Positions 1 to 64,000 of a stretch of 64,000 nucleotides of DNA are shown one piece after another (within the stretch, counting starts at the first letter, position 1; each line of letters starts with the position of its first letter). The notes beneath the pieces were generated by a model. That model was given only the letters and a program-made list of their open reading frames with translations. It ran no database searches and was not told the origin of the DNA. The stretch spans positions 1,369,001 to 1,433,000 of the forward strand of contig NZ_CP126080.1 in assembly GCF_030122805.1 (NCBI RefSeq), given 5' to 3'. Both the position numbers and the translations under genes were made by a program. The stretch is from Mesobacillus sp. AQ2 (GTDB lineage Bacteria; Bacillota; Bacilli; Bacillales; Cytobacillaceae).

Positions 1-252
1 TTTACTCCTTCTGCCCTCGTCAATATAGTCGCCGGGCTTTCAAAAATCAGCATGGCCCAGTATATGCTTGCTGTCATAGCGGGCAAAATGGTGATGATTT
101 TTACCATCAGCTTCGTTGGCTATGATATTCGCGCCTTAATTACCAATCCGGCACGGACTGCCCTTGTTCTGGTGGTAATTGCCATCCTGTGGTATATCGG
201 CAAAAGAATTGAAGTAAAAATGAATATGAGTGTTCAAAAAAACGATGACTGA
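1..252 (+). CDS. TVP38/TMEM64 family membrane protein, C-terminal part
   Basis: The reading frame is open from the first base of the window and ends with TGA at 250-252, so only the last 83 residues are present. They begin FTPSALVNIVAGLSKIS, a stretch typical of the SNARE-associated/DedA-like TVP38/TMEM64 family (B. subtilis YhjE and relatives). Two hydrophobic segments follow, then a short charged tail with KRIEVK. The family consists of polytopic inner-membrane proteins, some tied to lipid scrambling or envelope homeostasis; the exact role here is unknown. A signal peptidase gene follows after 27 bases on the same strand. B. subtilis has the same pairing (yhjE-sipV), which supports the family call. 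Confidence 0.8.
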   Translation, partial: FTPSALVNIVAGLSKISMAQYMLAVIAGKMVMIFTISFVGYDIRALITNPARTALVLVVIAILWYIGKRIEVKMNMSVQKNDD

Positions 253-279
253 AAACAGGATCAGGTTGACAGGTGGTGG

Positions 280-843
280 ATGCAGAGGATGAGAGAAGCA
301 ATGAAAAGAGAAGGTGCAGAGTGGATCAAGGCTTTTTCGCTTGGCATTATCTTATTTGTCTTCATAAGAATCTTCTTCTTTTCCAATTACGTCGTTGAAG
401 GGGAGTCGATGCTTCCGACATTGGAGGACGGGAATAAAGTCGTCGTCAACAAGTTGGGGTATGAGACGGATGATCTTGAGCGGTTTGATGTGATTGTCTT
501 CCATGCGAATGAAGAGGAAGACTATGTGAAGCGGGTGATCGGGCTGCCGGGAGACCGGATCGAATATCGAAAGGACCGGTTATTCATCAATGGAAAGAAA
601 GTGGCCGAACCATTTCTGAAGCAGTATCGTGACCAATCGCCAGAAGGTTATTTGACCGGTGATTTTACCCTCGAGGATTTGACCGGAGTTGAAACAGTGC
701 CAGATGGAAAATTATTTGTTCTTGGTGATAATCGCCTCGGCAGCTGGGACAGCAGACAGTTTGGTTTCATTTCGGAAAAGCAGGTGGTTGGCAAGGTCAA
801 TCTGCGCTACTGGCCGCTTGAAGAAATGGATATAAAGTTTTGA
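280..843 (+). CDS. lepB: type I signal peptidase (SipV-like)
   Basis: This is a 187-residue membrane-anchored serine protease that removes signal peptides from secreted preproteins. One N-terminal membrane segment (about residues 17-35) is followed by the catalytic serine box VEGESMLPT (Ser43). The general-base lysine lies in DYVKRVIGLPGD (Lys84), and box E is VLGDNRLGSWDSR near residue 147. The length and single anchor are those of Gram-positive Sip proteins. The ATG at 280 lies close to the purine-rich AGGTGGTGG at 271-279, so the in-frame ATG at 289 is an equally possible start. It probably shares a transcript with the upstream TVP38 gene, and a terminator follows directly. Confidence 0.93.
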   Translation: MQRMREAMKREGAEWIKAFSLGIILFVFIRIFFFSNYVVEGESMLPTLEDGNKVVVNKLGYETDDLERFDVIVFHANEEEDYVKRVIGLPGDRIEYRKDRLFINGKKVAEPFLKQYRDQSPEGYLTGDFTLEDLTGVETVPDGKLFVLGDNRLGSWDSRQFGFISEKQVVGKVNLRYWPLEEMDIKF

Positions 844-860
844 GATATGCTTCTATGTGA

Positions 861-890
861 AAAGACTCGTCAAATTTCGAGTCTTTTTTT
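861..890 (+). terminator. rho-independent terminator after signal peptidase gene
   Basis: The 9-bp stem AAAGACTCG / CGAGTCTTT has an 8-base loop and is followed by a T-run. It closes the TVP38-signal peptidase transcript before the next promoter. Confidence 0.9.
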
Positions 891-895
891 ATATT

Positions 896-923
896 TTGTA
901 TGCTAGACTAGCATCATTATAAT
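896..923 (+). promoter_or_regulatory. sigma-A promoter with central dyad, for the SARP-type regulator
   Basis: A -35 TTGTAT (896-901) and a perfect -10 TATAAT (918-923) are 16 bp apart. The spacer is filled by the perfect inverted repeat ATGCTAG-A-CTAGCAT (900-914). That is where a repressor would block RNA polymerase, so it is a candidate operator. The regulator's ATG at 944 follows 21 bases after the -10. Confidence 0.65.
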
Positions 924-943
924 ATAAACAGGGCGGAGATTAT

Positions 944-3900
944 ATGCAGGGAACATTGCCATTGATCAAAACAAAGCTGATTGTCCCCAGTTTGCAGGAA
1001 CAATGGATAAGGCGTGCGGATTTTTCGAAGAAAATGAAAGCGATTACCGAAAAACGGCTGACCGTTATCCAGGCAGGGGCAGGTTATGGGAAGAGTACCG
1101 CTCTCGCGATGTATGTCAGGGACCAGAACGAGCAATGCTGCTGGTATACCATCACTTCTTCCGATGACGATATTCTCCCGTTTTTATCCTATTTGACAGC
1201 TTCGATCCAAACCTTGTTCCCGGACTTTGGCTTTGAATTAACAGCCTATATGAAAAAGATGGATCGCTATATAAGAGAAGAGGAATTAAGCATGCTCTCT
1301 TCGCTTTTCATCAACGAAACCTTGCAAATACCTGCGCCAATTATCGTCATCCTGGATGATTTCCACGCAATAGAACATTCCTACCATATCAATGTCTGGA
1401 TGGAAAAGCTGCTTGAGCATATGCCAGACCATCTTCATCTCGTCATTTCGACCAGGACGAAGCCGGGTTGGAAGGTTCTTGCCAAAATGAAGGCAAGGAA
1501 TGAGTTGAATGAGATTTCGAAAAGCGATTTGATTTTTGGCAAGGAAGAAATCGAATTACTGCTCTCTGACTATTATCAAATGACAATCAGTGACGAACAA
1601 ATCGACCAATTGTACAACATTACTGAAGGCTGGGTCATCGCGGTCGGAATGATTGCTCAGCAGCTGCCTCATCTTCAGAGTCTTGATGACCTTTTAACGG
1701 AGCCTGCAAAGTCGCTGGAGGATTTGTTTCAATACCTGGTTCATGAAGTATTCTCAAAACAGCCTCCGATGATTCAGCAGTTCCTCGAGCAGACCTGCAT
1801 TTTCGAAGAAATCAGCTCTGAAGTATGTGATCACATACTTGGCATGAACGGTTCAGTCCAGATGCTGCAGCAGCTGGCAGCGAAAAACCTGTTCATTCAT
1901 CAAGTTGGCGAGAACCAATTCCGCTATCATGCTCTTTTCCGTGAGTTCCTCGAGAATCGGCTGCTCACAAACCGGCCAGAGCATTACCATTATTTGATTT
2001 TGAACAGTGGACGTTATTTTGAAAAGAACGGACAGTGGGAAGAAGCTTTATACTGCTATGAAAAGGCCGGCCAATATAATGCAGCAGCAGCGATTATGGA
2101 TGAACAGGGATTGGAACTCCTTGAGAGGGGCAAACTCGAGAATCTGCAGGAGCGGCTGGTAAAAATCCCACAGGAAAATAAAGAGCGCTATTGTTCCCTA
2201 TTATTCCTGGAAGGTGAGGTTTATCGCTACCGGTCCATGTACCAGCAGGCGGAAAGATGTTATGAAAAAGCGATCCAGACAGCTGAGAGTACCGGCAATG
2301 TGGAGTGGGAAAGCAGAGCGCTTGAAGGAAAAGCAAAAATATATCTTGATACAATTCAGCCTCTGAAAGCGGAACGTATTTTGGCCAGGGCAATCGAACT
2401 CAGGGAAACAGCAAAGCTCGAGGGCACAGCCAAGGAAACAGGGAGACTGTACAGGCTGCTTGCCGAAAACCTGATCAATTCCGGACAGGCAGTGAAAGCT
2501 GAAAAATGGATTGAACGGGCGAGGGCGATGGGGGTGCAGATTGAAGACGGGAACCTTGAGGCTCGTCTCTACCTTAGGACCGGCCGATTCGCTGAGACCA
2601 GGAGGATTTTAACGGATATAAAGGGAGTGGATAAGCTCCACCTGCCCCTATCCCATCGGGAAACAGACTTGTTGTTGGCATTGATTGAAGCTTTTACAGG
2701 CAATGGAATGCAAGCGAAGATCCTGTCCCAGTCAGGCATTGAACATGGGATCAACAGCAAGGCACCATTCGTGGAGGCGTGCGGCTGGATCAGAATGGGG
2801 CATGCTGTTCAGCTGATTGATCAATACGATCTGGAGATGGCAGAAAAATGCTATGAAACTGCACTCGATATTATGGGCCGGCTGAGCATCGAAAGAGGGA
2901 AGGCTGAACCGCTGATGGGCCTTTGCATACTCTATGGGTCAAGAAGGGAATATGAGCGTTCTGCCGAGGCTGGAAGAAAGGCGCTGCTTGAAACGGAACA
3001 GGTGAAGGATGTTTGGCTTTCTGCCTTGATCACGCTTTGCATGTCAATCTCGGCCATTTACAATGACAGGTTCAAGGAAGCAGCCGAATTCCTGAGAAAA
3101 GCAGAGGAATTGTTCTATCAGTGCGGTGATGAGTATGGCAAAATGCTGCTGTCATTCTGGGATTCAGTTCAATATTTTACATTAGGCGATGAAGAAGGTT
3201 TCAAAACGGCATTCGCCAGCTTTTTAAAAAGAATGAAAACTGGTGGATATGAATTTTTCCTGAAAAAGAAGACGACATTTGGCCCCCGGGACTTGCAGAT
3301 CCTCTCCCCGATGCTGATTCAGGCAATGAAGCTTTCAATTGTTCCGGCATATACGGAGAAGCTGATGGAGGATTTAAAAATTCCACGCCTTAATGCCCAT
3401 CCTGGCTATACGTTAAGGGTTCAGACTCTGGGACAATTCCGTCTTTGGCTTGGGGATAGGGAAGTGGAGGACAGAAGCTGGCAAAGAGGGAAGGCGAAAG
3501 AGCTTTTCCAGCTTTTCCTGACAAAAAGGAATCAGTTCTTGATGAAAGAAGATATCTTTCAGATTCTGTGGCCAGCATATGAGGATAAAAATGCAGACAG
3601 AGATTTCAAAGTCGCGCTGAATGCTTTGAACAATGTCCTTGAACCTGCACGTAAGGCAAGGGCAGCCCCGTTTTTCGTCATCAGGGATGGGACTGGTTAT
3701 GGAATAAATCCTCACGCAGCGATAGAGCTGGATTCACGCCTTTTCGAAGAATGGGCAGAAACCGGTCTGGAAGAGAAGAACACCGAAAAATCAATAGAGG
3801 AACTAGAGCGCGCATTGCATTTATATAATGGGGATTATCTCCCGGAACGGAGATATGAAGACTGGTGCATCAATGAGCGGGAAAGGCTGCTGGTCTATTT

Positions 3901-4174
3901 TTTGCGCAGTGCCGAGAAACTGGCACAGCTGAATGTTAGGCGTGAAAACTATGACTCTGCCATCCACTGGTGCCAAAAAATCCTCCACAAGGATCGAACA
4001 TGGGAGGAAGCGTATAGACTATTGATGTTTTGCTATTATCGAAAAAACAATCGTCCACAGGCAATCCGGTGGTATCGGAAGTGTTGTGACGTACTGGAGG
4101 AAGAGCTAGGTGTAACTCCGCTTGAACCGACCAGGCATATGTATGACATGATCATCGAAGGAACGAATGCGTGA
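944..4174 (+). CDS. MalT/SARP-type transcriptional regulator (STAND ATPase + winged helix + BTAD)
   Basis: This is a 1076-residue cytoplasmic regulator. The N-terminus is a MalT-like STAND ATPase with P-loop GAGYGKST (residues 45-52) and Walker B VILDDFH near residue 142. A long TPR-like helical region with repeated AxxYxxA patterns covers about residues 370-800. The C-terminus has an OmpR/SARP-type winged helix beginning LRVQTLGQFRLWLGD (about 824-920) and then a bacterial transcriptional activator domain (BTAD, about 930-1070). The DNA-binding part is thus SARP-like and C-terminal, unlike MalT, which ends in a LuxR-type HTH. SARP winged helices bind short direct repeats with 11-bp period. 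Such repeats occur upstream of the importer operon and of the acyl-CoA ligase in this island, which suggests that these are its targets. The start follows GGCGGAGA. Confidence 0.85.
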   Translation: MQGTLPLIKTKLIVPSLQEQWIRRADFSKKMKAITEKRLTVIQAGAGYGKSTALAMYVRDQNEQCCWYTITSSDDDILPFLSYLTASIQTLFPDFGFELTAYMKKMDRYIREEELSMLSSLFINETLQIPAPIIVILDDFHAIEHSYHINVWMEKLLEHMPDHLHLVISTRTKPGWKVLAKMKARNELNEISKSDLIFGKEEIELLLSDYYQMTISDEQIDQLYNITEGWVIAVGMIAQQLPHLQSLDDLLTEPAKSLEDLFQYLVHEVFSKQPPMIQQFLEQTCIFEEISSEVCDHILGMNGSVQMLQQLAAKNLFIHQVGENQFRYHALFREFLENRLLTNRPEHYHYLILNSGRYFEKNGQWEEALYCYEKAGQYNAAAAIMDEQGLELLERGKLENLQERLVKIPQENKERYCSLLFLEGEVYRYRSMYQQAERCYEKAIQTAESTGNVEWESRALEGKAKIYLDTIQPLKAERILARAIELRETAKLEGTAKETGRLYRLLAENLINSGQAVKAEKWIERARAMGVQIEDGNLEARLYLRTGRFAETRRILTDIKGVDKLHLPLSHRETDLLLALIEAFTGNGMQAKILSQSGIEHGINSKAPFVEACGWIRMGHAVQLIDQYDLEMAEKCYETALDIMGRLSIERGKAEPLMGLCILYGSRREYERSAEAGRKALLETEQVKDVWLSALITLCMSISAIYNDRFKEAAEFLRKAEELFYQCGDEYGKMLLSFWDSVQYFTLGDEEGFKTAFASFLKRMKTGGYEFFLKKKTTFGPRDLQILSPMLIQAMKLSIVPAYTEKLMEDLKIPRLNAHPGYTLRVQTLGQFRLWLGDREVEDRSWQRGKAKELFQLFLTKRNQFLMKEDIFQILWPAYEDKNADRDFKVALNALNNVLEPARKARAAPFFVIRDGTGYGINPHAAIELDSRLFEEWAETGLEEKNTEKSIEELERALHLYNGDYLPERRYEDWCINERERLLVYFLRSAEKLAQLNVRRENYDSAIHWCQKILHKDRTWEEAYRLLMFCYYRKNNRPQAIRWYRKCCDVLEEELGVTPLEPTRHMYDMIIEGTNA

Positions 4175-4195
4175 GCTCAAAAGGAGGAGAAGGGA

Positions 4196-4591
4196 ATGGA
4201 AAGGCAGATTCATAGTTCGCTAAAGGTATTGCTAGTTTCAGATCTTGATCGTGCAAAGAAATTTTATTCGGAAGTATTAGGCTGCGAAGTAACGGACTGG
4301 TGGGTAATCCGGGATGGCTTTACAGGGCTTGGAATCAAACTGCTGGAAGCAAGTGATCCAAAAGACGTCAGGCCAAATCCTCCGCCGAAAGGGTCAGACA
4401 TTGGTATTGACTTATATTGTTATGTCGAGGATTGGAAGGCACTGGATGAACTTTATCACGAATTTAAATCAAAAGGTGCTCCTATAGTGATCGAACCGTG
4501 GGTGGATGAAAATAATGGACCCTGGAAGGAATTTGCCATTAAGGACCTTGATGACTACTGTATCGCCTTTGGCGGGACAGATGGCTCATAA
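4196..4591 (+). CDS. VOC superfamily (glyoxalase/bleomycin-resistance-like) protein
   Basis: This 131-residue protein has the vicinal-oxygen-chelate pattern: an opening strand with LVSDLDRAKKFYSEVLGCEV, a central GSDIGIDLYCYVED strand, and a closing WKEFAIKDLDDYCIAFGG segment. Proteins of this fold act as glyoxalases, dioxygenases, isomerases or drug-binding proteins. Which of these applies cannot be read from the sequence. The gene starts 21 bases after the regulator stop behind AAAGGAGGAGAAGG, so it is probably co-transcribed with the regulator. It ends 13 bases from the 3' end of a minus-strand gene, with no clear terminator in between. Confidence 0.8.
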   Translation: MERQIHSSLKVLLVSDLDRAKKFYSEVLGCEVTDWWVIRDGFTGLGIKLLEASDPKDVRPNPPPKGSDIGIDLYCYVEDWKALDELYHEFKSKGAPIVIEPWVDENNGPWKEFAIKDLDDYCIAFGGTDGS

Positions 4592-4604
4592 GCATTGGTT
4601 CAGA

Positions 4605-4922
4605 TTATACAACTGTAACGACCCTGTCAAAATAACTTTTCAGCATCAGCCATCTGGCAGGATAAGTCATGGCAAAGTCAGTGATTGACTGATCTGAATA
4701 CATGAGCAGGCAATCGATTTGTCTTTTGTGGAACTGCAAGTCATAGAGCAGGGCATGCGGGATTGTATAATGTTCATTCAGCTGATATGGATTCAGCTTT
4801 ACCGGCACTACTCTTTTTGTTTGAATAAAATCAGCCAGGGCATTTTGCTGGATTTCAAAGCTGTCATCCCGGGTACACCCATTTATATGAATCTGTTCAT
4901 TAATTAAATAGATAGCTTGCAT
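4605..4922 (-). CDS. small protein with degenerate resolvase-like pattern
   Basis: This 105-residue protein is not securely recognised. The ATG is preceded by a strong GGAGGGG (plus coordinates 4930-4936), so the gene is very likely real. The spacing of hydrophobic and charged positions resembles the N-terminal catalytic domain of serine recombinases: an opening AIYLINEQ where resolvases have a Y-x-R-x-S-T-x-x-Q motif, then IQQNALADFIQ, then LLYDLQFHKRQIDCLLMYSDQSI where resolvases have a D-x-x-x-x-K-x-D-x-(I/L)-(L/V) segment. The catalytic serine and arginines are missing, so it would not cut DNA. The Shine-Dalgarno is buried in the 3' arm of a terminator hairpin behind the upstream gene. 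Confidence 0.6.
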   Translation of the reverse strand: MQAIYLINEQIHINGCTRDDSFEIQQNALADFIQTKRVVPVKLNPYQLNEHYTIPHALLYDLQFHKRQIDCLLMYSDQSITDFAMTYPARWLMLKSYFDRVVTVV

Positions 4923-4928
4923 AAAAAA

Positions 4929-4983
4929 TCCCCTCCGTATTTTTAGGCATTAGTCCAATTATCGCCATAAAAATAGGAGGGGA
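4929..4983 (-). terminator. terminator hairpin containing the RBS of the next gene
   Basis: On the minus strand, TCCCCTCC-TATTTTTA pairs with TAAAAATA-CGGAGGGGA as an 8+8 bp stem with one bulge and a loop of about 22 bases, followed by six T. It lies behind the gene ending at 5003. The 3' arm is the Shine-Dalgarno of the gene starting at 4922, whose ATG follows the U-run directly. On the plus strand a T-run also follows the repeat (4984-4992). Confidence 0.75.
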
Positions 4984-5002
4984 TACTTTTTTATTTGACC
5001 TT

Positions 5003-5260
5003 TTATCTGTGTCTGAGTTTATAGATGATTCCCGCGAGGATATTCGCCGGCAGGAACAATGGATTCGACTGCAGGTTCATGTGCAGGACTTCTTCCTGGA
5101 CAGGCATTTCCTCATACATTTCACTCAGTATTTGCTTTCGCCTTTTCTGTGAATCTTCCATGGTTTTTATGTACTTGTATTGAATCGGTGTCATGATCGC
5201 AGTTGTAATCAGCAATGGCAAACTGAAAAGGATGATAAGAAACCAGAATATAGAATCCAT
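5003..5260 (-). CDS. small single-span membrane protein
   Basis: This 85-residue protein is not recognised. One strong N-terminal transmembrane segment (about residues 4-24, FWFLIILFSLPLLITTAIM) is followed by a charged cytoplasmic stretch with KTMEDSQKRRKQILSEMYEE and an amphipathic C-terminus ending IIYKLRHR. The ATG follows AAGGGGGGC at good distance. It is the first of two minus-strand genes (5003-5260, then 4605-4922) separated by a terminator-like hairpin. It is divergent from the ABC-importer operon and shares the intergenic region that holds the SARP-type box. The context does not reveal a function. Confidence 0.7.
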   Translation of the reverse strand: MDSIFWFLIILFSLPLLITTAIMTPIQYKYIKTMEDSQKRRKQILSEMYEEMPVQEEVLHMNLQSNPLFLPANILAGIIYKLRHR

Positions 5261-5327
5261 TGAAGTTGCCCCCCTTAATTTCTTATAAGGTAAAATCCCC
5301 AGATAGTTTCATATTTTTCAAATTCGC

Positions 5328-5360
5328 TGTAACTCATTTGTAACTGCATTTTTTTAAGAT
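5328..5360 (+). promoter_or_regulatory. SARP-type direct-repeat promoter of the importer operon
   Basis: TGTAACT at 5328-5334 is repeated at 5339-5345, an 11-bp period on the same face of the helix. The -10 hexamer TAAGAT begins at 5355, nine bases after the second repeat, and no good -35 box is present. Repeats replacing the -35 box, with the last one about 8 bp from the -10, are the known arrangement for SARP activators. The same element with identical spacing occurs at 13756-13788. Confidence 0.7.
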
Positions 5361-5409
5361 GATGTCAAAGCTTGTGGCTTTGATGCAACATTTTAAAGGG
5401 GGAGAGAAA

Positions 5410-6654
5410 ATGAAAGCGGGTAAACGGAATTTTGCTTTATCTTTTATGCTTATTTTAGTCCTGTTGTTCACGAGTGCCTGTGGCGGATCGGGAACAGAGA
5501 AGTCAGGTGGAACAGAAGGAAAAGAAGGGAAGGATGAACCGAAAAACACGGAACCGATCAAGATCGGCGTCCTGGCTTCACAAACAGGCGGGCTTGAGGC
5601 TTATGGGAAGCAGACACTTCGAGGGTTCGAGCTGGGTCTGGAATATGCTACTGATGGAACCAATGAAGTAGCCGGCCGTAAAATCGAATTCATTGTCGAA
5701 GATACGGAAACAAAACCAGAGGTAGCTGTCCAGAAAGCAACAAAGCTTCTTGAGGAAGATGAAGTTGATTTCCTTGTGGGTTCATCAAGCTCTGGTGACA
5801 CCCTGGCAGTCCTGCCATTGGCTGAGGAATATGAAAAGATCATGATTGTAGAACCTGCTGTTGCAGACAGCATTACCGGATCCGAATTCAATGAATATAT
5901 TTTCCGCACAGCGCGGAATTCTTCACAGGATGCTGTAGCAGGTGCTGCTGCAATTGCCAAGAAAGGCGTGAAAATCGCTACTCTTGCACCGGATTATTCG
6001 TTTGGCCGTGATGGCGTCTCGGCTTTCAAGGAAGCAGCAGAAAAACTCGGCGCAGAAATCATCCATGAAGAATACGCAGATCCTGCTGCAACGGACTTCA
6101 CTTCGAACATCCAGAAAATCATCGACCAGAAGCCGGATTACTTATTCGTTGTCTGGGCTGGCGCCAACTCACCATGGAACCAGATTGCTGACATGAAGGT
6201 CCAGGAAAAAGGCATTAAAATTTCTACCGGTGCTCCTGATATCGCTGCACTTTCGACAATGGAGCCGCTGATTGGCATGGAAGGCTTTACTGTTTATTAT
6301 CATGATCTTCCGCAAAATGACATTAATAAATGGCTCGTGGACGAACATAAAAAACGCTTTAATGGCGAACTGCCCGACCTGTTCACTCCAGGAGGCATGA
6401 CAGCTGCGATGGCAATCGTAGAAGCCTTGAAGAAAACCGAAGGAAACGCGGACTCCAAGAAACTGATCAAAACAATGGAAGGCATGAGTTTTGACACTCC
6501 GAAAGGCAAGATGACCTTCCGGGAAGAGGACCATCAGGCACTCCAGGCATTATACGCCATCAAGCTGGAGAAAAAGGATGGAGTCAACTATCCAGTCCCA
6601 GTCCTGATCCGTGAACTGTCACCGGAAGAAACGGCTCCTCCGGTACGCAATTAA
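5410..6654 (+). CDS. Liv-type ABC importer substrate-binding lipoprotein
   Basis: This 414-residue lipoprotein captures the substrate outside the membrane for the importer encoded downstream. The signal peptide ends in the lipobox FTSAC with the lipidated Cys24, then a Gly/Ser/Glu-rich linker leads to the mature domain starting IKIGVLASQTGGLEAYGKQ. This is the periplasmic-binding-protein type 1 fold (Peripla_BP_6, LivJ/LivK family), which also includes proteins for aromatic acids, amides and urea, so leucine is not implied. The ATG at 5410 is chosen over an upstream in-frame ATG at 5359 because AAAGGGGGAG precedes it and the signal peptide starts there. A weak hairpin after the gene can give the binding protein more transcript than the other subunits. 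Confidence 0.92.
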   Translation: MKAGKRNFALSFMLILVLLFTSACGGSGTEKSGGTEGKEGKDEPKNTEPIKIGVLASQTGGLEAYGKQTLRGFELGLEYATDGTNEVAGRKIEFIVEDTETKPEVAVQKATKLLEEDEVDFLVGSSSSGDTLAVLPLAEEYEKIMIVEPAVADSITGSEFNEYIFRTARNSSQDAVAGAAAIAKKGVKIATLAPDYSFGRDGVSAFKEAAEKLGAEIIHEEYADPAATDFTSNIQKIIDQKPDYLFVVWAGANSPWNQIADMKVQEKGIKISTGAPDIAALSTMEPLIGMEGFTVYYHDLPQNDINKWLVDEHKKRFNGELPDLFTPGGMTAAMAIVEALKKTEGNADSKKLIKTMEGMSFDTPKGKMTFREEDHQALQALYAIKLEKKDGVNYPVPVLIRELSPEETAPPVRN

Positions 6655-6667
6655 CTTAAATGTCCAT

Positions 6668-6699
6668 AATGAACTTCGGTAAATCAGCCGGAGTTCATT
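6668..6699 (+). terminator. attenuating stem-loop after the binding-protein gene
   Basis: AATGAACTTCGG pairs with CCGGAGTTCATT over 12 bp (one G-U) with an 8-base loop. Only a weak T stretch follows, so it probably gives partial termination or 3'-end protection between the binding-protein gene and the ATPase/permease genes. Confidence 0.6.
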
Positions 6700-6739
6700 A
6701 TACTTTTACTCCAATATTCTAAAGGTGGTGAACCAAAGC

Positions 6740-7513
6740 ATGACGGCAATTCTCGAAACAAAAAATCTTAGCATAACATTTGGCGGCCATACCGCGGTGG
6801 ACTCTGTCAGCATCTCGGTACCCCCTAACCATTTCAAATCGATCATCGGGCCAAACGGTGCTGGCAAGACGACATTCTTCAATTTGTTAAGCGGTCAGCT
6901 TACTCCGACCGAAGGACAGGTCTTCTTTAAAGGCAATGAGATTACCAGGCTGTCACCGACAAAAAGGACGAGGGCCGGAATCGGCCGCTCCTTTCAAATC
7001 ACCAATGTCTTTCCAAACCTGACAGTGATGGAAAATGTCCGTCTTGCGGTCCAGTCGCATGAGGGAATCCGCTATCAAATGCTTAAACACTTCCAATCCT
7101 ACAATAAATTCGAGGAGCAGGCAGAGGAGTGGCTGAAGCTTGTGCTGCTGGATGACAGGAAGGATGCACTTGCGAGGAATCTGGCCCATGGAGAAAAAAG
7201 AAAGCTAGAAATCGCAATGCTGCTTGCCTTGAACACAGAAGTGCTCTTACTTGATGAACCGACAGCGGGAATGTCACTGGAAGAGGTTCCGGCCATACTT
7301 GACGTCATCCGTAAAATCAAACAACGGGGCGACAGGACGATTGTATTGATCGAGCACAAAATGGATATGATCATGGATCTCTCTGATACGATCATGGTTT
7401 TGTTCAACGGCGCGTTGCTTGCTGACGGAACTCCTGAAGAAATCATGAAAAATGAGACAGTCCAGTCTGCATATTTGGGAGGGTTGCATAGTGAGCACGC
7501 TGCTAAAGCTTGA
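6740..7513 (+). CDS. Liv-type ABC importer ATPase (LivG family)
   Basis: This 257-residue cytoplasmic ATPase powers the importer. It has Walker A GPNGAGKTT (residues 37-45), Walker B VLLLDEPTAGM, and a switch histidine in VLIEHKMDMI. The signature motif reads LAHGEKRKLEIAM, an H variant of the LSYGEQR form common in LivG. The insertion GRSFQITNVFPNLTVMENV is characteristic of LivG. The ATG at 6740 is preferred over GTGs at 6725 and 6728 because these lie inside the ribosome binding site AAAGGTGGTG. The gene overlaps the next ATPase by 23 bases, which suggests translational coupling. Confidence 0.93.
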   Translation: MTAILETKNLSITFGGHTAVDSVSISVPPNHFKSIIGPNGAGKTTFFNLLSGQLTPTEGQVFFKGNEITRLSPTKRTRAGIGRSFQITNVFPNLTVMENVRLAVQSHEGIRYQMLKHFQSYNKFEEQAEEWLKLVLLDDRKDALARNLAHGEKRKLEIAMLLALNTEVLLLDEPTAGMSLEEVPAILDVIRKIKQRGDRTIVLIEHKMDMIMDLSDTIMVLFNGALLADGTPEEIMKNETVQSAYLGGLHSEHAAKA

Positions 7514-8198
7514 TCAAATAGAAACATTCATCGGCCAGTACCATATCCTTCAAGGAGTATCTTTTGAGGTGCCGAAAGGCGAAGTGACGGTACTTCTTGG
7601 CCGTAATGGCGCCGGGAAGACAACGACCCTCAGGACCATCATGGGATTGAATCCGGCTGCCAAGGGATCTGTTTTATATAAAGGTGAGGAAATCAAGAGC
7701 CTGCCAACCTACACAATCGCCAATAAAGGAATCGGTTATGTGCCCGAAGATCAGGGGATTTTCGCTGACCTGACCGTCGAAGAGAACATCAAGGTGGCAG
7801 TCAAGAAAGAAAATGATGAAACCAGTCAGCGGCTTGACTGGATACTGGATCTGTTCCCTGACTTGAAAAAGTTTTGGAACAAGCCAGGCGGACTACTTAG
7901 CGGAGGGCAAAAACAAATGCTCTCGATCGCCAGGGCCTATGTAAATGACAATGAATTGCTGCTGATTGACGAGCCAAGCAAGGGCCTTGCCCCGATTGTC
8001 GTCGAGAAGGTCATGGAATCGATCCAGCAAATGAAAGAAAAAACGACCATCATCCTCGTGGAGCAGAATTTCATGATGGCCAGCACGATTGGAGACAGCT
8101 TCTACATTATTGATGATGGCAGGACGGTTTCGAACGGTTCAATGAATATTCTGCGGAATGATGAAGAAATGAGAAGGAAATATCTCGGGATTGCCTGA
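7491..8198 (+). CDS. Liv-type ABC importer ATPase (LivF family)
   Basis: This is the second ATPase of the importer, 235 residues. It has Walker A GRNGAGKTT (37-45), the LivF-type stretch GIGYVPEDQGIFADLTVEENI, signature LSGGQKQMLSIARA, Walker B LLLIDEPSKGLAP, and switch His replaced by Gln in ILVEQNFMM, as is normal for LivF. The GTG start at 7491 is chosen because GGGAGGG lies seven bases upstream and the protein then begins STLLKLDQIETFIGQ, in line with family N-termini. The open frame reaches further upstream only inside the preceding ATPase gene. The permease gene follows after 17 bases. Confidence 0.93.
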   Translation: MSTLLKLDQIETFIGQYHILQGVSFEVPKGEVTVLLGRNGAGKTTTLRTIMGLNPAAKGSVLYKGEEIKSLPTYTIANKGIGYVPEDQGIFADLTVEENIKVAVKKENDETSQRLDWILDLFPDLKKFWNKPGGLLSGGQKQMLSIARAYVNDNELLLIDEPSKGLAPIVVEKVMESIQQMKEKTTIILVEQNFMMASTIGDSFYIIDDGRTVSNGSMNILRNDEEMRRKYLGIA

Positions 8199-8215
8199 GA
8201 AAGGGGGAAGCAAGT

Positions 8216-9076
8216 GTGGATGTTTTGATAAACCTGAGCCTTAACGGCCTTGCCACAGGAATGCTGGTCTTTCTTCTGGCAGCCGGTCTCACTTTGATTT
8301 TTGGCCTGATGGATGTGCTTAATTTTGCCCATGGCGGCTTGTTTGCCTGGGGAGCCTACAGCGGGATTTGGATTTATACATCGACAGGCAGCTTTCTTAC
8401 CGGAATCATTGGTGCCATCCTTACGGGGATGATTCTTGGAATCGTGACGGAACGGTGGATCATCAAGCCGGTATACGGCAACCACGTACAGCAAATTTTG
8501 ATCACGCTCGGTTTGATGCTTGTTTTATCCGAAATGTTAAAAGTCGTCTGGGGACCGAACCAGATTTCAGCAGCCACGCCTGATTATCTGTCTGGCAGCT
8601 GGGAATTCGGCGGAATCATCATCATCAAATACCGTGTCTTCATCATTGCCGTCGGATTCGCGGTGTTTCTCGCCGTCCAATATTTGCTGAAGAAAACAAA
8701 GATCGGTCTCGTTGTTCGTGCGGGTGTCATGAACAAAGAAATGGTCCAGTCGCTGGGAATCAATATTCAGAAGGTCTTTATGTTTGTATTCATGATCGGA
8801 GCAGGCATGGCGGCACTTGGAGGCATGCTGTTAGGACCTTATTCCGGAGTGATTTATGCCGATATGGGCATGGAGTTCGCCATCCTGGCGTTCATCGTTG
8901 TCGTCATCGGCGGCATGGGCAGCTTCACAGGCTCGGTGATGGCGGCAATTTTAGTCGGTCTGTCAGGTTCTTTCATGGCCTATTATGTACCGGACCTGGC
9001 ACTGGCTGCGAACATGCTGCTGATGGCAGTCGTGCTTATTTTCAGGCCTCAGGGCTTGTTCGGGGCAAAGGGGTGA
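8216..9076 (+). CDS. Liv-type ABC importer permease (LivH family)
   Basis: This 286-residue inner-membrane permease has about eight hydrophobic segments. It begins DVLINLSLNGLATGMLVFLLAAGLTLIFGLMDVLNFAHGG; the GLMDVLNFAHG segment is the LivH family hallmark. Near the C-terminus, VVVIGGMGSFTGSVMAAILVG is the loop that contacts the ATPases. The GTG at 8216 follows AAAGGGGGAAG. It pairs with the LivM-type permease encoded next. The substrate cannot be told from the permease. Confidence 0.92.
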   Translation: MDVLINLSLNGLATGMLVFLLAAGLTLIFGLMDVLNFAHGGLFAWGAYSGIWIYTSTGSFLTGIIGAILTGMILGIVTERWIIKPVYGNHVQQILITLGLMLVLSEMLKVVWGPNQISAATPDYLSGSWEFGGIIIIKYRVFIIAVGFAVFLAVQYLLKKTKIGLVVRAGVMNKEMVQSLGINIQKVFMFVFMIGAGMAALGGMLLGPYSGVIYADMGMEFAILAFIVVVIGGMGSFTGSVMAAILVGLSGSFMAYYVPDLALAANMLLMAVVLIFRPQGLFGAKG

Positions 9077-9083
9077 AGCGGAA

Positions 9084-10094
9084 GTGATAAAGATGTTTTC
9101 AAATCGCATGAATATATTGTATTTACTTGCTGCCGTGTTTTTGGCTGTTCTCCCTTTTGTCTATGACTCAAGGAGCATGCTCATCCTGCTCTCGCAGGTT
9201 TTCATTTTTGCCGTGCTTGCGATGAGCTATGACATCCTGCTCGGATACACGGGCATTGTCTCCTTCGGACATGCGATGTTTTTCGGGATCGGTGCTTACA
9301 CGGTTGGTGTCTTCATGAAAAGATTCGAACCGGAAACGAGCTATTTTTTGCTGGCCGTATTGGTCACGATTTTACTTACAGCACTTGTCAGTTATTTTGT
9401 CGGCCTGCTCACGCTAAGGCTGAAAAGCCATTTTTACGCGATGCTGACGCTGGCCTTTGCCGGGTTGTTCCTCGTGCTTGCTGAAAAATGGCGGACAGTC
9501 ACATATGGAAATGATGGATTCACATTCAGAGTCCCGGACTTTTTAAAGGACCGGACGGATTTTTACCTGATTTGCCTTGGCTCCATGGTGATTGTGTTCA
9601 TCTTATTGAAAAGGTTCACGAACTCGCCGCTCGGAAAGGTGCTTCAGGCCATCCGGGAAAATGAGCAAAGGACGGAGTCACTGGGATACAGCGTCCTGCA
9701 GTATAAGGTCATTGCAAGTGTGGTGTCCGGAGTGATTGCCGGGATCGCAGGAATTTTGTATGCCGTCTCCCTCAGGTTTGTCAACACGAGTGTATTCACG
9801 ATGGATATCACTCTCGACGCCTTGCTGATGACGATCATCGGCGGAGTCGGAACGCTAGTAGGTGCCATCATTGGCGCCGGGATCATCGAATTCTCCCACC
9901 ACTGGCTGACAGAACTGGCAAAGGTCCACTGGATCTTTGAAAGATGGATCATCTTTTTTGGAATCATTTATATACTCGCTGTCATGTTCTTCCCGATGGG
10001 GATTGTCGGTTCCTTAAAGAAGTTGAAATTCAGCAGGAAAAAGAAAGCACCTGCTTCCTTAAATTCGGATGCCGTCAGTCAGGGCGAGTCATGA
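9084..10094 (+). CDS. Liv-type ABC importer permease (LivM family)
   Basis: This is the second importer permease, 336 residues. Multiple membrane segments are present with family motifs LGYTGIVSFGHAMFFGIGAY (about residues 52-71) and TIIGGVGTLVGAIIGAG near residue 250. A basic cytoplasmic tail (LKKLKFSRKKKAP) follows. The GTG start at 9084 lies seven bases after the LivH stop. The stop TGA overlaps the ATG of the following small gene (ATGA at 10091-10094), so these two genes are translationally coupled. Confidence 0.92.
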   Translation: MIKMFSNRMNILYLLAAVFLAVLPFVYDSRSMLILLSQVFIFAVLAMSYDILLGYTGIVSFGHAMFFGIGAYTVGVFMKRFEPETSYFLLAVLVTILLTALVSYFVGLLTLRLKSHFYAMLTLAFAGLFLVLAEKWRTVTYGNDGFTFRVPDFLKDRTDFYLICLGSMVIVFILLKRFTNSPLGKVLQAIRENEQRTESLGYSVLQYKVIASVVSGVIAGIAGILYAVSLRFVNTSVFTMDITLDALLMTIIGGVGTLVGAIIGAGIIEFSHHWLTELAKVHWIFERWIIFFGIIYILAVMFFPMGIVGSLKKLKFSRKKKAPASLNSDAVSQGES

Positions 10095-10273
10095 TGGAGA
10101 TGCAGCAAGTCACCTCATTCGTGCTCCGCTTCCAGCTTACAGACATTGAAGCCGGAAGCGGCAAAAAATATTGGCGTGTCAAAGTTACCCATGTTCAGGA
10201 TGAAAAGGAAGCCTTGTTTCAATCAATCGATGAGGCGATGGCTTATATCAAGGGAATTGTAGGAGAATGCTAG
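10091..10273 (+). CDS. 60-residue protein of unknown function in the importer operon
   Basis: The ATG overlaps the stop of the permease gene (ATGA), and the open frame of 60 residues ends at 10273. The sequence, with SFVLRFQLTDIEAG, KYWRVKVTHVQ and FQSIDEAMAYIKGIV, is soluble and predicts a beta-beta-beta-alpha arrangement: strands 8-17, 27-36 and 41-46, then a helix 47-57. There is no signal peptide and no metal-binding cysteine pattern; the only Cys is the last residue. I do not recognise the family. Tight coupling between permease and KAS III-like gene suggests an accessory role in the same pathway. Confidence 0.6.
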   Translation: MMEMQQVTSFVLRFQLTDIEAGSGKKYWRVKVTHVQDEKEALFQSIDEAMAYIKGIVGEC

Positions 10274-10317
10274 TTTTACAGGCAGAGAATGAGCCATTTG
10301 CAAGGAGGGCTGAATAC

Positions 10318-11334
10318 GTGCAGATCGGGATTGTCAGCACAGGAATCTATCTTCCGGAAACATATATAACAGGAAGGGAAATTGCTCGGGCAGCAGGAAT
10401 TCCGGAAATGGTTGTGGAAGAAAAAATGGGAATCAAGAAAAAGCCTGTTCCTGGTCAGGAAGACCATACATGTGAGATGGGAATCAGGGCTGCAAAGACG
10501 GCAATCGAAAAAGCGGGTATCGATCCGATGGAGATTGATCTGGTGATCTATATCGGTGAGGAATACAAGGAGTATCCATTATGGACTGCCGGAATCAAGC
10601 TTCAGGAAGAAATCGGCGCTTATAATGCCTGGGCATTTGATACAGCATTGCGTTGCGGGACGACAGTCATGGCATTGAAACTTGCCAGGGGCATGATGCT
10701 GTCCGACCCTGAAATCAAAACGGTGCTGCTGGCTGGCGGCTATCGGAACGGGGATTTCATCGACTACCAGAATCCGCGGACCCGCTTCATGTACAATCTC
10801 GGAGCAGGCGGCGGGGCGATTTTACTGAAAAAGGGCCATCAGGAAAATCTGCTGCTCGAAACAGAAATGATTACTGACGGGTCTTTTTCCGAGGATGTCG
10901 TCGTGGTTGCAGGGGGAACGAAAAATCCGCTTTCGGCAGAAAGTCTGAAGCGGGGTCTTTATCAGCTTGATGTCCTCGATCCACAGGGAATGAAAGAAAG
11001 GCTGGAGCAAAAGTCGATGGCCAACTTCCTGAAGGTCATCCGTCGGTCCGTGGAAAAAAGCGGTTTTTCAGAAAAAGATATTTCATACATTGGGATGCTG
11101 CATATGAAGCGTTCCGCGCACCAGTTTGTTTTACAGGAATTAGGACTAGGTGAATCCAATTCTATTTATCTCGAAGACTATGGACATATCGGCCAGATTG
11201 ACCAGATCCTGTCGCTGGAACTGGCTGAAAAGGCAGGAAAGCTGAAGGACGGGGATATTGTAGTCCTTGTCAGTGCCGGGATCGGCTATGCCTGGGGAGC
11301 AACAACTATACGCTGGGGGAAGGGTGAAGCTTGA
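10318..11334 (+). CDS. beta-ketoacyl-ACP synthase III-like condensing enzyme
   Basis: This 338-residue protein has a thiolase-fold of the FabH/HMG-CoA-synthase type. The N-terminus VGI-like IVSTGIYLPETYIT, the nucleophile region DTALRCGTTVMAL (Cys113, FabH Cys112), and the C-terminal DGDIVVLVSAGIGYAWGATTIRW all match. FabH uses Cys-His-Asn. Here alignment gives His262 (in GMLHMKRS, lacking the HQAN box) and His290 (in EDYGHIGQ) in place of Asn. It is therefore probably not the housekeeping FabH but a special acyl-CoA condensing or cleaving enzyme. The GTG at 10318 behind AAGGAGGG is preferred over the ATG at 10267, which would overlap the preceding gene. The next gene starts directly at the stop. 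Confidence 0.82.
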   Translation: MQIGIVSTGIYLPETYITGREIARAAGIPEMVVEEKMGIKKKPVPGQEDHTCEMGIRAAKTAIEKAGIDPMEIDLVIYIGEEYKEYPLWTAGIKLQEEIGAYNAWAFDTALRCGTTVMALKLARGMMLSDPEIKTVLLAGGYRNGDFIDYQNPRTRFMYNLGAGGGAILLKKGHQENLLLETEMITDGSFSEDVVVVAGGTKNPLSAESLKRGLYQLDVLDPQGMKERLEQKSMANFLKVIRRSVEKSGFSEKDISYIGMLHMKRSAHQFVLQELGLGESNSIYLEDYGHIGQIDQILSLELAEKAGKLKDGDIVVLVSAGIGYAWGATTIRWGKGEA

Positions 11335-12237
11335 ATGGAGAAAACGGCTTTCGAATTGAAAAAAGTTGATTTGCCTAATGGTGAAAGCATTGCTTATCGG
11401 GAACGGGACGGCGGCGTGAAAAACGTGCTGCTGATCCATGGAAACATGACATCATCAAAGCATTGGGATGTGCTGATTGATCAGATGGATCCGGAGTATA
11501 AAGTGTATGCGATGGACATGAGGGGATTCGGCGGCTCGAGTTACCGCAAGCCCATCATGTCAATCAAGGATTTTTCCGATGATGTAAAGCTGTTTGTCGA
11601 CGAAATCGGGTTAAATAATTTTTCACTTGTTGGCTGGTCGACAGGTGGTGCGGTAGGAATGCAGTTTGCTGCTGATTATCCTGGCTATTGCGAAAAACTG
11701 GTGCTGCTCGCCTCTGCGTCAACAAGGGGTTACCCGTTCTTCGGAACGAGTCCGGAAGGCTTGCCTGATCTGGACAATCGACTTAAGACGTATGATGATG
11801 TTAAGGCGGATACCGGAAAAACGATTGCTGTCCAGACTGCATACGACGGGCAGAATAGAGGATTTTTAAAGGCGATGTGGAATATGTTGATCTATACCGA
11901 GCGTCAGCCGGAAGCAGCACATTATGAAGAGTATGTCGATGATATGCTGACACAGCGAAATCTGGCAGAGGTCTATCATTCTCTCAATAGTTTTAATATC
12001 AGTGGTGTTGATAACGGTTTGGGGATGGGGACAGATCAGGTAAAGGATATCCAGATTCCTGTCCTAGTCCTCCGAGGTGACCGCGATCTTGTTGTCACAA
12101 GCAAGATGGCCGACGAAATTGTCGAGGATTTTGCAGGTCGTGCAAGATTTGCAGAGTTGAAGAATTGCGGCCATTCGCCACTAGTGGATGATTTGGATCA
12201 GCTGCTAAGGCATATCGATGGATTTTTAGCAGAATAG
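11335..12237 (+). CDS. alpha/beta-hydrolase fold enzyme
   Basis: This 300-residue cytoplasmic hydrolase has oxyanion-hole motif LLIHGNMTSSKHWD, nucleophile elbow VGWSTGGAVG (Ser near residue 105), acid residue region VLRGDRDLVV, and catalytic His in NCGHSPLVDD. Similar enzymes cleave esters, lactones, thioesters or C-C bonds of beta-diketones; the substrate is not evident. It starts at the base after the stop of the KAS III-like gene, and the SDR gene begins 12 bases after it. The three are thus parts of one operon with the importer. A thioesterase or C-C hydrolase role in an acyl-CoA pathway is an inference. Confidence 0.85.
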   Translation: MEKTAFELKKVDLPNGESIAYRERDGGVKNVLLIHGNMTSSKHWDVLIDQMDPEYKVYAMDMRGFGGSSYRKPIMSIKDFSDDVKLFVDEIGLNNFSLVGWSTGGAVGMQFAADYPGYCEKLVLLASASTRGYPFFGTSPEGLPDLDNRLKTYDDVKADTGKTIAVQTAYDGQNRGFLKAMWNMLIYTERQPEAAHYEEYVDDMLTQRNLAEVYHSLNSFNISGVDNGLGMGTDQVKDIQIPVLVLRGDRDLVVTSKMADEIVEDFAGRARFAELKNCGHSPLVDDLDQLLRHIDGFLAE

Positions 12238-12249
12238 GAAGGTGTTTTT

Positions 12250-12990
12250 ATGAGACTGCAAGATAAAGTAGCGATCATTACCGGAGGGGCAAATGGGATT
12301 GGCCTTGCCGCAGCGAAAACCTTTGTGCGTGAAGGCGCACGGGTGGCAATGGCGGATTTTGATGAGGAAACAGGATCACAGCGCGCAGCCGAGCTCAAAG
12401 CAGAAGGCTATGAAGCAGCCTTTTTCCAGGTGAACGTCGCTGATAAGGATAGCGTGGATTCGATGGTAAAGGATGTTCTGTCCCATTTTGGCAAGATTGA
12501 TATTCTTGTAAATAATGCAGGCATCACAAGGGACGGGATGCTGCACAAACTCGCTGTGGAGGATTTTCAGAAAGTTGTTGATGTCAACCTGACAGGCGTC
12601 TTCCATTGCGCCCAGGCCGTTGTCCCGGCAATGGTCCAGCAGGGATCTGGAAGAATCATCAATACCTCTTCCGTCTCCGGCATTTACGGCAATGTCGGCC
12701 AGACCAACTACGCAGCAACAAAGGCGGGGGTTGTCGGGATGACGAAAACCTGGGCAAAAGAGCTCGGCCGCAAAGGAATCAACGTCAATGCCGTCGCCCC
12801 AGGATTCATTGAGACCGGCATGACAGCTAAAGTACCGGAAAAGGTGATTGAGCACATGAAAATGCTCGTCCCGCTCGGCAGACTGGGCTTGCCCGAGGAT
12901 ATCGCGAATGCCTACCTCTTCCTGGCCTCAGATGAATCAAAATATGTGAATGGCACCACCCTCCATGTGGACGGCGGAATCATGATGTAA
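12250..12990 (+). CDS. SDR-family oxidoreductase, FabG/PhaB-like 3-oxoacyl reductase
   Basis: This is a 246-residue classical short-chain dehydrogenase. It has the cofactor motif TGGANGIG (residues 11-18), the NNAG motif in ILVNNAGITRDGML, catalytic Ser in NTSSVSG, and YxxxK in YAATKAG. The C-terminal VNGTTLHVDGGIMM closes the fold. The sequence is close to FabG and acetoacetyl-CoA reductases, which reduce 3-oxoacyl thioesters with NADPH. The context of a KAS III-like enzyme and a hydrolase suggests a beta-hydroxy/beta-oxo acyl-CoA step. It is the last gene of the operon that starts at 5410; a strong terminator follows. Confidence 0.87.
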   Translation: MRLQDKVAIITGGANGIGLAAAKTFVREGARVAMADFDEETGSQRAAELKAEGYEAAFFQVNVADKDSVDSMVKDVLSHFGKIDILVNNAGITRDGMLHKLAVEDFQKVVDVNLTGVFHCAQAVVPAMVQQGSGRIINTSSVSGIYGNVGQTNYAATKAGVVGMTKTWAKELGRKGINVNAVAPGFIETGMTAKVPEKVIEHMKMLVPLGRLGLPEDIANAYLFLASDESKYVNGTTLHVDGGIMM

Positions 12991-12995
12991 TGTTG

Positions 12996-13024
12996 AAAAA
13001 GCGCACTTGCTGCGCTTTTTTTTA
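12996..13024 (+). terminator. terminator of the importer/SDR operon
   Basis: AAAAAGCGCA pairs perfectly with TGCGCTTTTT over 10 bp with a 5-base loop, followed by more T. Confidence 0.93.
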
Positions 13025-13060
13025 TTTTGAGAAGACGTCGAAATTGGAGAGTAAATATTC

Positions 13061-13216
13061 CAACCGGGAATATATTTGCTGCAACCGTTAAATAAATCAT
13101 CCCAACCGTATAATAAATTGTCTCAACCGTTAAATAAATCGAGCCAACCGTTAAATAAATCCTCGAGCCGTGAAAAAACCTTCCAACTGGTAAAAAAATT
13201 CGATTCCACCGGTATT
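13061..13216. repeat. intergenic array 1: about eight units of 21 bp
   Basis: CAACCG recurs at 13061, 13082, 13103, 13124 and 13145, exactly 21 bp apart. Degraded copies follow (GAGCCG 13165, CAACTG 13184, CCACCG 13206). The central units read CAACCG-TTAAA-TAAAT followed by five variable bases. The array occupies most of the gap between the operon terminator and the next gene. There is no open frame on either strand that is supported by a ribosome binding site. Confidence 0.85.
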
Positions 13217-13373
13217 AAAACTAACTATTCCCACACCAAATGGCCAAAAAGCTCCCTAAAATACCAAAAATGCATTGCACTTCCAACCTTTTCAGTCTGC
13301 CGATAATCAGTTTTTGGGGGTTAACTTCCCTCCAAAAGTGGTAAATGGTATAAAAAAGATTGAGGTGCTGTAC

Positions 13374-13706
13374 ATGGAAGAGCAAAAACAGAGGTATTAC
13401 TTCAATATAGAAAGCGGCGAGGTGCTGGATACGCCAGCAGATCAGGAGGGCCATTTCTTCACGTTGATCGCGACAGGAGAGGAAATCAAGGATCTGCGCG
13501 AGTACCTGGAAGTGAACTATAAAGCAGACTGGGCGACTTACGGGAATTCCCATCTGCACCCTTTCAAGGACCCGGATCGCGAGCATGCAGAATATGACAT
13601 GGCCTTGAAGGAGATTTACGCAATGGTTTACAGACTTGGCGATGCCGAGGCAAAGAATCATGTGAGGAATATGGGCATCTTATCAGAAGAAGAGTTAATT
13701 AAATAA
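13374..13706 (+). CDS. conserved-looking 110-residue protein of unknown function
   Basis: This soluble protein starts MEEQKQRYYFNIESGEVLD and contains HPFKDPDREHAEYDMALKEIYAMVYRLGD. It is acidic, without membrane segments or cysteines. I do not recognise the family with certainty. The ATG at 13374 is chosen because GAGGTG lies eight bases upstream and the extension to an earlier ATG at 13275 runs through non-coding-looking sequence. It is a single-gene unit between repeat array 1 and its own terminator, and its link to the flanking island is not evident. Confidence 0.7.
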   Translation: MEEQKQRYYFNIESGEVLDTPADQEGHFFTLIATGEEIKDLREYLEVNYKADWATYGNSHLHPFKDPDREHAEYDMALKEIYAMVYRLGDAEAKNHVRNMGILSEEELIK

Positions 13707-13714
13707 GCGACCCG

Positions 13715-13747
13715 AACACCATGGCCATCCAGGCTGTGGTGTTTTTT
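13715..13747 (+). terminator. rho-independent terminator
   Basis: AACACCA-TG-GCC pairs with GGC-TG-TGGTGTT with a small internal loop and is followed by six T. Confidence 0.8.
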
Positions 13748-13755
13748 GCATTCGA

Positions 13756-13788
13756 TGTAACTATCCTGTAACTCCCAATCTTTAAAAT
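13756..13788 (+). promoter_or_regulatory. SARP-type direct-repeat promoter of the acyl-CoA ligase gene
   Basis: TGTAACT at 13756-13762 is repeated at 13767-13773 (11-bp period). The -10 hexamer TAAAAT begins at 13783, nine bases after the second repeat. Motif, repeat spacing and distance to the -10 are identical to the element at 5328-5360, so both promoters are probably read by the same activator, most likely the regulator encoded at 944-4174. Confidence 0.7.
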
Positions 13789-13822
13789 AAAACCCATCAC
13801 GTCGAGAGAGGGAGAGATTGCG

Positions 13823-15334
13823 GTGAGGTGGGAGCTCGATTGGCTTGAATCAAGAGCGAGATTGACACCGGACGCTGCTGCGATTGCTGATGCCGGTACA
13901 GATCAGGAATGGTCGTTCAGGGAAGTCAATGAACGAGCCAAGGCGATCGCGGCATGGATGCAGGGAATTGGTGTCAAAAAAGGCGACAGGATTGCATTGC
14001 TTGCGCCGAACGGGGTCAGTTACTTCGATTTAGTATTCGCCTGTGGGAAAATTGGTGCTATTTTTGTGCCGTTGAACTGGAGGCTATCGGTGGATGAATT
14101 AGCCTTTATCATACAAGACAGTGAGCCGGCGCTGCTGGCGTTCCATTCGAAATTCACAAAAGAAGTGACGATGGTCTGGGATCAAGCAGGCCAGTGCATC
14201 CAAATCAATGGTTCACACTATCAGGATTTGATTACTAGTCCGAAGCAAATCCAGCCTGTCGATCTGGATGAAGAAGACCCGCTGGCGATGATTTATACAG
14301 GAGGGACGACCGGAAAGCCAAAAGGTGCCGTTCTGTCACATCGAGCGATCATCTGGAACAGCATTTCGACCATTGCGAGCTGGAACCTGACAGATGAAGA
14401 CAAGACAATCACCTATTTGCCTTTATTTCACACAGGCGGGCTGAATGCTCTGTCAATCCCCATCCTGATGGCAGGTGGGACGGTCGTGCTGGGGGATGAA
14501 TTTACTCCTGAAAAAGCGATTGAATATTTGATCAGGCATAAATGTACGATCGTATTGTTTGTGCCGACGATGCACCACATGCTAGTAAAATCAAAAGAGT
14601 TCCAGCAAGCGGAATTCAGGGATATGAAATTGTTTTTATCTGGCGGGGCTCCATGCCCGCTGGATATCTATGAAGCTTATAAAAAGAAAGGCCTGGCCTT
14701 CAAAGAGGGATACGGCCTGACGGAGGCTGGCCCGAATAATTTTTTCATCGATCCTTCAGATGCGGATGTCAAAAGAGGTTCGGTCGGCAAACCGATGTTA
14801 TTCACCTCCATCAAGGTCATCAGAGACGACGGAAGTGAAGCGCCAGCCGGTGAAATCGGCGAGTTAGCGATCAGGGGCAAGCATGCCTTCTCGTATTATT
14901 GGAAAAATGACATCGCGACCGAAAATGCCTGGAAAGATGGATGGCTCCACACCGGCGACCTTGCCAGACAGGATGAAGAAGGCTTTTTCTATATCGTCGG
15001 CAGGAAAAAGGAGATGATCATCACAGGCGGAGAGAATGTTTATCCCCTGGAAATCGAGCACTGGCTAAGCTCACATCCTTCCATCCTGGAAGCCGCGGTA
15101 ATCGGTGTCCAAGATGAAAAATGGGGTGAAGCCGTGACGGCATTCATCGTCCTTGAAAGAGAAGCAGCGTTAAGCGGAGATGGGGTAAAGGAATATTGCA
15201 GAAAAAAGCTGGCTGGCTATAAAGTGCCGAAACAGATCCACTTTATCACCCACATGCCAAAAACGCATGTCGGGAAAATTGACAAAAAGCAGTTAAAGGA
15301 AATAGCCAGTAAAAATCAGAAGCCAGTCAGCTGA
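13823..15334 (+). CDS. acyl-CoA ligase (AMP-forming synthetase family)
   Basis: This 503-residue enzyme activates a carboxylic acid to the acyl-adenylate and then to the CoA thioester. The P-loop-like motif TGGTTGKPKG is at residues 159-168. A5 is YGLTEAGPNN, A7 is GWLHTGDLARQDEEGF, A8 is GRKKEMIITGGENVYPLEIE, and the catalytic lysine lies in the C-terminal MPKTHVGKIDKKQLKE. Family neighbours include long-chain, benzoate and O-succinylbenzoate ligases, so the acid is open. The GTG start follows GAGAGAGGGAGAG. The promoter has the same SARP-type box as the ABC-importer operon, suggesting that it activates the imported substrate. Confidence 0.9.
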   Translation: MRWELDWLESRARLTPDAAAIADAGTDQEWSFREVNERAKAIAAWMQGIGVKKGDRIALLAPNGVSYFDLVFACGKIGAIFVPLNWRLSVDELAFIIQDSEPALLAFHSKFTKEVTMVWDQAGQCIQINGSHYQDLITSPKQIQPVDLDEEDPLAMIYTGGTTGKPKGAVLSHRAIIWNSISTIASWNLTDEDKTITYLPLFHTGGLNALSIPILMAGGTVVLGDEFTPEKAIEYLIRHKCTIVLFVPTMHHMLVKSKEFQQAEFRDMKLFLSGGAPCPLDIYEAYKKKGLAFKEGYGLTEAGPNNFFIDPSDADVKRGSVGKPMLFTSIKVIRDDGSEAPAGEIGELAIRGKHAFSYYWKNDIATENAWKDGWLHTGDLARQDEEGFFYIVGRKKEMIITGGENVYPLEIEHWLSSHPSILEAAVIGVQDEKWGEAVTAFIVLEREAALSGDGVKEYCRKKLAGYKVPKQIHFITHMPKTHVGKIDKKQLKEIASKNQKPVS

Positions 15335-15416
15335 AAAAAGAATTTAATTTTATATGAAAAACTTTTTGAGTTATGCAACAGAATCAACTAAACTTCCTGC
15401 CATCACATCACCAATC

Positions 15417-15456
15417 AAAAGCATTTCAGCCAGCATTAGCTGACTGGAATGCTTTT
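15417..15456. terminator. bidirectional terminator between ligase and MFS genes
   Basis: AAAAGCATTTCAGCCAGC pairs with GCTGACTGGAATGCTTTT (18 positions, two mismatches) with a short loop and a T-run on the plus side. It covers the 3' end of the convergent MFS gene, whose stop codon (15426-15428) lies inside the stem. Confidence 0.85.
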
Positions 15457-16580
15457 TCATTTACAAAAATACATAAAATGATATTAAAAAGGAACAGAAG
15501 TGCCAATAACAGCATGACTCCGTGAAACGGTAATACAGCGGCGACTGGGGGAGCCAGGCTTGCACCGGTCAGCAGGATGAATGAATAAAGTGAAAGTGCC
15601 TTCGCCCGCTGACTGCTGCCGAAGGACCCAATTAGTGTAATGACGGTGGGGATGACTAGTGAGATGGATGAAACAAAGAAGATGGAGAGAATGATCAGGG
15701 CGCTGGCTGTGTGCAGGAACAGCAGGGTGAACGCACTCGTGGAGCCGATTGCCAGCCCGAACATCAGCGTCCTCAGTGTGCCCCATCTATCCATCATTGT
15801 CCCGGTGAATAGTGATAGGATGGCACCAATCAATCCGACCAGGCGGATCAGCAAAAGGTCAGATGCAGGTCCGGCAAAGAAACGGCCAATCGCATCGTAG
15901 AAAGCGATGATTGCAAACAGGAGCGAAAAGGTGATGACATAGCACTTCATCAACCGCGGCTCTTTTATTAATTGAAAAAATATCATCCCCAGCGGTTTTT
16001 GTTCCACAGGCTGTACCGGCGATTCTTTCAGCAGGAAAAAGGCAAAAGAAAAAAGAATTAAATAAACGGCAGCAAAGAAATAGAAGACGGCATTCCAGGA
16101 AAAACTTTCAGCCAGGAAGGCACTGGCGACCTGGCCGAAGATGCCGGCAATCAAAAAGCCGGTGTTGATCAGGACCACAAGGATGGTTCTCTGCCGGGCA
16201 GTGAAAAGATCATATGAATAGGCAAAGGCAACCGAAGCAAAAGTAGCCAGAGTTAAACCCTGAACAGAACGAGTGATCCACAGGCTGAGCGACCCGACAG
16301 AAAAACCGACAGCACAGGTGGCAATAGCGGAGGCCAGCAAACCGAACACGAGAATCTTCCTCCGGCCTGTATAATCCGAGGCTGGCCCGAACGAGAGGAG
16401 ACCGCAGGCATAAAGAAAAGTGAATAGCCCGCCTGCAAGAACAACATGAGATTCTGGTATCCTAAGGCTATCCGATACCACCGAATAAACGGGAATCAAT
16501 GTATAGATATTGCTGGCGACCATAATGGCGCACAGCGTCAGTAGGATGGAAGCTTTTTGAAAAAAGCTTATCGATTTCAT
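15426..16580 (-). CDS. MFS transporter
   Basis: This is a major facilitator superfamily transporter with 12 predicted membrane segments, about 384 residues. The loop 2-3 signature FGPASDYTGRRKILVFG is present, with a second copy MDRWGTLRTLMFGLAIG between segments 8 and 9. This kind of protein usually exports drugs or metabolites; the substrate is unknown. The frame opens at 16598, but only the ATG at 16580 has a well-placed ribosome binding site (AGGTG, six bases before), so I chose it. It is convergent with the acyl-CoA ligase and shares its terminator. Confidence 0.85.
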   Translation of the reverse strand: MKSISFFQKASILLTLCAIMVASNIYTLIPVYSVVSDSLRIPESHVVLAGGLFTFLYACGLLSFGPASDYTGRRKILVFGLLASAIATCAVGFSVGSLSLWITRSVQGLTLATFASVAFAYSYDLFTARQRTILVVLINTGFLIAGIFGQVASAFLAESFSWNAVFYFFAAVYLILFSFAFFLLKESPVQPVEQKPLGMIFFQLIKEPRLMKCYVITFSLLFAIIAFYDAIGRFFAGPASDLLLIRLVGLIGAILSLFTGTMMDRWGTLRTLMFGLAIGSTSAFTLLFLHTASALIILSIFFVSSISLVIPTVITLIGSFGSSQRAKALSLYSFILLTGASLAPPVAAVLPFHGVMLLLALLFLFNIILCIFVNEKAFQSANAG

Positions 16581-16712
16581 TTTCATCACCTGCCACATAC
16601 AATATATGCAGATTCCCCGTCCGATGATGGTTGTTCATTTGCACTCAAGAAGGTCATGCACTATGGGAAAAATTAACGGGCTCTTTGCTTCCAAATCGGC
16701 CTGTGAAAAAGG

Positions 16713-16779
16713 TATAATAGGATACATACAGAACAATTGTTTGGCAGACAAAAGGCGCAGGTGAGAGAAGCGCCTTTTT
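16713..16779 (+). promoter_or_regulatory. -10 box plus early terminator upstream of addB (leader attenuator or small RNA)
   Basis: A perfect TATAAT lies at 16713-16718; the -35 is unclear. About 30 bases after the expected start comes AAAAGGCGC / GCGCCTTTTT (16750-16758 with 16770-16779), a clean intrinsic terminator. Transcription would give an RNA of about 55 bases, either a small RNA or an attenuated leader of addBA. The remaining sequence to addB (16780-16935) shows no gene. Confidence 0.45.
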
Positions 16780-16950
16780 CGACTTTAGCAGGTGGCTGAT
16801 TTCATAGATTATTGCTTTTTTGAACATAGCACTTGGATCAACGATGGCTCCAATGTCCTTACAAATAAAAAACAGGCACAGTGCACGTCGTGAAAGGAAA
16901 AAAGTTAGGCTTGGAAGATTGTTATTTTACTAGAAGAAAGGGGAAGTCAG

Positions 16951-19900
16951 ATGTCTGTACGTTTAGTACTGGGGCGCTCGGGCAGCGGGAAAACCGAGCT
17001 GATCATGAAGGAAATGAAGGACAGGCTTGTTTCGGATCCTCAAGGAGATCCGATTGTCTATCTTGTGCCGGAACAAATGTCTTTCCTGTCAGAATACAGA
17101 TTATCCACAGATCCTGACCTTGGTGGAATGATCAGGGCACAGGTATACAGCTTCCCGCGCCTGGCGTGGAGAGTGCTTCAGGAAACGGGAGGATACATAC
17201 GCCAGCATTTGGACAGCGTCGGGATCAGTATGATGATCCGCAAAATCATTGAAGACAAAAAAGAGGACCTGAAAATCTTCCAGAAAGCTGCGGATAAAAA
17301 TGGTTTTATCCAGCAGATGGAGCAAATGCTGATCGAGTTCAAACGCTATGCCATCAATCCGGAAGAACTTGCCGGAAAAATGGCTGAAGGCTCCGGAGGA
17401 AACAAGGCATTACATGATAAGATCCACGACCTGGAGCTGGTTTATCGCCAGTTCGAAGATGAAATGTTTGGTAAATATATAGATTCCGAGGATTATTTCA
17501 AGCTGCTCGCCGAAAAGATCCCGGCTTCTGACTATCTGAAAAATGCGGAAGTATACATTGATGGTTTTTATAGTTTCACGCCGCTTGAACTCATGATCAT
17601 TGATCAGCTGATTGCCTCCTCCAAAAGAGTGACAATCGCACTCCCGGTTGACAGGGATTTCAAGCATGAACAGCCTGATGAACTTCATTTATTCAGGCTG
17701 ACAGGAGAGACCTGCCAAACACTCTATGACATGATAAGGACAAAAGGCTATGAGCTAGAAGATAATGTCGTGCTGTCTGAACAGCGGCGCTGGCAGGATG
17801 AATCCCTGAAGCATCTTGAAAGGGAATTCGATTCAAGGCCGGCTGTACCGTATTCAGGCGAGGCGTCAATCCATATCGCACAGGCAGCCAACAGACGTTC
17901 CGAGCTTGAAGGAGTTGCCAGAAAAATCATTGGCCTGGCACGGGATGATGGATACCGCTATCGCGATATCGCTGTCTTGATGAGGGGAAGCGAATACCGT
18001 GAAGTACTGGAAACCATTTTTGAAGACTACGGACTTCCATTCTTTATCGACCAGAAACGGAATATGCTCCACCATCCATTGATCGAGCTTGTCCGTTCAA
18101 GCCTGGAGACGGTCCTGGGGAACTGGCGGTATGAGCCGATTTTCCGGGCTGTAAAGACAGACCTGCTGTTCCCTGAGGGTGCTGACCTGAACAGGGTGCG
18201 TGAACAGATGGATATCCTGGAGAACTATGTGCTTGCATATGGGATCCAGGGAGATAAATGGACGAGAAAAGACCGCTGGAAATATCGGAGAATTCGGGGG
18301 CTCGAGTATGACAGTGTGGCCCAGACGGATGCTGAGAAGAAGATTGAACAGGAACTGAATGACTTGAAGCAGTTAATTACTTCACCGCTTCTGCGAATGG
18401 CCCGGCGCCTGAAACGTGCTGACACAGGCAGAAAGCTTTCTGAAGCGGTTTATCTCTTCCTGGAGGAGCTCGATATTCCCGCCAAGCTCGAAGCATGGAG
18501 AATATATGCGGAGCAGGAAGGAAGGCTGATTGACGCAAGGGAGCACGAGCAGGCCTGGAATGCCGTGATCAATCTCCTTGACCAGTTCGTCGAAATGCTG
18601 GGTGACAGCAAGGTGGCACCGAAGCAATTCGTTTCCATCCTTGATGCTGGTTTTGAGTCACTGAGGTTTTCGCTGATTCCTCCGGCAATTGACCAGGTAC
18701 TGGTTGCCGACATAGAAAAAACAAGGCTTGCCGATGTAAAGGTGGCTTTTGTGATTGGCGTGAACGAAGGCATTCTTCCTGCCAAGATGACCGAGGAAGG
18801 AATTTTTGCGGATGACGACCGCGAGCTTTTGCAATCAAAAGGCTTGAAGCTTGCCCCGGGCAGCCGAACTAAGCTGCTGGATGAGATTTTTACGGCTTAT
18901 AAGGCTTTTGTGACGCCTTCGGAGCAGCTTTATATCAGTTATCCGATTGCCAATGAAGAGGGGAAAGCCCTGATGCCTTCTTCCTTCATCAAAAGGATTT
19001 CGGACTTGTTTCCAGGACATCAGACGCATTTCTTCCTGCCAGATCCTTCGGAATTGCCGGAAGCAGAGCAGCTTGAATATGCTGCCGGTGAAAATATTGC
19101 CTTATCCTATCTGACATCCCAGCTTCAGCTGAAGAAGCGGAATTATCCTGTCTATGATTTTTGGTGGGATGTGTACGATTATTATATGAAGAATCACCGC
19201 TGGGCAGATACAGCCCGGAAAGTTCTTTCCAGCCTGTTTTATGAAAACAGGACGAAACAGCTGTCTGAATCTGTCACGAAGGAATTGTATGGCGAGGAAA
19301 TCCAGGCAAGTGTCTCCAGGATGGAACTATTCAACAGCTGTCCATTCTCGCATTATGTCCAGCATGGCTTGAAGCTGCGAGACCGGCAGATATTCCGGCT
19401 CGAGGCTCCGGATATCGGCGATCTTTTCCACGCGGCATTGAAGGAAATCGCTGAAACGGTGATGGAGCAAAACCTTAGCTGGGCCCAGCTTACAAGGGCA
19501 CAGGCTGAAGAATTGGCAAGGGATGCTGTGCAAAAGCTTGCTCCAAAACTGCAGAATGAAATCCTGCTTAGCTCGAACAGGCATCATTATATCAGGCAAA
19601 AACTTCAGAACATCATCAGCCGCGCATCTCTCGTGTTGAGTGAGCATGCAAAAGTCAGCGGGTTCTCCCCAGTCGGCCTGGAACTCGGCTTCGGCCGGCA
19701 GGGTAAACTGCCTCCGCTGGGCTTTTCGCTGAAAAATGGCACAAAGATGGAGCTGATGGGCAGGATTGACCGTGTTGATAAAGCCGAGGATGACCATGGT
19801 GTATACCTGAGAGTGATTGATTACAAATCAAGCGTGAAGGATGTCAATCTGACAGAGGTGTATTACGGTGTAGCACTTCAGATGCTCACCTACCTGGATA

Positions 19901-20526
19901 TCATTATCACCCATTCACCGCTTCTTGTCGGGAAGCAGGCTGACCCTGCAGGTGTACTCTATTTCCATGTGCACAACCCGATTGTCAATGCTTCAAAAAT
20001 GCTGACGCTTGATGAAATTGAAGAGGAAATCCTTAAACGTTTTAAAATGAACGGATTGCTGCTAAGCGATGAGAATGTCATCCGGATGATGGACAAGGGG
20101 CTCGATACAGGCAGTTCACAGATCATCTCCGCGGGTTTTAAAAAAGATGGAAGCCTGCTGAAGAGCTCGAAGGTTGCCAGCCGTGAGGATTTTGACCATT
20201 TACGGCAATTTGTGCGCCATAAGTATGTGGAGACCGGCAACAGGATTGTCAGCGGAATTGTTGATGTTGCTCCATACAAACTCAAGGACCGGGCACCATG
20301 TACATTCTGCTCGTTCAAGCCGGTATGCCAGTTTGACCAGGCGGTTGAATCGAATGACTTCAGGAAGCTTCCTGTCATTAAAAAGGAAGACCTGCTGCAG
20401 TCGCTGAGACAAGACGAAAACTTGAAGGCCGATGATGGGCTGGCAGTCGATTCTGCAAGACTTGAAGAAATCAAGAAGTTCGGCCTACTGTCAGCAATAG
20501 GAGAGGAGGAAGAGGACCTTGGCTAG
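16951..20526 (+). CDS. addB: ATP-dependent helicase/deoxyribonuclease subunit B
   Basis: This 1191-residue subunit of the AddAB helicase-nuclease processes double-strand breaks for RecA-dependent repair and recognises Chi. The N-terminal Walker A LGRSGSGKTELI is present. The C-terminal nuclease core has RVIDYKSSVKDV, with the Asp and Lys of the RecB-nuclease family. Four cysteines of the iron-sulfur staple are at residues 797, 1117, 1120 and 1126, the spacing known for B. subtilis AddB. The ATG follows AAAGGGGAAG. The 3' end overlaps addA by eight bases. Confidence 0.97.
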   Translation: MSVRLVLGRSGSGKTELIMKEMKDRLVSDPQGDPIVYLVPEQMSFLSEYRLSTDPDLGGMIRAQVYSFPRLAWRVLQETGGYIRQHLDSVGISMMIRKIIEDKKEDLKIFQKAADKNGFIQQMEQMLIEFKRYAINPEELAGKMAEGSGGNKALHDKIHDLELVYRQFEDEMFGKYIDSEDYFKLLAEKIPASDYLKNAEVYIDGFYSFTPLELMIIDQLIASSKRVTIALPVDRDFKHEQPDELHLFRLTGETCQTLYDMIRTKGYELEDNVVLSEQRRWQDESLKHLEREFDSRPAVPYSGEASIHIAQAANRRSELEGVARKIIGLARDDGYRYRDIAVLMRGSEYREVLETIFEDYGLPFFIDQKRNMLHHPLIELVRSSLETVLGNWRYEPIFRAVKTDLLFPEGADLNRVREQMDILENYVLAYGIQGDKWTRKDRWKYRRIRGLEYDSVAQTDAEKKIEQELNDLKQLITSPLLRMARRLKRADTGRKLSEAVYLFLEELDIPAKLEAWRIYAEQEGRLIDAREHEQAWNAVINLLDQFVEMLGDSKVAPKQFVSILDAGFESLRFSLIPPAIDQVLVADIEKTRLADVKVAFVIGVNEGILPAKMTEEGIFADDDRELLQSKGLKLAPGSRTKLLDEIFTAYKAFVTPSEQLYISYPIANEEGKALMPSSFIKRISDLFPGHQTHFFLPDPSELPEAEQLEYAAGENIALSYLTSQLQLKKRNYPVYDFWWDVYDYYMKNHRWADTARKVLSSLFYENRTKQLSESVTKELYGEEIQASVSRMELFNSCPFSHYVQHGLKLRDRQIFRLEAPDIGDLFHAALKEIAETVMEQNLSWAQLTRAQAEELARDAVQKLAPKLQNEILLSSNRHHYIRQKLQNIISRASLVLSEHAKVSGFSPVGLELGFGRQGKLPPLGFSLKNGTKMELMGRIDRVDKAEDDHGVYLRVIDYKSSVKDVNLTEVYYGVALQMLTYLDIIITHSPLLVGKQADPAGVLYFHVHNPIVNASKMLTLDEIEEEILKRFKMNGLLLSDENVIRMMDKGLDTGSSQIISAGFKKDGSLLKSSKVASREDFDHLRQFVRHKYVETGNRIVSGIVDVAPYKLKDRAPCTFCSFKPVCQFDQAVESNDFRKLPVIKKEDLLQSLRQDENLKADDGLAVDSARLEEIKKFGLLSAIGEEEEDLG

Positions 20527-23500
20527 AATGAATATACCGCCAGTACCGGAAGGCGCGACATGGACGGAAGATCAGTGGAAGGCAATTATGGCCTCGGGGC
20601 AGGATATACTTGTCGCAGCGGCGGCCGGATCAGGTAAAACGGCTGTTCTTGTCGAGAGGATCATCAGGAAAATCACTTCGGAGAACTATCCTATTGACGT
20701 CGATGAGCTGCTCGTCGTAACGTTCACAAATGCTTCTGCGGCTGAAATGCGTCACAGGATTGGTGAAGCGCTTGAAAAAGCCATCAACAGCCACCCTGAT
20801 TCAACACATCTGAAAAAGCAGCTGAGCCTGTTGAATCGAGCGTCCATTTCAACGCTCCATTCCTTTTGCCTTGAAGTCATCAGGAAATATTATTATCTGA
20901 TTGATGTTGACCCTGGCTTCAGAATCGCGGATGAAACCGAGGGACAGCTTTTGCGGGACGAAGTGATTGAAGATCTTTTTGAAGAAGAATACGGCAAAGC
21001 AGATAATCAGCCTTTTTTCAATCTGGTGGATGCGTTCACGAATGACCGCAGCGATGAAGGGTTGAAGGACATCATCACTGACCTGTTTGATTTTGCCAGA
21101 TCCAATCCTTCCCCTGATGCGTATCTTGATTCCATCGTATCCATGTACGAAGCAGCAGGCAGCATTGCGATCGAGCACTTGCCGTTTATGAAAGTACTTA
21201 TCTCAGATATCGAGCTGCAGCTTCAGGGGGCAAAACAGCTTCTCGAAAAAGCGCTGGACATTTCCAGGATGCCGGGCGGACCGGCACCACGGGCTGTCAA
21301 TTTTACAGAAGATCTTCATGTGATCGACACATTGCTGGCTGCCAGTGAACAAACCTGGGGAGATTTGCATGAAGCGATACAGCTTGCTGATTTTGGGAGG
21401 GCAAAGACATGTCGCGGCGATGATTACAATAAGGATCTAGTCGATAAAGCCGCCAAGCTCAGGGACCGTGCAAAGAAAATTGTCCAGGATTTAAGAAGTG
21501 AACTATTTTCCAGAAAACCAGAAAGCTTCCTGAAGGATATGCAGGAAATGAAACCGTTGATCGCCGTGCTGATTGACCTCGTGAAAGAATTTTCGCACAG
21601 GTTTGGAGAAGTGAAGCAGGAACGTGGTCTCGTGGATTTTTCAGACCTTGAGCATTACACACTTGAGATATTGACTGCAAAGACTGATGATGGAAATGTA
21701 TCTCCTGTATCGCCTTCCGAAGCTGCACTGGCCTACCGCAATAAATTCAAGGAAGTGCTGGTTGATGAATACCAGGACACGAATATGGTCCAGGAAGCCA
21801 TCCTCCAGCTGTTAACGGCAGAAGGAGAGGCAGCCGGGAATCTGTTCATGGTTGGGGACGTAAAACAATCGATCTACAAATTCCGTCTTGCTGAACCAAA
21901 CCTTTTCCTCGGAAAGTACAACAGGTTCACGGCTGAGGGTGAAGGAACTGGCCTGAAAATTGATCTTGCGAAGAATTTCAGGAGCCGAAGCGAAGTACTG
22001 GACGGCACCAATTATTTATTCAAACAAATCATGGGCGTAAAAGTCGGTGAAATCCATTACGATGATAATGCTGAATTGAAAAAAGGGGCTCCCTATCCTG
22101 AGGATGATTCCTTCCCAGTCGAGCTCCTGTTGATTGATAAGGGAGAAGGTGCTTCAACAGACTATGATTCCCCAGAAGTGAATGAGTCAGCTGATACTGA
22201 ATTCGATGCTGAAGACCTTGAACAGTCCCAGCTCGAAGCAAGGCTGATGGCCAAGCATATCAAGGATATGGTTGAAGAGCGCCGGGGTGTGTATAATCCC
22301 AAAACAAAAACATCCAAACCCGTCAATTATCGCGATATCGTCATCCTTCTTCGCTCAATGACTTGGGCTCCTCAAATCATGGAGGAATTCAAGCAGCAGG
22401 GAATCCCGATTTACGCGAATTTGTCGACTGGCTATTTCCAGGCGACAGAGGTCGCGGTCATGCTTTCTTTGCTGAAAGTAATCGACAACCCTTATCAGGA
22501 TATCCCGCTTGCCGCTGTATTGAGGTCACCGATCGTCGGCCTGGACGAAGAAGAACTAGCCATCATCAGGATCAGCCAGAAAAGAGGTTCGTTCTATGAG
22601 GCGTTGACGGAATTCTGTCTCCACAAGCCGACAATAGAAAATGAAGCTCTTCATGAAAAGACGAGTCGTTTCTTTGAAGGCTTGAAAAAATGGAGAACGG
22701 CTGCAAGACAAGGATCTGTTTCTGATTTAATCTGGCAATTATACAGGGAGACGAGGTTCTTCGATTTTGCAGGCGGGATGCCAGGCGGAAAACAACGCCA
22801 GGCTAATCTCAGAGCGCTTTATGATCGCGCAAGACAATATGAAGCGACGAGCTTCCGCGGCTTGTTCCGCTTTTTGCGCTTCATTGAACGGATGAGGGAG
22901 CGTGGCGATGATCTTGGCGCGGCAAGGGCGCTGGGAGAACAGGAAGATGTCGTCAGGATCATGACGATCCACAGCAGCAAAGGGCTGGAATTCCCAGTAG
23001 TTTTCGTAGCGGGACTTGCCCGGAATTTCAATACGATGGACTTGAAAAAATTCTATATGCTTGATAAAGAATTTGGCTTTGCTGCTAAGTACATCAACCC
23101 TGAGAAGCGAATTTCGTTTCCATCTTTGCCGCAATTGGCGTTCAAACGCAAGCATAAGATGGAAATGCTTTCTGAAGAGATGCGTGTCCTCTATGTTGCC
23201 TTGACACGGGCAAAAGAAAAGCTCTACCTGATCGGTTCTGTGAAGGATGCAGATAAAACGATCAGCAAGTGGCAGGACGAAGCAAGCCATCCGGAATGGC
23301 TCCTTGATGAATATTTAAGGGCATCGGCATCAGGCTATATTGACTGGATAGGGCCAGCTGTTATCCGTCATAAGGATTGTGAGTCGATCAGGGGAAGCCA
23401 GGCAATCCTGCATCCTGCACTCGACGAAGAGATTAACTGTCATCCATCCCGCTGGAAAATCGCAACGATTAACGCAGAGGAAATCATTTCATATGCCGAT

Positions 23501-24310
23501 GAGAAAGACGAAGAGCGCGAGAGCCTGATGGATCTTGTCGCAGCTGGCCAGGCTGTAAACCAGGTTTCGGAACTGGCTGATAAGGTCAATGAACAGCTTT
23601 CATGGAAATATCACTTTAAGGAAGCGGCCAATCACCGTTCGAAACAGTCTGTAACCGAGCTGAAGAGAAACCACGAAACAAGGGATGAGGAGAGCGGGAC
23701 ACAGATCGTCCGCCGGTTTACGAAGCCAATCCTTAACAGGCCAAGGTTCATGCAGGAAAAAAAACTCACCCCTGCAGAACGGGGAACCGCGATGCATATG
23801 GTCATGCAGCATATCGATCTTTCCAGGCCGATTACAGAGTTAAGCCTTGAATCACAGCTGGAGCAAATGGTCGAGAATGAGCTGCTGTTCCCGGAACAGA
23901 AGGAGGCAGTCGATCAAAAATGGATTCTTGCCTTTTTTGATACTGAGATCGGCCAGCGACTCCTTGGAGCAAACAAGGTCAGCCGCGAGGTTCCATTTTA
24001 TCTCTCATTACCGGCAAAAGAGGTTTACCCTGATTGGCAGGGAGAAAATGAGCCGATTTTTATCCAGGGGGTCATCGACTGTATTTTCGAGGATGAGACA
24101 GGGACAGTCCTGCTTGACTTCAAGACAGATGGCATCCATGACCGCTATAAAGGCGGGTTCGAACAGGCAAAACCGATTTTGGAAGAGCGTTATCGAATCC
24201 AGATCAGCCTGTATGCAAAGGCGATTCAACAAGTATGGAAAAAGCCAGTTGAAGAGAAATATTTATATTTCTTTGATGGCGGACATCTTCTGGAAATGGA
24301 TCAGTTCTAA
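20519..24310 (+). CDS. addA: ATP-dependent helicase/nuclease subunit A
   Basis: This 1263-residue UvrD-type helicase and nuclease is the 3'-5' motor of AddAB. Visible motifs are Walker A AAAAGSGKTAVLVERI (about residues 34-49), motif II LVDEYQDTN, motif III VGDVKQSIYKFR, motif V HSSKGLEFPVVFVAG and motif VI YVALTRAKEKLYL. The C-terminal nuclease domain has TVLLDFKTDGI with the catalytic Asp and Lys, and QISLYAKAI. The start overlaps addB by eight bases, so the subunits are made together. In B. subtilis sbcD and sbcC follow; here yisB is next. Confidence 0.97.
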   Translation: MARMNIPPVPEGATWTEDQWKAIMASGQDILVAAAAGSGKTAVLVERIIRKITSENYPIDVDELLVVTFTNASAAEMRHRIGEALEKAINSHPDSTHLKKQLSLLNRASISTLHSFCLEVIRKYYYLIDVDPGFRIADETEGQLLRDEVIEDLFEEEYGKADNQPFFNLVDAFTNDRSDEGLKDIITDLFDFARSNPSPDAYLDSIVSMYEAAGSIAIEHLPFMKVLISDIELQLQGAKQLLEKALDISRMPGGPAPRAVNFTEDLHVIDTLLAASEQTWGDLHEAIQLADFGRAKTCRGDDYNKDLVDKAAKLRDRAKKIVQDLRSELFSRKPESFLKDMQEMKPLIAVLIDLVKEFSHRFGEVKQERGLVDFSDLEHYTLEILTAKTDDGNVSPVSPSEAALAYRNKFKEVLVDEYQDTNMVQEAILQLLTAEGEAAGNLFMVGDVKQSIYKFRLAEPNLFLGKYNRFTAEGEGTGLKIDLAKNFRSRSEVLDGTNYLFKQIMGVKVGEIHYDDNAELKKGAPYPEDDSFPVELLLIDKGEGASTDYDSPEVNESADTEFDAEDLEQSQLEARLMAKHIKDMVEERRGVYNPKTKTSKPVNYRDIVILLRSMTWAPQIMEEFKQQGIPIYANLSTGYFQATEVAVMLSLLKVIDNPYQDIPLAAVLRSPIVGLDEEELAIIRISQKRGSFYEALTEFCLHKPTIENEALHEKTSRFFEGLKKWRTAARQGSVSDLIWQLYRETRFFDFAGGMPGGKQRQANLRALYDRARQYEATSFRGLFRFLRFIERMRERGDDLGAARALGEQEDVVRIMTIHSSKGLEFPVVFVAGLARNFNTMDLKKFYMLDKEFGFAAKYINPEKRISFPSLPQLAFKRKHKMEMLSEEMRVLYVALTRAKEKLYLIGSVKDADKTISKWQDEASHPEWLLDEYLRASASGYIDWIGPAVIRHKDCESIRGSQAILHPALDEEINCHPSRWKIATINAEEIISYADEKDEERESLMDLVAAGQAVNQVSELADKVNEQLSWKYHFKEAANHRSKQSVTELKRNHETRDEESGTQIVRRFTKPILNRPRFMQEKKLTPAERGTAMHMVMQHIDLSRPITELSLESQLEQMVENELLFPEQKEAVDQKWILAFFDTEIGQRLLGANKVSREVPFYLSLPAKEVYPDWQGENEPIFIQGVIDCIFEDETGTVLLDFKTDGIHDRYKGGFEQAKPILEERYRIQISLYAKAIQQVWKKPVEEKYLYFFDGGHLLEMDQF

Positions 24311-24313
24311 ATT

Positions 24314-24360
24314 AAAGGAATCGGTTGATTGTTCACACAATCCTTGCCGATTCCTTTTTT
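24314..24360 (+). terminator. terminator of addBA
   Basis: AAAGGAATCGG pairs perfectly with CCGATTCCTTT (11 bp) and is followed by a T-run. Confidence 0.9.
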
Positions 24361-24446
24361 GTAGCGTATGGGACAGGTGCACAACTGATTAAGAAAATCC
24401 ATGAAGGGGAAATTACCAACAGGGCTTGTTGAAGGAGGGATTGTAA

Positions 24447-24755
24447 ATGGCAAAGAAAAGCCATATCAACACTTGTGAACTATGCGGCAGGAATGAGGTC
24501 GAGGTCACGGTCCATCATCTGACACCAAGGGAAAGGGGCGGAGCCTTCATGCCAACTGCCAGCCTTTGCATTCCTTGCCACAAACAGATACATGCTTTAT
24601 TCACAAATGAGGAGCTGGCTACGGGATTGAATAGTATTGAATTGCTCCGCTTACATCCTGAACTGCAAAAATTCCTGAAATGGATAAAAAAGCAGCCCTC
24701 TACAAGGCTGCCGAGAATTTCAAAATCAAATGCTCGAAAACGTAAAAAGCGCTAG
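24447..24755 (+). CDS. yisB: HNH endonuclease-like protein YisB
   Basis: This 102-residue HNH protein has the zinc-binding pairs CELCGR (Cys10 and Cys13 region) and CIPCHKQIH, with the catalytic HHLTPRERGG between them. The C-terminus is rich in Arg/Lys (SKSNARKRKKR), fitting nucleic-acid binding. It matches B. subtilis YisB, which lies next to gerP as here. The ATG follows GAAGGAGGG. Its end overlaps the stop codon of the convergent gerPF by four bases. The biological target of YisB is not known to me. Confidence 0.85.
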   Translation: MAKKSHINTCELCGRNEVEVTVHHLTPRERGGAFMPTASLCIPCHKQIHALFTNEELATGLNSIELLRLHPELQKFLKWIKKQPSTRLPRISKSNARKRKKR

Positions 24756-24970
24756 TTATTTCCTACTGTCGGCTGGTCGATCAGGTTGGCATCAAGGACA
24801 TTACTGGCGCTAAGTCCGTTATTCGTAACAATGAAACCACCAGTATTGAAACCACCCTGCCCAGCGACTGTTTTTGAATTACTTTTTGGCGAGATGAACA
24901 GTGTGTCGCCAAACTGCACCGTCCCGCCGCCTACATTCAAGATTTGGACTGGACCTATGATTGCTGGCAT
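24752..24970 (-). CDS. gerPF: spore germination protein GerPF
   Basis: This 72-residue protein starts MPAIIGPVQILNVGGGTVQFGD and continues FISPKSNSKTVAGQGGFNTGGF, the pattern shared by GerPA and GerPF. Its place as last gene of the operon and the ending IDQPTVGN fit GerPF. GerP proteins sit in the spore coat and let germinants pass to the inner-membrane receptors. The ATG at 24970 is chosen because AAAGGA lies eight bases before it; the in-frame ATG at 24979 is too close to that site. It is separated from gerPE by 163 bases with no gene, only a short dyad GGCTA/TAGCC near 25026. Confidence 0.93.
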   Translation of the reverse strand: MPAIIGPVQILNVGGGTVQFGDTLFISPKSNSKTVAGQGGFNTGGFIVTNNGLSASNVLDANLIDQPTVGNN

Positions 24971-25133
24971 TGAAAACATCCTTTTCTGCTATTCTATTGG
25001 GCGATATACATAAAAAGTTGCGGCTAGTTAGCCAAATTCAGAGTCATTAAAAAAATGCGCTGCCCAAAAGTCAATATACGAACGGTAGAATGGCCTAAGA
25101 GTACATCAGCCTTGATAAAACAATATGCATGCA

Positions 25134-25520
25134 TCAACGATTTTGTTCGGGGCGCGGCAGGAGATGCCGGATGTGCTTGACCCTTGCCTCCATAGAAACA
25201 TTGCAGGTATTCCCAAGATGCACCACTGAAGAAGACGATACACCCAGTATATTGATACTCCGCACCTTTAAGACAGGATTAACATTATGAGTAGAACTAT
25301 TTATGGTTTCAACATCCGGTTGAAATGTAATGGGCTCAGAAAAAATGGGGTAGGCACTAAATGCGCCTTCATTCTCATAAAATACTTCACGCTCTCTTTG
25401 GACTGCCAGAGCTCTGGAAAATGCCTGGATCTGCTGGGAATCACCTATTTGGAACACTGAAGAAAATATTACTGAATCTATTTTTATTCTATCAACACTA
25501 GCGATTCTTTGAAGCATCAT
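25134..25520 (-). CDS. gerPE: spore germination protein GerPE
   Basis: This 128-residue member of the GerP coat system starts MMLQRIASVDRIKIDSVIFSSVFQIGD and ends with a second strand motif INILGVSSSSVVHLGN. The two halves resemble the short strand motif shared by GerPA, PD and PF. The ATG at 25520 overlaps the stop of gerPD in ATGA, so translation is coupled. A longer open frame upstream lies entirely inside gerPD and is not used. Confidence 0.9.
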   Translation of the reverse strand: MMLQRIASVDRIKIDSVIFSSVFQIGDSQQIQAFSRALAVQREREVFYENEGAFSAYPIFSEPITFQPDVETINSSTHNVNPVLKVRSINILGVSSSSVVHLGNTCNVSMEARVKHIRHLLPRPEQNR

Positions 25521-25702
25521 CGTCCAGCTTCCGGCGAAAGAGGGACGAACGGCCCGATTATCAGTGACTCTGCAGGAGTATCGAATGTGGATGCCAAATT
25601 GATGGTATCTGCATCCCCGACCATTAGCAGCGAGGAACTTGAAACGCCAAGGATTCTGATGTCGCCAACGCAAATATCCCGGTTATAGACTTGAAAATTC
25701 AT
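25517..25702 (-). CDS. gerPD: spore germination protein GerPD
   Basis: This 61-residue coat protein starts MNFQVYNRDICVGDIRILGVSSSSLLMVGDAD and ends in a Pro/Gly-containing tail. The strand pattern GVSSSSLLMVGD recurs in the other small GerP proteins. It overlaps gerPC upstream and gerPE downstream by four bases each (ATGA junctions), a compact arrangement known from other Bacillus gerP operons. Confidence 0.9.
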   Translation of the reverse strand: MNFQVYNRDICVGDIRILGVSSSSLLMVGDADTINLASTFDTPAESLIIGPFVPLSPEAGR

Positions 25703-26316
25703 TCTGAACGACCTTCCTTTACATTATCTGGCAGGTTTTTGAGGAAGAGGAATACACCATTCTGAATCTCCTGCTTTAGCAGGTCAATCACTTGATTATT
25801 CATCTCCGGGCTTATTACCGTCCCATTCTCACCGGAGGACCTTTCCTTTAAATGTGCCGCCACTCTGCCAGACAACTGTTTTCTGATATCTTCTTTTATA
25901 AAAGTGAAATAAGAATCATCTACATTGATCCCCAGCTTCGCTTGAGCATCGCGATAGATACCCTCTAAATCCGTTTCAAGGTATTTGTACAGTGCTGTTT
26001 CAATTTCGATTGTCCTCTTAAACAGCTGTTTTCCAGGAGTAGGTACATTAACCGCTTTTTGATCTACCGAAAAATCATCAATTCCATCCAGTTCACTCGG
26101 GTTCAAGCCAATATTCAAAGTCCCTTCAAGAGTTTCTACCTTCAACTGGTCGAATTTGTACTCGATATTTCCAATTTGGACTGGAGGCCGATCCTTCAAT
26201 GCTGCAACTTCTTGCTGCAAATCCATGGCCATTTTTTCCAATTTGGATATCTTTTTGCTTTGGTGCTGTACATATAAATGCAGCTTTTTAACATATTCAT
26301 AAAATTCAGCATTCAA
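25699..26316 (-). CDS. gerPC: spore germination protein GerPC
   Basis: This 205-residue protein is the largest of the operon. A coiled-coil-like N-terminus (YEYVKKLHLYVQHQSKKISKLEKMAMDLQQEVAALK) is followed by an acidic-to-neutral helical domain. The likely start is TTG at 26316, giving MNAEFYEYVKK; GAGGTGA lies five bases before it. The GTG at 26325 is an alternative and overlaps that site. GerPC is needed for correct coat permeability to germinants in B. subtilis and B. cereus. Confidence 0.9.
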   Translation of the reverse strand: MNAEFYEYVKKLHLYVQHQSKKISKLEKMAMDLQQEVAALKDRPPVQIGNIEYKFDQLKVETLEGTLNIGLNPSELDGIDDFSVDQKAVNVPTPGKQLFKRTIEIETALYKYLETDLEGIYRDAQAKLGINVDDSYFTFIKEDIRKQLSGRVAAHLKERSSGENGTVISPEMNNQVIDLLKQEIQNGVFLFLKNLPDNVKEGRSE

Positions 26317-26350
26317 ACGAATCACCTCGCCTCGAACCAGTTTTTAAATG

Positions 26351-26602
26351 TTAGCTTCGTGTAACCGGAGCCTGTAAAGGAACCGCAGGTGTCTCAAGTA
26401 TTTCTGGTGTATATGATGTACCTGTTGTTATTTGGGAGGGATGCAGCGCCTCTGGAGCTGGTGCTATAAAGCCGCCCGTGTTATATAGGTTAGAAACTGG
26501 CTTGATCAAACCAGCACTGCCAATTTGCAGGACAGAAGAGTTCGATATTCCCTCAACCTTTAAAAAATTGATATTGATCGATTGTTGTATATAAAAATTC
26601 AA
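26351..26602 (-). CDS. gerPB: spore germination protein GerPB
   Basis: This protein of about 83 residues starts NFYIQQSININFLKVEGISNSSVLQIGSAG, the usual GerPB opening, with a Pro-rich C-terminus. I chose the TTG at 26602 because homologues begin MNFY and a GGGTGAT site lies just upstream; the GTG at 26617 that overlaps the gerPA stop has no ribosome binding site. Non-ATG starts in gerPB and gerPC may keep their output below that of gerPA. Confidence 0.88.
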   Translation of the reverse strand: MNFYIQQSININFLKVEGISNSSVLQIGSAGLIKPVSNLYNTGGFIAPAPEALHPSQITTGTSYTPEILETPAVPLQAPVTRS

Positions 26603-26616
26603 CCTAATCACCCGCA

Positions 26617-26838
26617 CTATACATTCAAATAATTTCCTTGATCAATTGCATCTTGGTCATAGGTATTTGTCGAGCTAAGATTATTGTGTATGGTCAATCC
26701 GTCTCCGGTATTGAATGAGCCCGCACCGGAGAAGGTTTTAGCGCTGGAACGGGGAGTTATTCTGTAGACATCGCCAATGTGGAAGACCGCACTGCTGCTA
26801 ATTGAAATGACCTGTATGACCCCAACTATTGCTGGCAT
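26617..26838 (-). CDS. gerPA: spore germination protein GerPA
   Basis: This 73-residue first gene product of the operon starts MPAIVGVIQVISISSSAVFHIGDVYRITPRSSAKTFSG and ends STNTYDQDAIDQGNYLNV, typical of GerPA. The ATG at 26838 follows AAAGGGTG; the apparent upstream in-frame GTG/TTG codons belong to that site. A sigma-K promoter lies about 30-60 bases upstream, fitting late expression in the mother cell. Confidence 0.93.
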   Translation of the reverse strand: MPAIVGVIQVISISSSAVFHIGDVYRITPRSSAKTFSGAGSFNTGDGLTIHNNLSSTNTYDQDAIDQGNYLNV

Positions 26839-26868
26839 GAGCAACACCCTTTATTTTGATTTCTTTAT

Positions 26869-26898
26869 TATCCTATGTGCCCAAATAAAGAATGTGAT
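26869..26898 (-). promoter_or_regulatory. sigma-K promoter of the gerP operon
   Basis: On the minus strand, CATAGGATA (plus 26869-26877) matches the sigma-K -10 CATANNNTA. ATCAC (plus 26894-26898) supplies the AC of the -35, 16 bp away. Mother-cell sigma-K control is established for gerP in B. subtilis. Confidence 0.8.
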
Positions 26899-27081
26899 TA
26901 AAATGCCTATTTGTTTCAAATAAGGAACTACACTAAACAAAGTTCCTATGAAAATTTCCTGTAAAATCAGCTATGAAAAATCATGTTATATAACAGTTGA
27001 ATTTTTGTATAACAGAGATGGAGATATGTTAATATATTTATATATTAAGAATTTTAAATTTATTATTACAGGAGGCAAATA

Positions 27082-28674
27082 ATGAACGTTCCATTGCTGT
27101 TGAACCAGTTTCTAGACCGTGCGGTATCGCTTTATGGAGACAAAAAGGCTATTTTTTCCGAGGACAGGGCGCTTACATATTCTGAGTTGAACGAAAGGGT
27201 AAACCAGCTTTCGGATGGTTTGAGGAAGCTTGGAGCCGGCAAAGGTGACCGGATTGCCTACCTTGCGCCAAATTCAATTGAAATGCTTGAAGGTTTTTAT
27301 GGTGTCTTCCAGGTCGGAGGTGTGATGGTGCCTTTGAACATTCGCCTTAAACCGGAGGATTATCTATTCATCCTTAACCACAGTGAATCCAAAGTGTTAT
27401 TTGTCGATCAGGATTTATACCATCTCGTCGAGCCAATCAAAAACCAACTGGAAACCGTGAAGGAAATCATTGTCCATTATAAGGAAGACAGCCTCGAGGA
27501 AATCGGATACGATGCGTGGCTTATACAGCATTCTCCCGAACCGTTCAAACGCGAAGAATTAGATGAAAATGATGTCTGCAGCCTCCTCTACACAAGTGGA
27601 ACGACTGGGAATCCCAAAGGGGTCATGCTTACCCACAGGAACAATTATCTGCACGCACTAAGCACGATGCATCATTTGCGGGTAAGCGATGAAGATGTCC
27701 TGCTGCATGTCCTGCCGATGTTCCATGTAAATGGTTGGGGGTCTCCATTTTATTACACGGCAAACGGCGCTTCTCAGGTCTGCTTTCGCAAAACGACCCC
27801 CGAGGCGATTTTCAGCGCATTGGAAAAGCATAAAGTCAGCGTGATGCATATGGCACCGACAGTTTTGAACGCCCTGCTCCAGTATTATGAAAAAAATGTC
27901 CCGAACATTGAGCAGCAGGTGCGTGTAGTCATCGCTGGGTCTGCACCGCCGCCAGCATTCGTTACCCGTGTCGAAAAAGAACTTGGCTGGGAGTTCATCC
28001 AGGTGTACGGAATGACGGAATCTTCCCCTTTAAGTACGATTTCTACAGTCAGATCGCACTTGAAGGAACTCCCATTGAATGAACAGTATCGGATGAAAGC
28101 GAAGGCAGGTATCTCGATGATTGGCTGCGAGGTCAAGGTTGTCAATGACTATGGTGAAGAGGTTGCACATGATGGCAAGGAAATCGGCGAAGTGATCACG
28201 AGAAGCAATGGAGTCATGAAAGGCTACTGGAAAAATGAAGAGGCAACCATGGAAACGATCCGCAATGGGTGGCTCCATACAGGTGATATGGCGACCGTAG
28301 ACGAATACGGGAATATCGACATTGTCGATCGTAAAAAAGATGTCATCATCAGTGGCGGGGAGAATATATCGTCCATTGAGGTCGAGGGGGCTTTGTATGA
28401 CCATCCGGCTGTCCTTGAAGCTGCAGTCATCGCCGTCCCGCATGAAAAATGGGGGGAGACCCCGCACGCATATGTCGTGTTACGTGAAAATGAACAAATC
28501 ACGGAAAAGGACCTTATTGCATTTTCCAGGGAGAAACTGGCCCATTTCAAAGCGATTACTGGGGTAACCTTTGTAAAAGAACTGCCAAAGACTGCTTCTG
28601 GGAAAATTCAAAAAGTCCATTTGAGGAATGAGTATTGGGAAACGAAGGGCAAGGCCGGAAGATTTGTGAATTAA
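27082..28674 (+). CDS. long-chain acyl-CoA ligase-type AMP-forming synthetase
   Basis: This 530-residue acyl-CoA ligase starts NVPLLLNQFLDRAVSLYGDKKAIF. Motifs are YTSGTTGNPKGVMLTH near residue 170, VYGMTESSPL, GWLHTGDMATVDEYGNIDIVDRKKD, GGENISSIEVE and the C-terminal LPKTASGKIQK with the adenylating lysine. The family converts fatty or related carboxylic acids to CoA esters; this subgroup is often annotated as medium/long-chain. The ATG follows AGGAGGC. It is a single-gene unit, and upstream it shares a 240-base region with divergent gerP. TATAACAG occurs twice, 19 bases apart (26989 and 27008), upstream of the gene, but I cannot assign a regulator. Confidence 0.9.
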   Translation: MNVPLLLNQFLDRAVSLYGDKKAIFSEDRALTYSELNERVNQLSDGLRKLGAGKGDRIAYLAPNSIEMLEGFYGVFQVGGVMVPLNIRLKPEDYLFILNHSESKVLFVDQDLYHLVEPIKNQLETVKEIIVHYKEDSLEEIGYDAWLIQHSPEPFKREELDENDVCSLLYTSGTTGNPKGVMLTHRNNYLHALSTMHHLRVSDEDVLLHVLPMFHVNGWGSPFYYTANGASQVCFRKTTPEAIFSALEKHKVSVMHMAPTVLNALLQYYEKNVPNIEQQVRVVIAGSAPPPAFVTRVEKELGWEFIQVYGMTESSPLSTISTVRSHLKELPLNEQYRMKAKAGISMIGCEVKVVNDYGEEVAHDGKEIGEVITRSNGVMKGYWKNEEATMETIRNGWLHTGDMATVDEYGNIDIVDRKKDVIISGGENISSIEVEGALYDHPAVLEAAVIAVPHEKWGETPHAYVVLRENEQITEKDLIAFSREKLAHFKAITGVTFVKELPKTASGKIQKVHLRNEYWETKGKAGRFVN

Positions 28675-28788
28675 TAGATTGCGGGGGATGCCGTTACGTG
28701 GTGTCTCCTTTCTATAAGATTATATGCATGTTATCCAATCCATATATAAGCTTGGCTAGTGGTTTCTATGCTGGATCCTCCTTTCCTT

Positions 28789-28818
28789 TTGCCAGGTTCG
28801 CTGATAGTGTGATATACA
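28789..28818 (+). promoter_or_regulatory. sigma-A-like promoter for the DUF418 gene
   Basis: TTGCCA (28789-28794) and TATACA (28813-28818) are 18 bp apart. The gene starts at 28858 behind GAGGGGG. Confidence 0.45.
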
Positions 28819-28857
28819 TAGATTATATGTTAAACATTGGATGGAATGAGGGGGAAA

Positions 28858-30039
28858 ATGGATAGTAACGGAAGGGCATCGGGAAGGATTGTTTCGATCG
28901 ACCGGATGCGGGGTTTTTCATTGTTAGGGATTTTTCTTGTCAACATGATTTCATTCCACTCACCGTATTTTTATATTGATCCTGAAACATGGTGGGAGGG
29001 AAATATAAATTTATTTACATACAGATTCATTGATGTGTTGATCCAGGCAAGTTTTTATCCGTTGTTTGCGATGTTGTTTGGATATGGGCTGGTGATCTTA
29101 AGGGAGCGTATCCTCGATAAAGGTCTGAAGTTCACCCCGCTTGCCGTAAGAAGGCTTTCGCTGCTGCTGCTGATTGGCTGTATCCATGCTTTCTTTATAT
29201 GGGAAGGGGATATCCTCATAACCTATGCAGTCTGCGGTTTTGCCTTTCTTTTATTCCTGGGATGGAGCGCAAAAAGGTTGATGATTGCAGGTTTGGCCAT
29301 CTATATTGTCCCAAATCTCCTTCTCGTGCTGATGCTTGGAGCAGCCTCGGCGGTGGATGGAGGGGCAGAATTTTCAATGTATGATGGACAGGCTGCAGAA
29401 CAGGCAATAAATGTCTATCGAACTGGGAGCTTTGCCGAAGTGACAGAGCAAAGAATGACAGAGTGGTATAAAAATAATAATCTCATGGGTTTGTTTTTTT
29501 ATTTAATCACAATTCTGCCTTTGTTCATGTTTGGAGCAGGTGCGGCCAAAATGAGGCTGTTCGAAAAAGTACACAGGAATAAGAAAAAGATCAGGACATA
29601 CGCAGCCGCACTTTCTATTCTCGGTCTGTTGATCAAGTCAATTCCGTACCTTTATGGAAGAACATTGATGACTGATTATGCCCAGGATATTTTTGGAGGT
29701 GCAATGCTGGCGATGGCTTATGCGCTGATCATTGCCCTTCTATCCGAGCACAGGAAAATGGACAGGGTCCTTTACCCGCTCGAAGCTGCCGGGAGGCTGT
29801 CAATCAGCAACTACTTATTCCAGTCTATCTTCTCAACGATGATTTTTTACAGTTACGGACTCGGTTACTATGGCGATGTGTCCATATTTGCTGGAACAAT
29901 GCTGGCTCTTGCCATCTATGCAAGTCAATTAGCTGTCAGCAGCTGGTGGGTCAAAAGGTTTTATTATGGACCGGTCGAATGGCTGTGGCGAAGCGGTACT
30001 TATTTAAAGAAACAGCGTTTTAAAAAGGGTGCAGCCTGA
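28858..30039 (+). CDS. DUF418 (YeiB/YxaH-type) membrane protein
   Basis: This membrane protein has 393 residues and about ten hydrophobic segments. The N-terminal RIVSIDRMRGFSLLGIFLVNM motif and the later FGYGL and SNYLFQSIFSTMIFYSYGLGYYG segment are hallmarks of the DUF418 family, an acyltransferase-3-like group of unknown substrate. The ATG at 28858 follows GAGGGGGAAA; the in-frame ATG at 28837 lacks a site. The stop overlaps the ATG of the next gene by one base, so the two are co-translated. Confidence 0.87.
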   Translation: MDSNGRASGRIVSIDRMRGFSLLGIFLVNMISFHSPYFYIDPETWWEGNINLFTYRFIDVLIQASFYPLFAMLFGYGLVILRERILDKGLKFTPLAVRRLSLLLLIGCIHAFFIWEGDILITYAVCGFAFLLFLGWSAKRLMIAGLAIYIVPNLLLVLMLGAASAVDGGAEFSMYDGQAAEQAINVYRTGSFAEVTEQRMTEWYKNNNLMGLFFYLITILPLFMFGAGAAKMRLFEKVHRNKKKIRTYAAALSILGLLIKSIPYLYGRTLMTDYAQDIFGGAMLAMAYALIIALLSEHRKMDRVLYPLEAAGRLSISNYLFQSIFSTMIFYSYGLGYYGDVSIFAGTMLALAIYASQLAVSSWWVKRFYYGPVEWLWRSGTYLKKQRFKKGAA

Positions 30040-30551
30040 TGGAAAAAATCATGATCATTGGCAACGGGGGTGCGGGGAAATCAACACTTGCCAGAAAGCT
30101 GGGAGTGGTTCTTGCCAAAGAGGTATACCATCTTGATGCCTTGTTTTGGAAACCTGGATGGGAAACGACTGCAAGTGATGAGTGGAAGGCTATTTTAACA
30201 GAAATCATGGCAAAAGATTCATGGATCATGGATGGAAACTATGGCAGCACAATCGAGATGAGAGAGCGGGCAGCGGATACAATCATCTTCCTCGATTACT
30301 CTACTTCAAGATGCCTCTATGGTATTTTCAAAAGGCGTGTCATGTATCATAAGAAATCGCGGCCTGATATGAATGAAGGCTGTGAGGAAAAGCTTGATTG
30401 GACATTCATAAAGTGGGTGGCAGGATATAAGCGTAAAAAAACACCAGGAATCCTTGCATTCCTGGATGAGATGAAAACATCTGGTAAAGAAATTCATCAT
30501 TTCACAAAACCTCGGGATACCGAGCATTTCATTACACGAAACAATGAATAA
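30039..30551 (+). CDS. small P-loop kinase-like protein (FlaR/topology-modulation family)
   Basis: This 170-residue P-loop protein has Walker A IGNGGAGKSTLARKL (residues 7-21) and starts MEKIMIIG. The pattern VYHLDALFWKPGW, WIMDGNYGSTIEMRERAADTIIFLDYS is that of the adenylate-kinase-like group often annotated DNA topology modulation protein FlaR. True activity in this group is not established; nucleotide kinase chemistry is plausible. It is coupled to the DUF418 gene by a one-base overlap. yisK follows after 14 bases. Confidence 0.82.
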   Translation: MEKIMIIGNGGAGKSTLARKLGVVLAKEVYHLDALFWKPGWETTASDEWKAILTEIMAKDSWIMDGNYGSTIEMRERAADTIIFLDYSTSRCLYGIFKRRVMYHKKSRPDMNEGCEEKLDWTFIKWVAGYKRKKTPGILAFLDEMKTSGKEIHHFTKPRDTEHFITRNNE

Positions 30552-30565
30552 AGGGGGCAATTCAA

Positions 30566-31474
30566 ATGAAATTCGCAACAGTAAAAAATGAAAAAGGCAA
30601 ATGGATCGGAATCGTAAATGAAGAAGGAAGTCATGTTTTGCCACTGCAAGAAATTCATGAAAAAATGGGTGGCGAAAATTTTTTTTCATCTGACATGATT
30701 GAAGCCATATCGCTAGGCGACAAATTTCTTCAGGAAGCTGAAAAGACAGTTCAATGGGTAAGGGATAACAAGCTGGAAAGTGAACATTACCTTCCGCTAT
30801 CATCCGTTGAATTGCTGGCGCCAATTCCCCGTCCGGGCAAGAATATTTTCTGTGTCGGGAAAAATTACGCTGAGCATGCGATCGAAATGGGGAGCAAGGA
30901 AGATATTCCCGAGCATGTCATGGTATTTACCAAAGCACCTACGACTGTCACCGCCCATGAACAAGAAATTTTAACCCATAGTGAATTGACAGAGCAATTG
31001 GACTATGAAGGTGAACTGGCAGTTGTCATCGGCAAGAAAGGGAAAGGAATTAAAAGGGAAGAAGCACTGGATTACGTTTTTGGCTACACAATTATAAACG
31101 ATGTTACGGCCCGCGACCTCCAGGCAAGGCATAAACAGTTTTTCATTGGCAAAAGCCTTGATACGACATGCCCGATGGGACCATGGATTGTACATAAATC
31201 AACAATCGCCAATCCGAATCAACTGGATATAAAGACAACTGTTAATGGTGAAGTAAGGCAGGACTCCAATACAGAAAACTTCATTTTTCCGGTTGAAGAG
31301 GTTATTTCCGTGCTTTCACAAGGGATGACGCTGGAGCCGGGTGATATCATTGCGACCGGAACACCGGCAGGAGTAGGGAAAGGCTTTAAGCCGCCAAGGT
31401 TCTTGAAAGCCGGGGATACCATTGAAATATCGGTTGAAGGCATTGGGACGTTAAGGAATACAGTGACAAATTAA
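30566..31474 (+). CDS. yisK: fumarylacetoacetate hydrolase family protein YisK
   Basis: This 302-residue FAH-fold enzyme starts MKFATVKNEKGKWIGIVNEEG. The FAH core opens at IFCVGKNYAEHAIEMG. The metal site region has LDYEGELAVVIGKKGK with the ligand glutamates, and the end has GDIIATGTPAGVGKGFKPPRFLKAGD. It matches B. subtilis YisK, reported to decarboxylate oxaloacetate and to affect cell shape through Mbl. Synteny with gerP and yisL supports orthology. The ATG follows AAAGGGGGC. Confidence 0.9.
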   Translation: MKFATVKNEKGKWIGIVNEEGSHVLPLQEIHEKMGGENFFSSDMIEAISLGDKFLQEAEKTVQWVRDNKLESEHYLPLSSVELLAPIPRPGKNIFCVGKNYAEHAIEMGSKEDIPEHVMVFTKAPTTVTAHEQEILTHSELTEQLDYEGELAVVIGKKGKGIKREEALDYVFGYTIINDVTARDLQARHKQFFIGKSLDTTCPMGPWIVHKSTIANPNQLDIKTTVNGEVRQDSNTENFIFPVEEVISVLSQGMTLEPGDIIATGTPAGVGKGFKPPRFLKAGDTIEISVEGIGTLRNTVTN

Positions 31475-31489
31475 TAGATATAATCTCCT

Positions 31490-31520
31490 GATTCTCCTTA
31501 TAAATTATAGGGAGAATTTT
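31490..31520 (+). terminator. terminator after yisK
   Basis: GATTCTCC-TTA pairs with TA-GGGAGAATT around an A/T loop and is followed by T-rich sequence. Confidence 0.65.
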
Positions 31521-31614
31521 TATTATATTATTATAATTTTAGAAATATTTCATATTTTCTGTAATTTTTGCAGGAGTTTTTACCCATACATGAGAATATA
31601 TTTGTGGCAGTGAT

Positions 31615-31628
31615 TGAATACTCATTCA
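31615..31628. promoter_or_regulatory. dyad TGAAT-N4-ATTCA upstream of the YhgE-like gene
   Basis: This perfect 5+5 bp inverted repeat lies about 45 bases before the ATG at 31671, close to TTGACA (31635-31640) and TATATA. The shape fits a TetR-type operator. In B. subtilis yhgE lies beside the TetR-type gene yhgD, but no regulator gene is present here. Confidence 0.45.
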
Positions 31629-31670
31629 GTCGCTTTGACATATATATATAATTCTCATGGGGGAGTATGA

Positions 31671-34292
31671 ATGAATTGGTTTAGTTTGTTTTTGGCTCAA
31701 ATGTCCCAGCTGGCATCGAGTAAAGGGGTACTCTATTCTGTAATAGCAGCCTTGTTAGTGCCAATCGTCTATGGCGGAATCCTGCTGTCTCCAGATTGGG
31801 GACCGTACGATAATCTCTCCAATCTGCCAGTTGCGATTGTCAATAATGACAGAGGTGCCATTTCCGGGGACGAGCCCCTTAATGTCGGCGAAGATCTTGT
31901 GGCAGACTTGAAGAAAAGCAATGACTTAGGCTGGAAGTTTGTAGATTCAGAGGAAGCAGAAGAAGGATTGAGAAGCTTTAAATATTACATGGTCATTGAA
32001 ATTCCGCAAGACTTCTCTGAGAGAGTGACGACAGTTCTTGAACCAGACCCGAAAAGGTTGGAACTCAATTATATCCAGAATGAGGGCCTTAATTTTATGG
32101 CCGCACAGGTCACTAAAAGTGCAACTGAAAAGTTAAGGGAGAAGCTGGCAAACAAGATAACGGAAAAGTATGCGAATAATATCTTCGCGAGTCTTGGTGA
32201 AGTATCAGATGGATTTAAGACAGCAGCTGATGGTTCTGCGCAACTGCATGATGGAACAGCTGCACTCCAGGATGGAACCGGGCTTCTATTGACTTCTCTA
32301 AATGAGAAGTCAGCGGATATTTCCAAGCTTGCGGCTGGAACTCTGGAACTAAAAAGCGGTACTGGTCAATTGGCCGGCACATTAGCAGAAAAACAAGGAA
32401 GTATTTCCGAATTGGCTAATGGTTCAAAGGAGCTCGCAGCCGGTACGGCTCAATTGGCAGGAAGCTTGAAATCTAAACAAAGCGATATTACAAAACTTGC
32501 AAACGGCTCTAAAGACCTGAAAAACGGTACTGGCCTGCTATTAAGCTCTCTTAATGAAAAGTCAGCGGACATTACAAAACTTGCGGACGGATCAGCTGAT
32601 GTAAATGCAGGGACTGGATTGCTTCTGCAAAAGCTTAAAGACGGGCAGCCGGGCATTACTCAGTTGGCTGCGGGTGGTAAGCAGTTAGAAGAAAAAATGC
32701 CAGAGCTTAAGGCTGCTACTTCCGAAGTCTTGGCTGGTTTACAAGCTGCACAACAGGCTGTAAAGGTAATTGGACCTGGAACTAAAGAAGTGGCGGACGG
32801 GATTGGCGAAGTAATTACAAATTCTCAAAATCTAGGAAGCAATCTGCAAAACCTGACTGTACTGATAGAATCATATCTTGCTAAGAACCCAAGTTTAGCC
32901 ACAGATAAAGAATTTTTAACTATTTTAGGGACGAGCCGAGGAATCAGGGATGCTGCCACAAAACCAGAAAATGCAACCAAACTACAAGAACTGAAAGATG
33001 GAGCGGATCAGATTGCTGCAGCGTTCAATGAAAAAATTCCTGCAGAACAAGGATCACTGGCATCAGGAATTACTCAACTGGCAGAAGGGCAGAAATTAAT
33101 AAACAATGGAGTAGCTGATTTAGCAGCAAAAGCCCCAGCCCTTTCTGCCGGAACAGCAAGTGTAGCGGCAGGCTGGGATGAAATGATCACTAAGGTCGGT
33201 TTGCTTCATGATGGAACATCTCAAATAGCTGCAGGAAATAAATCGGTCAATGCAGGGTGGGGAACCATCACAGCAGGAGTTAAGGAGCTTGATGGGGGAG
33301 CAGCGCTAATCTCTGCCGGGAATCAAACGGTAGATAAAGGCTGGAAGGAGCTCGCTGCTGGTGCGACAAAAATCCATTCAGGTGCAGCTCAGGTCAGCGA
33401 TGGAAATGCTGCCGTAGATAATGGATGGCGTGAGCTGACAGCTGGTGCTTCCAAGATTCATTCTGGAGTTGTCCAGGTTAGCGACGGAAATGTAAGTGTC
33501 GAAAAAGGTTGGGGAGATCTGACAGATGGAGTAACAAAATTGAATGATGGAGCCGGGAAACTTTATGATGGAAGCGGTGAATTGGCTGCCGGATTAAAGG
33601 ATGGAGCCGAGGAAACTGGTAAAATTAAAGCTAATGAAAAAAATATCGGCATGTTCGCCTCACCGGTGGAACTAATTAGTAACAAAGTCAATGGCTATTC
33701 ACTTTACAGAGATTCTTCTGCGCCATATGTAATGACGCTTGCATTATTCGTGGGGATATTAATCATGTCAATGTTCATCAATTTCAACAAGCCTCAGGAA
33801 CTAAATGTATCCAAGGTGGGCTGGTTTGCCGTGAAATTTTTGAATCTTGCTTCCCTGGCCGTTGTTCAGGCAATCCTTCTATCCATCGTGGTCCTCGCAT
33901 TCCTGGGATTGCAGGTTACAAACCCAGTTGGATTCATAATGTTTGCTATACTGGTTAGTATTGTATTTGCGGCAATAGTTATGTTCTTTGCTTCGTTTGG
34001 GAATATCGGCCGGTTTATTCTTTTTGCATTAGTTGTCATGCAGCTTTCGACAACTGGATCAAACCTTCCAATTGATATGCTGCCAGAGAACCTGCGAAGT
34101 TTAAGTGCCTACTTGCCATTTACTTATTCAATTGCAGGATTTAAAGCTCTGATTTCACTAAATGATTTTTCAATGGCGTTGAGGAATCTGGGTGTTCTTC
34201 TTGGTTTTCTGATCCTGTTTGCTTTGATGACTGTAACAGTCTATTTATTTAAGACAAAAGAACAACCTCAACATACCGATTTGGCCATGTAA
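31671..34292 (+). CDS. YhgE/Pip-type membrane protein with long repeat-rich ectodomain
   Basis: This 873-residue protein has one N-terminal membrane segment (about residues 20-40), an ABC-2-type extracellular start (LPVAIVNNDRGA), a very long extracellular coiled region, and five or six C-terminal membrane segments (about 690-865) ending with a short cytoplasmic tail. The YhgE/Pip family (phage infection protein, EsaA/YueB relatives) includes phage receptors and secretion-linked proteins. The ectodomain has two blocks of repeats: about 35-residue units with GTGLLLxSLNEKSADITKLAxGS (about 200-345), and units with GNxxVxxGWxxLxxGAxKIHSGAxQVSDGN (about 520-650). Family members are often nearer 750-800 residues, so this copy appears expanded. 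Confidence 0.88.
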   Translation: MNWFSLFLAQMSQLASSKGVLYSVIAALLVPIVYGGILLSPDWGPYDNLSNLPVAIVNNDRGAISGDEPLNVGEDLVADLKKSNDLGWKFVDSEEAEEGLRSFKYYMVIEIPQDFSERVTTVLEPDPKRLELNYIQNEGLNFMAAQVTKSATEKLREKLANKITEKYANNIFASLGEVSDGFKTAADGSAQLHDGTAALQDGTGLLLTSLNEKSADISKLAAGTLELKSGTGQLAGTLAEKQGSISELANGSKELAAGTAQLAGSLKSKQSDITKLANGSKDLKNGTGLLLSSLNEKSADITKLADGSADVNAGTGLLLQKLKDGQPGITQLAAGGKQLEEKMPELKAATSEVLAGLQAAQQAVKVIGPGTKEVADGIGEVITNSQNLGSNLQNLTVLIESYLAKNPSLATDKEFLTILGTSRGIRDAATKPENATKLQELKDGADQIAAAFNEKIPAEQGSLASGITQLAEGQKLINNGVADLAAKAPALSAGTASVAAGWDEMITKVGLLHDGTSQIAAGNKSVNAGWGTITAGVKELDGGAALISAGNQTVDKGWKELAAGATKIHSGAAQVSDGNAAVDNGWRELTAGASKIHSGVVQVSDGNVSVEKGWGDLTDGVTKLNDGAGKLYDGSGELAAGLKDGAEETGKIKANEKNIGMFASPVELISNKVNGYSLYRDSSAPYVMTLALFVGILIMSMFINFNKPQELNVSKVGWFAVKFLNLASLAVVQAILLSIVVLAFLGLQVTNPVGFIMFAILVSIVFAAIVMFFASFGNIGRFILFALVVMQLSTTGSNLPIDMLPENLRSLSAYLPFTYSIAGFKALISLNDFSMALRNLGVLLGFLILFALMTVTVYLFKTKEQPQHTDLAM

Positions 34293-34299
34293 TGGCTGG

Positions 34300-34329
34300 G
34301 GGACATCCTGAAAAGGGTGTCTCTTTTTT
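34300..34329 (+). terminator. terminator after the YhgE-like gene
   Basis: GGGACATCC pairs with GGGTGTCTC (two G-U pairs) around a 6-base loop, followed by a T-run. Confidence 0.8.
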
Positions 34330-34414
34330 CATGTCTGGCAGATTACCTTATACTTATGAAATTCCTATTGAATATGTTATGATATTTTAGACTTTACTAT
34401 TAGGAGGACGGTAC

Positions 34415-34768
34415 ATGGTACATGCCCATATGACAGCCTGGTTTTTGGCTCTTGTTTTATTCTTCGTTGCACTAGGACTACATAAAAGCGGTAAGGAAAA
34501 GGGCGCTAAAATTGTCCAGATGGTCCTTAGATTATTTTACGTGCTGATCCTATTGACTGGCTTCTGGCTTCTTTTCAGCATCAATATCAACATTATGTAT
34601 GTGCTGAAAGCAGCGGTTGGCCTGTGGGTCATCTCTATGCTTGAAATGATCTTGATCCGTACAAGAAAGAACGAAAAGGCATCTATTTTGTGGGTGCAAT
34701 TCATCGTCGCAATCTTGCTTGTACTATATTTAGGTTTCTCACTTCCGCTCGGAACAGACTTGTTCTAA
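34415..34768 (+). CDS. yisL: YisL family (DUF1516) membrane protein
   Basis: This 117-residue protein has four hydrophobic segments. It starts MVHAHMTAWFLALVLFFVALGLHKSGKEKG and ends with LYLGFSLPLGTDLF, the features of the DUF1516/YisL family. The function is unknown. B. subtilis has the order yisK-yisL; here the YhgE-like gene is inserted between them. The ATG follows TTAGGAGGACG. Confidence 0.9.
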   Translation: MVHAHMTAWFLALVLFFVALGLHKSGKEKGAKIVQMVLRLFYVLILLTGFWLLFSININIMYVLKAAVGLWVISMLEMILIRTRKNEKASILWVQFIVAILLVLYLGFSLPLGTDLF

Positions 34769-34784
34769 ATAGGATTTGTCGAAA

Positions 34785-34820
34785 AAAAGCTGTCCAGAAA
34801 TGGGCAGCTTTTCTCTTTTT
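34785..34820 (+). terminator. terminator after yisL
   Basis: AAAAGCTGTCC pairs with GGGCAGCTTTT (one G-U) and is followed by T-rich sequence. Confidence 0.85.
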
Positions 34821-34885
34821 GTCATATCTTCACCCGGTCAATTATGGTAATTTAAGAGTTAAGGGATATTGGAGAAATATAGAAA

Positions 34886-36931
34886 ATGGAGAATGCAATG
34901 GCTACGACAAAAAGCTGCGTTTACGAAAGTGACAAACAACTTAATAGCTTTATAGAGAGCAATTCATTCAAAGAGCATGCCAATCTATTGGTGCAAATTT
35001 TTTATACAGAAACAGGGAAGCTTAAGCGCCTTCAGCAATTACTTAAGAAACAGCTTCCTGTGTCTGCCGTGCTGAGCTGTGAAGCCAAAGGGAATTTTTA
35101 TGAAGAGCATCCTTACATCCTCTCTTTTACTGCTTTCAACAAACAAGAGCTCAATGCAAGCCGCCATGACCAGCACACCATCAACACATTGACACATTTG
35201 CTGGCCACTACACAACAAGACATCCTTCATCTTAATGAGAGCCTTGAGGTTTCTGAACAATATTATCGGTCCTTGTTTGACAATAATGGGGACTTTGTCT
35301 ATTCGACAGATCTGAATGGGAACTTCACAAGCGTTAACCAGGCGTTCATGAGAACCTTCGGCTATGGTGAAAGTGAACTTATTGGCAGGTCTGCGCTGAA
35401 TTTTATTAATCCTGAAGACGTTCATCGTGCAAAATTGCATTTTATTCAAGCGCTGAAGGGAAAAGATCAGACCTATACCATCGAAATTCAGATTAAGAGC
35501 GGCGAGTCCCAGATTTTCCAGATAAAAAACATCCCCATCACGGTCAATGGATCCTGTGTGGGAACGTATGGAATCGGCAGGAATATCACCCGCCAAAAAA
35601 AGACAGAGGAAAGAATCATTCAGCTTGCCTATTATGACCAGGACACAGGTTTGCCCAACAGGATGAGATTTACGGAACAGCTGGAGGAAATGATTCACCG
35701 AGCTAAGCATAAGAAAGAACTGCTGGCAGTCCTTGTTATTGACATTGACCGCTTCAAGATCATCAATGACAGTCTTGGGCATTATGCCGGAGACATTGTA
35801 TTGAAGCAGCTGGCTGACAGAATCCAGAATCAGATGCCAAAAGGGGCCTATTTTGGGAGATTCAGCGGCGATAAATTTACGATGCTTTTGACAGAGGACG
35901 TCGAGATCGATCAGACGACCAGGATGGCAAGAGAATTGCAAAGGCTTATATCAAAGCCTCTATATCACCAGAATCAGGAGTTTATTGTCACAGCCAGCAT
36001 TGGGATCAGCTCATTTCCGGGGGATGGCCTTGATGAGCATACCCTGCTGAAAAATGCAGATATAGCGATGAACCGTTCAAAAAACCAGGGCGGGAATAAA
36101 ATCACTTATTTTTCAACCGGGATGAATGACCAGGCAATGGTGCGACTGGAGCTGGAAAGCTACTTAAGGAAAGCATTGCAGAAAAATGAGTTCCGTCTCT
36201 GCTATCAGCCGCTGATGGATTTGAAATCAGGAGAAATCACCTGTACAGAAGCCCTTATTCGCTGGCAGCACCCGCATCTTGGGCTTGTGTCACCGGCGCA
36301 GTTCATCCCGCTCGCCGAAGAAACAGGATTGATTGAGGAGATTGGCGCCTGGGTTCTGACAACAGCATGTTTCCAGACAAAGTACTGGCAGGAAAATGGT
36401 TTCCCGAATCTCGGGATTTCTGTTAATGTCTCCGCCTATCAATTCCAGCAGCATGCTTTTATCGGCCAGGTGATTGAAGCTCTGAAGGTTTCCGGGCTTG
36501 CCCCGGCATATCTTTCATTGGAACTGACAGAAAGCGCGATGCTGAAGGATATTGTTTACAGCATTTCCGTTATGAAGTCATTACAGGAGCTCGGGGTGAA
36601 AGTATCAATCGATGATTTCGGGACAGGTTATTCGTCATTAAGCTATTTACGCAATTTGCCAATTGATACGCTTAAAATCGACCAGTCCTTTATCAATAAT
36701 CTTCATGACGACCCTTCCGATATTGCCATCGTCAAAGCAATCATCACCATGGGTCAGGGCTTAGCAGTGAAGATTGTTGCTGAGGGCGTTGAAACTCATG
36801 AACAAATGAATATCTTGAGAGACCTTGATTGCCATTATGCACAAGGTTACTATATCCAGAAGCCGCTCGAAACGGATGCCTTCGAAAAAGGTTTCAGGAC
36901 CATAGAAAACGTTGCCTACACGGTAAAATAA
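34886..36931 (+). CDS. PAS-GGDEF-EAL protein, probable c-di-GMP phosphodiesterase with degenerate cyclase domain
   Basis: This 681-residue soluble protein has an N-terminal region of unknown type (1-120), a PAS domain (about 122-240, YRSLFDNNGDFVYSTDLNGNFTSVN), a GGDEF domain (about 250-410) and an EAL domain (about 425-675). The cyclase signature reads SGDKF instead of GGDEF, so cyclase activity is unlikely; such domains often bind GTP and tune the EAL domain. The EAL domain is complete: TEALIRW, NVSAYQF, LELTESAM, IDDFGTGYSSLSYL, KIDQSFI and AEGVET. It should hydrolyse c-di-GMP. The ATG at 34886 is used, but the in-frame ATG at 34898 has a better-placed GGAG. Confidence 0.9.
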   Translation: MENAMATTKSCVYESDKQLNSFIESNSFKEHANLLVQIFYTETGKLKRLQQLLKKQLPVSAVLSCEAKGNFYEEHPYILSFTAFNKQELNASRHDQHTINTLTHLLATTQQDILHLNESLEVSEQYYRSLFDNNGDFVYSTDLNGNFTSVNQAFMRTFGYGESELIGRSALNFINPEDVHRAKLHFIQALKGKDQTYTIEIQIKSGESQIFQIKNIPITVNGSCVGTYGIGRNITRQKKTEERIIQLAYYDQDTGLPNRMRFTEQLEEMIHRAKHKKELLAVLVIDIDRFKIINDSLGHYAGDIVLKQLADRIQNQMPKGAYFGRFSGDKFTMLLTEDVEIDQTTRMARELQRLISKPLYHQNQEFIVTASIGISSFPGDGLDEHTLLKNADIAMNRSKNQGGNKITYFSTGMNDQAMVRLELESYLRKALQKNEFRLCYQPLMDLKSGEITCTEALIRWQHPHLGLVSPAQFIPLAEETGLIEEIGAWVLTTACFQTKYWQENGFPNLGISVNVSAYQFQQHAFIGQVIEALKVSGLAPAYLSLELTESAMLKDIVYSISVMKSLQELGVKVSIDDFGTGYSSLSYLRNLPIDTLKIDQSFINNLHDDPSDIAIVKAIITMGQGLAVKIVAEGVETHEQMNILRDLDCHYAQGYYIQKPLETDAFEKGFRTIENVAYTVK

Positions 36932-37001
36932 GAAAATCGATTTCTATGTTTTTACGAAGATTCTTGCATGTCCATTTCATCTGAGAAAAAACGATTACGT
37001 A

Positions 37002-37031
37002 AAAGCCTGCATTCACATCGAATGCAGGCTT
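37002..37031. terminator. bidirectional terminator between EAL gene and yisN
   Basis: AAAGCCTGCATTC pairs with GAATGCAGGCTT around a 5-base loop, with A-rich and T-rich flanks. Confidence 0.85.
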
Positions 37032-37040
37032 CTTTGCAGT

Positions 37041-37601
37041 TTAGGAAATCCGTTCGATCACGGTCCGCTTCCCGTTGTTCAAGGTCAGTTCAAACCGGTC
37101 ATTCTGTATTTCATAATAATCAAAGTGATGCTGTACGCTGCAGATGTATTCTTCGTTATCGAAAATCAAAAAATTCACACCGGATCTCCCTGTTTCATGA
37201 TCGAGGAATGTCAGATGGTTATAACAATAGATACAATCATAGATGGAGAAATTCAACGAATTCAATGTATTGATAAATTGGACAAATGCCTCATCATTCA
37301 ATTCATCCAACAGACGCTCGAAAGAATAAATCAGCTGCTTCCTGATCCTGATCATTTCCTGGTCTATCAGAGAGATGGTTTCATTGCCAGTCTGGATGCT
37401 TCCGTTATCCAGCAAAAACCCCCTGCACCATTTGCTGTTTCGCTGAACTTCAACCTCCTGGTGGATAAATTCCTCAACAAGTGCGGCTTCGTCCGTTTCT
37501 TCATCAAAGAAAACCCATTGCGAATTAATATATTCTACGGTCCCGGCATTGAACGACCGGGGCTGGAATTCAATCAAATTGCTTCGTTGTTGTCGATTCA
37601 T
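37041..37601 (-). CDS. yisN: YisN family (DUF2777-like) protein
   Basis: This 186-residue soluble protein starts MNRQQRSNLIEFQPRSFNAGTVEYINSQWVFFDEETDEA and includes LNSLNFSIYDCIYCYNHLTFL. The position next to asnO matches B. subtilis yisN, and the general sequence character fits the DUF2777 group. The function is unknown. The ATG at 37601 follows ACGGAGGATC; an in-frame start at 37628 has no ribosome binding site. It is divergent from asnO with about 190 bases between. Confidence 0.75.
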   Translation of the reverse strand: MNRQQRSNLIEFQPRSFNAGTVEYINSQWVFFDEETDEAALVEEFIHQEVEVQRNSKWCRGFLLDNGSIQTGNETISLIDQEMIRIRKQLIYSFERLLDELNDEAFVQFINTLNSLNFSIYDCIYCYNHLTFLDHETGRSGVNFLIFDNEEYICSVQHHFDYYEIQNDRFELTLNNGKRTVIERIS

Positions 37602-37792
37602 TTGGATCCTCCGTTTATTGTCGCTCACCTTCTTTGTAGACAGATTTCGGCGAATTTATAACATGATTTAAAAGTTAGGCAATTAACCAGTTTGAATATT
37701 GCTGCATAAGATGAGTAATGCTTAAGCGATTACTGCGTTTCAGGACGAATCATTGGCAGGCAAAAAGTTCCGCTTAGAAGGGATGATGGTAA

Positions 37793-39640
37793 ATGTGTGG
37801 AATAACCGGTTGGGTAGACTATCGTAAAAATTTGGACCATGAGCACAAGACGATTGCAAAAATGGCGGAAACTTTGAGTAAAAGAGGTCCTGATGATACC
37901 AATGTATGGACTTCACAACACGCTGCACTGGGCCATAAAAGGCTGGTGGTTGTCGATCCCGAGGGAGGCAAGCAGCCAATGACCAGAGCACAGCGAGACA
38001 GCCGTTATACCATTTGTTATAACGGAGAATTATATAATACTGAAGACCTCAGAAAAGCACTGCTATTAAAAGGATATTCTTTTAACGGTCATTCTGATAC
38101 AGAGGTTTTGCTCAATTCTTTCATGGAATGGAAGGAAAATTGCCTCGATCATTTAAATGGGATTTTTGCCTTTGCCGTTTGGGATCATCAGGAGGAAAAG
38201 CTGTTCATCGGGCGTGATCGCCTTGGTGTAAAGCCGCTCTTCTTTATTGAAACAGCGTCAGGTTTTATGTTTGCTTCTGAACAAAAGGCTCTGCTGGCAC
38301 ATCCTGATGTGAAGCCGGAGGTAGACAGGGAAGGGCTTTGCGAAGTTTTTGGGCTCGGGCCATCCCGTTCGCCAGGAGCTGGTATTTTTAAGAATATGAA
38401 GGAGCTCCGTCCAGGTCATGGACTCATTTTTTCAAAAAATGGGCTGAAGGTGTGGAGATACTGGAATGTGAAAAGCGTAGAACACAAAGACAGTCTTGAA
38501 GAAACTTCCGAGAAGGTGCGTGAGTTGTTCACAGACGCTGTAACAAGGCAGCTCGTTTCCGATGTTCCGCTTTGCACATTCCTTTCCGGGGGATTGGATT
38601 CAAGCGCCATCACCGCGATTGCCGCGAATCATTATAAGACTGAGGGCAAGGGGAGCCTGCATACTTACTCGATCGATTATGAAGGTAACGATCAGTTTTT
38701 CAAGGAAAATGAGTTCCAGCCTAATGCGGATGCCTTCTGGATCAATAAAATGACGGAAACATTCGGGACCGTTCACCATAACAGCGTCATCTCACAGAAC
38801 GATCTGGCAGACTATCTGACAGAAGCCGTGCATGTTCGTGACCTGCCGGGGATGGCTGACATCGATTCATCACTTCTCTGGTTCTGCCGTGAAATCAAAC
38901 AGGATTTTACCGTAGGCCTTTCAGGTGAATGTGCTGATGAAATCTTTGGAGGATATCCTTGGTTCCACAGGGAGGATGACCTGAACCGGCAAGGATTCCC
39001 GTGGATGCGGTCCATTAATGAACGGCAAAATATGCTGAGAGACCACTGGCGGAAAAAATTGAGTCTAGAAGAGTATATGATGGCGAAATTCAATGAGACG
39101 ATAGCAGAGGTGCCGGTACTTGAAGGAGAGAATCATATCGATGCAAGGCGAAGACAATTATTCTATTTAAATATCGTTTGGTTCATGACCACCTTGCTCG
39201 ACAGGAAAGACCGGATGAGCATGGGCGCGAGCCTTGAAGTTAGGGTGCCGTTTGCCGACCATCGCCTTGTGGAATATGTCTGGAATATCCCATGGGAGAT
39301 GAAGATGCACGGCAACAGGGAAAAAGGAATCTTGCGCAAGGCATTGGAAGGCACTTTACCTGATGAAGTATTATACCGAAAAAAGAGTCCTTATCCGAAG
39401 ACCCACCATCCGGCATATACTCAGGCAGTACAGGGGATGCTGTCAGATTTCATGGCCGATTCAAACAGTGCACTGCATGAATTCTTCGACAGAGCCACAC
39501 TGCAAAAAATGATTGAAACCGAAGGAGCCTCCTTCAAAGTGCCCTGGTTCGGCCAATTGATGACCGGCCCACAGCTGCTGGCACAGCTTGCCCAGATTCA
39601 TATCTGGTTCAGGGACTATAATATTAATATTGCAGATTAA
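37793..39640 (+). CDS. asnO: asparagine synthase (glutamine-hydrolysing), AsnO-type
   Basis: This 615-residue enzyme makes asparagine from aspartate, glutamine and ATP. The N-terminal glutaminase domain begins with the nucleophile Cys2 (MCGITGW). The synthetase domain has the PP-loop LSGGLDSSAI near residue 260. The C-terminus has DRKDRMSMGASLEVRVPFADHRLVEY. Length and synteny with yisN fit B. subtilis AsnO (YisO), the sporulation-linked paralogue. The ATG follows AAGGGATGATGG. Whether it is sporulation-controlled here cannot be shown from the upstream sequence. Confidence 0.93.
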   Translation: MCGITGWVDYRKNLDHEHKTIAKMAETLSKRGPDDTNVWTSQHAALGHKRLVVVDPEGGKQPMTRAQRDSRYTICYNGELYNTEDLRKALLLKGYSFNGHSDTEVLLNSFMEWKENCLDHLNGIFAFAVWDHQEEKLFIGRDRLGVKPLFFIETASGFMFASEQKALLAHPDVKPEVDREGLCEVFGLGPSRSPGAGIFKNMKELRPGHGLIFSKNGLKVWRYWNVKSVEHKDSLEETSEKVRELFTDAVTRQLVSDVPLCTFLSGGLDSSAITAIAANHYKTEGKGSLHTYSIDYEGNDQFFKENEFQPNADAFWINKMTETFGTVHHNSVISQNDLADYLTEAVHVRDLPGMADIDSSLLWFCREIKQDFTVGLSGECADEIFGGYPWFHREDDLNRQGFPWMRSINERQNMLRDHWRKKLSLEEYMMAKFNETIAEVPVLEGENHIDARRRQLFYLNIVWFMTTLLDRKDRMSMGASLEVRVPFADHRLVEYVWNIPWEMKMHGNREKGILRKALEGTLPDEVLYRKKSPYPKTHHPAYTQAVQGMLSDFMADSNSALHEFFDRATLQKMIETEGASFKVPWFGQLMTGPQLLAQLAQIHIWFRDYNINIAD

Positions 39641-39644
39641 AAAA

Positions 39645-39706
39645 GCAAGCCCTGGGAGAGGGCTTGCAGCAGACTGCAGGCGATTCCAATTTGCCTGCAG
39701 TTTTTC
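39645..39706 (+). terminator. double hairpin terminator after asnO
   Basis: GCAAGCCCT / AGGGCTTGC (39645-39667) is followed by ACTGCAGGC / GCCTGCAGT (39673-39701) and a T-run. Confidence 0.85.
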
Positions 39707-39740
39707 ATAGAAATGGAAAAAACATTGATAATTACCAATT

Positions 39741-39880
39741 CGCTATAAAAATTCGATTTTCGCTATATAAATTATAAAGTCGCTATAAAAAAGAAATTTT
39801 CGCTATATAAATAAAAAAGTCGCTATAAAATCATGATTTTCGCTATATAAATATTTTTTTAGCTATAAATATATAAATTA
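39741..39880. repeat. intergenic array 2: seven units of exactly 20 bp (40-bp dimers)
   Basis: Units start at 39741, 39761, 39781, 39801, 39821, 39841 and 39861. Two forms alternate, CGCTATAAAA and CGCTATATAA, so the true period is 40 bp. The last copy begins AGCTATAAAT. The array is A/T-rich and lies between the convergent 3' ends of asnO and the MATE gene. No open frame is supported. Confidence 0.9.
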
Positions 39881-39945
39881 GTTTTCTGAGTGACCATTTC
39901 TTCTGCAAAATAAGTGCATTTTTACTTTAATACGGTAATTTTCAT

Positions 39946-41289
39946 TTATTCCGCGGTTACAAACGACTTTTTCACCCAAACTCTGGATCTCCAGCGCCAC
40001 AGCATCAGCAGCCCCCGCAGCCATTCGTCTGCGATGAAGGCGATCCAGATGCCGACGAGTCCCATCTCCAGGTAGATTCCGAGGAAATAGGAAAGCGTTA
40101 CGCTGACTCCCCACATGGACAGGATTCCCATATAAACCGGAAATTTCACATCGCCTGCAGCTCTCAATGAACTGATCAGCACCAGATTGAAAGATCTGCC
40201 TGGTTCAAGGATGATGGTAAGCAGGATTAAGATGGTGCCGAGTTCGATGATGCTGAGGTTGTCAGTGAAGATTCCCAGCAGGTTTTTTGAAAAGAAAGAA
40301 ACGATCACTGCAGCTGCGATTGAGATCAATATCGCAAGTTTTAAACTTTTTAATGCTCGTTTATATGCGTTCTCAACTTCTTTTGCTCCGACCATATGGC
40401 CAATCAAAATCTGTGTTCCCTGACTGATTGCGATACTGAAAAGGAAGATGAACATCATGACATTTTGCGTGTAAACCTTTGCGGTCAGTGCCTGGGTTCC
40501 AAGGGAAGCAATAAAATAAGTGATCACCATTTGCGATCCATTATAGCTAAGGTGCTCGCCTGCAGAAGGAATCCCGATATTGAGCAGGTTCTTTAGATGC
40601 CTTTTCGGAAAACTGAATAGCATCGACAGGGGCAGCGATCCAGGGATCCGCTTTGTCATGACAAAAATGGCCGCGAGCAACCCGAAGATCCGGCTGACAG
40701 TTGTTGATATTGCTACACCTTCAACCCCAAGTATTGGAAAGCCGAAGGGACCGAAGATGAAGAAATAGTTGCCGATGACATTCAGCACGTTCATGCCGAT
40801 GGTGACATACATGATATCACGCGTAAATCCATAGCTGCGGATAATGCTGCTGACTGTCATGATCAGCGACTGAATGAATGAAAATCCGCCGACAATCTTC
40901 AAGTAGGAATTGGCTTCATCAAACAATTCGGGTGGAAGGTCCATCAGCTTTAGCAATTGTTCGCTAAAAATGAAGACAGCAGCGCTCAGGAGAATACCAA
41001 ATACAAGGTTAGCCCCGATTGAGACAGAAGAAACCTCCCGCGCCTCATCATCGCGTTCAGCACCCAGGTTCTGCGCCACAAGAATAGCTGTGCCGGTCGC
41101 TACAAAGCCGAACATGACAATGACCATGGAAAGGATTTGATTGGATACCCCGACAGCTGCCACAGAGTTATCCGAATACTGGGACAGCATCAGCGTATCC
41201 GCATTCCCCATCAGCATATATAGCATGATTTCAATAAATAGAGGCCATGTAATGGCAAATAACGATAGTTTAGCAGTTTTTTTCTTCAT
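39946..41289 (-). CDS. yisQ: MATE family efflux transporter (YisQ-like)
   Basis: This 447-residue polytopic membrane protein has 12 predicted segments. Characteristic MATE features are the duplicated six-helix halves with LSLFAITWPLFIEIMLYML, VGVSNQI and SAGEHLSYNGSQM. MATE pumps export cationic compounds using Na+ or H+. The ATG at 41289 is chosen because GGAGAT lies nine bases upstream and the longer frame to 41361 has no site. The order asnO then MATE matches asnO-yisQ in B. subtilis, except that the intervening small genes are absent. Confidence 0.88.
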   Translation of the reverse strand: MKKKTAKLSLFAITWPLFIEIMLYMLMGNADTLMLSQYSDNSVAAVGVSNQILSMVIVMFGFVATGTAILVAQNLGAERDDEAREVSSVSIGANLVFGILLSAAVFIFSEQLLKLMDLPPELFDEANSYLKIVGGFSFIQSLIMTVSSIIRSYGFTRDIMYVTIGMNVLNVIGNYFFIFGPFGFPILGVEGVAISTTVSRIFGLLAAIFVMTKRIPGSLPLSMLFSFPKRHLKNLLNIGIPSAGEHLSYNGSQMVITYFIASLGTQALTAKVYTQNVMMFIFLFSIAISQGTQILIGHMVGAKEVENAYKRALKSLKLAILISIAAAVIVSFFSKNLLGIFTDNLSIIELGTILILLTIILEPGRSFNLVLISSLRAAGDVKFPVYMGILSMWGVSVTLSYFLGIYLEMGLVGIWIAFIADEWLRGLLMLWRWRSRVWVKKSFVTAE

Positions 41290-41486
41290 GTTTTTATATC
41301 TCCAAGTTGTAATTCTTTTATTATACAGACTCTGGAAGGGAATTGAAGTAAAAACCTTCATTTTTCGAAAATAAAACGAGGATAATAGATTGTTGGGCTA
41401 GAACATCACAATTTGGCAATATTTAGCTGGGATTCTGCGTTCATTCCGCTTAAGCGATATATGAAATTCTGCAGAACCTTGGTAAT

Positions 41487-41662
41487 TCCGCGAAAAACGC
41501 AATTATTCCGCGAACATCCGTGTTAATCCCGGGAAAAACGCAATTATTCCGCGAACATCCGTGTTAATCCCGGGAAAAACGCAATTATTCCGCGAACATC
41601 CGTATTAATCTCGCGAAAACCTGCATAAATCCCGCGAAAAACCCCTTTGATTCCGCGAACAG
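41487..41662. repeat. intergenic array 3: nine units of 20-21 bp (41-bp dimers)
   Basis: The palindromic cores CGCG or CGGG recur at 41489, 41509, 41530, 41550, 41571, 41591, 41612, 41633 and 41654, alternating 20 and 21 bp. Two unit types alternate in the centre: ATTCCGCGAACATCCGTGTTA and ATCCCGGGAAAAACGCAATT. Partial older copies (ATTCCGCTTAAGCG, ATTCTGCAGAAC) lie just upstream at 41443-41475. The array fills the gap between the MATE gene and mdxD. Confidence 0.88.
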
Positions 41663-41702
41663 GGTAATTCTATTCTAAAAGTGTAAATAATATCCCACCA
41701 TA

Positions 41703-41737
41703 AAAAAACAAACCCCTTCCAAAAACAGGAAAGGGGT
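41703..41737 (-). terminator. terminator of mdxD
   Basis: On the minus strand ACCCCTTTCC pairs with GGAAGGGGT (one bulge) and is followed by TTTGTTTTTTT. Confidence 0.85.
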
Positions 41738-41746
41738 CCCCACTAT

Positions 41747-43531
<1,785 letters not shown>

Positions 43532-43642
43532 TCAAGATTAAAACAAGGTTAGACCACCTATTTTAAAATGTCAATTATAAAAAGTTCGATTCACAAAAAA
43601 TTAATGAATTTAGTATTTTGGTAAAAAAAATAAAAAAACTAG

Positions 43643-43670
43643 TTGTCAAAATGATTTAAGTCTTTATAAT
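43643..43670 (+). promoter_or_regulatory. sigma-A promoter of mdxE
   Basis: TTGTCA (43643-43648) and TATAAT (43665-43670) are 16 bp apart. The predicted start near 43677 leaves a 5' leader of about 115 bases that carries a cre site and an operator. Confidence 0.75.
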
Positions 43671-43683
43671 AAGAGTTAGGTTG

Positions 43684-43697
43684 TGCAATCGTTTTCA
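43684..43697 (+). promoter_or_regulatory. cre site (CcpA binding) for mdxE
   Basis: TGCAATCGTTTTCA matches all fixed positions of the cre consensus TGNAANCGNNNNCA. It lies just downstream of the predicted transcription start, where CcpA acts as a roadblock in glucose-repressed genes. Confidence 0.75.
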
Positions 43698-43717
43698 TAG
43701 ACTTGCAAACAACATTA

Positions 43718-43727
43718 CAAACGTTTG
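43718..43727. promoter_or_regulatory. LacI-type operator, probable MdxR site
   Basis: CAAACGTTTG is a perfect palindrome with the central CG of LacI/GalR operators. A related half-site TGCAAAC lies at 43704-43710. A similar site (GCAAACGGTTGC) lies in the mdxF promoter at 45214-45225, so the regulator encoded at the end of the locus is the likely ligand-responsive factor. Confidence 0.6.
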
Positions 43728-43791
43728 CACAGATTGAGAGAATATCTGCACAATAAAAAAGTAATTACACATTTTTAGGAGGGGTATACAC

Positions 43792-45069
43792 ATGAAAAAG
43801 GCATTGTCGATTTTCATGATGCTGATCTTAATGGTCGGTGCTCTTGCTGCTTGTGGACCTAAAGAAGAAGAAAACACAGGTTCAAAAGACAACGGCGAGA
43901 AAACAGAAGATGCTTCAAAACCAGAGAAGCTGGTAGTTTGGGAAGATAAAGAAAAGTCTGGCTGGCTTGAAAAGGTAGCAGCTGACTTTGAAAAAGAAAA
44001 CGGTATCAAAATTGAGTTCAAAGAAGTAGAAATGGCTACAAAAATGAAAGAACAATTACGTCTTGATGGTCCTGCTGGAACTGGCCCGGACATCATCACT
44101 TTGCCGCATGACCAAATCGGTGAGCTTGCAGTTCAAGGGCACATCGCTGAACTTAATGTAAGCGACGATGTAAAAAAGACTTTCTCTGAGTCTTCAATCG
44201 CTGCACAAACTTTCGATGGTAAATTATACGGACTTCCAAAGTCTGCTGAAACTCCAGTTTTCATCTACAACAAAGCTCTTATGACTGAAGTTCCTGCTAC
44301 TATGGAAGATTTATATGAATTCGCAAAAGCTAACACTAAAGACGGCAAATATGGTTTCCTTGCACTTTGGGATAACTTCTACTTTGCACATGCTCCAATC
44401 GCTGGAAACGGCGGATATGTATTCGGGGAAAAAGACGGAGCTCTTAACCCTCAAGATCTTGGCTTGAACAATGAAGGTGCTGTAAAAGGTACTGAGTACA
44501 TCCAGAAGTGGTACGCTGAAAAGCTATTCCCTAACGGAATCGTCGGCGAAAACGGCGGATCTGCTATGGACGGACTTTTCAACGAAGGTAATGTTGCTTC
44601 TGTCATGAACGGACCATGGGCATTCGGCGGCATGAAAGATGCTGGCATCGATTTCGGTGTTGCTCCATTCCCTAAATTCGCTGATGGCACTCCAATGAAG
44701 ACTTTCATGGGTGTTAAAGGATGGCACATTTCTTCTTACTCTAAGAACCAGGAATGGGCTACTAAGTTCCTTGAGTTCATCACAAACGACGAGAACGCTA
44801 AGTACCGTTTCGAGCAAACTGCTGAAGTTCCAACAAACGTAGCACTTGTTGACGATCCAGCAATCGCTGAAAACGAAGGTGCTAAAGCTGTTGCACTTCA
44901 GACTCAAGACGCAGTTCCAATGCCAAACATCCCTGAAATGGGTGAAGTTTGGGCACCAATGGCTAGCGCATTGCAAACAGTTGTAACAGGCAAAGCAGAG
45001 CCAAAGGCAGCACTTGATTCAGCTGTGAAGCAAATCGAACAGAACATCAAGCAAAACCATTCAAAATAA
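43792..45069 (+). CDS. mdxE: maltodextrin-binding lipoprotein MdxE
   Basis: This 425-residue lipoprotein is the extracellular receptor for maltodextrins. The signal peptide ends at VGALAAC (Cys21), followed by an acidic/Asn linker. The mature domain has the MalE-type start KLVVWEDKEKSGWLEKVAADFEKENGIKIEF and later GPAGTGPDIITLPHDQIGELA. Codons are strongly biased (GCT, CTT, GGT, AAC), more than in neighbours, which points to high expression. A stem-loop after the stop can lower read-through into the permease genes. Confidence 0.94.
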   Translation: MKKALSIFMMLILMVGALAACGPKEEENTGSKDNGEKTEDASKPEKLVVWEDKEKSGWLEKVAADFEKENGIKIEFKEVEMATKMKEQLRLDGPAGTGPDIITLPHDQIGELAVQGHIAELNVSDDVKKTFSESSIAAQTFDGKLYGLPKSAETPVFIYNKALMTEVPATMEDLYEFAKANTKDGKYGFLALWDNFYFAHAPIAGNGGYVFGEKDGALNPQDLGLNNEGAVKGTEYIQKWYAEKLFPNGIVGENGGSAMDGLFNEGNVASVMNGPWAFGGMKDAGIDFGVAPFPKFADGTPMKTFMGVKGWHISSYSKNQEWATKFLEFITNDENAKYRFEQTAEVPTNVALVDDPAIAENEGAKAVALQTQDAVPMPNIPEMGEVWAPMASALQTVVTGKAEPKAALDSAVKQIEQNIKQNHSK

Positions 45070-45087
45070 TAGCATCAATAGATATAG

Positions 45088-45118
45088 CAGTACCTCCCAT
45101 GGGGGGTACTGTTATATT
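45088..45118 (+). terminator. stem-loop terminator after mdxE
   Basis: CAGTACC-TCCC pairs with GGGG-GGTACTG and is followed by TTATATTTT. It probably terminates partially so that the binding protein is made in excess. Confidence 0.75.
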
Positions 45119-45159
45119 TTCCAAAGGTATATTCCAGTTTCTGTGTATTCTGTAATGCA

Positions 45160-45175
45160 TTGTGAAAAGTCACAA
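45160..45175. promoter_or_regulatory. dyad TTGTGA-N4-TCACAA in the mdxE-mdxF gap
   Basis: This is a perfect 6+6 bp inverted repeat. Half-sites resemble Rex and Fnr boxes, but those have six bases between the arms, so the factor is unknown. Confidence 0.4.
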
Positions 45176-45204
45176 AGTTTACGAAAAACCGCAGTAAAAA
45201 AGTC

Positions 45205-45233
45205 TTTCATTGGGCAAACGGTTGCGCTAGAAT
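45205..45233 (+). promoter_or_regulatory. internal mdxF promoter with operator in the spacer
   Basis: A -10 TAGAAT (45228-45233) and a weak -35 TTTCAT (45205-45210) are 17 bp apart. The near-palindrome GCAAACGGTTGC (45214-45225) fills the spacer, the classic position for repressor blocking. The rest of this 420-base gap has several small hairpins, such as GCATC/GATGC near 45345-45353, but no gene. Confidence 0.55.
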
Positions 45234-45488
45234 AGAGATAAGTCAATCAGGTGCTTCATGAGAGTGAAAACAAGAGATTTCAGTATAATACAGGAATGAA
45301 ACGATCTTCTGTATGAAAGACAATGTATTCGTTCTCATAAAGCATCTGATGCTTTTAACAAGGCGGATTATCGCAAGATTTGTTGTCACTGCAGCCATGG
45401 TTAGTCAAATAAAACCTAGCTTATATGTGAACCAGCAATGTTTTCGAAATAGCCTTATCAATTATAGAAAGAGAAAGGGGAATATAGG

Positions 45489-46772
45489 ATGAAAGAGAAG
45501 TCCTATCAAACCAACCACCGCAGAATAGCAACAGCCCTTTCGATCATTCCTGGGCTAGGACAGCTATACAACAAACAATACTTAAAGGGAATCACTTTCC
45601 TGATCCTGACTGGTGCATTCTTCGGAGTGTTCTCAGATCTGCTTAACATGGGATTATGGGGTCTGTTTACACTGGGAGAGCAGACACCTCGTGACCATTC
45701 CATCTTCTTGCTGGTAGAAGGGATTTTGGCGCTTATTGTCCTGATCTTTGGAATCGGTTTCTATCTATTCAATTTGAAAGATGCTCATAAGACAGGTTTA
45801 AAAAGAGACATGGGTGAGCGTCTAAGTACAGTTAAGGAGCAATACAACAACTTAATTGATAATGGTTTCCCATATCTGATCATGTCACCTGGATTCCTGC
45901 TCCTGATTTTTGTTGTTGTATTTCCTATCATTTTCGTTGTTTTACTCGCATTTACAAACTACGATTTATACCATTCGCCTCCTGCAAAGCTGGTTGATTG
46001 GGTGGGTCTGAAAAACTTCTTTGATTTGTTCCAATTAGAATCTTGGCGTCAGACATTCTTCTCCGTTCTTTCATGGACAATCATCTGGACATTTGTTGCA
46101 ACAACTTTCCAGGTGGCTTTGGGAATGTTCCTGGCCATTCTCGTCAATCAAAAGGATGTAAAAGGGAAGGCGGTCATCCGTACTGTGTTCATCCTTCCTT
46201 GGGCAGTACCAGCTTTCGTTTCAATTCTTGTTTTTGCAGGTATGTTCAATGAATCTTTTGGTGCCATTAACCGTGACATCCTTGGTTTCTTCGGAATTGA
46301 TCCGATTCCATGGATGACTGAAGCAATGTATACAAAAATTGCGTTGATTCTGATCCAGACTTGGCTTGGATTCCCGTTCATTTTTGCGATGACAACCGGA
46401 GTACTTCAATCCATTCCTGAAGAATTGTATGAGGCAGCTACAGTGGACGGTGCAACGAATTTCCAGAAGTTCAAAAACATCACATTGCCGTTAGTGCTTT
46501 TCGCAACAGCGCCAATTTTGATTACACAGTATACTTTCAACTTTAATAACTTTAATATCATTTATCTCTTTAACGGCGGTGGACCTGCAGTGCCAGGAGC
46601 GAATGCCGGCGGAACAGATATCCTGATTTCGTGGATTTACAGCCTGACAATGACATCTGCACAATATTCCAAAGCTGCTGCCATCACCATGCTGCTTTCC
46701 TTGATCGTTATCGGTGTAGCTCTATGGCAGTTTAAGAGAACTAAATCATTCCAGGAAGAGGATATGATGTAA
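45489..46772 (+). CDS. mdxF: maltodextrin ABC importer permease MdxF
   Basis: This 427-residue MalF-type permease has an N-terminal pair of extra membrane segments before the MalF core. The cytoplasmic EAA loop reads EELYEAATVDGATNFQKFKNITLPL, which docks to the ATPase. No ATPase gene is present in the locus; in B. subtilis the shared MsmX serves this importer, and the same is expected here. The ATG follows AAAGGGGAATA. mdxG starts two bases after the stop. Confidence 0.94.
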   Translation: MKEKSYQTNHRRIATALSIIPGLGQLYNKQYLKGITFLILTGAFFGVFSDLLNMGLWGLFTLGEQTPRDHSIFLLVEGILALIVLIFGIGFYLFNLKDAHKTGLKRDMGERLSTVKEQYNNLIDNGFPYLIMSPGFLLLIFVVVFPIIFVVLLAFTNYDLYHSPPAKLVDWVGLKNFFDLFQLESWRQTFFSVLSWTIIWTFVATTFQVALGMFLAILVNQKDVKGKAVIRTVFILPWAVPAFVSILVFAGMFNESFGAINRDILGFFGIDPIPWMTEAMYTKIALILIQTWLGFPFIFAMTTGVLQSIPEELYEAATVDGATNFQKFKNITLPLVLFATAPILITQYTFNFNNFNIIYLFNGGGPAVPGANAGGTDILISWIYSLTMTSAQYSKAAAITMLLSLIVIGVALWQFKRTKSFQEEDMM

Positions 46773-46773
46773 T

Positions 46774-47616
46774 ATGAGTATTAAACGACAGAAATATATC
46801 AGACTGACACTAACGTATCTTGTGATTTTGGCTATGTTTGCGATCATTATTTATCCACTCCTTTGGATTGTCGGTTCTTCCTTCAATCCTGGACAGAGTC
46901 TATCTGGGTCTAATATTATCCCTAAAAATGCCACTCTTGCCCACTATAAGGAACTGTTTGATCTTGACCGCAGCAACTATCTGTACTGGTACTGGAATTC
47001 ATTGAAGGTAAGTGTGCTGACAATGGTGTTTACAGTCATCCTTGTAAGCCTGACAGCGTATTCCTTCTCGAGGTACCGTTTTATTGGACGGAAAAATAGC
47101 TTGATGACATTCCTGATCCTGCAAATGATTCCGAACTTTGCAGCATTGATCGCGATTTTCATCCTGGCATTATTGACTGGGTTACTTGACACACACTTTG
47201 GCTTGATCCTTGTATACGTCGGGGGGGCAATCCCGATGAATACATGGCTGATGAAGGGGTATCTTGATACAATTCCGAAAGAGCTTGATGAATCTGCCAA
47301 AATGGACGGTGCAGGCCACCTGAGGATCTTCTTCCAGATCGTCATGCCATTGGCCACACCGATCATTGCGGTCATCGCATTGTTCTCATTCATTGCACCA
47401 TTTGGAGATTTTATCTTAGCGACTGTACTGCTTAGGACAGAAAGTAAATATACACTTGCTGTAGGATTATATGATTTGGTAGCCAAACAGTTCGGCGCAG
47501 AATTCACCACCTTCGCGGCTGGTGCTGTTCTGATTGCCGTTCCAATCGCTATCCTGTTCCTGTCGTTCCAGAAATACTTCGTATCAGGATTGACGGCTGG
47601 CGGAACAAAAGGATAA
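46774..47616 (+). CDS. mdxG: maltodextrin ABC importer permease MdxG
   Basis: This 280-residue MalG-type permease has six membrane segments and the EAA loop KELDESAKMDGAGHLRIFFQIVMPLATP. It ends KYFVSGLTAGGTKG, typical of MalG proteins, whose tail reaches the substrate site. It forms the channel with MdxF. Its start lies directly behind mdxF, and the ribosome binding site GGAAGAGGA is inside the mdxF end. Confidence 0.94.
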   Translation: MSIKRQKYIRLTLTYLVILAMFAIIIYPLLWIVGSSFNPGQSLSGSNIIPKNATLAHYKELFDLDRSNYLYWYWNSLKVSVLTMVFTVILVSLTAYSFSRYRFIGRKNSLMTFLILQMIPNFAALIAIFILALLTGLLDTHFGLILVYVGGAIPMNTWLMKGYLDTIPKELDESAKMDGAGHLRIFFQIVMPLATPIIAVIALFSFIAPFGDFILATVLLRTESKYTLAVGLYDLVAKQFGAEFTTFAAGAVLIAVPIAILFLSFQKYFVSGLTAGGTKG

Positions 47617-47631
47617 TCTATTAGGGCAGAT

Positions 47632-47670
47632 AAATTTTAAGCAAAGGCCGTGTACGGTCTTTGCTTAAAT
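47632..47670 (+). other. long stem-loop between mdxG and the amylase gene
   Basis: AATTTTAAGCAAAGGCCG pairs with CGGTCTTTGCTTAAATT around the loop TGTA, with about 13 contiguous pairs including one G-U. No T-run follows, and the amylase ribosome binding site comes directly after. It may protect the upstream mRNA end or tune amylase translation. Confidence 0.65.
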
Positions 47671-47687
47671 TATGAGGAGGAGCGGAG

Positions 47688-49223
47688 ATGAAAAAAAAGT
47701 TCATCTTCATCTTGATTCCGTTTCTTCTTTTTTACGCCCTACCAGTAGGCGCAGTTGAAAAAGAAGGACGCAAATGGCAGGATGAAACAATTTATTTCTT
47801 AATGGTGGACCGTTTTAATAACGGTGACAATAGCAACGATTTCAAGGTCGATGCGAAAGATCCCAAGGCCTATCATGGCGGAGACTTCCAGGGAGTCATC
47901 GACGAATTGGACTATATCAAGGACATGGGATTCACTGCTATCTGGCTGACGCCTGTATTTGATAATGTTGATAAAGGCTACCATGGGTACTGGATCAAGG
48001 ATTTTTATAATACAGAAGAGCACTTTGGAAGCGTTGACAAATTCAAAGAACTTGTTAAAGAGGCACATAAACGGGATATTAAAATCATCCTTGATTTTGT
48101 CGTTAATCATGTCGCTCCTGATCATGAGTGGGTGAACGATCCGGCCAAGCAGGAATGGTTCCATGAAAAGCAGGATATCATCGACTGGAACAACCAGGAT
48201 GAGCTGGAGAAAAACTGGCTGTATGGGCTCCCAGACTTAGCACAGGAAAATCCAGAGACAAGAAAGTATCTGCTGGATGCCGCTAAATGGTGGATTGAAG
48301 AAACAGATATCGATGGGTACAGACTTGATACTGTCCGCCATGTACCAGTTGATTTCTGGGAAGACTTTTCAAAAGAAGTGAAGAGCGTAAAAGATGATTT
48401 TTACCTGATTGGCGAGGTTTGGTCAGAGGATCCTAATTATATTGCCAAGTATGATAAAGCCGGGATCGATGGCTTTGTTGATTTTCCATTGAATGAACAG
48501 CTGCGGACGGCTTTTGAAAAACCAGACCAGACTTTGGACTGGCTGCTGACTACGGCGAAAAGAAATAAGGCAATCTATGAAAATCCAGAGCTGATGGGGA
48601 ACTTCATCGATAATCATGATATGGTCAGATTCACTAGAAAAGCGGTCCAGAACAGGCAGCATCCGGGAACGAGATGGAAAATGGCGCTGACTTATATGTA
48701 TACGGCTCCAGGAATTCCAATTGTTTATTATGGAAGCGAAATAGCGCTTGATGGCAGTGAAGATCCTGATAACCGCAGGCAAATGAGCTTCAGGGCAGAT
48801 AAAGAATTGATTGATTACGTAACAAAAATCGGTGAGCTTCGAAACGACCTTCCATCTTTAAGAAGAGGGGATCTTGAGGTCCTTTATGAAAAGAAAGGAA
48901 TGGCTGTCTTCAAGCGGACCTATCAGGATGAAACAGCAGTCATTGCCATTAATAATACATCAAATACTCAGCAAGTCACTTTGACTGCCGATCAGCTTGA
49001 GGATGACAAGGAACTGCGGGGTTTGCTTGCGAATGACCTTGTCAGGAGCAAGGATGGTGAGTATAACCTGGCGCTCGAACGGGAGAAAGCAGAAATCTAT
49101 GTACTCGCCGAGAAAACAGGGTTGAACATACCTTATATTGCAGCAATGGGTGCTGTGTATGCTGCCTTCTTCGGCTTCATTATCCTTCTTGTCAGAAAAG
49201 CAAGAAAGAGAAACAAAGAATAA
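47688..49223 (+). CDS. secreted alpha-amylase (GH13) with C-terminal membrane anchor
   Basis: This 511-residue enzyme has a signal peptide (MKKKFIFILIPFLLFYALPVGA). The GH13 barrel contains VDRFNNGDNSND (calcium-site region), FVVNHVAPDH, nucleophile in DGYRLDTVRH, acid in LIGEVWS and FIDNHDMVR. After a C-terminal beta domain comes a hydrophobic segment IPYIAAMGAVYAAFFGFIILLV and a basic tail RKARKRNKE. The enzyme is thus held on the outer face of the membrane, next to the MdxEFG importer encoded upstream. It would produce short maltodextrins at the cell surface. The ATG follows GAGGAGGAGCGGAG. Confidence 0.92.
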   Translation: MKKKFIFILIPFLLFYALPVGAVEKEGRKWQDETIYFLMVDRFNNGDNSNDFKVDAKDPKAYHGGDFQGVIDELDYIKDMGFTAIWLTPVFDNVDKGYHGYWIKDFYNTEEHFGSVDKFKELVKEAHKRDIKIILDFVVNHVAPDHEWVNDPAKQEWFHEKQDIIDWNNQDELEKNWLYGLPDLAQENPETRKYLLDAAKWWIEETDIDGYRLDTVRHVPVDFWEDFSKEVKSVKDDFYLIGEVWSEDPNYIAKYDKAGIDGFVDFPLNEQLRTAFEKPDQTLDWLLTTAKRNKAIYENPELMGNFIDNHDMVRFTRKAVQNRQHPGTRWKMALTYMYTAPGIPIVYYGSEIALDGSEDPDNRRQMSFRADKELIDYVTKIGELRNDLPSLRRGDLEVLYEKKGMAVFKRTYQDETAVIAINNTSNTQQVTLTADQLEDDKELRGLLANDLVRSKDGEYNLALEREKAEIYVLAEKTGLNIPYIAAMGAVYAAFFGFIILLVRKARKRNKE

Positions 49224-49298
49224 GGCGGGTCCAATACTTACCACTATTGTTAGCACCGGCTCTTGAAAAAAATAAGGAACAAAGCTGGACAATTCATT

Positions 49299-49304
49299 TA
49301 TAAT
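49299..49304 (+). promoter_or_regulatory. -10 box upstream of mdxR
   Basis: TATAAT lies 40 bases before the mdxR start; the -35 region (GGAACA) is poor. A separate weak promoter for the regulator is plausible. Confidence 0.4.
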
Positions 49305-49344
49305 AAAGATAAGGATTTTTTCTGGCAAAAGGGAGGGGAACTTA

Positions 49345-50379
49345 ATGGCTGTTACTATAAAAGATGTTGCGAAGGTAGCAAATGTCGCACCTTCAACTGT
49401 CTCTCGTGTTATCGCCAATAGTCCCAGGATCAGCGAAAAAACGAAGGAAAGAGTCAGGGAGGTTATGGACCAGCTTGGGTATCACCCAAACTTTATCGCC
49501 AGAAGCCTTGCAAGCCAATCGACCAGGGCAATAGGGCTTGTCATGCCAAGCTCAACTGATGTGGTCTTTCAGAACCCATTCTTTCCCACTGTCCTGACTG
49601 GATTGAGTGAGGGAGCACATGCCAAACAATATGCTCTCCACATGACAACAGGGAAGACAGATGATGAAATCTTCGACGGTGTTGTCGCGATGGTCCAGGG
49701 TGGCAGAGTCGATGGTGTGGTTCTTTTATACTCAAAGGTAGAAGACAGGGTAATCTCCTACCTGAAGGAACGGGATTTTCCATTTGTGGTAATCGGCAAG
49801 CCGTTTAAAGATGATGAAAATACTAGTTATGTTGATAATGATAATTTCAAAGCAGGTAAAGAAGTGACCGAGCATTTGATTCAGCTTGGCCATGATCGAA
49901 TCGCCTTCATTGGCGGGAATCTCGATCTCGTTGTGACAGTGGAGCGCCTGCTCGGCTATGAAAAGGCTTTGAGAAACTCAGGAATCCAGTTAGTAGACGA
50001 TTACATCATCAATGATGAATTCCTGCGTGAGAGCGGCCAGGATGCCGTAGAAGTGCTGTTGTCATTGGAAAAACCGCCTACAGCGATGGTGGTTGCCGAT
50101 GATCTGATGGCATTAGGTGTTTTAAATAAGCTTGATGAAATAGGACTAGCAGTACCTAAAGACATCTCCATTGTGAGTTTTAATAATGTATTGATTGCCG
50201 AGATGGCAAGACCGCCACTGACATCCGTCGATATCAACATCTTTGATCTTGGATATCAGGCAGCTAAAAGCCTGATACAAAGAATTGAGAACCCGGATGA
50301 GCCGATCAAGCGGATCATTGTTCCATTCAAAATTGTTACAAGATATTCATGCGATCGTCCTAAAGAGTCGCTTGTATAA
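49345..50379 (+). CDS. mdxR: LacI-family maltodextrin regulator MdxR/MalR
   Basis: This 344-residue regulator has an N-terminal LacI HTH, VTIKDVAKVANVAPSTVSRVIANSPRISEKTKERVREVM, with the hinge YHPNFIARSLAS, then a periplasmic-binding-like ligand domain. Its place at the end of the maltodextrin locus and the LacI-type palindromes before mdxE and mdxF suggest local control. The B. subtilis counterpart lies at the other end of the mdx cluster. The ATG follows AAAGGGAGGGG. Confidence 0.92.
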   Translation: MAVTIKDVAKVANVAPSTVSRVIANSPRISEKTKERVREVMDQLGYHPNFIARSLASQSTRAIGLVMPSSTDVVFQNPFFPTVLTGLSEGAHAKQYALHMTTGKTDDEIFDGVVAMVQGGRVDGVVLLYSKVEDRVISYLKERDFPFVVIGKPFKDDENTSYVDNDNFKAGKEVTEHLIQLGHDRIAFIGGNLDLVVTVERLLGYEKALRNSGIQLVDDYIINDEFLRESGQDAVEVLLSLEKPPTAMVVADDLMALGVLNKLDEIGLAVPKDISIVSFNNVLIAEMARPPLTSVDINIFDLGYQAAKSLIQRIENPDEPIKRIIVPFKIVTRYSCDRPKESLV

Positions 50380-50382
50380 TGG

Positions 50383-50411
50383 AAAGAGGCAAAGCACTGC
50401 TTTGCCTCTTT
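50383..50411. terminator. bidirectional terminator between mdxR and the SDR gene
   Basis: AAAGAGGCAAAGC pairs with GCTTTGCCTCTTT (13 bp) around a 3-base loop, with A/T-rich flanks. Confidence 0.92.
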
Positions 50412-50414
50412 CTT

Positions 50415-51281
50415 TTACCCATTTACAATCGTTCCGCCGTTGACATGGATCGTCTGCCCACTTACATAAGTAGAGTCATCGCTAGCGAGGTAAACATATG
50501 CCGGCGCTAGTTCATACGGCTGGCCAGCTCGTCCCATTGGCGCATTCGTGCCAAATTTCGCAACTTCCTCAGCTGTGAATGTCGATGGGATAAGAGGTGT
50601 CCAGATCGGGCCTGGCGCCACGCTATTGACACGGATGCCCTGCGACGCAAGAGACATGGCAAGGGAACGTGTGAAAGAAACGATCGCACCTTTTGTTGAA
50701 GAGTAATCAATCAGCTTCTCATTGCCCTTATAGGCTGTTATAGATGAAGTGTTAATGATGGTGCTTCCTTTTTCAAGGTGAGGAAGCACCGACTTGGTCA
50801 AATGGAAAATCGAGAATACATTCGTACGGAACGTCTTCTCCAGCTGTTGTGCAGAGATATCAAGCAAGCTCTTTTGCGGATGCTGCTCAGCCGCGTTATT
50901 GACAAGGATGTCAATTTTGCCGAACTCATCAAGTGTTTTCTTGGCAGCTTCCTCACAGAACTGCTCGCTGCCAACGTCCCCGGCCAGGAGCAGGCATTTT
51001 CTGCCTTCAGCCTCAACAAGCTCCTTCGTCGTTTTGGCATCATTGCTTTCCTCAAGATAGACAATCGCTACATCAGCACCCTCTTTTGCATAATAGATTG
51101 CCACTGATTTGCCAATGCCGCTATCTCCTCCAGTGATCAAAGCAACCTTGCCAGATAATTTCCCGGACCCTTTAAAATTTTCATCTACCGATTTCGGTTC
51201 AGGATTCATCTCCGGCTCCGTACCAGGCTGATGATCCTGATGCTGAGGCGGAAATCCCTGCTTATTCTTCTCGTTAGCCAT
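50415..51281 (-). CDS. SDR-family oxidoreductase of the YdaD/YhdF (general stress) type
   Basis: This 288-residue short-chain dehydrogenase has a polar, Pro/Gln/Glu-rich N-terminal extension (about 40 residues, KQGFPPQHQDHQPGTEPEMNPEP) found in the YdaD/YhdF/YhxC group of Bacillus stress proteins. It has cofactor motif TGGDSGIGKSVA, NNAAEQHP, catalytic Ser in NTSSITAY and YSSTKGA. The ATG at 51281 follows AAGGAGTGA with an 8-base gap; the longer frame from 51314 is not supported. A sigma-B promoter could be expected from the family but I could not identify one. Confidence 0.88.
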   Translation of the reverse strand: MANEKNKQGFPPQHQDHQPGTEPEMNPEPKSVDENFKGSGKLSGKVALITGGDSGIGKSVAIYYAKEGADVAIVYLEESNDAKTTKELVEAEGRKCLLLAGDVGSEQFCEEAAKKTLDEFGKIDILVNNAAEQHPQKSLLDISAQQLEKTFRTNVFSIFHLTKSVLPHLEKGSTIINTSSITAYKGNEKLIDYSSTKGAIVSFTRSLAMSLASQGIRVNSVAPGPIWTPLIPSTFTAEEVAKFGTNAPMGRAGQPYELAPAYVYLASDDSTYVSGQTIHVNGGTIVNG

Positions 51282-51383
51282 AGAACACGTCACTCCTTCG
51301 ATTTGATTCAACACTTATTAAATTCCTTTAAAATCCAGAGAAAAAACATGGAAATTACTTCTTTAAAAATTGTGTGATTGAAA

Positions 51384-51634
51384 ATGACGGACAAAACAGG
51401 AGTAAAGGAAGTGATATTCTGTCCGTCATGGAGCCGATGACGGACAGAAAAATAAGGAATTGGAAGTTTTCTGTCCATCATTAAGGCGATGACCAAAATA
51501 GGAGATCCAAGTCGGATTTCTGTCCATCATGGAACCGATGACCGACAGAAAAGGAAATCCAAGACGAATTTCTGTCCATCATGAAAGCAATGACGGACAA
51601 AAAGACGGAAGAGGTAAAGAGTTTTGTCCATCAA
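51384..51634. repeat. intergenic array 4: hairpin units of about 52 bp
   Basis: TTCTGTCC(G/A)TCAT begins at 51417, 51469, 51518, 51570 and, as TTTTGTCCATCA, at 51622. Each of the first four is followed after a 7-base loop by a copy of ATGACGGACAGAA in inverted sense. The first pair is a perfect 13-bp stem (51417-51429 with 51437-51449). Purine-rich spacers of about 20 bases join the hairpins. The array fills the gap between the SDR and cdr genes. Confidence 0.88.
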
Positions 51635-51669
51635 AAAAGCGGCCCTCAAAAAGGAGCCGCTTCAATTCA

Positions 51670-53322
51670 TTACTGTAGTTTATTTTTAAAGATAAAGTAT
51701 GTCTTGTACCCGCCAGTCAGGTTCTTGACTTTGAATCCGTTCTGTTGAAGGATTCGGGAAGCAAGGTATCCTCTTAGGCCAACCTGGCAAGTGATCAGGA
51801 TTGTTTCGTCTTGTGGAAGCTCATCAAGGCGGCTGCGAAGCTCATCAAGCGGGATGTTCTTTGTACCTTCGATTTTGCCTTGTGCGTGTTCTTTCTCGGT
51901 ACGGACGTCGATCATGAACATACCTTCCTTAATCAGGTCATCCACTTCATAGTGCTGGACAGTTTCAATTGTACCGTCAACAATATTGGATGCTACGTAA
52001 CCAGCCATGTTTACTGGGTCTTTAGCAGAAGAGAATGGTGGTGCGTACGCAAGTTCTAGTTCCTGAAGGTCATAGACATTCAATCCCCCTTTGATCGCTG
52101 TTGCAATGACATCGATTCGCTTATCGACACCATCTTTACCAACTGCCTGTGCACCGAAAATCTTGCCTGTTTCTCTGTCAAAGATGACTTTTAGCGAGAT
52201 TTGCTCTGCACCAGGGTAATAGCCGGCATGTGACAGCGGGTGAATATGGACCACTTCATATGGAATTCCAAGTCTGCGCAATAGCTTTTCACTGTTGCCA
52301 GTAGTAGCTGCTGTCAATTCGAATACCTTAACGATAGAAGTACCGAGTGTTCCAGGGTACGCAATTTTACGTCCATTGATATGATGTCCAACAATATGTG
52401 CCTGGCGGTTCGCAGGCCATGCGAGCGGAATCATCGTTGGCTGACCATTGATGTAGTCAGTCACTTCGATTGCATCTCCCATTCCATAGATGGATTCATC
52501 AGAGGTTTGCAGATATTCATTTACCTTGATACCGCCGCGTTCTCCAAGGTCAAGGCCAGCATCTGCTGCAAGTTTGTTTTCCGGACGTACACCGATTGAC
52601 AGGATGATCAATTCAGCATCAAGGACCTTTCCGCTTTCAAGGACAACCTTTGTGCCATTTTCCTGTACATCTGTAATGCCATCTCCAAGAATCAGCTCCA
52701 CGCCATTCTTTCTTAACTCATCTTCAACGATTGCCGCCATTTCTGGGTCAACTGGACCCATTACCTGGGGCAACTTTTCTACAAGAGTGACATTCACGCC
52801 GGCGTGAACAAGGTTTTCTGCCATTTCAAGGCCGATAAAGCCGCCGCCGATCACAACTGCATTCTTTGGCTTGTTGTCTTCAAGATAGGCTTTGATCTTA
52901 TCCATATCAGGAATATTTCTAAGTGTGAATACATTTGCGCTCTTCAATCCTTCGATTGGCGGGACGATTGGTTTTGCTCCCGGTGATAAAACAAGTACAT
53001 CATAGCTTTCATTGTATTCTTCACCAGTCTGGACATGTTTGATTGAAACTGTTTTTTCTTCACGGTTGATTGCAGTCACTTCTGAGAAGTTGCGAATATC
53101 CAGGTTGTAGCGTGCATTCATGCCTTCAACAGTTTGAAGAAGCAATTTTTTGCGGTCTTCGATTACCCCGCTGATATGATATGGCAATCCGCAGTTTGCA
53201 AAAGAAATAAATTCTCCTCTTTCAAAAAGTACGATTTCAGCTTTTTCATCAAGTCTTCTAAGTTTGGTTGCAGTAGTTGCTCCACCTGCAACGCCGCCTA
53301 CGATTACGATTTTTTTACCCAT
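51670..53322 (-). CDS. cdr: CoA-disulfide reductase with C-terminal rhodanese domain (CoADR-RHD)
   Basis: This 550-residue flavoprotein has an FAD motif IVIVGGVAGGATTATKLRR and the single active-site Cys44 in SFANCGLPYH. NAD(P)H binding is at AVVIGGGFIGLEMAENL, and a C-terminal rhodanese domain has active Cys512 in ILITCQVGLRGY. Homologues reduce CoA disulfide or CoA persulfide and handle reactive sulfur. The ATG follows AAAGGATGATCATAC. A CsoR/CstR-like operator lies upstream, fitting persulfide control. Confidence 0.92.
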   Translation of the reverse strand: MGKKIVIVGGVAGGATTATKLRRLDEKAEIVLFERGEFISFANCGLPYHISGVIEDRKKLLLQTVEGMNARYNLDIRNFSEVTAINREEKTVSIKHVQTGEEYNESYDVLVLSPGAKPIVPPIEGLKSANVFTLRNIPDMDKIKAYLEDNKPKNAVVIGGGFIGLEMAENLVHAGVNVTLVEKLPQVMGPVDPEMAAIVEDELRKNGVELILGDGITDVQENGTKVVLESGKVLDAELIILSIGVRPENKLAADAGLDLGERGGIKVNEYLQTSDESIYGMGDAIEVTDYINGQPTMIPLAWPANRQAHIVGHHINGRKIAYPGTLGTSIVKVFELTAATTGNSEKLLRRLGIPYEVVHIHPLSHAGYYPGAEQISLKVIFDRETGKIFGAQAVGKDGVDKRIDVIATAIKGGLNVYDLQELELAYAPPFSSAKDPVNMAGYVASNIVDGTIETVQHYEVDDLIKEGMFMIDVRTEKEHAQGKIEGTKNIPLDELRSRLDELPQDETILITCQVGLRGYLASRILQQNGFKVKNLTGGYKTYFIFKNKLQ

Positions 53323-53361
53323 TGTATGATCATCCTTTCGGTCGAAAAAAATTAATTTTTT

Positions 53362-53377
53362 ATACCCCTACTGGTAT
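53362..53377. promoter_or_regulatory. CsoR/CstR-like operator upstream of cdr
   Basis: ATACC-CCTACT-GGTAT is a 5+5 bp inverted repeat with a C-rich centre, resembling the operators of the CsoR/CstR family. It overlaps TATAAA-like -10 sequence on the minus strand about 40 bases before the cdr start. Confidence 0.55.
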
Positions 53378-53615
53378 ATTAACTCGAAAATAGAGGGAAT
53401 CCAATAGAACTTTGTGAAGGATTTGTGAAAGTTATTTCGAATTCCCTATTCCAAACAGATAAATATCACACCAAGGAATAATACATTAATTTTAACGTGT
53501 AAATAGGATAATACCGTAGGTGGTTTGTGAACCATTCATGAACAATTGAAAATTAAGGACAATTAGGGACCTTTTTAGGCGCTATATAACTGGCTAAAAT
53601 AATCGATATAAAACA
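53378..53615. other. intergenic stretch without recognisable gene
   Basis: Apart from possible promoter elements of cdr near its left edge, I see no open frame with a ribosome binding site, repeat or hairpin here. Confidence 0.6.
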
Positions 53616-53646
53616 AAAACGGACCCTGATTTCCAAGGTCCGTTTT
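53616..53646 (-). terminator. terminator of yitK
   Basis: AAAACGGACC pairs with GGTCCGTTTT around an 11-base loop; on the minus strand it is followed by TGTTTTATAT. Confidence 0.85.
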
Positions 53647-53673
53647 CTCCCCATATTTAGTGTTGCCTTGCTA

Positions 53674-54165
53674 TTAGCGATAATTCACGAATTGCACATC
53701 AACAGTCAAATCGGCTTCCTTGACGGCAGCAATGATCTTTTGCAGGTCATCGCGATTCTTCCCTGTCACGCGCACCTGATCGTCCTGGACTTGGCTCTTG
53801 ACCTTCACACCGCTGTTTTTAATGATTGTGTTGATTTTTTTGGCGTTTTCTTTGTCAATGCCCTGCACGAGCTTTGCCCTTTGGCGGACAGTACCGCCTG
53901 CAGCACGTTCTACTTTTCCGTAATCCAGATTTTTTATAGGGATCCCGCGTTTGATCATTTTGCTGAATAGAACGTCCTTCAACTGGTCAAGCTTAAATTC
54001 ATCATCAGAAATTAGGACGAGTTCTTCCTTATCAAGTGAAATATCACTTTTGCTTCCTTTAAAGTCGTAACGGTTTTGGATTTCCTTCATCGCAATGCTA
54101 ATCGCATTGGTGACTTCAGACATATCTACTTTGGACACAATATCAAATGAGCTCTCTTTGGACAT
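53674..54165 (-). CDS. yitK: YajQ family nucleotide-binding protein YitK
   Basis: This 163-residue protein has the YajQ pattern [37 protein letters not shown] at the start and [20 protein letters not shown] near the end. YajQ proteins bind nucleotides, and some bind c-di-GMP. The ATG at 54165 follows GGAGGTAAC; the frame upstream to 54207 is not supported. It is divergent from yitL as in B. subtilis. The upstream gap holds an imperfect palindrome (about 54193-54225) that may be a fragment of a dispersed repeat. Confidence 0.9.
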
Positions 54166-54318
54166 GGTTACCTCCGGGTTATGTAATTTATGCAGCGCTG
54201 GAGACAATGATTGTCCAGGCGCTTTCGCTTTTGCTTACATTATAGTAAAATATAGCAGTTCAAACAACTTTGCGTAATTTTAGGAAAGATGTTAATAACA
54301 AGGCAGGAGGGAATTTTT

Positions 54319-55182
54319 ATGTCCTTGAATGAATATACAGGTCAGACTCAGGAATTGACCGTAGCAAGAATCGTGGATTACGGTTATTTTTTAACAGATG
54401 GAGAAGAAGATGTCTTGCTCCACTCCAATGATACCGACCGGACCTTTGAAGAAGGGGACAAGGTCGAGGTTTTCCTGTTTGTAGAATCAAGAGGCAGGCT
54501 GGCTGCGACGACCACCATTCCGAAAGTGCAAGTGGGACAATATGAGTGGGTATCCGTTGTCGATGTGAAGGAAGGAATCGGAGTATTCCTGGACATTGGC
54601 ATCAGGAAGGATATTTTGCTGGGTGAGGAGGACTTGCCAGTTGTTAAATCGGTTTGGCCTCAAAAAGGGGATCTTCTTTATATTACGCTCCGTGTAAATC
54701 GCAATAATATGATTTACGCGCGGATGGCTACAGACCCTGTCATCCAGGAAATCTCTGTTGCAGCGAACAGAAGTGCTTTCAATAAAAATGTACATGGCTA
54801 TGTATACCGTACGGCAAGGGTCGGCAGCTGGATGATCACTGCTGAAGGATATAAAGGCTTTATCCATGAATCACAGCGCCGGACAGAGCCGCGGATTGGC
54901 GAGAAAGTCGAAGGCCGGATCATCGATGTGAAGCCGGACGGTTCCGTCAATATCTCCCTGCTGCCACGCAAGCAGGAGGCACTTGATGAGGATGCCGAGA
55001 AAATAATGGCGTACCTTGATCTGCGGAATGGAGCAATGCCTTACCATGACAAGAGCATGGCTGAGGATATCCAGGAACGCTTCGGCATGAGCAAAGGCTC
55101 CTTCAAACGCGCACTTGGCAGACTAATGAAAGAAGACAAGGTGTACCAGGAAGAAAATTGGACATATAAAAAAGAAAAATAG
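54319..55182 (+). CDS. yitL: S1-domain RNA-binding protein YitL (CvfB family)
   Basis: This 287-residue protein carries several S1-like modules: one at the N-terminus (LTVARIVDYGYFLTDGEEDVLLHSND), a middle one (SVVDVKEGIGVFLDIGIRKDILLGEEDLP), and one with GYKGFIHESQRRTEPRIGEKVEGRIIDVKPDGSVNISLLP. A C-terminal winged helix (SMAEDIQERFGMSKGSFKRALGRLMKE) follows. This is the CvfB architecture, a virulence and RNA-turnover regulator in staphylococci. The ATG at 54319 follows GCAGGAGGG. Confidence 0.92.
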   Translation: MSLNEYTGQTQELTVARIVDYGYFLTDGEEDVLLHSNDTDRTFEEGDKVEVFLFVESRGRLAATTTIPKVQVGQYEWVSVVDVKEGIGVFLDIGIRKDILLGEEDLPVVKSVWPQKGDLLYITLRVNRNNMIYARMATDPVIQEISVAANRSAFNKNVHGYVYRTARVGSWMITAEGYKGFIHESQRRTEPRIGEKVEGRIIDVKPDGSVNISLLPRKQEALDEDAEKIMAYLDLRNGAMPYHDKSMAEDIQERFGMSKGSFKRALGRLMKEDKVYQEENWTYKKEK

Positions 55183-55207
55183 AGCCGGCTGGCTCTATTT
55201 TTTTTAC
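55178..55207 (+). terminator. terminator of yitL
   Basis: AATAGAGCC pairs perfectly with GGCTCTATT around GGCT, followed by a T-run. It overlaps the 3' end of the convergent small DUF3941 gene. Confidence 0.9.
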
Positions 55208-55335
55208 AAGTGATCTGTCTTCTTGGAATATTCGTTTTTGCCAGCCTTCCTATTCTTTTCACGCATCATATTTTTTTCATGGCGAAGGGCATTATTGTCC
55301 TTTGCTTTTTTATCGTTATCGGATGTATGCGGCAT
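55204..55335 (-). CDS. DUF3941-type small protein (43 residues)
   Basis: An open frame starting with ATG (plus 55333-55335) and ending TAA (55204-55206) encodes 43 residues beginning MPHTSDNDKKAKDNNALRHEK and ending YSKKTDHL. It is very polar, rich in Lys, Asn and Asp. From memory it resembles the short DUF3941 family of Bacillaceae, whose function is unknown. AAGGAG lies nine bases upstream of the ATG, but within the 3' arm of the terminator hairpin that closes the upstream DegV gene. The frame is too short for routine length cut-offs. Confidence 0.75.
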   Translation of the reverse strand: MPHTSDNDKKAKDNNALRHEKNMMREKNRKAGKNEYSKKTDHL

Positions 55336-55342
55336 AATAAAA

Positions 55343-55392
55343 ACTCCTTTCAGGTTAGGTACATTTTATTTTTCCTAAAACCTGAAAGGAGT
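55343..55392 (-). terminator. terminator of the DegV gene that carries the next gene's RBS
   Basis: ACTCCTTTCAGGTT and AACCTGAAAGGAGT form a perfect 14-bp stem with a 22-base loop; on the minus strand TTTTTATT follows. The 3' arm contains AAGGAGT, the Shine-Dalgarno of the DUF3941 gene, whose ATG starts right after the U-run. Confidence 0.85.
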
Positions 55393-55398
55393 ATGTAG

Positions 55399-56259
55399 TT
55401 AAGATGGCTGTTTATTTAAAAAGAAAATGGCGATTGTGCCTGGACCTGTATGGGAGCCAACGGCGGCACCAATCGAAGTAATATAGACATCTTTTGCATG
55501 AAGTTCCTCAATGATCATATTCTTCATCTCAGTCGCTGTTTCGAGGTCATCGGCATGGCTGATGCCAACTACCTGTTCCTCAAAAGCCACTCCGCGCTCC
55601 TTCATCACTTCGATAATCCTGCGCAAAAGCTTCTTCTTGCCGCGGATTTTTTCCAGCGGAACTAATTTGCCGTCTTCAACATTAAGCAATGGTTTAATAT
55701 TCAAAAGCCCGCCGACAAACGCAGATGCTTTGGACACACGCCCGCCCTTTGCAAGGTGGTCGAGGTCATCAACGGAAAATAGATGTTCCATATGCTCGCT
55801 ATGGAATTGCACCGCTTTAACAATTTCCTCCTTAGAGTAGTTTTCCTTTGCCATGCGGACTGCCTCCATGACAACTAGGCCTTGTCCAAGGGAAGCACAT
55901 TTTGTATCAATCACCGACAAGTTGAAATCAGGATATTCTTCTTTGACCTGTTCGGAAATCATTACCGCTGTTTGGTATGTACCAGATAACTCAGAGGAGA
56001 ACGCTATGTATATACCTTCTTGTTTATTTTCGGCCATTTCTGTAAAAACTTCTTTAAAACCAGCAGGGGAAGCCTGTGAGGTTTTAGGAAGATTGCCAGC
56101 ACGTATTGCATCATATACCTGTTTTGGCTGGATTGTTCTTAAATCTTCATATTCTGTCCCATCAATATGGACTTTTAACGGGAATAAAATAGCGCCATTT
56201 TCTTCATAAAAATCCAATGGCAAATCACATGCACTGTCAGCCAAGATTTTTACTGACAT
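55399..56259 (-). CDS. yitS: DegV family fatty-acid-binding protein (YitS-like)
   Basis: This 286-residue DegV-fold protein has the N-terminal SVKILADSACDLPLDFYEENG, middle TSQASPAGFKEVF and LSGTYQTAVM, and C-terminal GAAVGSHTGPGTIAIFFL. DegV/FakB proteins bind a fatty acid and present it to FakA kinase. The ATG at 56259 has AGGTGA five bases before it; the GTG at 56268 overlaps that site. The gene lies between yitL and yitT, matching yitS in B. subtilis. Confidence 0.88.
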   Translation of the reverse strand: MSVKILADSACDLPLDFYEENGAILFPLKVHIDGTEYEDLRTIQPKQVYDAIRAGNLPKTSQASPAGFKEVFTEMAENKQEGIYIAFSSELSGTYQTAVMISEQVKEEYPDFNLSVIDTKCASLGQGLVVMEAVRMAKENYSKEEIVKAVQFHSEHMEHLFSVDDLDHLAKGGRVSKASAFVGGLLNIKPLLNVEDGKLVPLEKIRGKKKLLRRIIEVMKERGVAFEEQVVGISHADDLETATEMKNMIIEELHAKDVYITSIGAAVGSHTGPGTIAIFFLNKQPS

Positions 56260-56388
56260 GACTTTCACCTGCTTTCAACCTTTATATGTTAATAGTTTAT
56301 CGGGAATATGGGAAAAAGACAATTAAATGTAGTGATTTTCGGCAAAATAGGGGTAGAGGAAGAATAGAAAAGAATAAGGGGGATTTAC

Positions 56389-57231
56389 ATGGTCTGGTTG
56401 GAAACGAAAAAAATCTTCATCGTGGTGATCGGTGCATTCTTAAATGCATTGTCACTGAATTTCTTCTTAATCCCGGCAAATGTCTACGCAAGCGGCTTTA
56501 CCGGTATTGCCCAGCTCGTTTCAAGCATACTTGGTGAATTTGCGCCATTTAATATTTCTACAGGAATCCTTCTTTTACTGCTAAATATTCCGGTGACCAT
56601 CCTTGGATGGAAAAAGGTAGGGAAATCATTTACCTTCTATAGCTTCATTTCAGTATTGCTTTCATCAATCTTTCTTGAAATCCTTCCGGTTAAAGAAGTA
56701 TCAGGTGATATCCTGCTGAATGCAGTTTTTGGAGGAGTCATTGCTGCGCTGGGCGTTGGGCTGACATTAAAATGGGGCGCTTCGACTGGCGGCATGGACA
56801 TTATTGCAATGGTACTATCCCGCATGAATGATCGCCCGGTTGGTACATATTTCTTTACATTGAATGGCATCATTATAATGACTGCTGGTTACATCTTCGG
56901 CTGGGAAAATGCGCTCTACACTCTTGTGGCTCTCTATGTGTCGACCCGAGTGATCGATGCGATCCATACCCGCCATGAAAAATTGACAGCGATGATCGTC
57001 ACCAAGAAATCGGATGAATTAAAGAAAGCCATCCATGACAAGCTTGTCCGCGGTATCACTTTGCTTCCTGCGAAAGGGGCTTTCTCCGGCGAACAGAAAG
57101 AAATGCTGATCATTGTTGTTACAAGGTATGAATTGTATGACCTTGAACATATCATCAAGGAAGTCGATCCTCATGCTTTCACCAATATTGTGGAGACAGC
57201 CGGGATCTTTGGATTTTTCAGGCGCGAATAA
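56389..57231 (+). CDS. yitT: YitT family membrane protein (DUF161/DUF2179)
   Basis: This 280-residue protein has five or six membrane segments, starting with FIVVIGAFLNALSLNFFLIPANVYASGFTGIAQL, and a motif LKWGASTGGMDIIAM. The C-terminal soluble DUF2179 domain has ITLLPAKGAFSGEQKEMLIIVVTRYELYDLEHIIKEVDPHAFTNIVE. The family role is unknown. The ATG follows AAGGGGG. The ipi-like gene follows after 20 bases in the same direction. Confidence 0.92.
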   Translation: MVWLETKKIFIVVIGAFLNALSLNFFLIPANVYASGFTGIAQLVSSILGEFAPFNISTGILLLLLNIPVTILGWKKVGKSFTFYSFISVLLSSIFLEILPVKEVSGDILLNAVFGGVIAALGVGLTLKWGASTGGMDIIAMVLSRMNDRPVGTYFFTLNGIIIMTAGYIFGWENALYTLVALYVSTRVIDAIHTRHEKLTAMIVTKKSDELKKAIHDKLVRGITLLPAKGAFSGEQKEMLIIVVTRYELYDLEHIIKEVDPHAFTNIVETAGIFGFFRRE

Positions 57232-57251
57232 AAGTTGAACGGGGGTTTGAA

Positions 57252-58040
57252 ATGAAGAAAAGCAGTTTGTTGATCATTTTGCTTTTGATGGCCGCTGCAC
57301 CGGCACTGGCGATCGGGCAGGAAAAGCAGACACCAGAAAAATCGGAGTTCAGTTTTTACATTGACCCAATCGCCGGGGCCGAACATGCTGTATTTGAACT
57401 GACTCTGCAAAACCATGGAGATGGAGATTTGGTATTTGAATTTCCTACCTCCCAGAAATATGAAATCATCGTAAGGGATGGCCAAAGGAATAAAATCTAT
57501 CAATTTTCTGAGGACAAGGCATTTGCCCAGGCGTTTGAAAAACTGGCGCTAAAACCGCACGAGACAATGAAATGGCGGGAAAGCTGGGATTATAAAAAGG
57601 CGGGAACAAGGGTCAAAGAAGGAGAATATACAGTTAATGCACAGTTGAAAGCAGTAAGCGTCAACGGAAAACCTGTCCCAGACAAACAGCAGTTGACCGA
57701 TCAAAAGCAAATGTACATTCCAGGCGAAAATCCTGTCTTTAAAGGTATACAGGCTGAAGGAGAAAGGGGCTCGTATAAAATATCAGGGGAAGCGAGGCCA
57801 ATCGGCGGGAAATTCTTCTATACTGTCGAGGATGGTCACAACCAGTTAATTGCTGAAACAGAAGTTGTCCCACAATCAAAATACCCTAAATGGCACCCTT
57901 TTTCGCTTGATGTAACAATTCCTGAAAATAAGCTGCCCCAAAACGGATCGCTCATCCTCAATCTTTACGAACGCAGTAAGGAAGGTGAAATTATCCACAC
58001 TTATCCAGTCCTGCTCGAAAGATTCAACCAAAATAAATAA
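57252..58040 (+). CDS. ipi: secreted BsuPI-type proteinase inhibitor with C-terminal Gmad2-like domain
   Basis: This 262-residue protein has a signal peptide (MKKSSLLIILLLMAAAPALA). The first domain (about 28-150) has the BsuPI pattern FELTLQNHGDGDLVFEFPTSQKYEIIVRD and WDYKKAGTRVKEGEYTVNAQL, as in the B. subtilis intracellular proteinase inhibitor encoded at this position. The second domain (about 165-260) resembles the Gmad2 immunoglobulin-like module: SGEARPIGGKFFYTVEDGHNQLIAE, WHPFSLDVTIPE and LILNLYERSKEGEIIHTYPVLL. The B. subtilis protein is intracellular and only about 120 residues, so this version is exported and enlarged. Confidence 0.82.
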   Translation: MKKSSLLIILLLMAAAPALAIGQEKQTPEKSEFSFYIDPIAGAEHAVFELTLQNHGDGDLVFEFPTSQKYEIIVRDGQRNKIYQFSEDKAFAQAFEKLALKPHETMKWRESWDYKKAGTRVKEGEYTVNAQLKAVSVNGKPVPDKQQLTDQKQMYIPGENPVFKGIQAEGERGSYKISGEARPIGGKFFYTVEDGHNQLIAETEVVPQSKYPKWHPFSLDVTIPENKLPQNGSLILNLYERSKEGEIIHTYPVLLERFNQNK

Positions 58041-58044
58041 ATCA

Positions 58045-58079
58045 AAGCAAAAGCTGGCGGGAATCCCGCCAGCTTTGCT
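58045..58079. terminator. bidirectional terminator between ipi and yizC
   Basis: AGCAAAAGCTGGCGGG pairs with CCCGCCAGCTTTGCT around a very short loop. It serves both convergent genes. Confidence 0.85.
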
Positions 58080-58080
58080 G

Positions 58081-58272
58081 TTACTGGTTTTCAATTGAAT
58101 TCAGCTCGTCCTGGAATGACCTTAGCTGCTCTTTTTCCGCCATCGTTGTATTGGCATATGCGGAAGAAAGAGCATTTTTCGCCTTGCTGATGGCTGCAGA
58201 TTGTTCCGCAGGCTCCGCAGTCTGAGCTAATTGGACAGCCTTCCTAGCTTCCTGAAAAAGCCTGTTTCCCAT
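58081..58272 (-). CDS. yizC: YizC-like (DUF3813) small protein
   Basis: This 63-residue, mainly helical protein reads MGNRLFQEARKAVQLAQTAEPAEQ and continues with KNALSSAYANTTMAEKEQLRSFQDELNS. It fits the DUF3813/YizC group, and B. subtilis yizC lies at the same place after ipi. The ATG follows AGGGGGAA and comes immediately after the stop codon of the upstream small gene, so the two are coupled. The function is unknown. Confidence 0.8.
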   Translation of the reverse strand: MGNRLFQEARKAVQLAQTAEPAEQSAAISKAKNALSSAYANTTMAEKEQLRSFQDELNSIENQ

Positions 58273-58425
58273 CTAAATTCCCCCTAAAGAGGACTCTCTG
58301 ACATTCGCCATCTTTTGAGCTTCAGCTTCGGCATACGTGGTGTGGTAAGGGATTCTTTGAGAATGCTTGGAGACAGAATCTACCCCTTGCTGTACAAAAC
58401 GCTTGGATTTATTGCCTTTACCCAT
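58273..58425 (-). CDS. 50-residue basic protein of unknown function
   Basis: This frame begins MGKGNKSKRFVQQGVDSVSKH and contains YHTTYAEAEAQKMANVRESSLGG. It is strongly basic at the N-terminus and has no membrane segment. Size and composition recall small spore-associated proteins, but I cannot assign a family. The ATG at 58425 follows GGAGGGG; the frame upstream to 58485 is not supported. The stop is directly followed by the yizC start. Confidence 0.75.
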   Translation of the reverse strand: MGKGNKSKRFVQQGVDSVSKHSQRIPYHTTYAEAEAQKMANVRESSLGGI

Positions 58426-58581
58426 CGTTTTACCCCTCCATCTACGAGCGAATTTTGAAACAGCCAATCTGGCTGCTTCAGTCATAGTATGCTCTTTTAG
58501 GGGAAAAACAATCGGGAACGAACCAGGTTCGATTTGGCAGGTTCAGACATTTATGATTGAATTTTTTCTGTACAGCAACTT

Positions 58582-58854
58582 TGTCGGACAAACAGAAACG
58601 GAAGGAAAGGAAAAGTGACCGATACAGCCTATCTATCGGATAAACCGAAGCGTGAGGAAAGGGAAAGTGACCGATAGAGCCCTCCTATCGGACAAACAGG
58701 AGTGTAAGGAAAGAAAAAGTGACCGATAGAGCCCTTCTATCGGACAAACAGAAGCGTGAGGAAAGGAAAAGTGTCCGATAGAGGCCTCCAATTGGACATA
58801 CGCAACAGGAAAACATGCAAAAAGTCCGATAGAACTCATTCCTATCGGACAAAT
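58582..58854. repeat. intergenic array 5: hairpin units of about 52 bp
   Basis: TATCGGACAAA-type arms start near 58583, 58634, 58686, 58738, 58792 and 58843, and each is preceded by an inverted TGACCGATAG or TGTCCGATAG arm with an 8-11 base loop such as AGCCCTCC. The hairpins are joined by purine-rich spacers (GAAGCGTGAGGAAAGGAAAAG type). Sequence differs from array 4, but period, stem-loop layout and purine spacer are the same. Bases 58426-58580 hold only promoter-like sequence. Confidence 0.88.
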
Positions 58855-58868
58855 CACTTCTTGTTATT

Positions 58869-59687
58869 TTATAGTGCTTTCAGATTAAGCAGATCGTTCA
58901 AATACACACCAATTCCGTCTTCCTCATTTGTCAGGGTCATATCGTTGGCGATATTTTTTACATCGGCCACGGCATTGCCCATCGCGATTCCCCGTCCTGC
59001 ATATTCCAGCATCTCTAAATCATTGTCTTCATCGCCGAATGCAATGATCCGCTCAGCAGGAATTTGGAAATAATCAGAGGCCTTTTTTAACCCGACAGCT
59101 TTATTCAAGCCATTTTTGACAATTTCCACGACATGGAATGGTGCTGCCCAGCTTCTGTGATCAATCACTTCTGCATGGACCTCAGAAAGGTGAGCACGGA
59201 TCTTGCGGACATCCTCCTCGTCAGAATGGATCAGCATACTTGTCGGAGATGCCTTTAGGAACCGTCTTAAATCACCGGTTGTTATATTTGGGTTGCCTAA
59301 ATTGAAGATATCCATCAATTTTTCATCATGATAATGGACATATACATCATCGATTACTTCGGCGATGATGTTATAAAATTTAAAGTCATCGAGTGCTTCG
59401 ACAATGTCCTTGGCAACATCAATCGATAAAGGGGAATGATGTACACCCCAGCTGTTGTCAAGCGGATGGTGAATGAAAGCTCCATTGAAATTGACGATTG
59501 GTGTGTCCAGCTGCAGTTCATGGTAATACATTTCACTCGAACGGAATGGTCTACCTGTAGCGATCATAACTACATGTCCTTCTTCACGTGCTTTTTTGAT
59601 GACTCGTTTGTTCCGTTCAGAAATCTTTTTATCATCTGTAAGTAATGTACCGTCCAGGTCTAAAGCGATTAAATGTTTTTCAGCCAT
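58869..59687 (-). CDS. yitU: Cof-type HAD phosphatase YitU
   Basis: This 272-residue HAD hydrolase has nucleophile motif DLDGTLLTD (Asp10 and Asp12 region), motif II MIATGRPF and motif IV GDEDNDLEMLEYAGRGIAMGNA, with a large type IIB cap between. Family members dephosphorylate sugar phosphates or flavin mononucleotide; B. subtilis YitU has been linked to FMN hydrolysis. The ATG follows AAGGAGT. It is divergent from yitV as in B. subtilis. Confidence 0.92.
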   Translation of the reverse strand: MAEKHLIALDLDGTLLTDDKKISERNKRVIKKAREEGHVVMIATGRPFRSSEMYYHELQLDTPIVNFNGAFIHHPLDNSWGVHHSPLSIDVAKDIVEALDDFKFYNIIAEVIDDVYVHYHDEKLMDIFNLGNPNITTGDLRRFLKASPTSMLIHSDEEDVRKIRAHLSEVHAEVIDHRSWAAPFHVVEIVKNGLNKAVGLKKASDYFQIPAERIIAFGDEDNDLEMLEYAGRGIAMGNAVADVKNIANDMTLTNEEDGIGVYLNDLLNLKAL

Positions 59688-59900
59688 AAATACTCCTTCT
59701 TATCTCTGTTTTTTAAATCCTATGCGTATGATTGGCTCTTTCTTCATAAGAGTTCTACAATACATATTTGGATGGTAGTGAATTTCTTCTTATAACCACT
59801 ATGGTAACCATTTTACATTTAAATTGTAAAAAAATCATATAACATACTTTAAAGCGCGGTAAAATTTATTGTCTGTTCGCATAATTTGGAGGGTTTAACA

Positions 59901-60668
59901 GTGATTTTAGTCGAAAAGAAACGCATTCAAGATATTCCCGTTCTTCATATCGCAAAACAAAGTCAATTTTCAGATAGAATGCCATTGATTGTTTTTCTGC
60001 ATGGTTTTACAAGCACAAAGGAACGAAACATGCATTATGCCTATCTCTATGCCGAAAAAGGTTTCAGGGTGATCATGCCAGAAGCAAAATACCATGGAAC
60101 CCGCAGTGAGGGATTGTCAGAGACAGAACTTGGCTTCCGTTTCTGGGAAATCGTCATAACTTCTATCGAAGAGCTTCCATCAATCAGAACAGAATTGGTC
60201 GATGAAGGACTAGTTGATCCTTCGAGGATTGGCGTAGCCGGAACATCGATGGGCGGCATCACCACGCTAGGCGCGATGGCTAAGTATGACTGGATCAAGG
60301 CCGGCGTGAGTTTAATGGGCAATCCGTCATTTGAGCAGTTTGCTCTGTGGCAGCTGAATGAAATGGAAAAACGGAATGTAAATATCAATTTATCGAAAGA
60401 AGAAATTTCAGAACTGCTCAATCAGCTGAAGCAGTATGACCTCAGCCAGCAGCCGGAAAAACTGAACAAACGTCCTCTGTTGTTCTGGCATGGCAGGATG
60501 GATCCAGTAGTACCATATGAATCGGCCTATCATTTTTATGAGCAAACTAGGAAAAACTATGTGGGAACAAAAGGAATGTTGGAGTTCATTACGGATGAAC
60601 ATGCTGGGCACAATGTGTCAAACGCTGGTGTAGAGGCTTCAGCAGAGTGGTTTGCAAAGCATATCTAA
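59901..60668 (+). CDS. yitV: alpha/beta-hydrolase (prolyl-oligopeptidase/esterase type) YitV
   Basis: This 255-residue hydrolase has LIVFLHGFTSTKERNMHYA, nucleophile elbow VAGTSMGGITTLG, acid region WHGRMDPVVPYE and catalytic His in DEHAGHNVS. The GTG at 59901 is chosen because GGAGGG lies seven bases before it; the open frame from TTG at 59886 includes that site. Synteny with yitU and yitW supports the name. The substrate is unknown. Confidence 0.88.
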   Translation: MILVEKKRIQDIPVLHIAKQSQFSDRMPLIVFLHGFTSTKERNMHYAYLYAEKGFRVIMPEAKYHGTRSEGLSETELGFRFWEIVITSIEELPSIRTELVDEGLVDPSRIGVAGTSMGGITTLGAMAKYDWIKAGVSLMGNPSFEQFALWQLNEMEKRNVNINLSKEEISELLNQLKQYDLSQQPEKLNKRPLLFWHGRMDPVVPYESAYHFYEQTRKNYVGTKGMLEFITDEHAGHNVSNAGVEASAEWFAKHI

Positions 60669-60744
60669 TACCTTCCGCTTTTAATGGGAATGAATCATTG
60701 TTATGATAGAAACAGGTACAGCATTAATAAAGGAGTGTTCACCG

Positions 60745-61056
60745 ATGGATGAAGAATTAAAAGAGAGCATTATGGGTGCGCTTGAGATGGTCGTTGACCC
60801 TGAACTTGGCGTAGATATCGTGAATTTAGGGCTTGTATATGATGTTGATTTGAATGAAGAAGGGCTTGCAACTGTAACGATGACCCTGACGTCAATGGGC
60901 TGCCCGCTAGCCGGCACAATCGTCGAGCAGGTTAAATTAGCACTTGCCGACCTTCCAGAAATCAAGGATACAGAAGTGAACATTGTTTTCAATCCGCCAT
61001 GGTCAAAAGACATGATGTCACGTTACGCGAAAATTGCCCTTGGGGTAAGGGATTAA
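60745..61056 (+). CDS. yitW: MIP18/SufT family iron-sulfur assembly protein YitW
   Basis: This 103-residue DUF59 protein reads SIMGALEMVVDPELGVDIVNLGLVYDV, then MTLTSMGCPLAGTIVEQVK with the conserved Cys, and VFNPPWSKDMMSRYAKIALG. SufT-type proteins help to mature iron-sulfur proteins. The ATG at 60745 follows AAGGAGTG; the upstream in-frame ATG at 60703 is not supported. It ends the yit block here. Confidence 0.92.
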   Translation: MDEELKESIMGALEMVVDPELGVDIVNLGLVYDVDLNEEGLATVTMTLTSMGCPLAGTIVEQVKLALADLPEIKDTEVNIVFNPPWSKDMMSRYAKIALGVRD

Positions 61057-61095
61057 TCAGCCTTTTGAAACAGCAGGAAAATTTCTTGCTGTCAG

Positions 61096-61141
61096 ACTGT
61101 AGACAAACTCGATGGAATTCGAGCTTGTCTACAGTTTTTTT
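61096..61141 (+). terminator. terminator of yitW
   Basis: ACTGTAGACAA pairs perfectly with TTGTCTACAGT; the stem continues with CTCGA-type pairs and is followed by a T-run. Confidence 0.92.
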
Positions 61142-61149
61142 GTTTGTGC

Positions 61150-61315
61150 TGGAATGGGGCTTTTGATTTCCGTTCCAGGCGCTTCGCTTTCCGCGGGGCC
61201 GGCGCTGAGCCTCTCGCCGCCGTTGGCGTCTGCGGGGTCTCACCTGTCCGTCTGATCCCACAGGAGTCTACGCGCCTTCCACTCCAATCAACAGGATTCC
61301 TCAACTTAGTGTGGA
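61150..61315. repeat. GC-rich dispersed intergenic element
   Basis: This block is clearly more GC-rich than its surroundings and contains CGCTTTCCGCGGGG, GCGGGGTCTCACCTG, CAGGAGTCTACGCGCC and TTCCACTCCAATCAACAG. From memory this matches a repeat found many times in intergenic regions of Bacillaceae genomes; its name and function are not known to me. No protein is supported. The following stretch to 61490 has a minus-strand frame of 99 residues without a proper start. Confidence 0.65.
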
Positions 61316-61493
61316 ACTAACCGTAAGTCTCTTTTAAAATAGATACATATAACGCTAAATGTGATAAAGATACATTCCAAGAACAATCCAATCCCTCGTG
61401 ATCAAAAGTTAGAAATGGTTGCATTAGACCAGCTGGTTCATCAGACCATTTAGTCCGCAAGATAAAAGCAGCCCTTGATTTTTCTTTCATCTG

Positions 61494-61520
61494 ACAGCAG
61501 GAAATCTCCTGCTGTTTTTT
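61494..61520 (+). terminator. isolated intrinsic terminator
   Basis: ACAGCAGGA pairs perfectly with TCCTGCTGT around a 4-base loop and is followed by a T-run. No plus-strand gene lies before it, so it may end a small RNA or a lost gene. Confidence 0.75.
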
Positions 61521-61582
61521 ATTTGTTTTGAAGACAAAGGTCACAAAATTGTCATAGAAAAAGAACGATTGGCCATAATTTA

Positions 61583-61625
61583 TGTGAGTTAGTTCACTTA
61601 AACATGTTGGAAACACTTATATACT
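61583..61625 (+). promoter_or_regulatory. Fnr-dependent promoter of the radical SAM gene
   Basis: TGTGA-GTTAGT-TCACT (61583-61598) matches the Bacillus Fnr box TGTGA-N6-TCACA in 9 of 10 arm positions. A -10 TATACT lies at 61620-61625, putting the start near 61632 and the box centre at -41.5, the class II activator position. Confidence 0.75.
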
Positions 61626-61659
61626 TCTTGTATAGAGAAGTACTTAAGGAGGCGCCAAT

Positions 61660-62784
61660 ATGTTTGATAGAGATTTTAACAAAGACCCATTCATTGTGAT
61701 TTGGGAACTTACAAGAGCCTGCCAGTTGAAATGCCTGCACTGCCGTGCGGAGGCACAATATAGAAGAGATCCTCGTGAACTGTCTTTCGAAGAGGGAAAA
61801 GCGCTGATTGACCAAATATACGAAATGAATAATCCGATGCTCGTGTTCACAGGCGGAGACCCTTTAATGAGGGAGGACGTCTTTGATATCGCCGAGTACG
61901 CTGTGAAAAAAGGTGTACGTGTATCAATGACACCAAGTGCGACACCGAATGTAACCAAGGAAGCGATTGAAAAGGCAAAGGCGGTCGGTCTATCGCGATG
62001 GGCCTTCAGTATCGACGGACCAACAGCAGAAGTTCACGACCACTTCAGGGGAACAGCCGGTTCCTTTGATTTAACGATGGAAAGAATAAAATATCTGCAC
62101 GAGCTCGAAATTCCGATACAGATCAATACCGTCATTTCCCGATATAATATAGAGTATTTAGATGAAATGGCAAAAATGGTTGAAGATCTGGATTGTGTCC
62201 TGTGGAGTGTATTTTTCCTTGTCCCGACAGGACGCGGCCAGGAAAAGGACATGATTTCACCTGTGGAGCATGAAAAAGTGTTCCAATGGCTTTATAATTT
62301 AAGCAAACGGGTGAAGTTCGACATAAAAACTACAGCTGCCCAGCACTACCGCCGGGTTGTCATTCAGCAAAAAATGCGTGAAGCCAGGGATCATACAGAC
62401 GAAATCAACTACTTGACGGCCCTGACAAATGAGGGGTTGACGGGATCCATCGATGGTCTCGGCCGGGCTCCAAAAGGTGTTAACGATGGAAATGGGTTTG
62501 TATTCATATCCCATATTGGAGATGTGTACCCGAGCGGATTGCTACCGGTTAAAGCAGGGAATGTCCGGGAACAGCCTCTTGCTGAAATTTACAGGGAATC
62601 TCCCGTATTCAAGTCACTGAGGAATCCTGATGAATACAAAGGGAAATGTGGTGTTTGCGAGTTCAGGCATGTATGCGGAGGTTCGCGTTCTCGGGCATAT
62701 GCCATGACAGGAGATTACCTGGAGAGCGAACCGTTCTGCGTGTATATTCCTAAAGCGCTGAGAAAACAAAAGCAGGAAAGCTAA
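61660..62784 (+). CDS. radical SAM/SPASM protein (NirJ/AhbD-like group)
   Basis: This 374-residue radical SAM enzyme has its 4Fe-4S motif CQLKCLHC at residues 21-28, preceded by IWELTRA, and GGDPLMREDVF follows. The C-terminal SPASM-like region has CGVCEFRHVCGGSRSRAYAMTGDYLESEPFC, which holds extra clusters. The opening resembles heme d1 / alternative heme proteins NirJ and AhbD, and also peptide-modifying SPASM enzymes. No small precursor peptide gene is visible nearby. Placement next to fnr and narK and the Fnr box point to a role in anaerobic growth, possibly heme or cofactor synthesis. The ATG follows AAGGAGGC. Confidence 0.88.
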   Translation: MFDRDFNKDPFIVIWELTRACQLKCLHCRAEAQYRRDPRELSFEEGKALIDQIYEMNNPMLVFTGGDPLMREDVFDIAEYAVKKGVRVSMTPSATPNVTKEAIEKAKAVGLSRWAFSIDGPTAEVHDHFRGTAGSFDLTMERIKYLHELEIPIQINTVISRYNIEYLDEMAKMVEDLDCVLWSVFFLVPTGRGQEKDMISPVEHEKVFQWLYNLSKRVKFDIKTTAAQHYRRVVIQQKMREARDHTDEINYLTALTNEGLTGSIDGLGRAPKGVNDGNGFVFISHIGDVYPSGLLPVKAGNVREQPLAEIYRESPVFKSLRNPDEYKGKCGVCEFRHVCGGSRSRAYAMTGDYLESEPFCVYIPKALRKQKQES

Positions 62785-62846
62785 CAAACCAGGGAAAAGG
62801 AAAGAAAAAAAGCAGCTCTGCTTCTAAAAGGGGTGCCTCATAATAG

Positions 62847-62880
62847 AAAAGCGAGTGAAGCTGGGCTTCACTCGCTTTTT
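62847..62880. terminator. bidirectional terminator between radical SAM gene and fnr
   Basis: AAAAGCGAGTGAAG pairs perfectly with CTTCACTCGCTTTT (14 bp) around a 5-base loop. Confidence 0.95.
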
Positions 62881-62883
62881 ATA

Positions 62884-63582
62884 TTAGTCGATTGAACAGA
62901 AAACCGCCGGACAATTTTCACAGCCGATTTCCTTGCGTAAGTAATCTACATCATGAATCAGGATTTTCCCTTTTTTAATGGAGATGATACCTTCGCGTTT
63001 CAAGTCATTCAGGATCCTGTTTGTACTTTCACGTGATGTGCCGCAGAAATTGGCCAGTTCCTGATTTGTTAATGGAAGGTCAATCAGAATGCCGGTATCT
63101 TTATGGATACCATAGCTGTTCGTCATCCTGATCAATGTAGAGAATAGCGCTCCCTTTTTTCCGTTAAGTACTAAATCACGGAATTTAGTCTGTGTTTTGC
63201 GGAAATGGTCGCTCATCCATTTCATGAATTCGAATGCCAGCGATGGATTTTGAAAAATCTCCTTCTCGATGACATCTTTCCTGATTGCGGAGATGGTTGC
63301 ATCCTCAAGGATCAATGCGCTAAGCAAATATTTTGGTGCCTCGGTAAACAGGGTCAATTCACCGCATAGATCATTTTCCCCGCAAATCCTTAACGCAAGT
63401 TCACGTCCATCCTGGGTTACCTTGCTAATCTGCACCTTTCCGCCAAGAATCAAATAAAGCTCCTCTGCCTCCATGCCTTCCTGGAACAAGTATGTGCCCT
63501 TCTTAACCTTGAATGTCCTGTCTGCAAACTGGAGCAATTCTTTAATTTCTATTGAATGAGTCACTTTCGTTGTGTTTGGCAT
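62884..63582 (-). CDS. fnr: anaerobic regulator Fnr (CRP/FNR family)
   Basis: This 232-residue regulator has an N-terminal cyclic-nucleotide-like domain (VKKGTYLFQEGMEAEELYLILGGKVQI) and a C-terminal HTH with LTNQELANFCGTSRESTNRILNDLKREGII. The C-terminal tail has Cys221, Cys224 and Cys229 (GCENCPAVFC), the same 3-and-5 spacing as the cluster ligands of B. subtilis Fnr; Asp136 lies about where the fourth ligand is expected. It senses oxygen loss through a 4Fe-4S cluster. The ATG at 63582 follows AAGGGTGAT. In B. subtilis fnr follows narK; here it is divergent from it. Confidence 0.93.
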   Translation of the reverse strand: MPNTTKVTHSIEIKELLQFADRTFKVKKGTYLFQEGMEAEELYLILGGKVQISKVTQDGRELALRICGENDLCGELTLFTEAPKYLLSALILEDATISAIRKDVIEKEIFQNPSLAFEFMKWMSDHFRKTQTKFRDLVLNGKKGALFSTLIRMTNSYGIHKDTGILIDLPLTNQELANFCGTSRESTNRILNDLKREGIISIKKGKILIHDVDYLRKEIGCENCPAVFCSID

Positions 63583-63823
63583 GGTCATCACCCTTTTTTA
63601 GAATATAAGTTTCCGTGGCTTTTCGTTATTGAGACAATAATAACATCTGGATAGTGTTAACTAAATAACGCATGGGGAATTGTCAAAATCCCGTCACATT
63701 CTCTCTTCGTTTTGTTCACATTTTCGAAACAAAGTTGCTATAGGTATATTATATCGATAAAAAAAGTAAGTTGATTCCGATGTTAGAAGTCAACTGTGAC
63801 AGTTTATTGAACAAAGAAATAGG

Positions 63824-63866
63824 AGTGAAGTTCTTCACATCATAAGGCCATGTATTTTTCTACGAT
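63824..63866 (+). promoter_or_regulatory. Fnr-dependent promoter of narK
   Basis: AGTGA-AGTTCT-TCACA (63824-63839) matches the Fnr box in 9 of 10 arm positions. The -10 TACGAT lies at 63861-63866, giving a start near 63873 and a box centre at -41.5. Upstream, AATGTGA half-sites on the minus strand (near 63696 and 63718) may serve fnr itself. Confidence 0.75.
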
Positions 63867-63913
63867 TTATTTATCAAGCAAAAATCGCCTGAAAACTAGG
63901 AGGGGGAAGAATC

Positions 63914-64000
63914 ATGCGAACACAAAAAAATCAGCTGCCGCTTCAAACGCTCAGTCTGGTTGCAGGTTTTATGGTGTGGGTTATTTTATCCGCATTAATG
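63914..64000 (+). CDS. narK: nitrate/nitrite transporter NarK-like, N-terminal fragment
   Basis: Only the first 29 codons are in the window: MRTQKNQLPLQTLSLVAGFMVWVILSALM. A short basic start is followed by the first membrane segment with GFMVWVILSALM, typical of MFS nitrate transporters. AGGAGGGGGAAG precedes the ATG. Its place next to fnr and the Fnr-type promoter support narK. The rest lies beyond the window. Confidence 0.75.
   Translation, partial: MRTQKNQLPLQTLSLVAGFMVWVILSALM

Follow-up and report, generated by a model that had tools for sequence, protein, structure and literature searches.

In the stretch of DNA analysed here (64,000 nucleotides of the Mesobacillus sp. AQ2 genome, hereafter the window), two promoters 8.4 kb apart carry the same pair of heptamers, one ahead of an importer operon and the other ahead of a separate acyl-CoA ligase gene (Table 1). 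This raises the questions of whether the two units form one regulon, which protein recognises the boxes, and what the genes behind them are for. The two identical switches are probably bound by a neighbouring activator that belongs to a class familiar in antibiotic producers. On sequence grounds, a probability of roughly 0.8 is given to the reading that the boxes are operators of the adjacent SARP-module activator, and that its regulon imports and breaks down products of polyhydroxybutyrate (PHB). The regulon and its regulator are strongly supported, and a function in scavenging PHB or hydroxyalkanoates is probable.

Table 1. Features of the locus, with positions counted from the first base of the window.
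Feature	Position	Strand	Remarks
Regulator (REG, P0001), 1076 aa	944..4174	+	N-terminal MalT-like NTPase, TPR middle, C-terminal SARP module
Box 1, TGTAACT-CATT-TGTAACT	5328..5345	+	Ahead of importer operon
-10 TAAGAT	5355..5360	+	9 nt (GCATTTTTT) past box 1
LIV-type importer substrate-binding protein (SBP)	5410..6654	+	Peripla_BP_6, 234 bits
ABC ATPase, LivG-like	6740..7513	+	ABC_tran and BCA_ABC_TP_C
ABC ATPase, LivF-like	7491..8198	+	ABC_tran
Permease, LivH-like	8216..9076	+	BPD_transp_2
Permease, LivM-like	9084..10094	+	BPD_transp_2
Small conserved ORF, 60 aa	10091..10273	+	No Pfam match; same place in most relatives' loci
KAS III-like thiolase-superfamily enzyme	10318..11334	+	NF005308/PRK06840, 535 bits (cut-off 315)
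PhaZ, predicted intracellular-type short-chain-length PHA depolymerase/oligomer hydrolase	11335..12237	+	NF050089 i_nPHAscl, 454.9 bits (cut-off 300)
FabG-like short-chain dehydrogenase	12250..12990	+	adh_short_C2, 252 bits; NF004198 and TIGR01830 over cut-off
Terminator-like hairpin, operon end	12995..13021	+	
Terminator-like hairpin, after ORF 13374-13706	13714..13744	+	Directly upstream of box 2
Box 2, TGTAACT-ATCC-TGTAACT	13756..13773	+	Ahead of separate acyl-CoA ligase gene
-10 TAAAAT	13783..13788	+	9 nt (CCCAATCTT) past box 2
Acyl-CoA ligase, AMP-forming, 503 aa	13823..15334	+	AMP-binding, 285 bits

The initial annotation described an identical arrangement at the two sites. This holds for the heptamer, the 11-bp period and the 9-nt gap, but the -10 hexamers differ (TAAAAT and TAAGAT). 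It also placed a terminator and a repeat array between the two units, and both are present. With terminator-like hairpins at the operon end and directly upstream of box 2, the ligase probably needs its own promoter. The array, between the operon terminator and ORF 13374, is a 21-bp tandem repeat (13082-13161, 3.8 copies, consensus CAACCGTTAAATAAATCGTCC).

Two such matches had been judged unlikely by chance, and the numbers bear this out. The complete genome (one contig, 4,803,959 bases) has two exact matches to TGTAACT-N4-TGTAACT and none to a reversed-pattern control, against about 0.06 exact pairs expected from base composition (0.0013 if TA-N3-T follows). The genome-wide pattern scan that had been proposed as a check thus shows no random excess, the only sites being those of the importer and the ligase. 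Within the window, the box with its -10 (up to three mismatches) gives two matches, compared with a shuffle mean of 0.07, and none of 100 shuffles reaches two. A chance or low-information likeness of the two promoters might be argued from the AT-richness of the heptamer and from a loose scan of the window for the box without the -10, where three mismatches yield five matches against 3.1 expected, so that only the exact or spaced pattern is telling. However, the exact pair is found at two places only in the genome, and it is kept across genera at both genes, where the upstream flanks are not. Shuffles, genome-wide rarity and the base-composition expectation together rule coincidence out for practical purposes. 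Neither box promoter is detected in a scan for the sigma-70 consensus, as would be expected of activator-dependent promoters.

The likely regulator for both boxes is encoded by the first gene of Table 1 (944-4174), which ends 1.2 kb upstream of the importer operon. Its Pfam matches are BTAD (79 bits, residues 929-1070), TPR and NPHP3_N, and the best NCBIfam match of its N-terminal part is MalT, with 229 bits, under the cut-off of 537. In an AlphaFold model of residues 815-1076, built from 30 aligned sequences (mean pLDDT 85), the winged helix begins at about residue 824. A fold search of the PDB with this modelled SARP module gives AfsR or EmbR as all of the six best matches (255-264 columns, E 7e-10 to 2e-8), with a loose inter-domain fit (TM 0.47-0.54, rmsd about 8), so that the fold is established and its details are not. 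In a phmmer search of the PDB with the 262-residue module, AfsR (8hvr) is matched over residues 10-258 with E 0.0029, as the last of 15 matches; the 14 ahead of it, TPR proteins or designed ones, align with the TPR-like part. The motif RDFKVALN is nearly invariant in 30 aligned regulators (an alignment that omits fifteen minus-strand loci, L128 with a stop, near-identical rows and the partial L095) and falls in helix 67-85 of the modelled module, which on the model we take for the recognition helix.

The protein thus has the winged-helix DNA-binding domain followed by BTAD that marks SARPs, and its putative targets have direct heptameric repeats of 11-bp period near a -10, with the -35 replaced or overlapped. 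It departs from the typical SARP in two respects. The module is not N-terminal, as BTAD occupies residues 929-1070 of 1076, and control of antibiotic clusters in actinomycetes does not apply, the targets being an importer, a ligase and depolymerases, and the named carriers Mesobacillus, Neobacillus, Robertmurraya, Sutcliffiella, Bacillus and similar genera. The initial view of the box as SARP-type agrees with the presence of a SARP-module gene 1.2 kb upstream of the operon that co-occurs with the box in other genomes.

Several known regulators resemble parts of this one. MalT has the same N-terminal NTPase and TPR sensor architecture, but the window's regulator falls under the MalT cut-off and has a SARP-like DNA-binding end, whereas MalT ends in a LuxR-type domain. 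PimR carries its SARP part at the N-terminus. PimR and other SARP-LAL proteins, as described in passages of PMC5930380, also join a SARP to a large ATPase and have heptameric repeats with 4-bp spacers, but the main operator of PimR has three repeats, lies upstream of the -35 and uses the heptamer CGGCAAG. AfsR of Streptomyces coelicolor, a large SARP, has the winged helix and BTAD module together with NTPase and TPR parts, and its afs box, like the boxes of the window, consists of two 11-bp direct repeats that replace the -35. In the window's regulator, however, the module is C-terminal rather than N-terminal, the host belongs to the Bacillales, the heptamer is TGTAACT, and the targets are catabolic genes rather than antibiotic genes. 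In actinomycetes, heptameric repeats of 11-bp period are well known as sites of SARP regulators (passages of PMC10936776 and PMC5930380).

Two features of the regulator promoter were considered and rejected. Autoregulation through the box finds no support in a scan allowing one mismatch upstream of the regulator, nor by eye in 23 upstream stretches, and a palindrome at the window's regulator promoter is not conserved in the same 23 stretches. A record titled Chryseobacterium sp. ISL-80 (L124) carries this locus with a regulator 97% identical; its label is probably wrong.

To relate box and regulator, two genome samples were scanned. In the family sample of 101 genomes, 36 have the regulator at E<=1e-50, and the exact box is present in 30 of these, compared with one of the 65 others (Fisher 1e-18; here and below P values are only indicative, because the genomes are related), the reversed control occurring twice in 101. 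A search for TGTAAC cores followed at the fixed gap by TA-N3-T gives 35/36 and 1/65, with three reversed matches in 101. The sole family genome missed by this core and -10 pattern, G008, has only a fragment of the regulator. Further damaged or partial regulators among the 36 are those of G023 (six internal stops), G063 (split) and G084 (on two contigs); G023 and G063 keep their boxes despite the damage. In two family genomes the counted pattern lies away from the importer and ligase promoters: in G040 the exact match is chance-like and the match with the -10 is a third site (see below), and in G025 the exact match is the promoter of a depolymerase gene.

The order sample comprises 299 genomes, 11 of them common to the family sample, and 79 have the regulator at E<=1e-60. 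Here the pattern is found in 71/79 genomes with the regulator and 8/220 without (Fisher 6e-50), and once in the reversed control. In two of the eight misses (G008, G297) the regulator is fragmentary. In each of the remaining six, a box with no more than one mismatch precedes the importer gene, and the -10 behind it does not fit TA-N3-T; the regulators of these six share only 42-44% identity with that of the window. Among the eight genomes with the pattern but without the regulator, the five inspected have no related gene behind it, and the remaining three have the same 33-mer as one of these five. Across 712 kb of regulator loci, 66 boxes were found with up to one mismatch: 34 before the SBP gene, 30 before the ligase, one before KAS and one elsewhere (G016 is counted twice).

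The pairing of box and regulator is therefore strongly supported. Direct repeats with an 11-bp period are also typical of OmpR/PhoP-type regulators, so the box might in principle belong to another protein, such as an OmpR-type response regulator, with the linked SARP gene as a passenger. We consider this very improbable, given that box presence tracks the SARP gene in both samples (101 and 299 genomes) and that the putative recognition helix is nearly invariant in the 30 aligned regulators. In addition, a single operon in G030 and in G069 combines importer (SBP 80% identical), KAS, PhaZ and ligase, yet both genomes lack the SARP gene and the box, so the pairing follows the regulator and not the operon. 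The SARP-module protein is thus very probably the regulator for both boxes.

The same dependence is seen around the importer itself. The binding protein is found at E<=1e-100 in 43 family genomes. All 34 regulator-bearing family genomes with an importer have the box (up to one mismatch) before the main copy, compared with none of 11 other importer copies, even with two mismatches allowed in their 20-kb loci. These 11 are nine copies in regulator-free genomes and second copies in two regulator-bearing ones (G021, G087). In the G021 locus (L075), the second ATPase gene is interrupted by an insert of about 1.7 kb (about 6640-8388). Nine distant importer clusters (L141, L142, L145-L151; SBP about 70% identical) have their own upstream ligase and KAS genes and are box-free, apparently the same transport module under other control; in the two with upstream ORFs covered far enough (G037 and G062), the gene in front looks TetR-type by eye.

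Promoter architecture was compared in the relatives' 20-kb loci, with each promoter anchored on its best box match up to 330 nt upstream of the gene. Conservation within the box is therefore partly by construction, which does not apply to the -10, the spacing or the unconserved flank. Three bases of the -10 (the first T, the A next to it and the last T), at a fixed distance from the box, do not vary in any of the 33 importer promoters (from 32 genomes, G016 contributing two) or the 30 ligase promoters. The split importer match of G098 and the ligase of G016, cut by the locus end, were left out of this set, as were a ligase paralogue of G012 (41%) and the operon-fused ligase of G087 from the ligase consensus. 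In the 30 nt upstream of the box no position reaches 70% conservation, and a conserved -35 is lacking. At 7 nt past the -10 there is a conserved A (A5367 in the window's importer promoter); were transcription to start at this base, the 22-bp frame of the box would span about -39 to -18. By comparison, the afs box spans -40 to -19, and the distance from the 3' repeat of SARP sites to the -10 is quoted as 8 bp (passages of PMC10936776), against 9 nt for the window's boxes. The conserved CAAAGCTT near the inferred start was considered as a hairpin of the importer mRNA and rejected, as the window's leader folds no better than shuffled sequences (z 0.61).

The box before a separate ligase gene is found in 30 family genomes and in six genomes of other families (G341, G377, G289, G136, G326, G110), and it is kept in G039, G016, G019 and G023, where this box lies 6 to 11 kb beyond FabG. 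In G087 and G161 the ligase directly follows PhaZ and has no box of its own. Three genomes (G020, G040, G053) retain both boxes with an operon that lacks KAS-PhaZ-FabG, so these three genes are not obligatory, and in G063 the importer is lost and the box precedes KAS. The importer box takes the form TGTAACC-CATT-TGTAACC, with unchanged spacing, in Sutcliffiella and its near relatives, whose regulators are 48-49% identical. The proposal that ligase and importer operon are one regulon is supported by the uniqueness of the pattern in the genome, the conservation of the box in relatives and the box-free fused ligases.

G020, G053 and G040 (L168, L169, L170), which belong to one genus, have in common a third box-like site, TGTAACAGA[CG]TTGTAACT, followed at the fixed gap by a -10. 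Genes for a dehydrogenase and a different alpha/beta hydrolase, possibly replacements for KAS-PhaZ-FabG, begin 380-650 nt downstream of this site in G020 and G040; in G053 no gene is named.

Exact boxes away from the two promoters occur in six family genomes, about the number expected by chance in 101 genomes (about six), but four of them (G025, G023, G096, G012) precede a gene for a secreted esterase, and chance is rejected as an explanation for these. The other two (G040, G074) are chance-like. The esterase gene of G012 is a 134-aa remnant without TA-N3-T and is omitted from the counts below. The proteins of G023 and G025, which were scanned against NF050058 (type-1 extracellular, e_dPHAscl), score 323.1 and 325.9 bits (cut-off 150); the other depolymerase genes were found by similarity to the G023 protein. 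That search yields 15 genes in 12 of the 101 family genomes, and a box with up to one mismatch precedes 5/7 in regulator genomes vs 0/8 in others. As the query itself is boxed, G023, G025 and G096 are discovery cases and not independent, but the order-level count is independent.

In the order sample, 12 further box sites in regulator genomes were picked by position alone (far from the regulator or not on its contig; two G233 sites on a neighbouring contig were omitted). They precede nine depolymerase genes, one ligase gene, one gene for another secreted hydrolase (G357) and one unrelated gene. The depolymerase search finds 43 genes in 29 of the 299 order genomes, and 31 were inspected (30 with DNA, plus the second gene of G103, from L201), the remaining 12 being in regulator-free genomes. 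A box with TA-N3-T and up to two mismatches, a limit chosen after seeing the data (boxed genes have 0-2 mismatches and all others at least four), precedes 13/15 in regulator genomes vs 0/16 elsewhere. Family and order combined, 18/22 depolymerase genes are boxed in regulator genomes, compared with 0/24 inspected in others (Fisher 3e-9). In G006, G031, G152 and G297, the regulator is present together with a depolymerase that has no box. G187 and G242 each have a single cluster in which the depolymerase gene stands between those for FabG and the ligase. The presence of the same switch before a secreted PHB-depolymerase-type enzyme in relatives suggests a bacterial control circuit for eating bioplastic. 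The first secreted depolymerases were located by the box alone, so the operator is usable as a search tag.

The boxed gene of G357 (L191, 3666-4922, minus strand) encodes a secreted-looking 418-aa alpha/beta hydrolase with no NCBIfam match and only weak similarity to lipases, and may represent another type of secreted PHB depolymerase. The PhaZ-like gene behind it scores 127 bits (cut-off 300).

As to the substrate, the set of secreted depolymerase, importer, PhaZ, dehydrogenase and ligase reads as that needed for use of extracellular PHB. The window's PhaZ, an alpha/beta hydrolase, has 8ynv and 8ynw as its only solved relatives at E<=1e-15, and both entries are named poly(3-hydroxybutyrate) depolymerase. 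The ligase and binding protein are not diagnostic, as their nearest solved relatives (8weu, 8wev, 3n0x) handle fatty or aromatic acids or are without assignment. Among the 25 NCBIfam matches listed for the ligase, only the broad subfamily PRK06187 is over its cut-off and no specific equivalog is, so models do not name its substrate, and the literature passages on 3n0x hold nothing on a ligand that could be transferred to the binding protein.

With the same regulator and promoters, the substrate could instead be another hydrophobic carboxylic acid or ester (aromatic or medium-chain fatty), and the depolymerase-like enzymes general esterases. This would fit the most constant core, which is importer and ligase, KAS, PhaZ and FabG being absent in G020, G040 and G053, and also the nearest solved ligases, a fatty-acyl-CoA synthase and a feruloyl-CoA synthetase. 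In R. palustris, too, binding proteins of the LIV type often bind aromatic, fatty or dicarboxylic acids (passages of PMC3223731). However, two PHB depolymerase families are tied to the box, one intracellular (455 bits) and one secreted (323 bits), and all boxed depolymerase genes, 5 in the family and 13 in the order sample, are in regulator-bearing genomes, with none among the 24 inspected elsewhere. A substrate of this other kind is thus unlikely, and PHB products are preferred.

The polymer itself is probably no substrate for most carriers, as at E<=1e-60 29 of the 36 regulator-bearing family genomes have no secreted depolymerase and two have an unboxed one only. At this threshold the window's own genome has none. 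It also has no match to the PHA synthase model PF07167, for which a Caulobacter control is over the cut-off; TIGR01836 gives no more than weak partial matches (23 and 21.7 bits; cut-off 365), and there no control passes the cut-off. Without a secreted depolymerase and a PF07167 PHA synthase, the window's organism would feed on oligomers or monomers that have already been released.

For binding, activation, inducer, substrate and reaction order, we infer the following scheme. Two SARP modules would sit side by side on the two heptamers, on the same face of the DNA given the 11-bp period, where they would overlap the position that a -35 element normally takes and would bring RNA polymerase to the -10 starting 9 nt downstream. 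The NTPase and TPR part of the regulator would sense an inducer, most likely the imported hydroxyacid, its oligomer or its CoA ester. Where present, the secreted PHB depolymerase would cut the polymer, the LIV-type importer would take up oligomers or monomers, and PhaZ would hydrolyse the oligomers. CoA would be attached by the separately encoded ligase, and oxidation of the hydroxyacyl unit by the dehydrogenase would give the 3-keto product, on which the KAS III-like enzyme may act. There are good reasons for the suggestion of the initial annotation that the imported acid is activated by the ligase. With somewhat less confidence than the PHB regulon itself, we favour the wider view that a SARP-type ATPase of Bacillales senses extracellular PHB breakdown products and switches on a complete scavenging regulon (depolymerase, oligomer importer, hydrolase, ligase and dehydrogenase), and that carriers without the secreted enzyme use oligomers released by others.

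Regulators of PHB-related genes are known, among them PhaR and, from Bacillus megaterium, PhaQ, a DNA-binding, PHA-responsive, autoregulated repressor, but these concern PHB synthesis and granule proteins (passages of PMC9049629). The words SARP and AfsR are absent from the main text of that review. Searches of the openly licensed PubMed Central literature showed no description of PHB use in Bacillales under a SARP-type regulator, which makes a weak negative. Intracellular (i_nPHAscl) and secreted type-1 (e_dPHAscl) depolymerases are likewise known, and their models are met in the window and in relatives, respectively; unlike in known PHB depolymerase systems, one operator type is here shared with an importer and a CoA ligase. 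If the reading is true, polymer-eating catabolism in Bacillales is run by a class of regulators known mainly for the control of antibiotics in actinomycetes, a regulator, an operator and an importer can be named for the use of environmental PHB, a bioplastic, and the sensing of an insoluble polyester by a bacterium becomes testable.

Within the importer operon, a terminator-like hairpin (6666-6701) lies between the SBP gene and the first ATPase gene, and could lead to more binding protein than importer.
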